A stretch of 64,000 nucleotides of DNA from Punica granatum (lineage: Eukaryota; Streptophyta; Magnoliopsida; Myrtales; Lythraceae). This document shows, piece by piece, positions 1 through 64,000 of this stretch. Within the stretch, counting starts at the first letter, position 1; each line of letters starts with the position of its first letter. The notes under the pieces are model-generated. The model saw only the letters and a list, made by a program, of their open reading frames with translations. It did not search any database and was not told the DNA's origin. Made by a program: the position numbers and the translations under genes. The DNA lies in assembly GCF_007655135.1 (NCBI RefSeq), contig NC_045127.1, forward strand, positions 7,077,001 to 7,141,000, given 5' to 3'.

Positions 1-751
1 TCTTGTACAGGTGACACTCTCTTGTATCTTGATATTATAATTTTAATTCGATTATCATACCTATAATTTCCTATGTTTCCTTATCTATTTCTAGGCCGAC
101 CCCCAGCAGACCTCCTGTGCATATGAATAAATCTCTTGTGTTGTGCAATTTAATAATAAAGGTCCAAAATTTTTAGCCTCGAACACATTATAACTAGCCT
201 ACTACCCGTGTGATGCACGAGATTTTCACATATTTATTCTATTCATATTTGTACTAATATATTTTTAAAAAATCATTGTAATAAGTTCATTTTTAGTATC
301 TTTAACAAAAAAAAAGTATCAAATCAAGTTAAAAAATTAATATATGGAAAACACAATTATGACAAAATTACTTGAAGTTTTCTTACCAAGTAACGCATCC
401 AATGAATAGGACAGTATTTTTCAATTTATAATCAAACATGTTTGTTTAGCTTTATTTTAATTATTTTTTATGAAACAAACTCTTCTAAAATGAATCTCTT
501 TCAATCAAGGTTACCATACAAAAATATTTATATATATGTAACTTCTAAAAATTTAAAAATACCTACTGAATATTATAATTAAAATTGCAATTATTATTCC
601 AATCACGCCTTATTTGTAATATTTAAAAAATTATTAATGTTGCAATTTGTCTATAATGATAAAGACAAAATAAAATAAATGATAATCCCCACACACACAC
701 ATATATATATATATTATAAATGTTATATATAAATATGATTATATATTTAAA
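1..751. other. AT-rich gene-free flank
   Basis: No coding region or RNA gene is recognisable. The stretch is strongly AT-rich, with short A and T runs. A CA/TA microsatellite lies near 691-716. The last ten bases (742-751) are the left target-site copy of the transposon that starts at 752. Confidence 0.6.
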
Positions 752-1957
752 GGGAAAATGACACTTGAGGTTCTATATGTTTGTCAATTTTTGACATCGA
801 GTCCTAAATGTGTCAGTTTGGAATATCAAATCCTAAAAGATTTGAAAAAGTGTCACTTTTGGTCCTTTCCGTTACCCTCGTTAAGGGAATTCCAGCAAGG
901 CAAACGGCCTTCCACATGGCGCTTCATGAGTGGTCACAGGTTGGTTCGAGTCCGGATGTCAGGGGCAGAATCTGGTTGTCGGGCCGAGTGTCTCCTTCTT
1001 CACCCGACTCCATCCCCTGCAACCGCTGCCCTTGCAACAATGGCATCAGGGCCGTCCTTCTTCAAGCCTTTCCTCACACCACCCTTCGTCTTCTTGGGCA
1101 AGCGAGTCTGGTGGATGTTAGGCAAGACTCCTCTGTTGGCGATGGTCACAGAGCCCAAGAGCTTGCTCAGCTCTTCATCGTTCCTCACCGCAATCTTAGG
1201 GTTTTCTCAAAACTATGAACAAACAATTGATCTGCAATCTTAGGATTTTCTGGAAACCATGAACAAAAAATCGATCTGCAATCTTAGGGTTTTCCATAAA
1301 CCATGAATAAATAATCGATTTGTAATCTTAGGGTAATCTTAGAACATAATGTTCATCTGTAATTGTCCCCGAGGATGAGAAGAAATGAAGATCTCTGTGA
1401 TTAGGTTAATAAGTTCTTTGTTACCTCTGTAATTGTACTCCGAGGTACAATGGCCGGATTCGGCCCTCTGTGACTGTGACCTCCTCCAGTGATTCAACCC
1501 AGAACTCGAACTCAACCCAGAAATGAAGGTTGAAGAGCCTTTGGCGCAGTACAAAGGTTAACCAAAGAAATGAGGCAAACCCAGATCCGACCGGGAGGAG
1601 TTCGATGATCGAGGCTCAGGCGGGGCTGATCGAGGTGCTACGGTGCCCGTGATTGGCGGTTACAAGGGCGGCGCTAGGGTTTCGAGCCGCATGGGGAGGG
1701 AGTCGGGTGAAGAAGGAGACACCCGGACCTGAACCCGATTCTGCCCCTGACATCCGGACTCAAACCAACTCGTGACCACTCATGAAGCGCCACGTGGAAG
1801 GCCGTTTGCCTTGCTGGAATTCTGTTAATGGGGGTAACGGAAAGGACCAAAAGTGGCACTTTTTCAAATTTTTTAGGACTTGATGTTCCAAATTGAAACA
1901 TTTAGGACTCGATATCAAAAATTGACAAACATATAGGAGCTCAAGTGTTATTTTTCC
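752..1957. mobile_element. Non-autonomous Mutator-like element with long TIRs
   Basis: The two ends are long inverted repeats of each other, roughly 752-1020 against 1690-1957. Both begin with a G/A-rich start and the shared block CACTTGAG, and both contain the inverted blocks TTTTGGTCCTTTCCGTTACCC-like and GACATCCGGACTC-like. The element is flanked by a perfect 10-bp direct repeat, TATATTTAAA, at 742-751 and 1958-1967. Long TIRs plus an 8-11 bp target duplication are the signature of the Mutator superfamily. The centre (about 1190-1340) holds three short copies of a repeat containing ATCTTAGGGTTTT. No transposase is encoded, so it would depend on an element elsewhere. Small open frames inside it are accidental. 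Confidence 0.88.
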
Positions 1958-1967
1958 TATATTTAAA

Positions 1968-4904
1968 TTGCTATAATATAAACAAGAGCAAAAAACACAA
2001 ATGCAACTTCTCTTTAAAAGATAATAAAATAAGAATTGATTAACTAATTATATTGATACATTTAGTTAATTATTTTCAAATGAATTAATCTAGAAAATAA
2101 TTTATGTAGAAATTGAATTATTTTATAAAAAATAAAATTACTTATTTATGTTAATGAATTTAATGCATAAATAATGTACAAATTATAGATTCCATGTCTT
2201 CTGAAGTACCCTTTCAAACTCTTTTAATTGCAATAGACAAATATGTAAAGCCTTTTTGCATTTCCTTCGGATTATCTTTTTCAGTTACCATCTTTAGATA
2301 ATTAAGTTCCATTTCTTTGTTATGTTCAACTGTATATAACTAGTTGGTCCCAACAACCTTACTCTCAACATCCAAAGTCTGACATAATTTAATAAATGTG
2401 GCGAATTTTTTATTTAATATGTACATCATTCAAATGTTGTAATCATTTCCTCATCAAACTCAGGTTTCAAAAAAAAAAACTGAGCGATAAATCCCTCTTA
2501 AACTCGCACACGACGTCCGTCAACTCTTCAAAAAGTTATCTCATATCTACATTGTATCACGTGGCAGTTCAATAGAAATCAGTATTGGATCACCTAATCG
2601 GTGCATAATCACGTGGATAATGATGATTATAAAGTATTAAATATCTTCTATTTGTTGTATGACGTGACATATGCACCGAATGTAAACCTTTTCTGAAATG
2701 AGCACAAACATGTGCCAATTGTTGGATACCTTGCACAACCTATTTTGTTTCTAAAATAAGGAGCAACAGAGATCACTGCCATTTACATTTTCAATATTGC
2801 TATAAGAAGATAAGATCATTGGTTCAACCACTTTGGAGCATATATATGACTGGTGCAGCTTCGATAATATTATAAATATGTTTTATGAAACAAATTCAAA
2901 CAACATTACATCTAAGTCCAATAGATTCGGTGAGTCGAGTAGTTATAATAATTACCATCTTTTGAATAATATACAAGACATAAAATTTGTTTAGTTCGCA
3001 GTTAATTCTTATAAATTGACGTAGACAACATCATTTAAGATTTCCTATGTTTTCTACTGGCAATTTAAAAGAATTAAATCGGCTGTAGACTTGGGGTAGT
3101 TCATATTTGTTCAATGAATTAGCCAAAGTTGGGGTAGCTAGGAATGGTAAAGAACAAGTTTAGACATCGACACTATACAGATAAGGCTTCTTCAAAGTTC
3201 AAAGGCTACAAAAAGAAAGTTGGTTTTTTTTTTTTTTCCCCTTGGGGACATGGGTCTTTTTTGCCCCCTTGATGATTAGACATGGGTCTTTCTTGTCTCT
3301 CTGTGACATGCAGAAATAAAAATTTTAAAAAGAAAAAGAAATAGTGGGCACGTATAAGATGTTTAGATCATAATTAAGAAAGGAAAGAAAAATATTGAAC
3401 AAAATTAAGAACAAGAAGGGTTCGATAATATAGCAACCCGATAGTTTTTAAGGATTCTACCCGGGGTGGGGGGGGCGCTGGGGGCATATGATGAGAACTT
3501 TTCCGCTGCACCGGGCGGTAGATGGGATTAATTTATTACTTTTAGGATCATCATACTTACGAAGAAATCCATGACAAAACACTTCACTTGTTGCAACTCA
3601 TATATATAGGTCTAGATGATGATAGTAAACCCATTATAGATAAATGGTCAAGACATCGTATATTACCGAGATTAAATTGCTTTCCCTCATGGTCAGAAGC
3701 ACTAAGCACGTATATACTGGTTCAAAAATATATTTTAAATAAAGAATGACCACTAGTGATCTGAAGTAATTCATGCGAATGCAATGACAACTATCAGGGC
3801 AATGGTCGAACTGACTGGTCGATGTAGTCCTCTCACAATATACAAAAGATCGGCGTGGATGAGTGATTGAATTGGAATCCAACGAACCAACGGGAGGAAG
3901 GGGGGCTGCATTAACTTGAGACCAAAGTTTTGAGAGGCACATCTTCATTATTTTGCTTTTATGGGGGGGTGGGGGAAGAAGGAAGCATCCGATGACCCCA
4001 TACCAATATGATAGTTCACATTTCAACCAGAAGCCTGGAGGGCTTTGTGGGGGAAGGGATTGATATAGGGTGGGGCAATGGGCATCCCTCCCTCATGTGT
4101 TAATTATTTCTGTTAGTTGCCTTGTCACTTTCATTTCAAAATCCCCCCATTTTTTTTCCCCTTTCTTTGCCCCCCCATCTGCTGTTCTTTTACTCCATAG
4201 AACTCAATTAAATCGCCTTTTTTCCGGTATCGGCTTAGCATATATCTTTGTAATAGAGCGAACGATGGCTGTAGACCATTCGTCCGATGCTTTGGGCACG
4301 ATCAATGACCATACAAATTAGTCAGTGTTCCTGCGACTGTAATGACCTCTCGCAACACTACCATTTTGATTTAACAGTTTTGCGATCTATAAGTATTTAT
4401 ACTCGATACGATCAACCATGACAACGGAAATGTCGGAGGGCATCGGCATCGATTGTGGTTTGACTTTTGCAGGGCTGCTTTTTCACAGGAGTCCAAGATT
4501 GCTGGGGTACTTTAATTATTGCACACTTTAACTAGACACTTTCTTTTTGCTGGGTAAATACGTCGCTGTTATAGACCACTTCATTTCCCTTTATTTTTTA
4601 TGATTGGGCTGGCGACCTTCGGCCCGCTGCACCTTTTATATAAAGCGAGCGTACATTTTGGCCCAAGTGCTTTTGTGAAGGAGCCCGATCAACTCTTAAG
4701 ACGGTACGCGAACGTATACGTTTCAACTTACAAGAACGAAGAATTCCTCCTAGAAAGGACGTATCCGTATATGGATCGAAGGCATCGGTTCGATTCCAAT
4801 TTCATTTTTACTCTTGAGCTTGGCGAGAGAACATCGCTTTTAAAAACTTCCCACGAAGCCCAGAAGAGCGAGCGCGGTCCGCGCATAAAACTTGTCGAGC
4901 CCGC
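1968..4904. other. Gene-free intergenic stretch
   Basis: Mostly AT-rich. G-runs occur near 3460-3530 and 3965-3975. A short duplicated phrase around GACATGGGTCTTT occurs twice at about 3245-3290. An open frame of 102 codons at 4600-4908 sits just upstream of the LQY1 promoter. It matches no family I know and has no visible splice partners, so I do not call it a gene. Confidence 0.5.
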
Positions 4905-5177
4905 TTAACAGCTCCAAGGCCCAACAGTAAGCCCAGCGTGCGTGCCCGACGGCGATTTGTGATGGACGAGCTTCCAACCGTCGGAAACGGCCCCACATAT
5001 CCCAATCCGAAGTAGTGGCTCTCCGTGGCTCAGTGACAGCTCTGTCCGTCCGTCTGTCTCTCTCAAAGCTCCTCTGGCGCTGAGAGCTTTGAAGCTCAAA
5101 TGCCGTCCCTCTCAGAGCTCCACTCCGACCGACCGACCCACCGGAGAAGAAGAAGTTAGCCAACAGTTGATATAACC
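4905..5177 (+). promoter_or_regulatory. LQY1 promoter and 5' leader
   Basis: A GC-richer block stands out from its AT-rich surroundings directly upstream of the LQY1 start codon. It contains a GGCCCAA motif at 4918-4924, followed closely by a second AGCCCA. GGCCCA boxes (site II/telobox-associated) are known in promoters of broadly expressed plant genes. No clear TATA box is seen in the last 100 bases, and the leader is CT/GA-rich. The assignment is inference from position and motif. Confidence 0.5.
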
Positions 5178-6752
5178 ATGTCAACGGCCCCTTCGCTCTC
5201 GCGCCTCCGCTCGCCCTTCATCGGCTACCCCCTCAAGTTCTCCTCCTCCTCTGCTTCCGCCTCCTCTGTTTCCCGTAAACCCTCGAGAAATCAACGGTGT
5301 CCCGCGTCTTATCCCCGCCTCAGAGCCGAGCTCGACCAGAACACGGTATACTAACATTCCCAGAATTTGCGCTACGTTGTCCGTTCAGTTTCTTTCATTC
5401 TTCAATATGATTCGGTATAGCTTGTAATGTGGGATTTATATGCAACTTTTGTATTGAAGGTTGTGGCGATATCGGTCGGGCTTGTGAGTGTTGCAGTGGG
5501 CATAGGCATTCCCATCTTCTACGAGACCCAAATCGACAATGCTGTGAGTCGGTTTCGAATTGTGGGTTCTTTCTGTACTTCTGTGGTGCTGTGATCTTGG
5601 GGCTAATGTGTTATGTGTTTGGATTATAGGCCAAGCGAGACAACACGCAGCCTTGCTTTCCCTGCAATGGATCCGGGGCACGTAAGCAAACAACCTTCAT
5701 AGCCCTTTAGCATATATCTGATCAGAGTCGGTACAGTTAATAATGCACGCTGATCGATTTCATACATAGATTTGAATAGGAATGCCTTTCTGGCATACCT
5801 GTGTATTAGTGGTAAATAGCTGAAATCTCTTGTTCGTAGTAAGAAGTGGATCAATTTTGTGCTGAACTGGGGTTTCTGGTTGAGTAATTGTCTCCTTACT
5901 TAGCAAGACCAATTCACCAAATACTTTAAGGTTGTCTCAAGTGCATAAGTTTGTGTCAAGTGCAATGCCGCTGTATATCAAGCACAAATCAATAAAATAT
6001 ATTAGAATCATTTGAGTAGAAGCAACGGGCCAAGTTGATCAAGCTGAGTGATCTTGTCTGGCTAGAGTCAGCTTTCCTTTGATTTGAGACAAGCATTGGA
6101 GATACGAGCGTCCGTCTTTCTTGTGTTGTACAATAGTTTGATATAAATTTAGCTGTATATGCCAATGTTGCATGAACAGGTCTATTTTGCTTTGCTCCCT
6201 ATCTCCTGAATTTCTTTTGATATGAGATCAACCATATCGACATCCATATTTGCGGTTGACGGAACATTGAACTGGAGACTTACATGTCTGCCACCTGAGC
6301 AACATGGCGGGGTGGAACCCAAAATTTATCAACATATAATCCGTAAACAGCTAACTTAAGTATGGTAGCCATAGAGAGGTGCTTAGTTTTTTTGTGTTTT
6401 CAAGTTTCAACATGAACTTTATATAGTACCAAAGGTTTTACTTCACAAAATTTAGCTCTCTGATAATCTTTTGATTGTTCTCCAGAAAGATGCAGGTTTT
6501 GCATGGGAACGGGAACTGTGGCAGTAGAGCTCGGAGGGGACGAGAAGGAGGTCTCTCGGTGCATCAACTGCGATGGTGTTGGGTCTCTGACATGCACAAC
6601 TTGCCAAGGATCCGGAATTCAGCCTCGATATCTGGACCGCAGGTGACATTCTATTCTCTGCAGATTCTGATCCATGGAAGAACATAAACTTGAAGGTTGG
6701 AATTCTGATTCAATCCTTTTCTTTTGACAGAGAATTCAAAGATGATGACTGA
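5178..6752 (+). CDS. LQY1: LQY1-like thylakoid DnaJ-type zinc-finger protein
   Basis: Five coding exons: 5178-5345, 5460-5543, 5630-5681, 6486-6642 and 6731-6752. All introns are GT-AG and the phases agree, giving 160 residues. Residues 1-56 are Ser/Arg-rich with almost no acidic residues, as in a chloroplast transit peptide. Residues 57-76 form one hydrophobic membrane span. Residues 93-145 carry four CxxCxGxG-type zinc motifs: CFPCNGSG (93), CRFCMGTG (104), CINCDGVG (127) and CTTCQGSG (138). The tail is YLDRREFKDDD. This matches the length and layout of Arabidopsis LOW QUANTUM YIELD OF PHOTOSYSTEM II 1, a thylakoid zinc-finger protein with disulfide isomerase activity that takes part in repair of photosystem II. 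It lacks a J domain. The first in-frame ATG after the CT-rich leader was taken as start. Intron 4 is the longest (804 nt). Family assignment is firm; function is by family. Confidence 0.96.
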
Positions 6753-9700
6753 ATGAGGAGGCTACGTAAACTCTACATTCAAGAGGATAAAGCTCAAGAG
6801 CTACGGCTGCTTCTGTTCTCCTTACGGGCATCGTTCTTTGGTTTTGTTCAAGCGGACAGTTTCTTGTACCTCATATCTGATTTCACTATAATCTGATTGA
6901 TAAAACTAGTCTTCTTTCTCCGTTCTTGTGTTCATCAAATTCTTGAGACCTGTTACACGTGACAGTAAACACCTGATGTATTTCACTGGTATACACTTCT
7001 TTGACACTCGGTGACATCAGAAAGTGTTGAGGAGTTTAAGGTTCCAATTCCATTATGTTCTCCTTGACACTTGAAGTACTAGCAACTCAAAACTAATGGT
7101 AAATTTGGATAAACTTCATGAGCCACTTGATTTGAAAAACTTCTTCTACCGGAGTTTTGGGGGATTGCCCAGCAGATTTGCTGAGAGCGAAGAGCATCTA
7201 ATGGGCCAACCTCTTCGCGACTGAGACATGGATTTCCAAGGCCCAAATCACCTTTCACGTTTCAAATAAAACCCATGCAAGAAAGAAGAGTTTTCTGCAC
7301 TGCAACCATATAAGAAACTACAATGTCACTTCCGCTCTGTCGATCCTAGTCATTAAGACAGGATAATAAGTTTTTCAATCTGTTTCCATTATTGATAACT
7401 CTTCCAGCTTGGTCAAGGCTCGAAAGCAAAAAAAAAGACACTTGCACGAGTCCGACAGCATCTGTTGGTACATGGTCAAGGATCGAAAGCAAAAAATGAC
7501 TCTTCAATGTGTCCGATAGCATCTGCTGGTACAAGGAAAAAAGCAAAGTGATGAAGCTCATGGCTGACGGTAACGTAAACTCCCGACGTTTTCCTCCTAC
7601 ACAGCAATGCATATCGAAAGTATGTGATGGTCAAAACGAAAGCAGGTAATCACAGGTGGAGGAAGGCAAAAGAGAAATAAAGGTCGTCCTCGTATTCATA
7701 GTAGAAGGAAGTACATTTATGACGTGATCCCACAAGACAAACGATAAGGTTTATGCTTATCCATAAGAGGGAAAATGGTTTGTCCATCTTCTTCAGTGAA
7801 GAACAAGTCCACGAGCCATGCCAGCTCAGGTGGAACCTTCCCCCACTTTTGTGAGTTGTCACTCTCCATTGATAACAACATGAAGTTGTCCTCTATGTAC
7901 TCGAGGAAATTCAACGGCTCTCTATCCACCATACGTTGATCAGGTCGTTAGATGCGGGAGTAACAGTCATACACATGCACAACCTTTTATCTTATCTTAT
8001 TGGATTACCCGCGAACAGCAACCTTATCCGCTAACCGCATAGTGGCAGCCCACTATGATCAGTTAACCACAATCTCCATAGATAGAATCGGTCAGTGTAA
8101 ATCTAGGTCCATATAAACAGTTATCTCAATGCATAACGTTTGAAATTTATTAGCCCTACAGAGATGTTTGATGGATGACGACATATCGCGTGTTACATCA
8201 TCTCACATCTTAGAGTTCCAATTTGTAAGGATAAAGGTCCATTAATTGGATTTGAACTGAATATACATATGACTACAATTAGCGAAAAGACACGGCAAAC
8301 GAATGGGGCCTGGCGAACCAAACTCATAGTCTTCTATTAATTAATCTAGTACCATTTCCTAGCTTCTTGCAAATCTTAGCTAATACAGATTACTACATGC
8401 ATGACATGATACATGTTAGTTTCCATCTTTCATTGTCAGCTATAGATACAAGACATGGGAAAAGTGTCTTAGACCAAAAACTTCAAAAGGGAGAGCGACA
8501 TGAGATATAGACCCGAGGAGGACTTAACCGATTGCTCCCACCGTTGCTTTTCTGCATATCTATTCCATTAGTTTTTTACAGCCTACTAAAGAGTAAAATA
8601 CCCTTGCATGAATATTCTCCATTAAAAACTTGATCTTCCTTAATTAAAGAAAACAAATGTTAAATCACCCAAATTTATCCACTTTATTCATCTATTTGGT
8701 TAGTTACTATATAGGAAGATAGATGCATGGGCCTTTAGCATAGCATATTTGCTCGCAACATGAAATGAACAGATCCAAGATTTTATACTCATCAATGAGA
8801 CTTCTAATACTATTCTGATAGATGAAAAGGTATTGCGTCATTCTCCAGAGCTGAAAAACGTCATCTACAAATAATTTTTCGTGTACTTGAACGTACAAAA
8901 ATAAATATGAAAATGACCGTAAATGGATCGATCATGGATGAAGTTATGGCTATTGGGCGTGACAAATGGGCTAATTTGCCACAAGAAGGAAGGGTCATCT
9001 CTTCTCTTCTCTGTTATGCGGCCAGTTGGAAGGGTACGGCCAAGGACTGGTGTCCATTGTACCCACCAATAATTGAAGCACTCATTTCTGTTTGCTTGCC
9101 CTTACTATTATTATACAATAATGGAGGTCTCTTCCCAAGAGGCAAAATCAGCAACAGCAAAGCTGAGATGAGCCACCTTCTTCCTTGTCAGAAATTATTT
9201 CATCTTCCCACAAAAATTTTACGGAAGAAAAAAACAAAGACTGCAGATTCTTCAGAGATCATCTTCTATGCTCCACTATGTAATCAGCAACATGGTCCAT
9301 GCAGTTAGCATGTTTTTAGTTTAATAAATAGTCGATATGACAAGTTATAACCGGTGAGATAAATGTTTACGAGGAAGTATGGTTTTTTTTTTCTTTTTTC
9401 TTTTTTAGGGTTTGGATAAAGCAACTGATCTTCAGTCAAAAGATTGAGGAACTTGTGACGAGCAATCGAATAGAGGAGGAAGACAATTTTTTTTTTCTTT
9501 TTGGGTAATTGAAGACAAATTACTTAAGCTTAGGATCGACATACCACGACATATACATTTATACATAGACATTTTTTTAACCTATGTACGGAAATGTCTT
9601 TCTCCATACACCCGTCAATCCCTATAGAATGAAAGCAATGGGTAACAAACTGCTCGTCATTTTATAATAATAACAACAAAGAGGAAAAAGAAAATTGATG

Positions 9701-10022
9701 GTGACATTTTTCTCAGAATATACACAAATTTCCAATTTCATTTTGGGCCCTAAAGAAATAGAATACAAGTCAGACTCTAATTTCCTACCCCCACCAAAAA
9801 ATTAAATAGAAAAAAAAAGAATTTCACACTAATTAATTGATTACGACAATTAATTTATCCACAGCTTTAGTTGCAAGAGGAACTGCGAGGGGGCGGGGCC
9901 CGCCGTCTACGGATGATGTACTGTTGACTGTTGAGAGATGTCTGATCTAGATCAAACGGCTGTTAAGTAATGCTGGCTAGCAAGCCTATAGCTGCATCAG
10001 CATCAATGTCCCTGTGACTGGC
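6753..10022. other. Intergenic region between LQY1 and LOG (convergent 3' ends)
   Basis: This stretch lies between the 3' ends of the LQY1 gene (+) and the LOG gene (-). I see no supported gene. A 63-bp tandem repeat lies at 7411-7536. Open frames on the minus strand at 7346-7612 and 7717-7932 and on the plus strand at 8907-9308 (133 codons) match no family I recognise. A GC-rich patch (GGGGGCGGGGCCC) near 9889 lies in the probable 3' flank of LOG. Confidence 0.5.
7411..7536. repeat. Two-copy 63-bp tandem repeat
   Basis: The block starting GGTCAAGG.TCGAAAGC at 7411 recurs at 7474 with about 80 percent identity. The period of 63 is a multiple of three. The minus strand through it (7346-7612) is open, so each unit would encode 21 residues. 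There is no sign that this is a real gene, and the repeat may simply be a local duplication. Confidence 0.6.
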
Positions 10023-13000
10023 TCAACGTGCAATATCCGATATTGTACTGTGCCCCAGTTGCTGCCCCATCTCCCAGCTGAGCTTAGATGCCACTCCCGA
10101 GTGCTTGGGAACATACTCCTGCACATACAAGAGATGAACATCGATCACGGATCAGTCTCGGGCACAACATGAAGAAAAAACGGTTCGATTCCCCACTAGT
10201 CAGAAACTATATGTATCAATATGTTGGGATAATGAATTGACATATCCAGATATATATAAGGTACTGATATGGTGACGAAATGACCAAAACTGAAGATCTA
10301 TGCTACGTGGGACGTACGTCATATTATCGTCTCAGCCAATAAATTGGAGTGTTTTCAACAATTATTAGAATAATTTATTGTTTTATTTTGTACTAACTAT
10401 GAATAAAGTTTTAGCAAGTTGGGCCAAAATTATTAATTGGCTTAGGAAACATTATTGCCCACTTGCACGTGTACCATGCATCTGAGATTAAAATTTTGCC
10501 TTTTGGTAGGGAGAAATTAGAATAATCTTCACGTAAGTTAAGAAACATTTAGGAGGGAAGGAATATTCCGTACAACCTCAAGCTTGGAGAGCAGTTCATG
10601 AGCGGTTGGGGCAGACACGATTATGTGACGAGCAGCTGGTGTTACGAACCCTTCATCCACTGCCTTGTCTATGAATGTCAATAGCGAGTTGTAGTACCCG
10701 TCCACGTTCAGCAATCCCACCTGCAACATATCAATCAGTTTTATACTTCTGACCGGGTCGATCATCCCAAGCCGTTGTGGAGCAAGGGGTACCGAATTTA
10801 CCGGTTTGTCGTGAATTCCTAGCTGAGCCCAGGTGATCACCTCCAAGAGCTCTTCCAATGTGCCGTATCCCCCTACATATACATGCAACCATTATGTAAT
10901 ATAGTCAACCGTTGTGCATGCACTTCATTGAAGAAGTTCAAATCGTAAAATATAGTACCGGGCAAGGCGATGAATGCATCAGCTTGACGTGACATCTCGG
11001 CCTTCCTCTGGTGCATGCCAGAGACGGCTCTGACTTCCCCGATCGTCTCTCCCGTGAGCTATAGGTTAAGAAAAACGAATAACGCGTAAACAAAGATTCC
11101 AAAGAATACTCTATAATTATTCTCAAGTGGTCGAGAAATCCAAAATTAATGGCAAATAATTTCAAACTCAACTTGATGACGATACAACTAGCTAATGATA
11201 AATATAAATGCAACTTGATAAGTTAATTACCTCTCTTGGCATAAGAGTCTTGGGAATAACTCTGCAAAAGAAGTGACGACATTGAAATATTCATAATCGA
11301 GAGAAACATAAAGATTTAAGTTGTGTAATAAACTTGTTAAATTGTAACACCATCTCCCATTTCAATTCGAATAAGTTTGTTACAACTTGTTTTTAGTCAT
11401 GGTCTAGCTGTTTGCTGAGTCTTTGTTATCGTTGGTTAATTTGCGTCATGTGTTTTGTTATCCCTATTTTTCAATTTGTTGTTACTAGTTTTTGGGTTAG
11501 TGGATGTTTGTTCCTTTGTTATAGGGGATAGTGGAGTTTGTTATTCAGTTTTTTGCCACTGTAAGCCTTTATAAAAGGTCTTTATCTACAGCAAATAAAA
11601 TAGTCTCTCTTTCCACAACATTTATTCTGTTTTTGTTTTGCCATTTCTTCAACAATTTATGGTATCAGAGTTAGGCCTCCTGAGCATTTTCTCTTGGCAA
11701 GATGAGTGATCTTCAGGTCTACATGCACCTTGCAGAGATTTGTCAAAGTATGTTGCATGCGAAAAATGTTCTGAGGTGATTTTGGGCTGAAGCAATGAAG
11801 ACGGTAGCCTTTGTAATCATCAGGCTTCCTCAACAAAGGTTATCTTTTCTTTCACCTTTCGAGTAATTATGGAGCATGACACCTACAGTTAGTTATTTTC
11901 GAGTATTTGGATGTCTACTACTGATCATTTACGCAGCAAGATGGACAAGAAAGATGTTAAGTATATCTTTGTAGGATATGTCAGTCAAAGAATAGGGTGG
12001 AGGTGCTACGATCCTACAATCGGGAAGTGCTACACATCCCGAAATGTGGCGTTTGATGAAGCATCTCCGTGGTAGTCATCAGACAAGGAGGTATTGCCGG
12101 ACTCAGATGAGTTGCAAGATTCTCGAGTTTAGTTGAGGTTAGAAGAAATTGAGGTTGCAGATGATGAAGGTGAAACTCGGAGTCCATGGCACACTGGTGT
12201 TTATCAGTAATCAATCGAAGAAAGTAAACCTAGTGATGAGGAAGTACCGGCTCTGCTCAGAAGATCGGGAAGAATTAGAAAGCAAAATCCTAGATATGCC
12301 AATGCTGCCATAGTAGAAGAAGCAGGTGCAAAAGAATCGGAGACACTTGAGGAAGCTTTGCAAAATCTGGAGTGGACGAAAGCCACAGAAGAAGAAATTG
12401 CTGCATTAAAACGAAACCAGACTTGAGAGCTTGTACCGAGGCCGAGAAATGCGAAGCCTATTTCCTACAAATGGGTTTATAAGTTAAAGCGTCGCACAAA
12501 TGGGTCAATTGAGAGGCGCAAAACTCGTCTGGTAGCTCGAGGGTTCTCTCAACAATATGGACTAGACTATGATAAAACGTTTAATATGGTCGCGAAGCTT
12601 ACAAATATACGGTTTTTACGTGCACTTGTACTAGCAAAGATTGGAACTTGTGGCAGATGGATGTGAAGAATGCGTTTTTACATGGGGAGACGTATCGAGA
12701 AATCTACATGAATCAGCCGATGGGTTTTAAGAGTCAAGATTATCCTAAATATATATGCAAGCTTTGAAAGGCATTGTACGATCTGAAGCAAGCACCGAGG
12801 GCATGGTATGGTAAGATCGCTGAATTTTTTACTCATAGTGGTTATTCGGTGACATCTGCGGATTCTAGTTTCTGATTCGGGGGAGGTTAGCTATTGTTAT
12901 GGTATATGTAGATTATTTAAACATAATAGGAGATTGTGAAGAAGAAATTCTCTAGACAAAGGAGAACTTCCCAGTGCGTTTTCAGATGAAAGAACTTGGG

Positions 13001-15018
13001 CACCTCAACCACTTATTGGTCTAGAGGCTGATCGTACTCAAGAAGGGATCTTTCTCCATCAGCAAAAGTATTCCAAAGGTTTATTGAAGAAATTTGGAAT
13101 GCTTAACTGCAAGTCAATTTCGACCTCGACGAAGACAAACGCTAAAATGTGTGCTCATGAAGGGAAAGATGAAAGATGCAACCATGTATCGATAACTGGT
13201 GGGTAGTTTAATCTACTTAACTTTGACAAGACCCGACATTTCTTATGCAGTTGGGGTGATGAGTTGGAATATGCAAAATCCAAAGAAAAGTCATTTGGAA
13301 GCAATTCGGCAAATTTTGAGATATGTGAAGAGCACACTTTTATGGTATTCTGTACAAGACAAGTGGAGATTGCAAGCTGGTTGGTTTTTGTGATACTGAT
13401 TATGCAGGTGATCATGATACCCGACGCTCAACTACAGGGTATGTTTTTATTCTTGGGTCCAAAGCAATTTCTTGGTGCAGCAAAAGGCAACCAACTATGT
13501 CTTTTTCGACAACAGAGATAGAATATCGAGCAGCAGCAATGGCAGCTCAAGAGAGTGCTTGGCTTGTGCAATTTTTGAAAGAATTGCACTAGCCAACGGA
13601 GAATCCCATTCCTTTGTGTAATGTGACAACTTGTCAACTATGCGTTTTGGCAGAAAATCTAGTTTTTCACGCAGAGGTCCATTATCACTTTATCAGGGAA
13701 AAACTTATGTAAGGAGATATTGGATTGCAGCATGTTAAAACAGAAGATCAAGTTGCAAACTCGTTCACAAAAGGCTTGAGTGGCAACAAGATTGAAAGTT
13801 TCTCTCATCAACTCGGCATGGTGGAAACGATAAAAGCTGGTGTTGAGTGAGAGTGTTAAATTGCAACACCAGCTACTGTTACAATTCGAATAAGTTTGTT
13901 ACAATTTGTTTTTAGTTGTGGTCTAGTTGTTTGCTAAGTCTTTGTTATTGGGTCGTTGTTACAAAGCCTTTGTTATCGTTGGTTAATTTGAATCATGTTT
14001 TGTTATTCCTATTTTTCAGTTTGTTGTTACTAGTTTTTGGATTAATGGACATTTGTTTCTTTGTTACAAGGAATAGTGGGATTTGTTATTTAGTCTTTTG
14101 TTACTGTAAGCCTTTTTGTTACTGTAAGCCTTTATAAAAGGCCTTCATCTTGCTGCAAATAAAATAGTCTCTCTTTCCACAATATTTTGTTCTATTTTTG
14201 TTCTGCCATTTCTTCAACAAAACTTTCATAATCTACTACTTCATAACCCTTCTTAGTTCTTACTCCAGCGATCCTAACAAATTATTTAGGGGAAGGGAGG
14301 GTGGGAATGGAGAGTTACCCTAACACGTGACGGCCCCCATCGTAGACAACTTGAGATACAAGACCCATCAGACCGATGCTTCCTCCGCCATAAACCAAGT
14401 CAATGTTCCTCTCCACCTGCAAAATGTTTTTGTTTAATGCCACTGACGTGTCCGATTCAACCGAATATATAAAAATCACTCTTGAATTTACGGAATTATA
14501 TTATTAATTTATATAGTGGATCGTATCATCATTGTTGTACTGTAAATTAATAGTGGCCACGATCTTCACGCACTCATTAGTTTAATCACTCTTGCCCTTT
14601 TTCCAAGCAAAGATTAACCAAACAATGGTTACTGGAAACAGGGGACTCTGCCCTCAGGTTCCGGAGGTTTCGACATCGGATGCTTAGAGCATTCAATATG
14701 ACCCCGAAGATACAACCAGCAGGGCCTAGATTCGAATTACGATCGTTGTGCCGGTAACGAGTTAGGAAAATCCGACAACGACGTCATTTATAACCATTAT
14801 AACTGATTTGTACGACAAGAGAAATGAATGATAGCGTGCATGAAAAGATATATGAATACCAGTTGCTTGCCGAGTTGGATAGCAGCGATCTGGTAGCTCG
14901 GGTTCTTCCCGGGGCTGCTCCCGCAGAAGACACACACTCGCTGGAACCTCGACGGTGATGACCTGATCATCATTGGGCTCTGGAGCCGCTGGAACGTCTG
15001 GTTGTTGCTATTTTCCAT
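10023..15018 (-). CDS. LOG: Cytokinin riboside 5'-monophosphate phosphoribohydrolase (LOG family)
   Basis: Seven exons, listed in transcription order: 15018-14860, 14416-14319, 11261-11231, 11058-10959, 10872-10802, 10720-10577 and 10118-10023. All junctions are GT-AG and the phases join cleanly, giving 232 residues. The protein has the Rossmann start [17 protein letters not shown] (residues 27-43), [10 protein letters not shown], the RK pair in GMHQRKAEM (about 110-118) and the catalytic PGGYGTLEE motif (129-137). These define LONELY GUY enzymes, which release ribose 5-phosphate from cytokinin nucleotides and so give active free-base cytokinins in the cytosol and nucleus in one step. The sequence resembles the Arabidopsis LOG3/LOG5 group, but I cannot fix the orthologue. 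Intron 2 is 3,057 nt because a copia retrotransposon sits in it; intron 5 (10721-10801) is 81 nt, in frame and stop-free. The coding sequence itself is intact. The start is the first ATG of exon 1, giving an N-terminal extension of about 24 residues. Confidence 0.95.
11335..11654 (+). repeat. 5' LTR of the copia element
   Basis: 320 bp, TG...CA ends. It contains a TATAAAA-type box near 11571 followed by an A-rich AATAAAAT segment, as expected for LTR promoter and polyadenylation signals. It is nearly collinear with the 3' LTR but differs at numerous positions. Confidence 0.93.
11660..11677 (+). other. tRNA primer-binding site of the copia element
   Basis: TGGTATCAGAGTTAGGCC lies six bases after the 5' LTR. 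The TGGTATCAGAG core is the standard primer-binding site of plant copia elements, complementary to initiator methionine tRNA. Confidence 0.9.
11700..13850 (+). pseudogene. Broken copia pol (integrase to RNase H)
   Basis: Fragments in copia order are readable across shifting frames. The C-terminal part of integrase comes first, including [13 protein letters not shown] and [18 protein letters not shown] segments (about 11700-12075). Reverse transcriptase follows, including the WKWVYKLK-like segment [11 protein letters not shown] near 12460, [10 protein letters not shown] near 12660, [12 protein letters not shown] near 12775 and a catalytic box read as MVYVDYLN near 12900. RNase H pieces ([10 protein letters not shown]) lie near 13230. 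The gag gene, protease and first part of integrase are missing, so integrase resumes just after the primer site. Several stops and frameshifts are present, and the second aspartate of the reverse transcriptase YVDD box is changed to Y. It is non-functional. Confidence 0.9.
13854..14219 (+). repeat. 3' LTR of the copia element
   Basis: 366 bp with TG...CA ends. It is 46 bp longer than the 5' LTR, mainly because of two small internal duplications: an extra GTCTTTGTTAT-like stretch near 13937-13970, and a repeated TTGTTACTGTAAGCC unit near 14098-14131. Confidence 0.93.
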
Positions 15019-15189
15019 ATCAGGAAATCTCCACCTCTTTGAATGTGCTTCTAATGGTATATTCTCTTTTCAAGAGAGAGAGATTGAGCGGTAAGGCCAA
15101 AAGTAAGGGGAGAAATGGAATGAGTATTGATCGCTGCTAATGGCCTTTTTGCCTGGTAATGGCTATTGGTCCCCCCACAGAGTCTTATG

Positions 15190-15240
15190 TGGTGTACATC
15201 CCATCAGGGCAAGCGCCCCTACGTTATATAAACATTGGCC
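15190..15240 (-). promoter_or_regulatory. Candidate TATA box of LOG
   Basis: On the minus strand a TATATAA sequence lies at 15230-15224, with a CCAAT sequence a few bases further upstream (about 15238-15234). This would place transcription start near 15195 and give a leader of roughly 180 nt before the ATG at 15018. The leader contains a GA repeat near 15071-15084. Assignment rests on motif and spacing only. Confidence 0.45.
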
Positions 15241-15294
15241 CGATCCCATTATCACCCGACACATCAACATCCGCTCTTATTTTTTCGGTTACAA

Positions 15295-15425
15295 GGGAGG
15301 TCTATAAGCTTAATACAATAAAATAAAAATCGTAATTAACTAATAAGAGAAACAAGGGTAGTCCCACAACGAATATCGAATTTAAAATCTCTTAATTATT
15401 AGGTGAAGACTCGTGCCAATACTGC
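15295..15425 (-). repeat. Dispersed repeat family B, SINE-like
   Basis: A run of about 120 bp containing AATACAATAAAATAAAAAT, then an ACAAGGGTAGTCCCAC-like block, then ATCGAATTTAAAATCTCTTAAT. Diverged copies occur at about 22670-22780, 29980-30110 and 33640-33785. On the minus strand each has a GATTCGA-type box like the B box of tRNA-derived SINEs. The family was seen by eye, and copy ends are approximate. Confidence 0.5.
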
Positions 15426-16879
15426 TCTACACCCTCTTTTATACACCCACTCCATTTCTCTCCTTCATCTCGCGATATTTTGGACATATATTTATACTTT
15501 GCACCATGCAGTTTTCATTGTACTGATCTGCACCCCGCACTTTCAATTTTAAAATCACTTTGCATCCTGAAGTTTTAAAACATGCTCTAGCTGAACCAGT
15601 ACTAGATCAGACGCAAGAATCAATATCCCGAGGGTAAAGTTCGATAACTTTTTGGGATTTAATAACCTCTAGATGGACGTCCTATCCCGAGTTTCGTGTA
15701 AGTTGTGTTGCGTTTCTTACAGCTAATAAGTAGGGTCACCGATCACATTACTTCGGTTCGAAGAATATCTCTATGTTATGTATGTATATAATTAAAATGA
15801 GATGCATCCAATAAGAGAATCCGTCATCGATATTTTATTAGAGGTTGCTAAAATATCGAGTAGCCCGTACAAATTAAAGTTCACAATTAATTTAATGTCC
15901 AACTAACATACCTTAATAATCCAGACTTAATTTAGGCTCCTTTAGTTTCTTGTTTATTACATTGAGGATCACGATCCGTCATCGATATTTTGTTTATTTA
16001 CCAATAATGTTTATTACTTAATGGGAAGTGGAAACCTCAATTTCAGGCTGGCACGTGAAAATTGTATATATAGTTTTTCCGGATAATATACAGGGAGAAT
16101 TCATTATGATCTATGTGGAAAAAAATTGTATCTAAAGTGTTCATAATTGAATAATTTATAATTATTATTTTAATAAGTTGTTTATCTTCGTGTCTGTGAT
16201 GTGATTCCACCTTCGGAGGGAACTCAAATCAGAAAGGATCACCCACGATATGGGTCCAATTTTGATGGAGATGGTATCACCCACACCTGTACTCCAAGCT
16301 AAATTCAGCCACTTAAGGGGTTGGGTGGCAACCGTGGCATCCCCAGTTGCATGGGAAAATACACACACACATAATATATAATTGTGTAATATATAATTAA
16401 TTCAATCAATTTCCTTTTCTCATTTTTAAATGGGAGAAACGGATGTTGATTGGACGTGAAGAGAAGTTATGCCATTATACAGGATATTGACATACACACA
16501 TGAAGTAGCAATATAGAGAATGAGATACAGCCCAACGACGCAACACTCTCTCTCTCTCTCGTTAATAATTACAATGTTATAAATTCAAATTTTTATGGTA
16601 AAATTATAAAGTATTAAAATTTTTATTTTATTATATTGAATTTATAAATCTCTCTTGTAACTAGTTAAAAAAATAAAAAAATATAAAAAAAAAGTAATAT
16701 GGATCTAATAGAAGTTGGAACTCAATTGAGATGGGCTCAAAAGAGGTTTAACAGGGGTAGTCGAGTCGACTTGTCCTTAAAGTTGCACCTCTAGATCGAA
16801 CTTTAGTGAGTTTAGAATCGTGCATGAACCAGGCCAAGGTTCAACTTGATTGCACCGTTGCCTATTCGTTGGTACTACG

Positions 16880-17121
16880 GTGTGTTTAGTTTTACAATTA
16901 AGTAGAGTTGATTTTAATTGGGTTGTAAAGATTGTATTGTTGAATTACGAGAAAAAGTGTGAAAAAATAATAAATAGGTGAGAGAATTTAATATTAAAAA
17001 TTGAATTGAATGATTAAAAAAATTGAAAAAAAAAAAGAAAAATAATAATTATATTGTTGATTTTTATTATAATGAGTAGAGTTAAAAATTTAAAAATATG
17101 ATTGTAAAATCAAACGGAGCG
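16880..17121. repeat. MITE family A
   Basis: The ends read GGTGTGTTTAGTTTTAC and, inverted at the other side, a CCGTTTGATTTTAC sequence, giving short terminal inverted repeats. The interior is AT-rich, with the phrases TTGTATTGTTGAATTA and GAGAGAATTTAATATTAAAA. The same interior is found at 36164-36418 (inverted), 38505-38990 and 50765-51065, so this is a family of non-autonomous elements in the window. Confidence 0.65.
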
Positions 17122-17912
17122 AAAGTTCTCAGGATCAAGCTATTTGATTAGGGCTTATCCAAAGATTAGCTTACAGTTCAAGCATTACGGGATCATATAT
17201 TTCATCGTGATCATGCCTTGTTAAGGACGTTTTATAACCCGAAAGTTAGTCTTGACAAATGCAGAGATGACGTACTTTCATTATTAGTCGACATTTATCC
17301 CATTTCAACGAACATGCGTATAGGTAATTATGTATGTATGTGTTGATGGGATATTATACGCATTTATTTAAGATTTAAAAGTTAACACCATCCAATGAAA
17401 AATTGGATGAGGTTTACAGCGGTTTCGTCTAAGACCTACTTACCTACAAAATGGAAAGAATTTTTAATTTTATTTTTCAGATAATAAAACTACTTTTTAT
17501 AGGCACAATTAGTCAAAGCTAGCAGACTGCAAACTGCAAACTGCCGTGTGACAAGATAGAAGGAAACCGACTGTTACCAAACGCCTCGAACTCTTTGTAA
17601 AATTTTCCGTCAGATAAATAAATTAATTAATTAGGACAACGTCGGAAGGAACATCTGACTGGCTGAGGGAAGTCTTTGGATGCGGCCACGTCCTCATTAT
17701 ATTGGGAATTTTGCTTGCTTGCTATGCTTGGCCACTTCATTATTGGTTCCATTGGAATCTAATGCCTCTAAGCTTATTACACCTAACCCTAAGCCTATCC
17801 AGCCGCCTATGTCCTTTTAGCTACACATGAACCCCTGAGAATTCTGGAATTGGATTGTCGTATGTCCGATTTTCTCCGACAATCGTGGTTCAATTTTCAC
17901 TTAATTATTTTT

Positions 17913-18225
17913 TTGAATAGACTACCATTATGTCATTCACTTATTTATTAATAATCGTTTTTACATATGACATATTTTTACCATCAATTAGCCCCAAACG
18001 TTGGCATTCTGTCTAACATTTATATTAACATTTATACCATTCTGTGACGAAAATATTCTGGAAAACATAATGTCGTCCATGAATTTTCCGTCACGAAAGT
18101 TAACGGAATGATATAAATGTTAAATGGAATGCCAACATTTGAGGCTAATTGATGGTAAAAATATGTCAGGAATAAAAACGATTGCAAATGAATAAATGGA
18201 GGATGATAGCGGTGGTCTACTCTTC
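17913..18225. mobile_element. TIR element (MITE), about 315 bp
   Basis: The left half (from the AGACTACC block near 17919) is the inverted copy of the right half (to GGTGGTCT near 18218). Shared blocks include TGACATATTTTTACCATCAA and ATTAGCCNCAAA. Each arm is about 140 bp, so the whole element could fold into one long hairpin. T-runs lie at both edges, which makes the exact target duplication unreadable. The superfamily is not certain; Mutator-like is possible. Confidence 0.7.
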
Positions 18226-19924
18226 TTTTTTCGACTAAAAAAAAACTCATAAATTTAAGTAAAGAAAAGTAACAGTACAATAAATGAATATAAATAGTCT
18301 CATTTAAAGAATCGAATATGAATCTCACAATTAACTAATTACTCAGATAAATATGGTATAATGCAACCAATAAAATCTAGGTTGAGTGGTAAATAGTTTC
18401 AATTACGTAACGAGGAGAGTAAAAATTCGAGCTCCGAAAAATGTATTTGTTGAGAGGAAAAATAACATTTCATTTGATAACTTGATAACCTAAAGATTGG
18501 AGATTTGATTCTTATGATGAGATTACATGTGTCCCTTATTTATTATTTATTAGAATTTTTATTTTATTATATTAGACTCATAAATTTTTTTTACCACGTA
18601 AATGAATGAATGAATTAATTAATTAATTGACATTCTGCTTTACCATGCATGAAATTTATTAACTCTCTTTTCTGACCATCCACATCCACTAAGCTTTTTC
18701 TCATCAAATCAAATCCATGATTTATGTGTGACACGGTAACTTTACATGCATAGAACATGAATTTTCCCTTTTCCTTTTTCCCTGTTTTTGGATGATCATA
18801 TCAATGATCACCCATGAACCATCTCAACTACAGAACATTGTATGACGATAATATGTACTCATGTTGGAGAGACCAACACTCGTGCTTTATAGTTTTCATG
18901 ATATTATTTGCGTATGAGATGCACAATCAGTTATGAATTTACAGATATATATGTAATTTATTTTAGTGTTATGATTAAAAAAGGAAGGGGGGGGGGGCGA
19001 GGCGGGAAATCGACACATGTACGGACTAGGACATGTGTCGATCTCGATAATTTGGACCCGACACGCATTACCAACGGAACATGCATCATCTTGTCGATGA
19101 ACAGCTTCGGCTTATGTGTTCCCTCCCTTTTCCTCCAATGAGGGCATCATCGAAATGATATTTCTAAGCTGCTCCAATGGTTTTCCCATTGTCTCCAAAC
19201 AGGAACAAGAACAGGAACGGCACAGACCACACCACCACAGCATTAAAAAGAAAAGAAAAAATTATAATGGAGGCAGCCACGTCAAATGCAAAGTAATCGC
19301 ACGTGTCCACTGACCATTGCAGTTCAACTTTTTTGGATCATCATTCTTGTCATGTTTCTCCACTATGTTTGATCTTTCCAATTACTCCTCCTATCGAATC
19401 CCCCACCTTTTTCAAGAAGCTTTTGTGCCAGATTCTATATACTTTTGTGGTTTTTAAACAGGTCTCAGATCCCCGGCATAGTTACTGGTTTCAACCCACT
19501 GAGATTGCCTAGCGATAATTGGCTCGACTAGTTTGAATTGGGACGTTCATAGTTAAGGTTGAGTTGGTCCACTCTGCTCTAATTGTTTAGGTGGGGTTTC
19601 TGTGATGGGACCATGCACTCGGACACTGATTTAAGAATTAATTCCTCTCCATGCTATCTCCTTCAACAGAGTTAGAAATTTGCAATGGATTAATGGACTG
19701 CATTAAGAATCCCTCTTTTCCATTTTTACTGGGGTCCATAGCGAATTGTTACATGAAGATAGTCGATTGAGATTATTAGTTTTAAAAAGACTTGCTACAA
19801 GTGTTTCGTCTTTACTCGATGTGGCTTTCACATTTATTTTCCTTTGTAGTCTGTATTTCGAATCAATTAATATATCCCGCACTTATAATTTCTGCTTAGG
19901 TATTTTTCCAATGTCCCTTTTGCA

Positions 19925-20220
19925 GAAGACCGATTTTATGAAGAATCCTCATTACCGATTAATAAAAAAAAAAATTCCTCCTCCTATCTTCATTCTCCCC
20001 TCCCCTTTTGTATTGCAAAGATTCATCTACTATATATGTCTCGTGGGAGCCTCTAAGGTCTCGGGACTAGCTGAAGACCGATTTTATGAAGAATCCTCAT
20101 TACCGATTAATAAAAAAAAAAATTCCTCCTCCTATCTTCATTCTCCCCTCCCCTTTTGTATTGCAAAGATTCATCTACTATATATGTCTCGTGGGAGCCT
20201 CTAAGGTCTCGGGACTAGCT
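19925..20220. repeat. Perfect 148-bp tandem duplication
   Basis: Bases 19925-20072 are repeated directly at 20073-20220. By eye the copies are identical, including an 11-base A run and a pyrimidine-rich TTCTCCCCTCCCC segment. Identity even in the homopolymer points to a very recent duplication. An open frame at 19746-20204 runs through the first copy and most of the second but has no domain, so it is not called a gene. Confidence 0.9.
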
Positions 20221-21741
20221 GACCATCCAGGAGGCTGATCGAGACAGTTATATGGAGGGCACCTTTAGTCGAAGGAGTTGTCCTCCCATCCAATGATCCC
20301 GAGAGCCCCTCGAATGGTCTGGACTTAAGGACCTCATAATTTCCATTTTTTGCACTCTTGCTCATGAAGTGAAAAATATGAGGAAAAAGGGAATGAAGAA
20401 CAAATGATTCCAAAATGAATGAACTATTCCAAAAGTTTTGATAATTTGAAAACTGAATCAATTGCAGAGATCTCTCTAAATCTAACAATAAGAGAAGAAA
20501 GGAGTTTTGGTGCGGTAGTATAATGCGTCGATTTAAAAGCTCAATTTTCTTTAATGAAATTTATATGTCACTTTATTTTATTTCACTTCTAATTTTTGTA
20601 TTACGCTCATGGGTCTTCCTTATAATCGGAAAAAAAAACAATAATAAAATGATTATATAACCTTGTAATTTTCTACTTATGCATATTATTATTATAGGTA
20701 GGGCAACGATAGTTGATTTTATCCAATGAATTCGTCATTTCTCTTCTTCCGGACATGTAAGTCATAATTTTCGCAAGTTTTACATATATATTATGCATTC
20801 AAATTAAGAACTTCTCCGACGGCAAGACAGGTCGTCCAAGTCTCTTGCTTCCTCGAAACTTCCTCGCCGATTTAATTTTGAAATAAAATATTATTGGGGC
20901 CATTTAATTAATACCACTTTTATCTGTTTAAACAACGTCACAGACAACTATAATGTTTTTTTTTTAATTTATAATTTTGGTATTTTTTAAATAAATTTCA
21001 TACATTATAATATAACCAAATGCGTCTTCAAAGTCATTACACAAACCCCCGATGTGCTTATCTCTATTTGTTCATATATAAAAACATTTCGATGATATTA
21101 TCTCGACACATGACGTGAGAAAACACCAATCATATTGCAAACCATGAAGAAATGAGTGTTAATTATTAGTATTATTGCTCTTCATCGTAAAATTCTAATC
21201 GATTCCTTCTAATTACAACATCATTGTAAGAGAAGAATCTTCGAAGAATTTTTCATTTATATATGTGCATGCTTATGGATTAATCTTTTTTAAATTTGGG
21301 AAAGAGAATACCAATTGCCAACCAATTAGAGTTGGTCTCATCTCCCCCAATTTTGTTTTCGGATTTTCCGCATGAAAATTAATTATAGAAGTGGAGGGCC
21401 TTTGAGTCTATTGACCAACCTACCATTGTTAATTATATTTATGTTAAACCATGAAAATAATTAAATTAGTGATTATAAGTGTTGTTCAATGTGGCTAAGA
21501 AAGGAGCATATCGCCATCAATATAAAGTGACGGGTTTTGATCTTTTGGAAGGTAGGAGAAGAAAATACCTGCCACCTTCCAAAAAGAAAGGGGATTAATT
21601 TAATGCCGTTTAGATTATGTATAAATTGAGAGCAATGCCAATGCCAAAGTAATTCGGGAATTTGTTTGACCTTATTAAGATTATAAAAATCAGCTCACTC
21701 TAAAGCAGGCTGCAAAGTTCCATCCTACCATTAAAACCCAT

Positions 21742-22296
21742 TTGAGGGGCAAGACTAAGCAATTTTTTATTGGCTGGATGCCACCACCATCTACATACTT
21801 CAAGCTTAATACGGACGGCTCCAGTAGGGGCAAGGTCAGGCAGGTGGAGGGGGGATTATCAGGGACTCAAATGGAAGCCGGATCTCGGGCTTTTTTTATG
21901 AACTTAGGACTGACTACTAGCGTAGTTGCTGAGCTGCGTGCTCTCCGACAAGGCCTCATTCTTGCGCTAGAGATGGGCATTGATCGGATTTGTGTGGACA
22001 TTGATGCTCGATTAGTGTTTGATTGGATTTGGGGTGTGAGTTCTTCTATTGGGCTTTTAAAAGAACTGATTGATGATTGCAAGACGCTTAGCAGGAGGTT
22101 CTTGAACATCAAACCTAGCCACACCTTTCGCGAGGCGAACAGTTGTGTGGACCTTCTCGCGAAAATAGGTGGAGATCAACTTGAAGTGCTTGTTGTCTTT
22201 GATCATGTTACAGCTTTCTTAGGTCTATCCTTGTTTAGTGATTCTACTGGAGTCTCGGGACCCCGTGGTATAACAAACCTCTATGTCTATGGATGA
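21742..22296 (+). pseudogene. LINE-type RNase H domain remnant
   Basis: An open frame of 184 codons (first codon TTG; first in-frame ATG at 21778) encodes a plant RVT_3-type RNase H domain of the kind at the C-terminus of non-LTR retrotransposons and in many degenerate gene copies. Visible motifs are FKLNTDGSS (first Asp), AELRALRQGL (Glu), CVDIDARLV (third acidic residue) and HTFREANSCVDLLAK (last Asp), so all four metal-binding positions remain. The segment between the first Asp and the Glu is out of register: the usual glycine-rich stretch is readable only in another frame, and the frame is restored at a run of seven T residues near 21891. No reverse transcriptase is seen upstream. It is a fragment, not a host gene. 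Confidence 0.8.
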
Positions 22297-25200
22297 CTAT
22301 TAAAATGAGCAACTTTCCTTTTTTAGCCAAATAAATAAATAAAATAAAAAATGCAGGTTCATGTCTTTTTTTCCCCTTTTTAATTGATGTTGGCAAGTCA
22401 TCGGACCTTCTAATGAAAAGCTCACTAGCCGAATTTTCTGACTGGCAAAAAGCTATGCAAAGTGATGTGAATACTACCAATATTTGTATTTTTATAGGAA
22501 AATACTACCAAATTTATATAAGTAAGTGAATGGTTGTCGGTAATAGAAAAAGAAATATTTCTTTTTGAAACTATAGTAAATTTCGGTAATAAAAAAAATA
22601 CTTACTTTTTTAAAACTTTACTAAATTTTTACAATCTTCCATTGTATAATTTTCATTTATTTTTTTCTCTAGTTACATAGGAGAGTCATAAGTCTGTTAT
22701 AATGAAATAGAAATCTTAATAGCTAATTATGGGACACGGCAGTCTTACTATAAGATTCGAACTTGTGATGTCTAAATTGACAAAAAAAACATATATATAT
22801 ATATATGTATATATATAATGGGAATAACACATAATTTTTGAACTAAAATTAATGGAGTGATAAATTGCAGACGAGTAAACCAATCACTCATGTTTTTGCC
22901 ATCTAATTAGTTTCCTTTATTTTACCATATTACTACGATTACCAAAAAAAAAAAAAGGGCAGTGACGGCTTTATGATTTGTTACTCCGTCGAATGAAACA
23001 GAAGGGACATGCTTTCGTATATGTCTTCGGTGCCTTTCAAATTCAACATCAGGTTGTCTAAACAATGGGATCGACCGGTTGACAAAGCGCATGCTTCACT
23101 GTATGCCCGTGACAAATCAAACTCCAGGAATCGAAACGAATTTATTTTAAGAGCTATTTCTATTGCTAAAAATACTGAAACAGGAACTCATATTTTACGG
23201 GTGGTGATAACCATGATGTTCTAAGTTTTATTCTGGAAATGATGTGAATCAGTACGAAATTTTCCTTTCCCGGCCAAAGAAGGAAAATGGGGAATGACAC
23301 TACCTTTGGTGGAGCTGTCGGGGGTGGTAATTTTGAGATACAAATAGGGGCTACGTATTTAAATTGTGTCTAATCAACCTACCTTTACTTTTGTACCCAC
23401 CAAAAGAAAAATAAATAAATAAATAAATGAAACCAAACCTTTCTTTCTAAACTGAGGAAGATTTCAAAAATATGCTCATTAGCTTCCATTTTTGCCCCAG
23501 AACGTAGATGTAGGGCTGCTAGGGCATCACATCATTAGAGCCTATATATGCAAAAAAAAACAGCATTATTAATTATACATTATGGTTGTTGTTATTGAAA
23601 ATCATGCTCATAATCATTGACATCATGATGATACTATCTAGAGGGCTATTTCCGTAATTTACTAATCAATAGCAAATTATGATTCCGCTAATTAAGTACG
23701 AACTAAACTGGATCATGGATCGTAAATATGAATGGACTAATCCTTTTTAATTATGTTTTGGGCTTACTGAGACACTTGTGTCTTGGAAAATGATGGAAGC
23801 GATATGTCCAAAAAGGAAAACTTTTTAGAGTTTTTTTTTTGGATAAATAACTAAGTAGAAATTTATAAATGACTAAATTTTATTATAGATAGAATTATGA
23901 TTATCACAAAGACCTCCACACACACATATATATATATATATAAAAGTAGGATTTGGAGCCTCTTCGAACTTAATTAGTTAGGTAGCTTAGAGGCCAGTAG
24001 ACATTAAATACATTACTCTATAAACAAAAATGCCAAAATGCTCCTAAAGGATGTGCATAAGAATCCTCCTAATATATCAAATAACTCTTCAGCCGTTATG
24101 TAAGTTACAACTCATGTCATTAATGAGTACAATTTTTGAATTAAGAGGATTATCTCTATTATTTTACCCTGTGGAATTGGCTAAGCTTCCGTGTCTAAGA
24201 TTTTGTCGAATATTCAATGCATTTCCCGTTTAAAAATTTATCAATATAGAAATGTAATGTTATATTAAATGACCGTGCAATAAAATTTAGTTTAATTAGA
24301 TTTTTTAATGATTTGATCAAAATTAATTATAGTATATGGTGCAACAATTTAAACGCATTTGATCACAACTTCGTCATGCATTACCTCATGACCCAATTGA
24401 ATTGTAGCAGAAGTACCCTTCTCCCAGATTTAAGTATAGGATCGTAGTATTAAAAAAAAAAGGAAAATTTAAAAGAAATCCTATAGTTCAGGGAACTGAT
24501 GGAACCATAAGAGTACTTGATTAAATTATTAATATACTTTCATTAATGAGTGTGTGTTGTCCAATTATTTATTTTATTTTATTTCTTACCAACAGGGGAT
24601 CGATCATCAATTGGTCACTGTGAGACCAAATGTCAATCTCACCCTTAATTACACAACGGGTAATTAATTAGGATCGGTCAAATGAAATGATATTTATTAA
24701 AGCAGATCAAGCAGAAAATTATATTCGGGGAAACACACAATGAAATTCCAATGAAATTATTATTAATACATTATAAAATTAAAGACGTGTGAAATTATTA
24801 TTTAGCATAAATTTAATGCAGACGCATCTCTTTATTAATTAGATATTAGATACATTTCCCCTTTAATTTCGCGGTGTTATCATCTAATATTCTTTGCAAC
24901 AAGATCCAAGATATTTGAATACTTAAATAATAATAGGTACCGATAAAAAAGAAGAAGAAAAGAATGCTTGCTCTTACCTAAAAAAAAAAAATGCTTGCTA
25001 TGTATCATTTGCATTTAAAAACATAGGGACTGTAGGTAAGTTGAAAGTAAATGATCGAGAATGGCACTGGACATATCCGAATTACTTTCATAAAAATTAA
25101 ACTACACTCAAACTCCTTCCAAGCCAAATTATTCAGGTTGGATCATCGGGCTGATCGACACATCTCATGTGTGTCAACATGCTTTTCATCTAAATGAATA

Positions 25201-28200
25201 ACAGCCGATCGCTCTACGCGTCTTCTTCGACCGTGCGTCGTCCTCCTTTGACTTGTGAACAGAATGTTCAACTCATTCCTGGAAGCCAGCTCCGCGTGGG
25301 TTACAAGAAACTAAATCACACAAAAGTTCTTTCTCCCTCTTCTTCTTCTTTTTCTTTTTTAGTGAATTAATAGATAAAAATTCCACAAGTTCATGCACCG
25401 TCCGTTCATCAGCCTAAAGCGGTTCAAAAATATCCTTTTATTTTTAAATTTTGTTGTCTTGCAATAATACAGAATACAAGGAATGAGGAACAAGAGATCT
25501 GTATGATAGGTATTACATGTAATAGGTATTACACTTGACCTATGTCGTAAACTAATAGTAATTCAACATATATAAGCACAAATGTCTTGTGCACACCGCT
25601 GTAATTTCAAATCAAAATATGACGACGTAATATGCCTATTCTATCCAAGGCTTTTCAGTTTGGACAAACAATGCTCTTACAGGGATTTTATATTAGGGGC
25701 GTAAGTGAAAATCCGGAAACTTGAGATCCGATCCGACTCATAAACCCGAATTCAAATTTAGGAGGTTTTTCATACCTCAATACGATTATATTCTTGGGTT
25801 TTGTAAAGAAACCCGATGGGATCGGACCCAAGTTCGATTTATTTTTAAAAATATATAGGTTTGTAATAGGTTTGTAAATATTTAATTAAAACTTGATTAT
25901 AGATTGCATCATTTTGGGTTTATATTTGAAATTGATTTTTATTGTGATGAGTAGGAGATTCAATTGCATTGAATTTATTTTGTTTAGTGATCAAAATATT
26001 ATATTGAAATCGTAATTGAATATTGAAAATGTAATTCAAATTTTATATTTTTCATTTACGGGTAACCGAGAGCCCAACCTGAGAACCCGAATCACTAACG
26101 GTCATGTTCCCAAGGTACATTTGGTTCTTTCGGGCGAGTATTTCCACGATCCAACCCGACCCGAAAGTGCAAGACCTGAGCCACCTCAAACCATTTGCAC
26201 CCTCATTTTATTTGGTGACATTATATCATCATGACACGCGTAATACTTTTAATTATATTATTCATTTATATCGTGTGGTACTTTTGAAAATTCTGATAGT
26301 ATTATACACAAGTACTAGGCCATATATATAATTAAAAATATTATACTAGCCCTTTCTTATAATAATAATAATAATAATAAAGAGTATGATGTGTCACAAC
26401 ATCATATCACCATACAGAAACCCAATTCTTATATTCAAAAGGTTGGGACTAATGTAATGTGGGCCATTCCTACTTTTCTCACAAACCCGACCATTTAAAG
26501 CTGCGACTTTGCTGCAACGCGTAGAATAAGAAATTATTTGGTAGATTTAGTCTAGTACGTCATCCATGAACTAAATGAGTAAATGATTAATACGTATAAA
26601 AATTAATCTCACTAATATTTTCAGAGAGCCTGAACATATTATTTTACACGTGTCAAACATTTGCTGACATGATATAGTAAACTGGGTCCACCTAATAATT
26701 TATCGTGTAGAACTGAACACCAAAGTCTAATATCCATGCATTCAACAACTTACATCTGTTCTTGTTCTCAGGTGCATGCTCTTGTCCCTCCAATAATATC
26801 CTTCGTGTACAGGGCTCGAAGAAATTATTGAGTGACCGATCTGGCGTCCAAGAAAAAAAAAAACCCGATGTCTTATGCATATATTATATATCGTTTTCAC
26901 AAGGAGGACCGGACTCATCCTCTTGGACGAGGCCAAACTCGAAAAGTTCCATGAAAAAGATGAGTTGCTTTTTTGTAAAAGAGGGCATGCTTTCAACGTT
27001 CTCAAGAAGCCAAATTACGACATAGGATTTCTGTCAAATCAGGTGTACTTGAACAACCGACCCCTTAGCGGGGGAAGCAGAAGCAGCTCATCTCGCAAGC
27101 GGTGCTCAATCCTCCACATGGATCACCTACTTTTGGTTGGTGACTCCGAACCTACGCTCTCGGGATGAAGCCGCGTTTGTTTCATCTTCCGCTCTTTCTT
27201 TTTTTGGTATGAATCATAATATTCAGAAGTTCAATTGAGTTTCAATTAATTCAATCGAATCGGATCGACTTAAGAATGAGTAAAACTCTCACAGCATAAA
27301 TTTTTTGTATTTTCAAGAACTCGAACTTGAGATCTTGCTTAAGTTGAATAAGTGCCGAATCGCTTGAAGCAAACGACATTGGCTTATCTTCCGCTCATTC
27401 TTTAACGCTAGTAGATTTAACTCTCTTTTCCTTTTGGGATGCTATGTATATTCCACGGGCCGAGAGCTTTATCCGGTGAGGTATAACCAACCATTGGGCT
27501 TCTTTTTGTAACGTTAATGGATCTTCCATTCCTTACTCTGTCCTTGTTCGGGAATGGGAGATATAATATGGACCGCTAAACTTTTGTGTTTTCATTTTCA
27601 GTTACATTGCTCCAAGCCCAAAAGAAAAAGAAAAATAAAAATGAAGAACTCTCGCCGGTATTTTCATAGGACCCAAACACTTGGGAACCTATAAAATTAT
27701 GTGTATTGCTTCTGGAGAATCAACTGGGCCAATGTTGGCTCGTGAAAAGATCTTTTAATTAGACATACAGTTCGTGTAAGTGAAAATACTTTATGGGAGG
27801 TTTAGCTCGGATTAAATAATGTAAATTTGAAGGTCCGCCATGAGAGCTGCTGATCTTGCTATTATATATAGTGTAAATTGAGCATTAGCTCCCCAGAATA
27901 TATACTTTGTACGTACGTACATATATAAATATATATATGCATATGCATTAGTAGGTATGAAATTAAACACCGGGGTTCATTGGGCCTAATCTCATTTCCT
28001 TCCATAAGATGCAACAAAACACCACCTTTCATGAGCCTCCGAACTGGTTCCTCCGACTCAAATTCAATGAACCCCCAATACCTTAAAGAGATGCGGACCC
28101 ATATAAAGTCAACAGCTAGCTCCTCGATAGAATCCAATCTAGACCCACAAGAAACCCGAAGATGATTTTATTGCGCCTATAATGTCAAATTCGCGATGCG

Positions 28201-30264
28201 GTCGAGCGGTCGCTGCAACATTTAGTGCTCATGCTATGTGCGTAAGAAGCTGTCATGATGAATCTATTCTTTTCGCGGGATGATGTACAACACCGATTAC
28301 TCATCATATGTCTTCCGTTGTACAGGAACTTGATATTCTAAGGCAGTTTGTTTGTTACTAAGCTTGACTACTATCCCAACCCGTGCCACGCGATATCCCC
28401 GCATTATATTTCATTTACTCGGCGCTCATCAGCTATGGAAACAACCCCAGGTATTTAGTCTACATGTTGTTACGTTCACTTTTGTTATTAATCAATCAAA
28501 GTCATGGAAATTGCTGTAATTAAGGGTCAGAATTAATTTCAGGTCAACACCTTCTTTTTAAGGTTTTCCCGCTCCACGAGGTTTACTTTCTAGTAGAGTG
28601 TTGAATGGGTTAATGAGAGTCCACGTCGATCGATAATTTGCCCTTGCCCACGAAGAGAGCCGTGGAAAATCTCACGACGAAAGTCATCAACCCTCATGAG
28701 CTGTCTAATGAACCATTAATTACGGAGCATGCAATTCTTTCCAGCTGAACAGTTACACGATTCGGTCAAGAAACTAAGACAATTAATTGAGTCGGGTCGC
28801 TCCTAATTATCTTGGTTTGATTTGCACGTAAATTGGCCTAATTAGTTCAGTGCAATGAACACTTCCAAGCTTTTCATCAGCATCTATATATATGAAACAT
28901 AGATTAGTTTCCCTCTTATATCGGGTCTGTCTGGGTGCAATGAGAAAATATTACTTGGCCTGTCCAGTTGCCGCGGGACTCAACCTCCTTGAGGATTAAA
29001 TACTAAGTTGAAATCTTGCTCTTTCACGCCATTGGATATATCAGAATAGAGTTATAGGATATGTGAGATGTCTTACGGCATTCTTCATTAAGATGGGGCT
29101 GGGCTGGGGAGTCGGGACGGCAATTACGGGTCGATGTTGTTTATGTTCTAAAACTGGACATGGAATTCCGTACCCATTCATTGAGACAATTAATGAAGTT
29201 GCCACGGGAAGTGGGGGAAGATGTGTGATCGACGGAACAAGATATATATAAGAAGAGCTAGCATTCAAGTTAATTAGGAGAAGAGACATTGAGAAGTATC
29301 CTTCTCTTTTTAGCCTCGGAACATGATGAAGGACTCAACCCAGTCACCCAAGAAGGTGTGAACTTGTGGCTGTACCCATCGAGTTAAAGCGACCCGAACC
29401 TTATCCTGAAACTCCGCACGCTTCTTGCATATTGCAATTTAACTGCCAGATAATCAAGCAGGAACTTGATTCTCATACGATTACAATTTCTTTGCCACAT
29501 ATGTGCAATCGAAGAAACCGGCATTGAAAATTAAAGGGAGTCTTGGAGGTTATAAGTTTAAGGGCACCCTTCCCGCCACGAGATGTCTTTTCTCATACCA
29601 AGGATCGAACTCAGGGCAGATAATATGTCGTCAGCTTGGCCTTTCTATGCCTCGTCGATTCCAACCTGACCAATTTTAGTCTGTGCTCATCAAATAACCA
29701 TGATTCCACTTCCTCAACAAATCTCAGAGCATGTACATGCGTGAAACATAGCTTGTATTATGTTGACTTTGACATAGGTTGTCCATGCCGTTCCCTTCAA
29801 TAGAGCATGGTCTTTATATGTCATCTAACACGTGTGAGATGGCATACAAATTAAATTTGTTTAGCACGACAACCAGAACATTCAGTATTCAAAAAGATGA
29901 TACCTTAGCAGTGTGGAGATATAATTGCGTAATAAGTAACAAACCAAATAGTCTCTAAATAATTTTTATTTATTTATTTACGAGACTTGTTATCTTAATA
30001 CAATAAAACTAAAATTTTTTTAGCAAATAAAGGGACATGAATAATCACATAATGAGTATCAAATCTGAAATCTCTTAGTAATTAAGTGAGGATGTGCACT
30101 CACTTTTAATAGGCTCCGAAAATGATTTCCTTTGAATGTGTAAAAGTAGAGTGAATTATTAATTGCCCATAAAGTTACTCAAATTTACAGGAGGTGCCAT
30201 CACCTCTCTTCGGCACTGCGGATTTCGACATATATAACACCTCTCCTTTTAATAGTATGATTAA
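22297..30264. other. Gene-free AT-rich intergenic region
   Basis: No supported gene in 8 kb. TA microsatellites lie near 22785-22818 and 23925-23945, and an ATA trinucleotide repeat at about 26359-26381. A patch at 25697-26200 reads like a degenerate non-coding transposon rich in ACCCGA/TCGGGT words. Open frames around 26742-27168 and 27862-28165 look better than average in base composition but match no family I recognise. A tRNA-like box sequence near 27320 (minus strand) belongs to the SINE-like repeats. Confidence 0.5.
29975..30110 (-). repeat. Dispersed repeat family B, copy
   Basis: Carries AATACAATAAAACTAAAATT, an AAAGGGACATGAATAATCACA-like block and TCAAATCTGAAATCTCTTAGT in the same order as the copy at 15295. 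Divergence is moderate. Confidence 0.5.
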
Positions 30265-30273
30265 TATTTTAAA

Positions 30274-31160
30274 TGGTAAATTGCACTGGTGATCCAAAAT
30301 GTTTTACAAATGTTTCATTATGGTTCAAAAAGTTTCTTTCGCTACATGATTGTACAAAATGTTTCAAAGTTGTTTCATGATGGTACAAACCGTCAACTCG
30401 AACTTGACGCCGTCAAGCCGACGCTGACGTGGCTACTACGTGTCACCTCATTGCAAACGTGACCGAAAAATTTTAAATAATTCTAAAAATTTTAAAATTT
30501 TAAAACTTTCAAAAATAATTTTATATTTTAAAAACTTTTAAAAATAATTTTAAACTTTTAATTTAAAATTTAAAATATTTTTCATTATTTAAAATTTAAA
30601 ATAAAATATTAAATTTAAAATAATTTTAATATTAAAAAAAAAAAAATTATTTAAAAATTTTAATAAAAAATTATTTAAAAATTATTATAAAAAATTTAAA
30701 AATTTAAAAAATTTTAAAAATAATTTCAAAAATTCAAAATAATTTTTTAAATTTTTCTAAAATTGTACTCTTTTTTTTGTATTTTTTGTATTTCTAAAAA
30801 AAAATTAAAAAAAAACTAAATTTTTAAAAACTAATTTTCAAAATTTTAAATTTTATTTATTTTTTTTCAAAATTTTACTCTTTTTTGTATTTTTAAAATT
30901 TTTTTTTGTATTTTTTAGGACTTTTTAAAATTTTTATTTTCTCTTAAATGACGTGGCGCACTATGATTGGTTCCATGTAACAAAAGTGACACATAGGAAG
31001 CGCCATGTCAGCAAAATGTTAACGGTGTTAGGACCAATTGACGGTTTGTACCATCATGAAATAACTTTGAAACATTTTGTACTATCATGCAGCGAAAAAA
31101 AAATTTTGAACCATAATGAAACATTTGTAAAATATTTTGGACCACCAGTATAATTTACCA
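30274..31160. mobile_element. Non-autonomous Mutator-like element, AT-rich core
   Basis: The termini are TGGTAAATT...AATTTACCA, with arms of about 200 bp (30274-30470 and 30950-31160) that are inverted copies of each other. A perfect 9-bp direct repeat, TATTTTAAA, flanks it at 30265-30273 and 31161-31169, as expected for Mutator-type insertion. The core (about 30475-30930) is extraordinarily A/T-rich, made of AAAATTTTAAA-like words on both strands. It encodes nothing. Confidence 0.9.
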
Positions 31161-32123
31161 TATTTTAAAATACACGGTTATGGTCATTTCAAAATCTAAA
31201 GCGGAGAGGATTGACATAATTAATAGATGATGGAGAAATGTGCAATTAGGTGGAGGAAGGGCTCGGCTCGTGTCCGAGCATTGTTTTTGTGCATTAAATT
31301 GCATACGAGTGGTGGTGGGCGGCAGACTGAGAGGGGACCAAGCTGTCCAGATAAAAGGCAGCAAGGTGGCTCTAATGCCGATGTGCCTGGCTCCAACATG
31401 TCCCTCAAAGTTCACACATTCTAACCTGAAAGCTCCAAATTCCCAAGTCTCTGCCCCCCTAACTCCTCTTCTCAAACATTGATCGATCTTGATATATACT
31501 GCATTTGTAAATTGGAGTATAAGCCTTGGTAGCCACAAACAGTGAAAGAAACAAATGGATATCAACTTGAGTCGGTTCAAACTTCAAACAATCTGGAATC
31601 TCTTATTTTGAAGTATAATGTTTTAAATTTGAATTTTATGAATGGAAAAAATTCACAATTGAAAGATTTTATCCCTTCATAGATTAACGTAACTCTAGCT
31701 TGATTTAGTTGAGATCGATTGAGATTTCAAATACGGTGAGATCAATGCAAACCAAAAACAAAATACAACTATATTCTCCACGAATTTTCTACTATGACTG
31801 TTTGGCATATCTTATCCTTGATCTTGGTGGGGGCATGCAAACTTTTCTTTTTCTGTGAGATAAATTCCAATTCTAAAGGAAAATCTAGAAATTCACAAAG
31901 CCATTTGAATATTTGGTTTCCTATGATAATCTTTGCTTACCTTATGAATTTTTGTATAAATATATTTGTGAACTAGGGCGCCGAAGCACATTCTGTAACG
32001 ATTTTCACATAATCTCTTCGGATTTTATAATGACCTCCGATTTTCTCCTAACATTAGTAATCTCAAATAGCCAAATTGCTTATTTGCCTGTCAAGGATTT
32101 CTCTCTTTTCAATCCAAAATCCG

Positions 32124-32425
32124 CTGTACCAACTGCGTAAGAAAGCATTCTTCCTCCACAACACAAAACTAAAGAGGATTTCATATTGTACTACTCGCTG
32201 ATCTCAAAACTAAAGAAGATTCTTTTAGGACTTCCTATGATATATTTGTTACCACTTCCCTATTTCTTATCATTGTACCTACTGAGCAAGAATGCATTCT
32301 TCATGTCCTCCACAACACAAAACTAAGGAGGATTTTCATACGGTAATGCTCACCGATCTCGACTGGAGATTCTGATAGGATTTCCTGTGATATCTTTGTT
32401 ATCGACTTTCCTATTTCTTATCAGG
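32124..32425. repeat. Diverged direct duplication, about 150-bp units
   Basis: Two neighbouring units share CTCCACAACACAAAACTAA, ATTTCATA, GATCTC and TTTCTTATCA in the same order with a spacing of about 150 bp (about 32124-32275 and 32276-32425). Copies differ by many substitutions and small indels, so the duplication is old, unlike the perfect one at 19925. Confidence 0.65.
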
Positions 32426-32479
32426 CTCGTGGATGCATGTATTTTTCCTTAAAAATGAAAAAGACAATAAATCAATAAG

Positions 32480-32615
32480 AGTTAGTTCAAGTGATTCGGT
32501 TATTATTCTCGTTAAATAAGATATCAGATTCGAGTCTTGTGAATTAAAAAATCTTTAATTCGTAGAGCTTTAACCATTAGTAGCTGACCCAGTCCTATTG
32601 AACTAGTCATGACCC
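32480..32615 (+). repeat. SINE-like repeat with tRNA-type boxes
   Basis: The start GTTAGTTCAAGTGATTCGG resembles a pol III A box. It is followed about 35 bp later by CAGATTCGAGTCTTG, a B-box-like sequence. Related sequences appear near 27280-27385 (minus strand), 57985-58140 and 63680-63810. It is a tRNA-derived SINE candidate with approximate ends. Confidence 0.45.
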
Positions 32616-32869
32616 ATTGAATTTTCATATATTATGGTTCACACTTAATAAAAAAAGTTAAAAATATATAATAGCCTAATACACCTTCATATATATATAT
32701 ATATAAGGCAAACCAGACAAACAACAATTGACCGGGCCGGCCCCTAGAAAATATGCCAACTTCTCTTGAATCTTTTCTGGATTTTAATGATGACATCCCC
32801 ACGTATACGGCGAGCCACAAGATACTTTCACTGTAGAATATATCTTGTTTCATCCCAATGATTCAGACA

Positions 32870-32919
32870 AAAAGAAAGAAAAAGAAAAAGAAAAAGAAAA
32901 AGAAAAAGAAAAAGAAAAA
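32870..32919. repeat. GAAAAA hexanucleotide microsatellite
   Basis: Seven or more GAAAAA-type units run from 32870 to 32919, upstream of the SAUR TATA box. The purine-rich strand is the coding strand. Confidence 0.9.
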
Positions 32920-32940
32920 TAGAAGATCCCATGCAGTGAT

Positions 32941-32947
32941 TATATAA
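32941..32947 (+). promoter_or_regulatory. TATA box of the SAUR gene
   Basis: TATATAA lies 108 bases before the SAUR start codon, which gives a leader of about 75-80 nt, typical for SAUR genes. I saw no TGTCTC/GAGACA auxin response element within the nearest 200 bases. Confidence 0.6.
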
Positions 32948-33054
32948 TTCCCCCACAACCCCTTTCATTTCTTCCTCAAAGCCAAAACCCCCACATTTCG
33001 TCTTCTCCGACCTTCTCTCTAATTTCTTGAGCGAAATAACACGAAGCAAAAGCC

Positions 33055-33405
33055 ATGGCGCTGACGAGGAAATCGAGCAAACTCTCCCAGACGGCGGTCC
33101 TCAAGCAGATCCTCAAGAGGTGCTCGAGCTTAGGGAGGAGACAGCAGCTGCAGCAGCAAGGCTACTACGACCACTCTGCCGAGGCACAAGCACTTCCGTT
33201 GGACGTCCCGAAGGGCCACTTCGTTGTCTACGTTGGGGAGAAGCGCACGCGGCACATCGTCCCAATCACGCTCCTTGATCGCCCAGAGTTCCAGATGCTG
33301 CTACACAGGGCCGAGGAGGAGTTCGGGTTTGACCACGACATGGGCCTAACCCTGCCATGCGAAGAGGTCGTGTTCCAGTCGCTAACTTCATCGATGCTCC
33401 GATGA
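33055..33405 (+). CDS. SAUR family auxin-responsive protein (SAUR50-like)
   Basis: A single intronless exon encodes 116 residues. The N-terminus, [19 protein letters not shown], is followed by the LKRCSSLG block typical of the SAUR8/9/10/50 group. Residues 33-46 are a Gln-rich variable loop. The SAUR core runs from [16 protein letters not shown] (47-62) through [17 protein letters not shown] (76-92) to [16 protein letters not shown] (100-115). SAURs of this type inhibit PP2C.D phosphatases at the plasma membrane, which keeps the proton pump active and promotes cell expansion. The absence of introns and the small size are normal for the family. The start is fixed by a CCATGG context and the conserved N-terminus. 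Which SAUR number it corresponds to cannot be decided without a tree. Confidence 0.96.
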
Positions 33406-33639
33406 CCAACTTGTTGCTGGCTATCGATCACCTTCTGCTTATCTTTTTGGTTACGGTGGTTGATCTGACCCGAAAGACCCATAATAATGATTTGGGTTTT
33501 TGGATTTTGTAATTAAATTGCCGGGGTCGGGTCATATTTAGCTCACCGTGGTGTACGCGGATAATTTTGTAGCCGCAACAGCGGGAAAAAAGAACATTAC
33601 TGAAACTTCATTACTTGAATATATGAGTAAATTTTTTTT

Positions 33640-33785
33640 ATTTTTTTAATTATAAAATAGATAAATGAGTTTAGTATAATGAAATAAAAAATTTTAATAA
33701 CTAATAAAAGAACATGAGTAGTTTCACGAAAAGTATCGAATCTGAAATCTCAAAATTACATGCGACGGCGTGCATAATATATTGT
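33640..33785 (-). repeat. Dispersed repeat family B, copy
   Basis: Same order of blocks as at 15295: AGTATAATGAAATAAAAAATT, AACATGAGTAGTTTCAC and ATCGAATCTGAAATCTCAAAA. It lies 230 bp downstream of the SAUR stop codon. Confidence 0.5.
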
Positions 33786-34484
33786 GCATGAGAGGAACAT
33801 TAATTAGTAATCCTCCCAAAAAATTTTCCTAAAAATTGGTAATCCTCATGTCACTGGTGTATAATTATTCTTTTCTTAATATATTGTGCATGCATGCGGA
33901 CCCAAAAATAAACTCTTTGATGTTGGTGTGGATCTTATTATATATCTATATTATCTCCTTTTTTATCGGTTACTATGTTATCTCCTTTTTCAACTTTTTA
34001 TTGGTTTGGATAAAGCTTTTAAGTATTTATTATCTTGAAACCTTAAAGGAAATATATCCGAAAAACAACGGTAAATAACGATGAGACGGATGGATTAAAT
34101 TTTCTAGTAATTATATGGGCCTATTTGCCTAAGATCAAGCGATGTTGACATTGTTGGAGGTAATATAATTTAATAGTAATCCATGCATGCATGCCTTTTT
34201 CTCCTTTTTTTCTTTTCAATATTGTAAAGCCAAAGCCTAAGTAACACTGTACCTTCTACGACCATTTCTCTTTCTTTTAGGGGAATTTGTCTGAAGATAG
34301 CATTGGGATGAGGTTATGTTGTCGCCGTGATAAGTATTTCTGCCGTGAACCGTTGAAAACTCACTCTCTCCTATTACAGACAGCTAAAGCTTAATGAATG
34401 TTTTGTCAAAAGCAAACGAAACAATTATGTCGAAGAAAACACACAACATAGTAATCTAAGAATATAACAATCATATATATCAAG

Positions 34485-35065
34485 AATTTACCATCATTAT
34501 GCTCCCCGAAATTCATCAATCAACAATTTAATTCCTAAAAAAAATTTATAATCAAAACAGTTCTTGAATTTCAATTTCATCTACCAAAATAATCGAGACG
34601 CTAATAGATATGCTGAAAATATAACGTCAGAAGAGGAACACAGAGTGAGGAGCTTGTGTGGAAGCTCCCCTACTGGAGACCTTCCCCACTGATGAGGTCG
34701 CCAGTGGCTTCAAGGACCTCTAGTGATCTCGCTAGCGGGGGAGTCACCAGCAGGGAAGCCCCCACCTAAGCTCCCCTAGTCCCCCATCTTTTTAATTTTC
34801 TTTTCTTTTTTTATTATTTTTTCAATGTTTGAAATTGTCTAAAATTACGTCGTTTTAATTTGTTCAATTAAGTAACGGCGTTTGTCCACATCACATTTCA
34901 GTCACGGCCACCAGCGATCGAACTATTTTGATAAACCGAAGTGAAATTTATGGACTATTAATTTGGTGACGAAAATCTTTTATGTTCTAATCCATTTTCC
35001 TTACTTATCTAAAGAAATTTTTCAGGGATCAAATTGTTGGCCGATAAAATTTTCAATGACCAAAA
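34485..35065. mobile_element. Degenerate TIR element with GC-rich core
   Basis: The outer arms, read inwards, share CAACAATTT.ATNCCT then A-rich TTT, and a TTTCA.....ACCAAAATA-like block, with many mismatches. The core (34620-34800) is a GC-rich patch of repeated CTCCCCTA/GGGGGAG and CACCAG/CTGGTG words, unlike the AT-rich surroundings. No clear target duplication is left. It is probably an old Mutator-like non-autonomous element. Confidence 0.45.
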
Positions 35066-35571
35066 TAAAGGTAAACTCATCGTATCAAAGAAGAACAAAC
35101 AGCACAGTGATTTAAAATATGTGTGTGTATATATAATTTAAGCATATTTTCCATTTGACAATGAGTACTATCAAGTTTGGTGGAGCTTTATTAGCCAATA
35201 TATCTGCTAGGTGCAGGAAAAGAAGGAATTGGGGCGTGTGGCTTTGGTGATATTTTAATAATCATCTTTTTTTGTTTTTGTTTCTTTTGTAAAAGATAAA
35301 AATATCATTCTAAAAGAAAATGAAATTCAAAAACAGGAATTCCCAGTTTCCACACGCTGAATAATGTAGCAACATTTGTCAGCGTACTGGCAGGAAAAGG
35401 ATGAATTAACGTTTGAAACTCCCAATTTCATTTCGTTATATGCTTTTCCTACTTGGAAATGAATCAGGTCTGAGCGTAGGCTTTGGGTTAGGCAAAAAAA
35501 ATACAAAATCCTGATCAATCAACATCGATCCTCCTCGATCTTTTTAAGGCATGGGCCTGCCTGCCCTCTGC

Positions 35572-35610
35572 ATATATATATATATATATATATATATGTG
35601 CGTGTGTGTG
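35572..35610. repeat. AT/GT microsatellite
   Basis: An uninterrupted AT dinucleotide run passes into a GTGTGTG tract at about 35598-35611. Confidence 0.9.
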
Positions 35611-35737
35611 CGTGGTCTGGACGACCCACTCGTGCTAGCATTCAGTTGTCCGTATGCCTTGACCCCGGTGCCACTCGAGAGGCTCAATTTGGAGTCGTAA
35701 CGTAAACTCTGATGCAAAGTCTTTAGTTGGATCATAT

Positions 35738-36418
35738 CACTCCGTTTGGTTTTGTAATCTGATTTTAAGATTTTAATTATACTAACTACACAATAAAGGG
35801 CAAATTACAAAAAAAACTCAAATTTTGTAAAATATCTCAGTTTTGTCCTAAATTTTGTTTTGTAACAAAAAAACCATAAGTTTTCTAAAATGTCTCAAAA
35901 ATGACCTCCGTTATAACTTCCGTCAATTTTTGCCTACGTGTGACCTACGTGGACTGTTAAAGGGACTCACTAGCCTACGTGTGACCTACGTGGACTGTTA
36001 AAGGGACCCACCATCAGCAGCAAAAATTGACGGAAGTTATAACGGATGTCATTTTTGAGACATTTTAGAAAACTTATGGTTTTTTTGTTACAAAACAAAA
36101 TTTATGACAAAATTGAGACATTTTACAAAATTTGGGTTTTTTTTGTAATTTACCCCACAATAAAAACCAACTTCACTATACTCAATTTCACCGTATATAA
36201 ATTTACGTACAATTTCATTATACTCAATTTAATTTTTAATACTAAATTCTCTCAATTATTTATTACTTTTTTAATAATTTAATAACACAATCATTATACA
36301 ATCATCACTTTCTCTTAATTATTCATTACTTTTTCTCATAATTTAATATCACAATCATTACAACTCAATTAAAATCAAAACTCAATTTTACTTAACTCTA
36401 AAACCAAACACACCAATA
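35738..36418. repeat. MITE family A copy, split by a nested element
   Basis: The left fragment (35738-35797) starts CTCCGTTTGGTTTTGTAATC. The right fragment (36156-36418) ends TCTAAAACCAAACACACC. They are the two ends of one family A element, interrupted by the 358-bp element at 35798-36155. Removing the insert and one target copy rejoins the family sequence. Confidence 0.75.
35798..36155. mobile_element. Nested Mutator-like MITE, 358 bp
   Basis: Ends are GGGCAAATTAC and GTAATTTACCC. The arms of about 130 bp are inverted copies and include TGTCTCAAAAATGAC and CCGTTATAACTTCCGTCAAT-like blocks. A perfect 9-bp direct repeat, CACAATAAA, lies at 35789-35797 and 36156-36164. The middle (about 35934-36013) is a tandem pair of about 40 bp containing CCTACGTGTGACCTACGTGG. 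It has no coding capacity. Confidence 0.92.
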
Positions 36419-37062
36419 AAACCGATGCATATATAGTAGATTCATCATCACGCAATCTGTCACCGGAGTTTCCCTCTCCATATACTCTCATCGATGTGAG
36501 TGGGGCCAACGGACCAGATGCATGCTCTAGCTAATCTATCGATGCAACCTACCTAGGGCCATTACACTATCTGTTTGACAGATACACAAGTTGATGTCGA
36601 AGGATTCGCTACTATATGTATATTTCGGATTAAAAATCAGGACTTCCTTTTTAATTTAATTAAAATTCATCGTTGTAGAAATTTGGATGCCCGTGATCCA
36701 TGTATGTCGTGTTCTAGTAAGATGGCCCATCAGAACAGAAAACACATTAGGAAAAAAAAAATTAAATAGGAAAAAAAAATCAAAGAAAAAAATAACAGTC
36801 GTCTGATCTGACTGTTGGCCGTTGGAAATGTTGAAGGGGTGCTTGGGGTCATCGTACGAAATACATGGGCTTACTTGCAAATTGCTTTTCTTCGCGGTGC
36901 CTGCGGCGGTGCATGAGGCCCACATATCAAGAAACCGGAAAACCGGAAAACCGTAAAGTGACTGGCCATGTGATGTGGGCCCATTTTACCGGTTAACTGA
37001 CTGACACCCGCAGGTGAACGAACCATACCCCAATCGGAAATTCCTTTTTCTTTTTCTATTTT

Positions 37063-37810
37063 GGGTTAATAACAAAAAAAAAAGAATTTTTTTCAATTTT
37101 AACATGAACTTTATTTCTTGACAAAATATATGAATGTTAATTTTCTTATCAAGTTAGGCATTTGTATCATTTTTCATTAATTTTGCTGAAATGACGGAAA
37201 ATGGTGATTACATGGCAACTAGTGTCATATAACATTAGCAAAAATAATAAAAAAAATTAAAGAAAAATAAAAAAAGAAAGAAATGCTTTGATTTGAGAAA
37301 GGATGAGGGTCCCGACTAGCCACCGTAATTCTGATTGAGATCGTCGGTGAGCTTGGAGGGTGTCGGCAACCCCAATCAGGGGGTGGTAACCGTGATCAAA
37401 GTCCTACTCATCGAAATCAGGAGAATTTCCAAGGATGGTGGTCAGGATCAACGCCCCACCTGTCGAAATAGTGAGAACTCCCAATTTAAGGATTTTCATG
37501 ATTCTACCTATCCACCACTCTAATAATTAGGTTTGTCGGTGTCTTCTAATGTCACCGGCGACTCTAATAGGGGGACGGTGACTCACTCTTTCTCCGATCA
37601 ATGCCTTTCTCAAAATTTTCCTTTAATTTTTAAAATTTTTTTGTTGAAGTGGCATGACACCATTTATCACGTAGACACTATTTTCTATCAAGTTAGTAAA
37701 ATAGATGGAAAATGACACAAATGCCTAATATGGCAAGAAAATCAAATTTCATACCTCTTTTAGCCAAAATTGAAAAAATGAGTCAAAGTAATTTTTTTTA
37801 TCATTAACCC
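37063..37810. mobile_element. TIR element of about 750 bp, Mutator-like
   Basis: Ends are GGGTTAATAAC and, inverted, GGGTTAATGAT. The arms of about 150 bp share TCAATTTT, TTTGTNTCATTTT and ATGGTGTCAT-like blocks. The flanking 9-mers (TTCTATTTT and CTCTCTTTT) match at only six of nine places, so the target duplication is decayed or the ends are slightly misplaced. The core is less AT-rich (about 37300-37600), with repeated GGCGGTGA and CCCCAATCAGG-like words and no domain. Confidence 0.75.
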
Positions 37811-38504
37811 CTCTCTTTTCTTTTCTTTTTTTACTTTTATCGTTGCATCCTCCGTTGCTATTCAACTTGCAGGAAATTCTAGCATGATATGGTGTCATAT
37901 GATACCGTTTAGTATTTTTAATTCAAGCGTTTAGCACTTTTTAAAAATATTTAGTATATTAGCTCAAGTGTTTGGTATTTTAATTCGATACTAAACACTT
38001 AAACTAAAGTACTCGAACTTTGATAAAAAGTACTAGACAACTATCTGGCTCCTATTTAAAATCAGAATTTGGTGTATGTGTAATAAAATTTTTTGTCGAA
38101 GAAATTGAGAAGAGATTTGAAATGTACAACAATAGATTTTGTGCATGCGGTGACTCGTGAGCCCAAAAATCCATATTCTATTTATACTACAGTCAATGAC
38201 GATATATATTAATTTCTTGATTCACGGGTACTTTTGAAAGGAACCTGAAGAAATTTGTCACCCTGAGAACTTATTCCACGGGATAACCCATAATTACGTG
38301 ACTAGACCATATAGTATGATTGGACTAAGTGTCAATCACATCACATGTGAAATTGATAACAAGATAATAACATTATCTAAAACACACCTTAATTATAGGG
38401 TCATCTGTATAACATTTCAAATAAATAATATTTTACATACCAAATGAAAAAATCAATAATCATAAAATACTAAAATAGAATGGTACAATATTCTAAAATC
38501 TTAA

Positions 38505-38990
38505 TAGGGTGTTTGGTTTTAGAGTTGAGTTGAGTTGAGTTTTGATTTTAAGAGTGCGTTTGGTTTCAGAGTTAAAGTAACTTTGATTTTGATTGTGGAA
38601 AAGAACAAATGAGATGGTATTATAAATTTGACTTGGGAAACGTGTGTTTTTGTTGTGTAGTGGGTAGAGTTAAAATCAAAATCATGATTCTAAAATCAAA
38701 CCAAAAAATCAAACCCGCCCTAATTGGTTTGTAATGATTGCGATGTTAGATTATGAAAAAAATTGAAAAAAAAGAGAGTAATGAATAGTTGAAAAAAGTA
38801 ATGATTGTATTGTTGAATTGTAGAAAAATTAATGAATAGATGATATAATTTATTATTAAAAATTAAATTGAATTATTAAAAAAATTAAAGAAAAATGAAA
38901 AGTAATAATTGTGTTGTTGACTTTTGTTGTGTAGTGAGTAGAGTTAAAATTAGAGTTAAAATCTTAAAATCAGATTGTGAAATCACATAA
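38505..38990. repeat. MITE family A copy with a nested Harbinger-type MITE
   Basis: The outer sequence AGGGTGTTTGGTTTTAGAG, with its GAGTTGAGTTGAG and TTGTAATGATTG phrases, matches the family A copies at 16880 and 50765. It is interrupted at 38552-38720. Without the insert the flanks read GATTTTAATTGGTTTGT, as in the copy at 50810. Confidence 0.75.
38552..38720. mobile_element. PIF/Harbinger-type MITE, 169 bp, nested
   Basis: The element is flanked on both sides by TAA (38549-38551 and 38721-38723), the target duplication of PIF/Harbinger elements. The ends are a GTGCGTTTGGTTT block and its inverted counterpart AAATCAAACCCGCCC. The interior resembles the elements at 39058 and 61707, including TTTGATTTTGATTGTGGAAAA and TATAAATTTGA. 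Confidence 0.8.
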
Positions 38991-39057
38991 ACCTACAATT
39001 ATATAAACTTGAAACCTTGAACCCTAAATTAACCCTCTAAAATATCCTAAACCCTAA

Positions 39058-39289
39058 GGTTGCGTTTGGTTTCATAATAGGATTTTAAAATCAAATTTTG
39101 ATTTTGATTTTGAGTGGAATAAATGGGGCCCACCCTTTGACTTTGTATGAGTTATGTTGTTTTGTTGTGGAAAAAAGTGGTATAAATGGGGCCTACTCTT
39201 TGACTTTATATGAGTTATTTTGTTTTGTAGTTGGTAAAATTAAGTTAGAATTGTGATTCTAAAATAGAATCTTGAAACCAAACATGCCC
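39058..39289. mobile_element. PIF/Harbinger-type MITE, 232 bp
   Basis: Flanked by TAA at 39055-39057 and 39290-39292. Ends are GGTTGCGTTTGGTTTCA and inverted TGAAACCAAACATGCCC. Inside, a unit with ATAAATGGGGCC.ACNCTTTGACTTT is present twice about 60 bp apart. Confidence 0.85.
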
Positions 39290-39539
39290 TAAACCCCTAA
39301 ATTTGTGTAACCTTTTAATCCTGTAACTCAAGAATAACCCTAAAGCTCGTGAACGCAATAACTCTAAAATTTTAAAATTAATTTAGAATTTAGGGTTATT
39401 TTAGGATTAACTTAGAGTTATTGGATCTTAAGGGGTTTAGGGATTTTAGGGTTTCAGGATTATTTTATTGGTTAATCAATGGTTATAGGATTAATTAATT
39501 CTCCTTGAAGGTGGGTCTATAATCTTCGTAACACATACA

Positions 39540-40026
39540 TAGGGGTGTAAACGAGACGAGCCCACTCGCGAGTTACTTGAGATCGACTCGGTGATAACTC
39601 GAACTCGACTCGGTCTTGTAGAGCTCGAGCCGAACTTTTTTTTCAAACGAGCCGAGTCGAGCTCAGTGGTACTCGGCTTGCTCAGCTTGCAAGCCTAGCC
39701 AAGCTTCTACAAAAAATTACGTATATCTCCTTTTATTAGTAGACTTAGGCCCCTAAGCTCATAATTCAAGGACTGAGCTAGGCTTTCTCATTATTTTCTT
39801 AAGCGCAAACTCTTAAAATAAAATTAAAATCAAAATTTGAAAACAAAATGATAAATAAAATAGTCAAAAAACTAAACGAGCTCTAACGAGCCGAGCTCGA
39901 GCCTGAGCCTCCATATTGAAGTTGACCAAGCTTGAATTTGATTCGAGCTCGAGCATTTTTTTTAACCAGCCGAGTCAACGAGTCGAGTTTGCCTGTACTC
40001 GAACTCAACTCGGCTCGTTTACACTC
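39540..40026. mobile_element. Probable hAT-like MITE (GAGCCGAG-type)
   Basis: Ends are AGGGGTGTAAACGAG and inverted CTCGTTTACACTC. The sub-terminal regions are dense in GAGCCGAGTCGAGCTC-like words on both arms, and the middle is AT-rich. This class of repeat, starting GGGGTGTAAACGAGC, is common in plant genomes. I could not find a clean 8-bp target duplication. Confidence 0.65.
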
Positions 40027-42479
40027 ATATATTCACATATATTAAATAATTATTTTTTGTTATATATAAATTATAACTTATACGATTGTGAATGGAATTT
40101 TTGAATTAGAAGGATATCATTACTAAAAATATATATGTGGGTATGAATATGTATCATCATTTCCCTAGAAACCCACATACATTATTTGCATATATATACA
40201 AGGTAACCGTCATAAGTAGGGGTAGAAAATTTCAACCCATGTATACACAAGCAAGAACATGGCTTGTGCTTTAGTTCTTCCACTTTACAGCAGCAGCACT
40301 CCACCAGCACATCACTTTATGCATATTATATTATATTATATTAAAAATGTTATTATGTTTCGTAGTATTGTGGATAAATAATAGGAAATAATGGCCCTGA
40401 GTTTCGGTTCATTGCACTATGTATATGATACAAACATAGTTATTGCCGAATCTCTCAAATTGATCATGCGATAAATAAATTAACAAATTGTATGTTGCCT
40501 ACATAGTTAAGATAGAAGCTTGATATCCGGTTCTATGTTCATTCCCTTCCCTCCCTCACAAGTTCTCGCATATTAAAGGCCTTGGGCACGGTTTCCATGC
40601 AGAATGCAGACCCTCCCCTTTTGGTTTTTTTTTTTTTTGAGCTAGGTAATACATTGCCGAATATTTTAATGTTATAGAGTGGTTACATAATGGTTTCTGA
40701 AATTATAGTTTGACATCTCGATTTTAAAGTTAACGGTTATCGATAGATCTCATCGGATAAGATATTGACACCGTACCCAGTACGTAATTTGATCATAGAA
40801 TTCATTGTACTTTCGAGAGCCAAGTAACTAACGGGGACCACTACTGCACATAAGTTGAAAGACTGATGTATAGATTGGAAAATAGAAATTCACATGGTCA
40901 ACAGTGGCTTATAATTAAATATAATTTTAAATTTAAGTGAAAGTTGCCATTTAATTTGTCTGTTGCAGATGACAAGTTTCCTTCTGTTTTATTCGCATTC
41001 TCCTGTGTACTCATGCTTCTCCTGTTAGCTACAATCAATTGCATATCTTTCAACGAAAAGAACGTACGCAGTGGGAAAATATTGTACTAGAAATGTCCTT
41101 TTCTCAATGCAAATATCGTCCTTGTTTTTCTCGACTACAGGTACGATAATCATTTTGAAACAATATTTATCTATGATATATGTGTATATATATTTATAGA
41201 TATAAGGAGTTGGGAGCCACCGATATAGCAAACATCATTGTGCATAATCAAAAGGCAACGAACCTTGTCGTGAAATGTCTGATATGAGCCATATAACTAC
41301 ACTAAGACCTTATTTGGTCTGAATTCGTCGCCGCGATTTCAAGATGAGGTTTCAAATCAACAGTACTACCATCCTAAACAGATGCTTGGATACAAGAATA
41401 ATAATGGAGAGACAGAGGAGAGGTTTATATAAAATATGATTTTGCCATAGAAAGGAGGCCTATTGGCTTGTACCTGCGAGATGGAAATCAATGAATTGAG
41501 GTGACAATTCAGTCAATAATGCGCAAACATTCCACATTCTAAATCATATAGCTACAAGTCTTCAAGGAGATTTAGGAGCAATTAAAGGGTGAGGGGTGAG
41601 TTTCCTCTATTTATTGATGAACACAATTGTAGCAGTAGTCTTCTGACTACTGTGTTTGCATATGAGTGGTGTTTCACGAAAATCTCATTGGGAAGATTCG
41701 TGGGTATTACTATTCCTGATGCAGTTATGGTTCAAATTTGGACATGTACAAATGGAATTTGGATCCATATGATTACACCATATAGAGATATGAGATAATG
41801 TGCCACTGTGCTAAACATATTTGCATTAATTTATTGATCACTTTCCGTCCAACCCGACGTCCTCCAACAATAATTGCTATATATTAGATTGAATGCAGTA
41901 GATTTTGGGTATTATCTTCCCTTGGTTGAACTATTTGATGAGGTTAATTAGTTACTTTTTTTTCTCTTTTGGTGGGTTGGATAGTTAATTAATTTTTAGT
42001 CAGTCGTTATATAGTAGTACCTAGGCAACAGGCATAGCCCTAGGTTAAGGCAAAGAACATGGCTCAGATGCTAGTTAAGTCTTATCTCGACAAGGTAAAC
42101 TTTACTTATATTTTGAATCAGGCTACATAAATTAACGTGTTGAAATTTAAGTACAGAAATCTTTTCTCGTGATTATTACTAAATTTCAAGTCATTATCGA
42201 CGACATAACCATCACAATCCATCTAGTTAATGAGAAAAACTTGTCAGTTTGTAGAAATATATATATATATATATATATGATAATGTGGTCTGCGTAATCG
42301 ACTAAAACTGAACAGGGAAATTCTGAAAATCTATAGATTAATCCAGCCTACCGCTTGTAATTATGTAACACTTCATGGAGATTGATTATACGAATAAATA
42401 AGGATGACTATTTCTAATTGTTAATTTCATAATTATTTGTTAAGCAGAACACAGTTTGTGAGTATCAACAATCAAATCA

Positions 42480-42581
42480 GTATATCGTCTCCATACATGT
42501 GTATATATATATATATGTGATAATATCGTCTCCATACATGTATATATATATATATATAATGTGTGATAATATCGTCTCCAT

Positions 42582-42622
<41 letters not shown>

Positions 42623-42635
42623 GTATGTGATAAGG
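42480..42635. repeat. Three-copy minisatellite built on TA runs
   Basis: The unit ATCGTCTCCATACA plus a variable (TA)n tract plus GTGATA occurs three times at about 42484, 42524 and 42569. The last copy has an expanded TA run. TA tracts on this scale form hairpins and expand easily. Confidence 0.85.
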
Positions 42636-43970
42636 ACGGATTACACATAAGCAATAGTGGAGGAATATACGATAGAATCAGGTGGGCTACTGCCCTCTCA
42701 ATTATTCGATTTTTTATATGAAGTCAAAGTTATTAATATATTTTTTTTGGTGCACGACCTAATATTCAGAAGACAAAGGATCTCGTAAAATTATTTGTTG
42801 GACCTACACGTATTTGAACGCATCTACAACCCAAAAATTTAAGTTGATAGGTTATTGGACTCAAATCTCATATAAACTTGTAATTTTTTTTTAATTTTTT
42901 TCGTGTGGGACAACATATCTCAACAAATCTCGATTAATTTAATTTGAGTCGGGTTATCTCACCAAACGTGAATAAGTGTTGTACCACTTGAACCATTCTA
43001 CGATGGTTTACGTTTATACTATGGTTCACATATATCTATATATAAGGCTTAAAGTGTGAGAGCAAGTCTTAACATGCACTATTTACGATAAACTAGCTAG
43101 TAAGCTCTTCATTATACGATGTTAAGAGTTTTCAAAAATCAATACCGGCAGATATCGATGCTATATTAATAGATGGCTCTAAATTATGATATTGGAAGAC
43201 AATATATAAATTGAGGACATAATATGACCCTAGAATTTTTCAAAAAAAAAAACATAGAAATACGTTGAGACACGCACTGCCCCCACTATATTTGGAGTAA
43301 GGAAAGTATAAGCTGCTTGCTCTTGTTATTGTTACGAAATCCTATGGGCTGAGAAAATTTTAAATCATCATACATGATAATGATGTGATCAGGAAAAATC
43401 AATAATATTATTTTAATTAAAAAATTAATCATAATTAATCGAGTGATTAATATTTATTATTTAATTTATTATAATTTAATTGGTATTTTCTTACTTCAAG
43501 CTACGAAGTAGGATTACCGAATAATCTATCTTTAACGAGAAAGCCTTCCATGAATCAGAGTTACCACGTCAGATTCATCTAGTGGTGTCACGAGCCAATC
43601 AAATTTCTTTGTAACACACGGTATTCGTATAATGCCATATCGAGTACCATTTCAGAATATATATTTTTTTCCCTTTTTCTTCCCTTTGGGCCGTTCTTCG
43701 TCCTTTTCTTTCCTTATCAGCGATCATGGATTTTCGTTTTTTTTTTCCCACCATCCTTTTGGGAGGGTGTCTACTTTTTGTTGGCAGGATTAGTGGATGT
43801 TTGAAACTGAGAGAACAATAATTATGTTTTTTTCTTATTATTTTTCTCTAGTTAATGTGCGAATTATTCTAATGGTAATGTATTATGATGTGCGGCAATT
43901 TGAAACTCAAACCAGTAAGGACGTTAAAATTACATTCATTTCCCATCAATTTATATTACATACCAAAGAC

Positions 43971-44090
43971 TGCAGTATAACATTGCCATCTATATTATAT
44001 TTTTAGGAATTCAACATATTTTTCAAAGACAACTATATAACATTACCATCTATATTATATTTTTAGGAATTCAACATATTTTTCAAATAT
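43971..44090. repeat. 60-bp tandem duplication
   Basis: The unit containing CATCTATATTATATTTTTAG and GAATTCAACATATTTTTCAAA occurs twice with a 60-bp period. Only a few bases differ. Confidence 0.85.
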
Positions 44091-44278
44091 ACATCAATTC
44101 TGTATTCCGATTTATATTTCAAAGATTCCATTAAACGGATCAATTTTCCCAGTAATCATCAGTAATCTAATAATACTGGAACTGGATTGCCCCTGCATTT
44201 CTTCTTATGGGGTGAAAATACTAATTGGAAAGAAATCTCTGAAATAGCTTCCAAGAAAAGTCTCCAAAGAAAGAAAAA

Positions 44279-44511
44279 GAGTCAGGTATACTTTTGGTCC
44301 CGAAAGATACCAGTGCCAAAGGTTTGGTCCCTCAAAATTTTTTGCCTCGGTTTTAGTCCCCGAATCACCATTCCGTCAGATGTTTTAGTCCTGCCGTCTT
44401 CTTGCGCGTGCCAATCGTGACGGAAATCTCACGTGGCGGCTGAGCTGGACCTAACTCCGTTAACCACCCCTTAAATTGCCAAAAACGGCATCGTTGTCTT
44501 CCTCGTTACCT
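44279..44511 (+). repeat. Left TIR of the MULE
   Basis: About 233 bp, roughly 80 percent identical to the inverted right end by eye. Identity falls off after a GCCAAAAACG-like block. As the outward-facing end it probably holds the promoter for the GRF gene. Confidence 0.9.
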
Positions 44512-44912
44512 GCTCGCCCTAAACGGCATCGTTATCCCCCATACTTGACAACAAAAACGATGCGTTCGAAGCCCTTCTTCAAGACCTGTTACTCGAAATC
44601 CCTAATTTGCCAATTACAAGCCCTCATTGTGATTCGGCAACACTAAATTCGAAATTGTAACTCCAATTGCAAATCTAGTGCAGAGGAAGGAAGAGGTTCA
44701 CGACTTTGCAGGAAGAAGTTCAAGGTTGGATAGTCGATTTACGATTCAACCGCAGAGGAAGGAAGAAGTTCGAGGTTGGCCACTCCAATTACAGTGGAGA
44801 ACGACGTTCGTGGCTTACAGCTCAATCACAGAGGAATGAATAAGTTACAAGTGAGGAAAATAAGCCTTAATCACTTGCTACTGCAATTACAATTCAATTG
44901 CAGTGTAAAGAG

Positions 44913-45275
44913 ATGAACAAAGATCGGAAGTTGAGCATGAGCTGTCATTCTAATTGCAGTTCAAGCATTTCCGGAGTTAGGTCGATTATTTGTTATTGTG
45001 GACAAAGAGCACGTCGGATGATCTCGAAGACCATTACAAATCATGATCGACCATTTTACAGGTGTCCTTTATGGAAAGATGAAGATCATACCTGCGGGTA
45101 TTTTGAGTGGGAAGACCAAATTCAGAACATTTCTTCAGTTGAAGACGAACTTCAGAGGAATGTAGTGTTGTTAAAAAGCAAGATTCTGGAGTGTGAGCTT
45201 CAATTGAAGAAGCTGTTGTGGTGGATTTTGACAATTGTAATGGGTGTGTTGGTGGTGAGGATGTCTGTGTTCTGA
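44913..45275 (+). CDS. GRF-type zinc-finger protein with coiled coil and membrane tail (MULE-borne)
   Basis: An uninterrupted 120-codon frame with an ATG start; the frame is open 15 bases further to a TTG. Residues 25-67 match the GRF zinc finger: ICYCG (C27, C29), ARRMISKT, RPFYRCPLWK (C51) and TCGYFEWED (C61, then the G-Y-F that gives the family its name). Residues 73-102 are heptad-like and probably coiled coil. Residues 103-117 are hydrophobic and look like one membrane span at the very C-terminus. GRF fingers bind single-stranded nucleic acid in NEIL3, APE2 and TOP3A; small plant GRF proteins with this coiled-coil tail are numerous but uncharacterised. It sits convergent to the transposase within the TIRs. 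It may be the element's accessory gene; the function is unknown. Confidence 0.85.
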   Translation: MNKDRKLSMSCHSNCSSSISGVRSIICYCGQRARRMISKTITNHDRPFYRCPLWKDEDHTCGYFEWEDQIQNISSVEDELQRNVVLLKSKILECELQLKKLLWWILTIVMGVLVVRMSVF

Positions 45276-46010
45276 GCTTGTGATGCTCGGCTGAGCTTGT
45301 TGGTTGTGATGATTGTTGTGGGGTGGTTCTGAGCTTGTTTATCGATGGATTGTAGGTAGTTTTAGTTAACTAGGATATGTTGCATTGCTGTGATAGTTTT
45401 AGAGCAGTGAGTTGGAAGTTTTTGCAAGTTGCTATCCAACTCAGCCCTATGTATGACTTGATCTGTATTGATGTTGGTAATGAAATGCGTTTGTCAAGTT
45501 CTTGTCCATTTGTCCATCTTCATCTGCAATTTTATGTCACTGCTCTGGAACTTGCATTGGTTAGCAAATGTTGGCACATGTGCCCACTATATTACATTGT
45601 ATGATTTGATCTGTATAGCATTGATTTCACCATATGCAATCTGTATAGCACTATGTTGGCATTTAAACCAAAAAATTGTATAGCAAATGCAACTTGCAAT
45701 CTGCAAACCATATGGAACTTGCAATTAATATACTAACTTGCAATTTGTAAACCATATGCACCAAAAAACTGTATTGCAGAAATGATGGAATACATCATAT
45801 GCTATATACATTTGCCAATATTGAAAGTCACCAAAATGGTGGACAAAAATCCCACTATGGTCCAAAGCCAATGGCCATAGATACATAAGGACAGTACTAT
45901 CATTCATTAACAGTTTTTTATACAAAATGCTATCAAAAGGTAATGGCCACAAATACTCCTAACATCACCAAAAATATTCTCAAACCACAATATTCTTTAT
46001 GCAAAATGAG

Positions 46011-49000
46011 CTACTTTTTTCGCTTCCTTAAATCCTTTTTTGGCTTGTTTGCTGGCTTCTTAGGTCCTCTTGGTACTGAGTCAACATGAGCACTGGAGGG
46101 CCACTAGCCAATTCTTGACACATGGACGGTGACATTCCCTGCAAAGCACAAGCATAAACACATCATTTCCTTGCATAGGAACTACCAGCACAATTAGGAA
46201 CCACCAACACAATCACAAGCACATCCGCAATCATAAGCCCAAAGATCATGCCATCAACACAATCACAGTAACATAAGAACAAAAACTCACATGCACAATA
46301 ATATTATGAACTAATGTAGTTGGTGCAATTGAATGCTGAGTCTGAGTTAATGAAGTTGACGTTACTGCACCATTGCTTGAATCATTTGTTGTTGGTTTTT
46401 GCCTCAATGATCTGACCCCTAACTTCTGAGGTCTCATTGGTGCTGGATGAGGTATGGTAGGCTGAGATATGTTGTCTGCTTGTTGAAACATCATCACTGG
46501 CTGTTCGACCATGCTGGATGCCACTCCCTAAAAACAATAGTTGGTCAATTTCCAAAATCAACAGCATAAAGAGCGACAAAATAGAGTTAAAGTTAGCATA
46601 CCTGCATATCTTCTCCTGTAAGCCTAGTCTCAGAAGGTAAAACTGAGGCACTTGGGCTGGTATCAGTCCTAACCTTCTTCATTTGCTTATCTTTCGATAT
46701 TGTACCATTGCATGTCTTCACATTGTGTCCTTTCTCACCACACCTTCCACATTATATTTCCTTATACTTCCTTTTAGACTTATATGGGTTTTGAGGAACA
46801 TCATTGGCCTTGGACCTTGTCTTTTTTGGACGACCACCACCCCTGCCAAATCTTGGAGGCTCAACAGGTTCTAGATCAAACTTTATCCATTAATCTTCAC
46901 CTCTCAGTGGTGCAATATAGGGAACATAAATCATCTCTCATGTTTCCTTAGAATAGCAAGAACTGTCATGCTTCTCTGCATCAATGCCAACAACATGCAT
47001 ACATGCTACTGCATGCTTACAAGGGATCCCACACAAATCTCACTCTCTACATGAACATGTTGACATCTTCAATTCAACAACATGCCGATGGTTGCTACTG
47101 TATATATGTTGGACTTGAAACCTTGCAAAGTCAGGGTCTCTAACCCAAATAGCATGCCATTTGTGACTATCATTCTTTGCTATTTCTAACTTTGACTGGG
47201 CAGTTGGTGTGATTGGACCTCTATATCTTGCAATTTGATTCCTACTAGAGTTCATCTTCCTCATCAAATATAACCTGATCTCCTCCAACATGTTGATGAT
47301 AGGTCTTCCTCGATACTTCAAAATAGCAGCATTGAACTGCTCATATATGTTATTGCACAGGCTCTGGTTCTTGGTATGTTTTTTGAAGGCTGCCCTGGTC
47401 CAGCTATGCTTGTCCAACAACTGGAGATATTCATAGGCTTCCTCACTGATACATCTAAACTCCTCAAAATGCCTTTCAACTCTCCCATGGTGTTTGATCT
47501 GGCACATTGCCATAGCTTTTTCCTAAGATTTACAAGGTGCCAATTTTTCCAAACATTTGCTTCTAGATGCTTCACACAGAACTTGGGAATTGTGTCTGGG
47601 CATAATTCCTTAATTGTTTCCCTAAGGCCCTGTCAAAGAAAATATAGAAAGTAATAGTTAGATCCATACAAAAAGATATGGAAACTGAAACAATAATATG
47701 AACCAAAAGACAATTACCTTTTGTATGTCTGATATGAACTCCCAACCATGTTCCCTTGGATCTCCAATGTCTTCAAGTAGCCTTCCCAGGAACTAGCTCC
47801 ATCTGTCTTTAGTCTCATGCTCGACAACTCCACATACTATTACATAAAAGGAGTGGTTTGGATCATGAGTGACAGTAACTAGAAAAGTGCCTCCATAGTA
47901 GACCTTCAAGAAGCATCCATCTAATCCTATCAGTGGTCTGCACCCAACTAGCAACCCCCTCTTACTTGCATCAAAGCATATGTATATCCTATCAAATATG
48001 GAAGGCAATCTCGAGTTTGGTCTGTCAACCCCAATTACTGCACTGGAACTCGGGTTGCTTGCTATAATCTCTCCACAGTAATCTCTTAATCTGGCATATT
48101 GCTTCTCTTCACAGCCTTAAATAAGCTTTTTTGCAATCCGCAAGGCATTACATATTTTCCATTCACCAACTTTAATGGAGTATACCTTAAATAAATATTT
48201 ATATGCATCCCCTCCAGTCATGTTAGGCATCATTCTCAGTTGGTTTACCAACTTCTCAGCAATCCATTTGTTGTCTGCTTGCTTATTCTGCAACTTCCTG
48301 GAGCAACTGTGATTGGGAATAAACTTCTTTAGCTGAAAAGCCCCATAAGGTTCTGACCAAGAACAAAATGCCTCCCACTCACAACCAGGTTGACATTTGA
48401 ATCTACATCTTACCTTATCATTCTTCTTCATAACCACTTCTCTCCCAATGGAAACTGTGTAATCTTTCACAACCTCTTTGAAAACCTGCAAGCTAGGAAA
48501 TAACATATCCAGTTGCAGCTGCACTTGACCATGTTCTGCATTCTCGTGAAATAATGCAGGCCTCTTTTCAGATTCATCATCACATCCCTTTAGACTTTGC
48601 AAATCTTCAGAATGATACTCTTGCTCCTTTACAAATTCATCAGAAGCTTGATGATCAGATGGTTCTTCCCCAGCTATTCTGTTCAATGCATTGCAAGCTC
48701 TCCATTTAGGTCTTCTTACACGAGAAGATTCAGCCCTGTTAGTTCCTTCTCCACCTTTTTCCCTTGCTTCTTCCCCTGCTTCTCGAATTGGAACTTCCCC
48801 TGTAGCTTGAACTTCCCCTGCAGTTTTCACTGTTTTATCCACTGAAGCACCCCATCCACCTTCCCCTGCCCTGGTACAGTCATCATATTCATCCCTATCT
48901 TGCCTTGGTACTCATGCATCATCTGAATCACTATCATCTAAACCATCATACTCAAGCTCCCATGCATCTTCATCTTGTTCTTCATCTTTATTATTGTCTT

Positions 49001-49379
49001 CACTGTCATCTTCATCAGAAACTACAAATTGTTGAACTTGATTTGCAAGTTCTGCTACAACAATCTCTTCTTCATTTTGGATGAAGTAGAACTCGATTTC
49101 TCTTACATTTCTAACAAATGCATATAGTGTGTGAGCATCTTGGTCTGTCTCAAAATCCCTCAGCCCTTCATGCACTTCTAAATTGGGAACCAACCACAAG
49201 ATCTTCTTTGGTTTTCTATATCCATGCTCAACATATAAGTTCTCGATGGTGGGTTTTGATACTAAGTCAATATCTACATCCTCCCATACATCAATTTCTC
49301 CACCAACATATTGCACATGGGGTTCAGAGACTAACTCACTCCCATGGTGAAAAATCAACGTGTACAAGTCTTCATCCAT
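46011..49379 (-). pseudogene. MuDR-type MULE transposase, broken
   Basis: Reads from ATG at 49379 to a TAG at 46011-46013. Domains in order are a PB1-like N-terminal domain (HHGSELVSEPHVQYVGGEID, about 49350-49290) followed by an acidic tract; a MuDR DNA-binding domain (VRCRFKCQPGCEWEAFCSW, near 48400); the MULE transposase core (CRPLIGLDGCFLK and FYVIVCGVVE, about 47940-47800); a SWIM zinc finger (STCSCRE...LCGIPCKHAVACMHVVGID, about 47055-46985); a CCHC knuckle (CGRCGEKGHNVKTC, near 46735); and a basic tail ending DLRKRKK. Introns can be placed at 47630-47717 and 46528-46601. It is dead: in-frame stops lie at 48912, 48117, 47793, 47040, 46938, 46890 and 46752, with a frameshift near 47455. 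Most stops look like C-to-T or G-to-A changes of Trp, Arg or Gln codons. Confidence 0.92.
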
Positions 49380-49944
49380 TATCTGTACATGTATTAAAAA
49401 ACAAAAAAACATCAGTATTGCTCTGAACCAGAAGCAGTGAACAACAAAACGGTTAACGATAAGAAGAAGGGACCACAAAGAAAAAGTGACGACAACAACC
49501 AAGAATGGGACAATAACAGAGAGCAGTGAACAAAAATTGGACGATAAGAAGGGACCACATAGCAAAGAAAAAAGGGTAAAAGGTCGTGATGGGAGAAACA
49601 AAAGCAAACAACAAATTGTAAGTTTTCCACTGCCATTCGACAACATTTGCTTCACAACTGTTTTTGTCATTCCCAAATATGCCAACTGCAATTCAACAAC
49701 AAAAAGTGAAAATGGAAGGGAATTTTGACTGACCAATGCCAAGAAACGAAACGGAATCACCCCCAAATTGCTTCGATTTAGTGTACTGCTACCTCAATTG
49801 AAATTTTTGCCTCTTCAATTTGCGAAGAACAGCAAACCCAAATCAAATTGTGCAACGATTAAAATATTTGGGGCTCTCGGTTTGACCTAGAAACCCAAAC
49901 GACAACGTCATAGAGTGATTTTGGCGGGGAATGGCAAAACTAGT

Positions 49945-50177
49945 TTCATCGAGGAAGGGAATGACGTCGTTTTTGCCAATTTGGGAGGTCATTAATGGAG
50001 TTAGGTCCAGCTCAGCCGCCACGTGAGATTTTCGTCACGGTTGACACGTGCAAGAAGACAGCAAGACTAAAACATCTGACGGAATGGTGATTCAGGGACT
50101 AAAACCGAGGTAAAAATTTTTGAGGGACCAAACTTTTAGCATTGGTATCTTTTAGGGACCAAAAGCATACATGACTC
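49945..50177 (-). repeat. Right TIR of the MULE
   Basis: Inverted partner of 44279-44511. It ends GTATGC..TGAC..C and lies next to the AAAGAAAAA target copy. It probably drives the transposase gene. Confidence 0.9.
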
Positions 50178-50764
50178 AAAGAAAAATCTAAGTTTACAAT
50201 TTTAAATGTACCCTGCACATTTCTCTCCATTAAATCTGATTTGATGGTTTAGGAACAGATTTTGTCGGGGAGATGGGATGTCTTGTGGGGCTACATCTAG
50301 GGTTTAATTTCATTATATTGTGTGCGTGCCAAAATTCTATGGCTCCTAATAACCTAATAACCTAACATGTAATTTGTACTTGTAAATATAAGGCGAGCTA
50401 TTTTCACCGGACAATCCAATTCTTGTACCAAATAGAAAAATTGTAATGAGATATATAATTATGACCACAATTTAAACTTTGGATAATGATAAGGACTATG
50501 ATCCAAAAAAATGAAAAAAATAAAAAAAGAGTCTATTAAAGCATATAAAAGATCATCATCTAACAACTTGAACTTTTAAATTGAACATGAGTTAAATTAT
50601 TAATTTATATCCGTCTTTCCTCTGAATGAATGCAAAATGACACCATAACATGAAGACACTTAATGGAAAGCAAGCCTCCGTGGTTCCCTTGGGACACCGT
50701 GCACACGCCTAAGTCATCGGGTCGCACCGTTCACTCACTTTCTCTCTTTGGGACGATCGAACCA

Positions 50765-51065
50765 TTGTAAGTTTTTGTATTTAGTTTTAGAATTGAGTTG
50801 AGTTGAGTTTTGATTTTAATTAGTTTGTAATGATTGTATTGTTGAATTATGAGAAAAAGTGTGAAAAAAATAATGAATAGTTGAGAGAAAATAATGATTA
50901 AGTAATGATTGTGTAATTGTGAAAATAATAATAAACAATTGAGAGAATTTAATATTAAAAATTGAATTGAATGGTTAAAAAATTGAAAAAAAAAGTAATA
51001 ATTATATTGTTGAATTGAAAATAAATAGAGTTAAGTTGAGTAGAGTTGAAATTATTTTTGAAATA
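50765..51065. repeat. MITE family A copy
   Basis: Contains TTTAGTTTTAGAATTGAG, GAGTTGAGTTGAGTTTTGAT, TTGTATTGTTGAATTATGAG and GAGAGAATTTAATATTAAAA in the family order. The extreme ends are worn. It is the uninterrupted version against which the nested copy at 38505 can be compared. Confidence 0.65.
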
Positions 51066-52170
51066 AAACTCACCGAGTCTAGAAGACACCATAAAATTTC
51101 TGGTGAAGGAGTGACAAGCGAGTGATGACGTTGGCATCAGATTCCACGCCATGGGCCCCTTCACGTCTACTTGGTGGGGAGCCGATGACCACGTGATGTT
51201 CGGCCCACAAGCGGGCCTGATTTGCTCTGCTCCCCCGCTGGTCCATTGTTGGGGTCATGGCAAACCCTTTGTGGTACCGTTCATAATAATCCATTCAAAT
51301 ATGAAACCAATCTACACATATCTTACCTAAGCACATCAGTCCATATATATCTGATTACTTGCACAGATCAACTATGGATGGCTAATTGACGATTTCCAGC
51401 AGCTAAAATGAGTCCGATCAACTCCGGGGGCCTAAAATCATGAAGAGAAGCCGAACCAGGATGCCGTTGCAATGTGGTCCCCCTGCCTCTCCCTTGGATT
51501 TAGGAATGGCCATGAGGGGAATCGTAGAGATGGAATCAAAGCAGAGCGGCGATGGAGGGAAAATGAAGTGTTGGAAGAGAAAATGATATACTTGAGGGAA
51601 ACAAGTAGTATGTATTCCTTAGAGACTGATTTCGGGTATGCTCCGAGACCTGTCCGACTCTTGTGAACGAGTCAGATCTCTCGAGCCTATGGCTCGTGGT
51701 TATAACTCTGCCTGCTCCTTGCTGGGGCCATTCTGATCCTTATTTTGCACAGCGTTTTTATTCCCTTGTGGTTTGTGTGTACGAGAATCGGCAAACCAAG
51801 CAAAGAACGAGCCAAGCAATGAATGTAAGTTACAGGGCGACAGTTACTACGTAGAAGTTAGAAATCATGTCCTGCTCACTTAACCATATTACATCGAAGG
51901 CAAAAAAGATTGGAGCAATTGACAAACACGAGCTCATGCATCTCTCTTTGTTACAACTTATAGCAAGCAAAAAAAAAAAAAAAAAAAACCCTCTTTCTTC
52001 CGTGTAGTCAATAAACAGCTTATCGCGACAAGGAGCCATGCGAAATTCAACTTCTGCAGTTGAACCTTTAAGGAATAATAATATTAACATAACAAATTGG
52101 ACCGGGGAGGTCCCATCTCTTTTCCAACCGAGGAAACATCTCTATATATGCTCTGCAAATTCTCGAAGAC
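51066..52170. other. Intergenic region 3' of the FPP gene
   Basis: A GC-richer patch at 51079-51294 has an open minus-strand frame of 71 codons, and 51472-51666 has a plus-strand frame of 65 codons. Neither matches a family I know and neither has partner exons. A 20-base A run lies at about 51969-51988. The last 100-300 bases before 52170 are probably the FPP 3' untranslated region. Confidence 0.45.
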
Positions 52171-55100
52171 CTAGTGACTGTTCTTCCCTTTCGAGGAGAA
52201 GAATCTGCTGAACCCTCTTGACTGTTTCTCGGGCGTCGTAGTGGACGAGGAAGATGAGGATCCTGACAAGGAAGGCCTATGCTTCGAATTCTTGGCATTG
52301 GCTGGAGGAGATCTCAGAATGTCTGGCTCGGCATCGGATTGGCTCCATAGGGAACTGAGAAGGTCTGGGTTGGACGAATCAGCACCATCCAGCTCTCCAT
52401 GATCGAGTTCTTGCAGTTTGTCGCTGCTACTTGTGGGCTCATCCTCGCCCTTTTGGCTCCCTCCCCCAATTGACGTTCTACTGAGGTCTGCTTGGGGATG
52501 CAGCGCCTTCAATTGTCTCCCGAGAACAAATATGGTCTCTTGGCATTCTGCCAACTTCTCTGCTGCAGCTGCTAGCTCTCTCTCCTGTATGATAGGAAAA
52601 TTATAGATATTAACTTCCATGCTGAATCATCTAAGTAGATAACACCTTGCCACCATGACCAAATGAATTTATAATCAGACACCAGCCGCACGACCAGTAA
52701 CCATTCATAGGTCACAAGAAAGATATGAACTCATTTTGTGCGGGGACAAATGTTCGGGACATAATGGGGTCAAGCAATTTCCTGCTCACCTGTTTGGTTT
52801 GCAGGTCGGCTTCAGTCTCCGGCAAAGAAGTCAACCTGCAAAAAAGATAGTAAAGTAGCAGTCAGAAACTGAGAATTATCATAATCAACCCTGCCATATA
52901 TTGTACCGAATGATTACAATATTGCGAAAAGGAGAAAAGAAAGCAAGATGAAACATTTGCCCAAGGGTTTGTTTGCATAAATCTACCCAACTAGTAATAC
53001 ATGTAAAAAGCCAAGCAAGAAGAAACTCATTGAAGGGGGTAAAGAGAGAAGAGGTGCTAACCTTGTTAACTGCTCTTCGAGATCTTTACATCTGGTCAAA
53101 GTATCCTGATGATTCACCTTTTCCTCCTCAAGGTCATTGCTCAAAGTCTCTGTTTTAGTTCGCAGAAGGTTCACCTCAGTTTCTAATTCCTGTGTACGCA
53201 CTTCAAGAGACCTGTATGACTCAGCCATACATTTTAGCTGAGTCTCAGACAAGCTATTTGACTTTTGAGCAGATGCGAGCTGCGATTTAGCTTCCGCGAG
53301 CAGCTGCTCAGTCTCTCGTAGTTGAGACTTCATCATCTCCAGATTCTCCGTTGATCTAGCCAAATTTAGAGCCATGTTATCTTTCTCTGACTTCAGTTGC
53401 TCGTAATCCTCCATTGAGACTTTACATGACACAGCAGCCTCTCCAAAACTTGAGACTAAATTACCGCAATCTGGAATCTCGGGATTAGAGGTTGGATCAG
53501 AGATATTGACAGAGCTGCTGCGATAGCACTCCATTGAAGAATCCTGAGGAGCCGCCTTATTCTCAGGCAATGCAACCTTGTCTATGCAATGGGGACTGTT
53601 AATTTCCGACTCAGCACCCTTGTAGCCCAGAATGTTAAATTTAAGCTCACTGACCTTAGTTAAAACTCGTGAAAGCTCGTGAACAAAGTCTAACAAACCC
53701 ATGCTACCACAGAGAACTCTGTCATAGGTGGCAGAGAACTCCTCAATTTGTTGTCTTAGTGCATCACCATGAGGAGATATGACGTGGACTGCCGTAGCTT
53801 CTTTGCCTAGAAACAGTACAAAGTCACGAATATGAGAAATAGCAGAAGCCAAATCTTGGCTAATTGTCTGAACAACCTCTGAGGGTAGCTTAACATCTTG
53901 GGCCAAACCGACCTCCTTCTGTGCACTAATGTCCACATCTGCAGGACAAGTTTCCGTATTGCAATTAGGTCCAGCATATCCATTCACATTTGACTTAGAG
54001 CTCTCCTGCAAATCCTGAGATGCATCCTGCACAGCTTGAGTGATATCATCCAAAAGTTTCCTTATCTCATTCTCCTTGGACATCAACTCAAATATTGAGG
54101 AGATCTTGGTTCGCAACTTCATCAATGGCAGCTGATCTTCATGATTCACAGCTGACAGTTCCACACCCAAAGACTCCTGATTTTCCAGGGATGCTCGGCC
54201 TTTGCTACTGATGATCTCTTCCGCCTTACTTTCAGAACCATCTCCAATGGAGGTGATTCCATTTGAATCTGCTGTTGAACATGCCAACTTCTCCATCTCT
54301 AAGAAGTCATCCATAAGTTCCAAGTCATGCACGCTATCAACTTTGTTTGATCGTCCAGGGCCCTTGTCCTTCTTAATCTGAGAGACATCGGAGACCAAGC
54401 TAGTGGCCCACGACTCAGCACAACTCCTCGCATCATCGTTTCCATCTTCTGACACGGATGTCAAGCTCAGAGGATTGCTGGCATTATGACTTAAGGAACC
54501 ATCAGCTGGGATCCGGACGACAGATTTAGGTGAACTTTTATCTTGACTGCTCAACTGTGGCTGTGCTTCCAGCATCTGAAGCCTGTTGGTCATCTGAGCA
54601 CACATGTTCCTCGAGGCCAGTAATTCGCTGTTACGCTTTGCCAAAGCTTCTTTAAGCATCTTTGTCTCCTCTTCCATGGCTAGTAACCGTTCTGTTAGGA
54701 ATTCATTCTCCTTGTGGAACTTCTGCACACTGTCAAGAGAATCAGCCACATGAGAAAGGTGAGGACTGGGAGGCTTTACAGGAGACCTCTTCAGTCTAGA
54801 GTCTCCGTACTCTCGCCCTAAACTCTCCACCTCTAACTTCATCTGGGCAAGAGCTGCAGGACCTGGCAATCTCTTGCGCACTAAACCACGTAGTCTTTGG
54901 CACTCTGCCTCTAGCTTAGCAATCTTTTTGACACCCTCCATGTGCTGCTTGTTGGCAGCTTCCGCGGACCTCACGCTCATGTTCTTCTCTTCATTTCGGA
55001 TATCAAGCTCTTTCGTGACCACATGAAGCTCATACTTGAGCGAATTTATTTCTCTCTCACATGACTCAATATTACTTTTCAAAATCTCTATTTCGGCCTC

Positions 55101-56866
55101 AGCCCGTGATTTTTCCTCACTTATTTGGATAAGCATGTTTGAGCGCTCTTGCAAAGACCTTGATAGCGCCGCATTTTCAGCAGCAGAGCGGAGGAGTTCT
55201 TGGTCAAGATTACCTATTTTTGCTTCTAGGTCATGCTTAATTTTTTCACACTGCTTGGTTTTAGTGAGAACAACATCCTGCAACTTCTGTTCATGCTCTT
55301 CCTTCAGATTCCGTATCTGTCTCATGCATTCTTTGAGGGCCCCATCTAGATGCGCTGCACGGTCTTCAGCAGTAAGCTTAGAAAGTGTTACAGACTCTAG
55401 GTGATTCTTCAATGCCAAGGCTTCTGCTTCAGCCTTTTCCCAGCCTGCGGCATCAGCTAGAATGTCAAGTATGGCACAAACAATGGAAAATCCCATGCAA
55501 CATATCAGCAATCCTTTTCGTGTGTCATATATGCAAGATACCTGAAACTGCTTCCTCAGCAACCTTGGCATGCTGCTTCGCCAGGTTGTCCTTCGCAGTT
55601 ATCTCCGCATGGGCAGAAGTCAATTGTTCATCCAATTCCTTCATATGCTCTTCCATTGTCTGAATCTGTTCTTCATTAGACCGTACTTGCTCCTCCAAAC
55701 CAGATAAGTGAGAATATTGCTCAACAGAAATTTGAACATAGCTTGGTTTTTTGTAATTTTCCTGTCCATGCAAAAGAAAACAATTCATAATGGAACTAAA
55801 AGAAGTTACACGATGAAGTTGACGATTGTCATGCAAGCTAAAAAATTGGAATTACAATCTCTCCGCATTATAGAATTAGAATACAAAGACATTGGGCTTG
55901 AGCAGATGCATACGACAAGCAAATGCATGCATGTATTAAAGCTTCGACCTTTTAGTAAGAAATAAGAGAAAACAACAATAGGCACATAAGAATGTAAGCA
56001 CTGAAAAATTGCCTGGTCAAAGATTCATGTGAAATATTAACGCATGATAATATTTCCTCCTCCCCTTGTCTATAAATATGAGAAAGCATTAATTGTAGTA
56101 TTAGGAGGCATAGAATTGTTAACTCCACAAAGTCACTATAATATTTGGAAGAAATCAACACAGTCCGGGTTTGCTCCTTTCTGTCTCAAAAATGATGTAT
56201 GAAAAGAAACACAAGAAACACATTACATAGGTTTTGTTAAGATTGTTGGAGCAGTTGCAGGGAACCAGAGTTTCCACCATGTCTTGTTAAAAAGTATACA
56301 ACGGAAAAGGATGGGTAGGCTTTGCACCAAATGGGAAAGTATATTATAACTGTGTAACTTTGTTTGACAAAACAGCAACATAGGTAAAGGAAGACTACTT
56401 GAAGAAGAAATTTCAAAAGAAGCCATTTCAGAACATCTTAAGGTGTGGGTCAGTACTTCAGTCTGATAGTGACACTGCAAGATCTCAATTTGTTGCAGGA
56501 CTCTATCCGGGTGAAAGGCTATGCATTCAGAAGAAGTCTTCCAAGCATCGTCAAGTACTAAATGCTAGATGGGAAACAGATGACAAGGACGCAAAAATGA
56601 GGAAAATGGACTTGTAGAAGTAGTCACTTTATGTGTATCGAATTAATAAATGACAACATAACATTCCCCAAAAATGGAAATAGTAATGGTAGTTTAATCA
56701 TCAAAATGTTAAGAATTTTCGATTAATAACTTAATCCAACCTGATCGCTCTGTGGTTTAGCTGGAGCTGAAGCAGCAGCAGCTGAGTCTAATAGAGCCGC
56801 GGCTTTCTCGGCCGCTGCCTTATCCGATGAAGATTTCCTCTTCCACGGCCAACTCCGTTTATCCAT
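52171..56866 (-). CDS. FPP4: Filament-like plant protein (FPP4/FPP6 type)
   Basis: Five coding exons, in transcription order: 56866-56741, 55761-55542, 55444-53062, 52835-52790 and 52584-52171. All junctions are GT-AG and phases agree, giving 1,062 residues. The N-terminus MDKRSWPWKRKSSSDK followed by an Ala-rich stretch, and the Ser-rich C-terminus ending FSRFFSSKGKNSH, are hallmarks of the family. Long heptad-rich coiled coils fill residues 43-320, with further coiled coils before the tail. The invariant block LRGLVRKRLPGPAALAQMK lies near residue 300. FPP proteins (DUF869) were found as partners of the nuclear-envelope-associated MAF1 and resemble filament proteins; related members affect microtubules in xylem vessels. 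Arabidopsis FPP4 is about 980 residues and FPP6 about 1,050. The symbol rests partly on SAUR synteny and could be another FPP number. Confidence 0.93.
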
Positions 56867-56884
56867 CTCCGGCAGTCAAATGAA

Positions 56885-57860
56885 CACTGCAAGGAGCAGG
56901 AAGAAAATCGAGTCAGGCACGTAACCAGATCAGATAACCATGAGCTTTGACTCAATTCCCAAATCAGCCCTCAACATGTGCAAGCAAGTTCTGACATTGA
57001 CAGCAGAGGACCACGAGAGATCAGATCAAAAGCTTTTTTTGTGGACAAAAGGATCTGATAATCCCGCATATCGTTCACGAAGGAGCTCGAAAAGACAATC
57101 GCCGATGATGACAGTGACAAGCGAACAATGAACATCATAGCTGCTGATTATCTTAATTGGAAGTGAAGAACTGATGTAAGAGCATGAATTTGGTAATCAG
57201 AACACAAAAGAAGAAGACTGAAACCGAAATTTGCGTGACCAAGTCGAGAAAAGAAGACAAACTTCAGCATCACGCACTAAATCGAGCGAATGCCGACACC
57301 GACGGACCAAAAAAGGCAACGAGCTGAAACTGGAAAACCTCACCGACAGAGAAATGGAGTGAAGAAACAGTCTTCACTTTGATGAGCAAGTCACAGTCTC
57401 TCTCACACAAACGACCTGAGACGCTTTCCGTAAAACAGGAAACCACTACAAAGGTACGCTTGAGCACCTCTCTCTACGTCAGCGTCTCACTCAACCGCCT
57501 TACAGAGACGCGACTGATTGGGGAAATGCAGAGGTCAGAGGACTCCGAACTCGTTAAAACCGGACTCACCGGACAAAATGCAGCTCCGGCAGTAAGCGGT
57601 GAGGACTTGATGAACTGGAGACAGAGGCCAGCAATGGAGATCTGAAATTGAGGCCGGCGGGACAGGCAATTGATGGGATGCTTCTTCCTCGATTGCGCGA
57701 CTCGCTGGAGCTCTCTTCCGCGACGATGGCGGTGGCGAGCGTGGCGGAGGAGGTGGTGCTGGTGCTGGTGGTTGAAATGAGATATTCCGACTTAGGTGTC
57801 ACTCAAGTGGGGGGAGAACGTTGGAGAAGTAGAGAAGCTCCAAACGATGGCCTTTAAATT
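56885..57860 (-). promoter_or_regulatory. FPP 5' untranslated region and promoter (probable leader intron)
   Basis: A good acceptor (TTGCAG, minus strand, at about 56887) lies 20 bases upstream of the FPP start codon. A possible donor, GTGAGG, lies near 57343, so a leader intron of about 455 nt is likely. The GC-richer, CT-rich stretch 57345-57860 would be leader exon plus core promoter. Short open frames there on both strands are not genes. This is inference only; a cDNA would settle it. Confidence 0.45.
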
Positions 57861-60358
57861 ATTATTGTTTCGTCCATTGATGAAATATTAATAAATAAAT
57901 AAAAAGGACTGAAAGAGAAGCATAAAATTTAATTGAATATTTGTTGTGTTTCTTTGCGAACAAATTAGTGGGAAGACAAACAACGTGATTGTTGAAGTGA
58001 TTTGGTACATAATTCGTTTAAGTGTGGTCTCGGATCAAAATCTTATGAATGAAGAGAATCTATATCGGTAGTGATTTACTTTTAAATGAGCGTTTCGGTT
58101 CGTCCTAAACTAGTCGATACCGATTGAATTTTGAGGTTTCAAGTAGTGCATATCGAAAAAAATCAGTGACAAGACCGATTCACGTGATTATAGACTTGTT
58201 TTCCTTGAATAAAATTTTGAATTCGAGTATTAGGAGAATCTGGGGGGATTTAGCTCGAACCGGAGTCGCCTTTAGGCACATATACTTGGGGGTGACATCG
58301 AAAAAAGAATGAATCACGAGCCATAATATATTTAGTGCAGTTAACAAATTATGCTACCAGTGAATAAATATCAAGATATAAATTCTACGTTAAAACGTGA
58401 ATTAGTCTCAGCTTATTACTTGATGATCCATAGTTTTCATTAAAAAAAAAAATTGTTTGGGGGGGGGGGGGAGGAGAGGGGCAAGAAATGACGGTGGGGA
58501 AGGGAAGCCCCCCCAGGGAATCCGGGGCACGCTTGTGGCGGAAGCAAGAACACCATAGAGATAGAGAAGCGGTGGGGGTGTGAGCTGTATCCGACATTTG
58601 GGGTGGGAGTGGGAAAGAGAGAGTTTTGATTATTATTATTTTTCTTTTCTTTTCTTTTTCTTGTTAAAAAAAAAACCGCAAATTTGGACCACCGTCGTTC
58701 ACTCTCTCCAGCTCATAACCGTAGTGTTGTGTTGCGTGTGCGTATTTCTTTTGGAAAATATAATAATTCCCAAATAAATGAATTTTAATTTTAAGAAAGT
58801 TTTTTAAAAAAGGATAATTTGATTACAGTTTCTATTCTATTTCTACCGATCAAGCTTTGCATGGCAAAAGAGCGGATCCAATCTTCACCATATATATATA
58901 TATATATATATATAATTATAAGATGTGTACTGGCATTTTCAGGGATTGCTGGCTTTGCCATTGTCATATATATATATATATACACGATTGTTAAAGGAGA
59001 ACCCTAAAAAACAATAGTCACAACCGCTATTTCAAAAGTGCCGAAAATAAACCGAGTACATATGAAGGGGATTTAGTTCTTTTTCCTTTTATATATGTGA
59101 TAAATAGTATCCGAATCAGTTTGCACGTATATTGATTAGTTTATTATTTGGACAAGTCAAAAGTGGACTATTCACGTTCATACTAGAGAATTCATAAGTA
59201 AATTTGTAACTTAATTAAGCCAAACTCATTATGATTAACTAGAATTTTTAGTTTGTCGTATGGATTTTATAACGAATAAGAAGAAACATAAATTTGAGTT
59301 TTTTTTTTGGCTGGAGCATAAATTTGAATATTCGATTTTATTGTGTATTAGAATTGACATAAACTCGCCCATTTGTGATCATCCCTAGAGAATAATATGT
59401 AGGTGGAACGATAGGTGGTGCATTATTCAAATCCACATTAACAAAGAAAATGATGTAGATTTACATTGGGCATGTGTGTATAGATTATAGCGAGGATATG
59501 TGTCCCAAATTTTAGAAATCATAATGTTCCCTAAATATGCTACCTAGCCTATATAGACCCTAGGGGGAAAAAAATAGTAATTTGACCTTTCATGTTAAGC
59601 CACCGAATAATCCAAGTGTCAAATTGATGAATTTTAATGTTATAACAACATATTGTCAAGGAAGAAGAATGATTCAAAGATGACTTCCATTTGAGAAGTG
59701 CTATATTTATGCCAACTTCGATCGATCGAGCGAAATACTCCCAGAGACAGTCGGGCATTTATTATAACATCGAGGGAGTTGGAGCTCATTCGGCATAAAC
59801 ATCTCGGAGGAAAAATCATTTTCCATCTCGGTTCAATAGATCATAAATAGATAAGGTGCCTTTTTTTTTCTTTCTTTTATTAATGATGATTAATTATGAT
59901 TCTGCGAAAGAACATTAAAGAATTTAAATTAAGAGCTGCCCTTTTCCATCCACCAACTATCATTGGTTTTGATTATATCTCTATCAAACCGTGCATTACA
60001 AGGGAAATTAAAGTTTCAACAAATTGTTGTACAATCACCATCTGCTATATTTAGATTCCATTAATTCTTCTTAAATGCAAGGAAGCACGGCTCAAGATGA
60101 TAGCCTATTGAAAATGAAAACGAGATAACGAAAAGGAGAGAGAAAAGAGTTTGTGGTTAGGGTTCTTATTAAAGGAGTTAGATGAGTAATATCGTTAAGC
60201 TCCATGAGTTTGTAACACAGTATTGACTTCTTCTTTTTTTTTACATGTATCAGGTCATATTCAATAGTTCAATAGGTCACGACTGATTCAGATTTAAAGT
60301 AGGCAAACTCTTATAATCGTGGATTTTTTTTCAGCCATAAGACTTAGACCCGTAATTC

Positions 60359-60541
60359 CAAGGGGTTTGGTCTAATGGTTAAGGAGGAGCTTGTGTATCC
60401 GCCAATCCCGGGTTCGAAACCTCTTGAGGCCACTAGAACGCATTTAACGTGATTATCCGATATGTCCGTTGCAGGAGCTTCACGGAGCCCCGAAAATTAA
60501 TTGGAGGAAGCTCGGACACCCCGGGTCACCCAAAAAAATAG
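60359..60541 (+). mobile_element. tRNA-derived SINE
   Basis: TGGTCTAATGG (60368-60378) fits the pol III A box, and GGTTCGAAACC (60411-60421) is a near-perfect B box, 32 bases apart as in tRNA genes. The sequence does not fold into a tRNA acceptor stem. It continues for another 110 bases of unrelated body (GGAGCTTCACGGAGCCCCG and so on) and ends in an A run at about 60533-60539. This is the standard SINE layout. No clear target duplication was found. Confidence 0.8.
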
Positions 60542-61706
60542 AAGATAGATTCGTGACATTACTTATGAAAAAGAAGCGTCAAACCACCTGAACTGAATCA
60601 ACCATTATTGGTATAACATAGGATTTATTACTTTCTTTTCTCGAATAAAAATGTGAAGACATGTGTTGAGAGTTTGTTATCATACATCGAAAAATTAATT
60701 AATTAGAAAATCACAAGCTTATAAGAGACCGAGTACCATAACTCATCGGTTTAAGTTTTTTGGTTGGAGATGGGTCCAATAATTTATAAGCCCGGTGAAG
60801 ATTATACAACATGGAACTAGGTTGAGTCCTATGGCATTGATCTACATCTCAGCTCAATTAATACCATTAGGTTCAGCTGATGTTACTCGAATATCATTTC
60901 TGAAGCCAGCTTGTTGGTGGCAGATATTTTATAAATGGTTAATTCCCTTTTGGTAGATGTGCACCTTTGAGCTGAATGCACTTCTAAAGTAAAAGGATAC
61001 AACTTAAATTTAAAAGGAAGACATGCTAGGGCATGCCGTAGCTACAAACTTGGTATTGGAAGGCAAAAGCTATTTAATTAAAGTAGGAGTAATTAATAAA
61101 GTTGAAGGCTGCATAAACCATCACAAGAGTAAGTACTAATAAAATAAAAAAAAGTGCATATGTTAATGGTAGATTGAACCGATAATTGATTGAGACACGT
61201 GTAAAAGTGTCATATTATCAATATGTTTTATAAAAGGGGAAAAAAAAGACTGGTTTGGTTTCAATTGTCACATATGTAAAAATTGGTTTTCTAGTATTAA
61301 GCTTCAGTTGTAAAGTATAAGCTGATCTCCAATAATCAAATTACGATTATTAGGGTTAGGTAATTTCTTAAGGGATTCTGCTTTGAATTGTGCGGAAAAT
61401 AATACGATGCCTTGTCTATAGCTGCAGGTAGCTAAGCTAGCTAGGTATTAGGGCTGAGCCTACATAGGTAAAACTTGAGTTGGATCTGTGGCTGCTGTTT
61501 GATGAGACAGCTAACGTAAAGTCTACAGATGCATTCAGCATGCAGTCCTCCACCTCTCCTAAGATTGGATTCTCCCAAATTGACAAGGTTATATTGGATT
61601 CCTCGTTTTTTTTTTTTAAGCTTATTCAGTGCTGGTCTGTACCCGTTCGAGGCTCAAATAAACATAAAATCGACTGTTAAAGTACACATAATCGACTGCA
61701 TTCTAA

Positions 61707-61888
61707 GGGGCCGTTTGGATTCAGAGTTAAAGTTACTTTAATTTTGATTTTGATTTTGATTGTGGAAAATGACAAATGAGATGTGATTATAAATTTGATT
61801 TGAAAAACGTGTATTTTTGTTGTATAGTGTGTTGAGTTCAAGTTAAAGTTAAAGTTAAAATTAAATTTCTTATAAAACAAACTAGGCC
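61707..61888. mobile_element. PIF/Harbinger-type MITE, 182 bp
   Basis: Flanked by TAA (61704-61706 and 61889-61891). Ends are GGGGCCGTTTGGATTCAGAG and inverted TTTATAAAACAAACTAGGCC-like sequence. The interior (TTTGATTTTGATTGTGGAAAA, GACAAATGAGATGTGATTAT, AACGTGTATTTTTGTTGT) matches the nested MITE at 38552, so the two belong to one family. Confidence 0.85.
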
Positions 61889-64000
61889 TAAAATCCTTAA
61901 CCCCGTGACTATATTGCAGTTTATAGCAACTATATTTATTGGTACATTATTGGAGTGGGTATTACTCCCTTTTTGTTTCTCTTTAATGGCTTTGAAAATG
62001 TATGAAATTAATCACTTAATTCGGTCAATGGATGAAATTATCACACTTCCAACTTTTGCTTTTGTATCGTATTATTTTTTCCTGCACTCTTCAATGCATT
62101 TATTGTATAGTACAACGAACATTTAATCACCATGAATTAATTCAATTAGTTCGGCATTTGTTATCTTTAATTAAAAATAAGATTTCAAAATTCAGTAGCT
62201 TTACCTTTTATAGTAGGCCGATCGACTCAATCATTGATTAGTCAAAATTCATTGGACTTTCGAATATCAAATGATGTACACTGAAGAAAAAAAGATTAAC
62301 CGATGAAATTAGTATATATATGTACTGCTGGACTCAAAATCAAAATAAAGGATCACATATCTAGTATTATCGACAGACGGAAGGGAAGCAGAATACCCAG
62401 AGAACACACAAAGTAGCCTGTTAGCCCATCTAGTAAGTAACTGCAATTAAACAGTGTAAAGAAAGGTTAAAAACAAGCGCAGAGAGCGGTTGATACAATA
62501 AGTGTAATAAAATTAATATTTTGAATGAAAATGTCAGGTCTGAAGGCTAAAAGTAGGAAATTCTTCTTATATACTCTTCATTTAGAGTCTTTCGCACCTT
62601 TATTTTAACTTTCAGCATATAGATTTGCAGATCAAAGACTCTAAACCTAAAAACGAGCATTAATAGCATTAGATATGAGTAGAGTGAAGGTCGAGACATG
62701 TACTTATAGCTTTTGTAAATTATCCTCTCTCTTCTTTTTTTTTTTTGTGGTGGATGTAAATTATCCTAATTATCCCCTTCAAAGTCCTTCTGACCATTCA
62801 CTAAGACATGATCTGTAATTCCATCAACATCCAAGAGTTGTTTAATTATAATATGTGAGAGGACTGTTAGGCGCTCCTAATTTTGGAATCCTGAAATATT
62901 ATAGAACTGAATTTTTAATCTTGTTAGGTTTGGGTATTTGCAATAACTTTGTTGGATTCCAGTTATGTTGGATGCCTTGAACTAAATATTTAATCTTGTC
63001 TGGTTTGAGTGTATTAGGTGAAATTTAATAACTTTGTTGGATTCCAGTCATGTCAAATGCCTTGGCATAATGACCAATAAGCAACAACTTCTTGTGTTCT
63101 TAGCGAGTCACTTTGGTTGACTTCATGAATTGGACAAACTAAACACGAATAATTTTGGTAATGAACATGTAAAACTTGTTTGAATAGAAAAGAAAGGCAG
63201 GGAAAAAAAAGAGAAAAAAAAGATATATAGAATTTTCAAAAACTCTGGTATATATATATATATATTTTTTTTTTCCTCTGTTTTTCTCAATCCAAGCAGA
63301 GAGGTAATTTCCCAATTTTGTAAAATGGCACTCTCTTTATTTTTGATTGAGCAAATGGAATCCATTACATTGCACAATTAGAACCCAATAGAAAGAAAAA
63401 TAATTAGCAGAGACTTTGACAGCCGCCCAATCACAGCCGCCGCCATAGCAAACAATATAGACACATATAAGTTATAGATACCCTATTAACGGGAAACACG
63501 CGGAACCTTGTCCATGATGATGCATGCATGATACCTAAGCTATTACTCTCTTGCTCCCTAATGAAATTCTTTTGGGGGGGAATTTGTCGGACCTATTTAT
63601 CAATTTACAAGGATTTATATTTTAATGATTTATTTTTGTGAGTTATTAGTTAAATAAGTGGAGCAGATAAGTTAAAATATATTAAAGAATATTCACGTTC
63701 GCTTCGACACTTGTTCTTTTTAAGTACGGTCTCGAATTTTAATCTTATAAATGAAGAAAATTCACGTTATGATAATTTTATTATTTAATGAGTAGACTTG
63801 AGTTGAATTGAATGGAGAAGAGATTGGTCTCGCTAACCTCTTGTCATAATAGATACACAACTCATTGATGTCCTAGCAAAAGATGCCAGAGTGATTCTGG
63901 TTTTAAAGATTCCAGCAACAGATACAAAATTATGAGATCTTATCCCGTTCTGGAAATCAAACACCATTCGCCAAGTTAATGTATAAAACCGGTTATTGCT

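What the first reader, a model, noticed from the sequence alone, without database searches (positions are those of the whole stretch)
44279..50177. MULE that pairs a MuDR transposase with a GRF zinc-finger gene
The sequence shows a complete element with 233-bp TIRs and a perfect 9-bp target duplication, a MuDR transposase on one strand, and convergent to it a short GRF zinc-finger gene with a coiled coil and a C-terminal membrane segment. Convergent two-gene MULEs are known (mudrA/mudrB in maize; VANDAL elements with the VANC anti-silencing gene), but I know of no described role for a GRF protein as the second gene. Inference: it may be an accessory factor for transposition, repair of the excision gap, or escape from silencing. 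The many small, uncharacterised plant GRF-coiled-coil proteins in annotations could be copies of this MULE gene.
Basis: partly seen in the sequence, partly recalled or inferred. Interest (0 to 1): 0.85.

Follow-up and report, generated by a model that had tools for sequence, protein, structure and literature searches.

The report
Plant transposon carrying a GRF gene
A jumping gene in this plant genome carries, besides its transposase, a small zinc-finger gene of the GRF type, and the same pair in the same facing arrangement recurs in many related jumping genes of the genome, so the small gene is a lasting part of this transposon lineage whose job is still unknown.

Summary
In detail: about 230-bp inverted repeats, an exact 9-bp target duplication, an open GRF zinc-finger gene (120 aa, hydrophobic C-terminal tail) and a convergent MULE transposase. 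This copy's transposase is dead (7 in-frame stops, one frameshift). The genome is Punica granatum (pomegranate), by protein and contig-length matches.

A one-off gene capture is refuted within this genome. Four copies with four different target duplications carry the GRF gene. Of 184 GRF places, 115 have a MULE transposase within 12 kb (random 4.8, maximum 12); in 114 the nearest is convergent, median 2.6 kb away. Trees of 14 GRF-transposase pairs share 8 of 11 splits (Mantel r 0.86). GRF dN/dS between two subfamilies is 0.35. Transposase exons under 40% identical to one query lack it (0 of 27); 69 GRF places have no listed transposase.

So GRF is an inherited, constrained second gene of a MULE lineage. 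Two annotated pomegranate 'GRF-type' proteins match such genes; look-alikes occur across flowering plants, where linkage was not testable. I infer a membrane-tethered, ssDNA-binding transposition helper; function is untested. My searches of open-licence papers found no description of it.

The parts
44270..44278 (.). left 9-bp target-site duplication AAAGAAAAA
   Evidence: exact match to 50178-50186
44279..44511 (+). left terminal inverted repeat (GRF side)
   Evidence: 40 matching places listed in the genome, of 157 candidates
44913..45275 (+). GRF gene, 120 aa, open reading frame
   Evidence: 150 matches scored in the genome, of 255 candidates
44988..45119 (+). GRF zinc ribbon (PF06839)
   Evidence: E 1.3e-12; sequence match to NEIL3, top fold neighbours NEIL3 and APE2 Zf-GRF (E-values not significant)
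45111..45212 (+). long helix (predicted) between zinc ribbon and tail
   Evidence: AlphaFold2 model of the E2 homologue, helix 67-121, carried over to the window's protein
45213..45269 (+). hydrophobic C-terminal segment, possible membrane anchor
   Evidence: hydropathy 2.15; hydrophobic tail in the 12-protein alignment
47718..49379 (-). transposase exon 1, 554 codons, 3 in-frame stops
   Evidence: no stop in copy E2
48357..48521 (-). MuDR DNA-binding domain (PF03108)
   Evidence: E 7e-4, below curated cut-off
47799..47930 (-). MULE transposase domain, first part (PF10551)
   Evidence: E 1.2e-4 here, below cut-off; E 5.3e-8 in copy E2
47630..47717 (-). transposase intron, GT-AG
46600..47629 (-). 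transposase exon 2 with SWIM-like and CCHC-knuckle-like stretches (by eye); one frameshift and four stops; C-terminal end not determined
   Evidence: SWIM PF04434 in the related GRF-bearing element L058
49945..50177 (-). right terminal inverted repeat (transposase side)
50178..50186 (.). right 9-bp target-site duplication AAAGAAAAA

Best explanation
The GRF gene is a stable, vertically inherited second gene of a lineage of MULE transposons, not a captured host fragment. Transposase and GRF gene face each other, each starting inside one terminal repeat. Shown in this genome: recurrence, fixed geometry, tree agreement, constraint on the GRF protein. Inferred: the GRF zinc ribbon binds single-stranded DNA (as has been proposed for Zf-GRF domains of repair proteins), the helix oligomerises it, and the hydrophobic tail tethers it to a membrane such as the nuclear envelope; it would act as a transposition helper at exposed transposon ends or excision gaps, in the place that mudrB holds in maize MuDR. 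My odds: stable second gene 0.97; selected for a function of the element 0.85; integration or gap-repair helper 0.4.
For: Four copies with different 9-bp target duplications (E0 AAAGAAAAA; E1 TAATCTTTA, E2 TAAGTAAAA, E3 AAGATTAAT) each hold the GRF gene at the same place. 25 of the 30 closest GRF loci have a match to the family's TIR upstream, 17 of the 25 at 600-672 bp. 115 of 184 GRF places have a MULE within 12 kb, 114 nearest convergent, quartiles 2344/2638/3112 bp; random placement gives 4.8 (max 12) and 1.2 convergent (max 6). GRF within 12 kb of 48 of 63 transposase exons at 50% identity or more to one query exon, 22 of 42 at 45-50%, 4 of 18 at 40-45%, 0 of 27 below 40%. Trees of 14 elements: 8 of 11 splits shared, Mantel r 0.86 (P 1e-4); 7 chosen groups r 0.75 (P 0.0066). 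dN/dS between GRF subfamilies A and B 0.35, A-C 0.36, B-C 0.38; A-B tail 0.22, zinc ribbon 0.35. Zinc cysteines, R-x-F and W-x-D invariant or nearly so in 12 proteins. Nearest solved sequences and folds: NEIL3 and APE2 Zf-GRF.
Against: No function was measured. Of 29 GRF copies analysed at codon level 19 have a stop or are incomplete. Within subfamily A dN/dS is 0.68, and the helix segment shows little constraint between A and B (0.86); the bootstrap interval 0.19-0.72 came from 6 of the 15 A-B pairs. A related MULE group with 457-aa open transposase frames showed no GRF frame in 3.3 kb of the one member read, so MULEs of this superfamily seem able to live without it. Seen from the transposases, 208 of 325 listed places have no GRF within 12 kb, and of the 117 that have one 114 are convergent, one same-strand and two on the 5' side. 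The Foldseek E-values are not significant (0.15-0.65). 69 of 184 GRF places are unpaired. Membrane localisation rests on hydropathy and a predicted helix.
Confidence: 0.6

Rival explanations
1. The GRF protein is an anti-silencing factor, working like VANC of Arabidopsis VANDAL elements: it goes to element DNA or RNA and removes or blocks silencing of the element.
For: VANC is the described anti-silencing product of a multi-gene MULE (passages read, PMC5735166, PMC10398659). A small zinc-finger protein kept by many families would fit.
Against: No DUF1985 or DUF287 (named for VANC) in the GRF proteins scanned (Pfam). VANDALs are described as having degenerate TIRs, this family has long TIRs. 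The GRF protein is short, and a hydrophobic tail is odd for a chromatin factor (inference).
Confidence: 0.2
2. The GRF gene is an old passenger: captured once in an ancestor and carried along without benefit to the element.
For: Many copies are broken or incomplete (19 of 29); dN/dS within subfamily A is 0.68; related MULEs live without it.
Against: Constraint between subfamilies (0.35), finger, helix and hydrophobic tail kept down to about 26% identity, and presence with transposases of seven chosen groups are unlikely for a useless passenger.
Confidence: 0.08
3. The GRF gene is a regulator that limits or times transposition, for example by holding the transposase at a membrane.
For: Hydrophobic tail and long helix; the gene is encoded beside the transposase and could be co-expressed from the other TIR (inference from layout).
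Against: No interaction evidence; self-limitation genes would tend to be lost by the fastest copies (inference).
Confidence: 0.12
4. One-off capture of a host gene by this copy, or MULEs inserting beside host GRF genes.
For: MULEs are known for acquiring host gene fragments (start of the abstract of PMC6446971).
Against: Same gene in E0-E3 at separate insertion sites and inside the TIRs; 114 of 115 nearest pairs in one orientation with narrow spacing; largely congruent trees.
Confidence: 0.02

Closest known systems
maize MuDR (mudrA/mudrB)
   Same: Long-TIR MULE with two genes, transposase and a second gene; the roughly 200-bp TIRs act as promoters and mudrB is reported as a novel protein required for integration (passages of PMC8224964).
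   Different: That mudrB lacks a GRF finger is my recall; no MURB sequence was fetched or compared. No role is known for the GRF protein.
Arabidopsis VANDAL elements with VANC
   Same: MULEs with accessory genes beside the transposase (passages).
   Different: VANC has DUF1985/DUF287 and VANDALs degenerate TIRs; here a GRF finger with a hydrophobic tail and about 230-bp TIRs.
MUSTANG genes (domesticated MULEs)
   Same: MuDR, MULE and SWIM domains, and PB1 in MUGB (passages of PMC3435246).
   Different: Host genes derived from transposons; GRF has 0 occurrences in that main text.
Zf-GRF repair proteins NEIL3, APE2, TOP3
   Same: Same zinc-ribbon domain; described as potential ssDNA binders for Topo III (passages of PMC10969213).
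   Different: Those are host enzymes with the finger as one part; here a stand-alone finger with helix and hydrophobic tail inside a transposon.
Spectre, Ghost and other MULEs with a zinc-finger ORF
   Same: Two-ORF MULEs with a separate zinc-finger ORF (passages of PMC6446971).
   Different: Their fingers are C2H2 (Spectre) or RING (Ghost), in invertebrates; GRF has 0 occurrences in that main text.

Membership tests
MULE (Mutator-like element) | long terminal inverted repeats | tested here: met
   about 230 bp, 86-89%
MULE (Mutator-like element) | target duplication of about 9 bp | tested here: met
   exact 9 bp in E0, E1, E2, E3
MULE (Mutator-like element) | MULE transposase domain | tested here: met
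   PF10551 above cut-off in E2 exon 1; below it in the window's broken copy
MULE (Mutator-like element) | intact transposase in the window copy | tested here: not met
   7 stops and one frameshift; this is decay, not non-membership
PB1-MuDR-MULE-SWIM transposase group | PB1-like N-terminal domain | tested here: inconclusive
   no Pfam hit in the pieces scanned; PF26130 is precomputed for related pomegranate proteins P0064 and P0065
PB1-MuDR-MULE-SWIM transposase group | SWIM finger | tested here: met
   PF04434 E 8.6e-5 in the transposase end of the GRF-bearing element L058; in the window the matching stretch is broken by a stop and gave no SWIM hit as far as scanned
GRF zinc finger family PF06839 | match above curated cut-off with zinc ligands | tested here: met
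   48 bits against 25.9; cysteines conserved
MuDR mudrB (MURB) | second gene convergent to the transposase inside the TIRs | tested here: met
   layout only; the maize layout is recalled
MuDR mudrB (MURB) | sequence homology of the second protein to MURB | not tested
   no MURB sequence at hand
VANC | DUF1985 / DUF287 domains | tested here: not met
   no such hit in the GRF proteins scanned

The most novel reading that the evidence does not exclude
A widespread angiosperm MULE lineage encodes a dedicated transposition helper of a kind not described before: a membrane-tethered, single-strand-binding GRF protein, and many of the 'GRF-type domain-containing' or 'At4g04775-like' proteins annotated in flowering plants are genes of these transposons or were domesticated from them.
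Probability: 0.45. Interest if true: 0.85.

Novelty: new variant of a known kind. Interest (0 to 1): 0.72.

Why it matters
It gives a context to a large class of small unnamed plant proteins: in pomegranate many of these genes sit in transposons, which matters for gene counts and for interpreting GRF 'family expansions'. It adds another kind of second gene to plant MULEs beside mudrB and VANC and makes a clear question testable: what does a DNA-repair-type zinc finger do for a transposon, and why is it attached to a hydrophobic tail. Lineages with and, it seems, without the gene live in the same genome and form a natural comparison.

Tried and rejected
One-off capture was tested and rejected. 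From the GRF side the single exception to the geometry in the final count (C1:23986056) also has a convergent transposase exon 2.4 kb away. An earlier exception (C2:28710160, beside a 786-aa MULE-domain frame) found a convergent transposase in a later search. From the transposase side two 5'-side cases and one same-strand case remain among 117.

Led nowhere: GRF protein alone against the protein database (3 candidates, none significant); viral contigs with GRF and with a transposase piece (pattern matches, none confirmed); profile A2 in viral and genome contigs (not accepted, too diverse); plasmids (no match). Literature, seen as listings: 'GRF zinc finger' with 'Mutator-like' 0 papers; two of 'zf-GRF', 'MuDR', 'transposable element' 610 papers, the 20 listed without 'zf-GRF'; 'GRF-type zinc finger' with 'transposase' 0; 'GRF zinc finger' with 'transposon' 7, by title expression, QTL or breeding papers; 'GRF-type' with 'MuDR' 0; 'At4g04775' 2; 'zf-GRF' with 'transpos' 3, by title a topoisomerase review, a spinach GWAS and a cancer paper; Pfam accessions together 3, none with PF06839. 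General MULE listings. Only open-licence PMC texts were searched; Repbase and most subscription journals were not.

Limits of the counts: every genome search scores only the best candidates (GRF: 150 of 255 and 150 of 231; transposase: 78 of 922, 150 of 456, 150 of 559, 131 of 715, 150 of 569), so presence counts are lower bounds and absence is weak. Random placement keeps the chromosome but not repeat density, and the lengths of some chromosomes were approximate in the first runs, so the true chance level may be higher; the orientation result does not depend on it. Rank correlation of GRF and transposase identity to the query was 0.86 over 47 pairs but 0.34 (P 0.08) among the 27 distant ones. 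In the codon analysis L048, counted as intact, is joined from two matched pieces, L029 has an altered end, and one of the 30 loci (L049, overlapping L053) was dropped. In the trees two GRF sequences (D2, D6) are incomplete.
Full report
What is there. The element at window 44279-50177 has inverted ends of about 230 bp and an exact 9-bp duplication, AAAGAAAAA, on both sides. On the + strand an ATG at 44913 opens a 120-aa frame with a GRF zinc ribbon (PF06839, 48 bits against a cut-off of 25.9) and a hydrophobic C-terminal segment. On the - strand lies a MULE transposase in at least two exons joined by a GT-AG intron. In this copy it carries three stops in exon 1 and a frameshift plus four stops in exon 2. 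So the structure is whole but the transposase is not. No second copy lies in the window.

Where it is. The window is G000:C1:7077001-7141000 of a 320-Mb genome. Database proteins named Punica granatum match our loci at 100% over 133 aa (P0002 to L074) and 98.6% over 145 aa (P0001 to L072), and contig lengths given for Punica proteins equal those of C1, C2, C4, C6 and C8 here. The genome is pomegranate.

The family. A TIR search lists 40 places. Four long copies hold the GRF gene: the window (E0), E1 (L009, 93.6% identical over its length), E2 (L010) and E3 (L011/L012, with a large insert), each with its own 9-bp duplication. The GRF frame is open in E0 and E2, has an altered end in E1 through an 8-bp insertion, and has one stop in E3. 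A fifth copy, E4 (85.6% identical), shows one end and the transposase but neither the other end nor GRF in the stretch read. Short non-autonomous elements of 1.0-1.4 kb share the TIRs: of seven pairs checked, four have exact duplications, two alike ones (L005, L006) match at 8 of 9, one (L007) has none.

Recurrence. A GRF protein search of the genome scored 150 matches. Of the 30 closest, 25 have a match to the family TIR upstream, 17 of them at 600-672 bp; two of the 25 (L046, L047) are short or weak matches. Four more distant ones were read over 8.4-8.5 kb each: L057 and L059 have the same convergent layout with transposases 35-57% identical to the family's, depending on the stretch; L059 has inverted ends of 739 bp (87%) but no clear target duplication; L058 has the end of a transposase on the right side and strand, 5.8 kb away; in L056 a frame that reads like a Ty3/gypsy polyprotein follows the GRF gene and no transposase was seen. 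Combining two GRF searches and one place read from L063 with five transposase searches gives 184 GRF places and 325 transposase places. 115 GRF places have a transposase within 12 kb; in 114 the nearest is on the opposite strand with its 3' end towards the GRF gene, and in the last one a convergent exon lies 2.4 kb away. Random placement gives 4.8 on average (maximum 12 in 500 trials) and 1.2 convergent (maximum 6). Seen from the transposases, 117 of 325 places have a GRF within 12 kb: 114 convergent, one same-strand, two on the 5' side. 69 of 184 GRF places have no transposase listed; some of them are family members with a TIR (for example L040, L046, L055), others are unexplained.

Not every MULE has it. 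By identity to exon 2 of L057 a GRF lies within 12 kb of 48 of 63 exons at 50% or more, 22 of 42 at 45-50%, 4 of 18 at 40-45% (at a median of 11 kb, so these are doubtful) and 0 of 27 below 40%. In the D8 clade 27 of 45 places have it. A group of four alike MULEs with 457-aa open frames has none listed, and 3.3 kb read beside one of them holds no GRF frame. Of four places first counted as lacking GRF and then read, two have one (L061, L063) and two do not (L062, where only 0.9 kb was read, and L064), which shows that listed absences are soft.

Common descent. For 14 elements trees of the GRF protein (124 columns) and of the transposase core (302 columns) share 8 of 11 splits; the three conflicting splits on each side have supports of 0.79 or less. 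Distances correlate (Mantel r 0.86, P 1e-4; 10 elements r 0.82, P 2e-4; 7 chosen groups r 0.75, P 0.0066). The proteins keep the zinc cysteines, R-x-F, W-x-D, a helical stretch and, where the sequence reaches that far, a hydrophobic tail, with single exceptions among decayed copies. dN/dS between subfamilies is 0.35 (A-B), 0.36 (A-C) and 0.38 (B-C), within B 0.34, within A 0.68; for A-B by part 0.17 (N-terminus), 0.35 (zinc ribbon), 0.86 (helix), 0.22 (tail). The codon bootstrap on 6 of the 15 A-B pairs gives 0.19-0.72. Of 29 copies analysed, 19 had a stop or were incomplete and were left out.

Beyond this genome. The profile of nine GRF proteins finds 61 proteins; the 59 with a name are from flowering plants, including potato and tomato, lettuce, maple, tea and pineapple; two have no name. 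36 of the 53 with enough sequence after the finger end in a hydrophobic segment. Two bear the name 'At4g04775-like' in the part shown. Transposase relatives occur in many flowering plants too (120 of 163 listed). Whether the two are linked there could not be tested.

What it probably does. The fold search ranks NEIL3 and APE2 Zf-GRF domains first, without significant E-values, and sequence search finds NEIL3 at 1.5e-8. Such domains are described as potential ssDNA binders (PMC10969213, passages). In maize the second gene mudrB is reported to be needed for integration and both genes to be driven from the TIRs (PMC8224964, passages). I therefore favour a tethered ssDNA-binding helper for integration or gap repair (0.4), ahead of anti-silencing (0.2). 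All of that is inference.

Verdict. The association is real and the interpretation as a conserved second gene stands for this genome. The kind (two-gene MULE) is known; a GRF second gene was not found in the searches listed in Tried and rejected.

Noticed in passing
window 52983-55571 (-): Open frame of 862 aa, rich in helical repeats to the eye; looks like a filament-like plant protein (label recalled, not tested).
   Followed up: no
window 21742-22296 (+): 184-aa frame resembling a plant RNase H-like domain of LINE origin (my reading, not tested).
   Followed up: no
window 43964-44083: Two tandem 60-bp repeats, 92% alike, just left of the element.
   Followed up: no
L005, L006, L008, L020, L022, L023: Short 1.0-1.4 kb elements with the family TIRs and exact or 8-of-9 target duplications: non-autonomous derivatives.
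   Followed up: partly
L025 and L021 (C2, about 38.815-38.819 Mb): A different MULE with the family's TIR sequence twice in tandem near its transposase start.
   Followed up: no
C5:10490266, C2:29026847, C7:25328508, C4:10413250: Four alike MULEs with 457-aa open frames and no GRF listed beside them: apparently a GRF-less group.
   Followed up: partly
C1:41806696, C2:3704916, C2:22286677, C3:15285782, C1:55229529: Five alike MULE frames of 555 aa with no GRF hit within 12 kb.
   Followed up: no
L056:3643-8046: 1468-aa frame reading like a Ty3/gypsy polyprotein beside a GRF gene.
   Followed up: no
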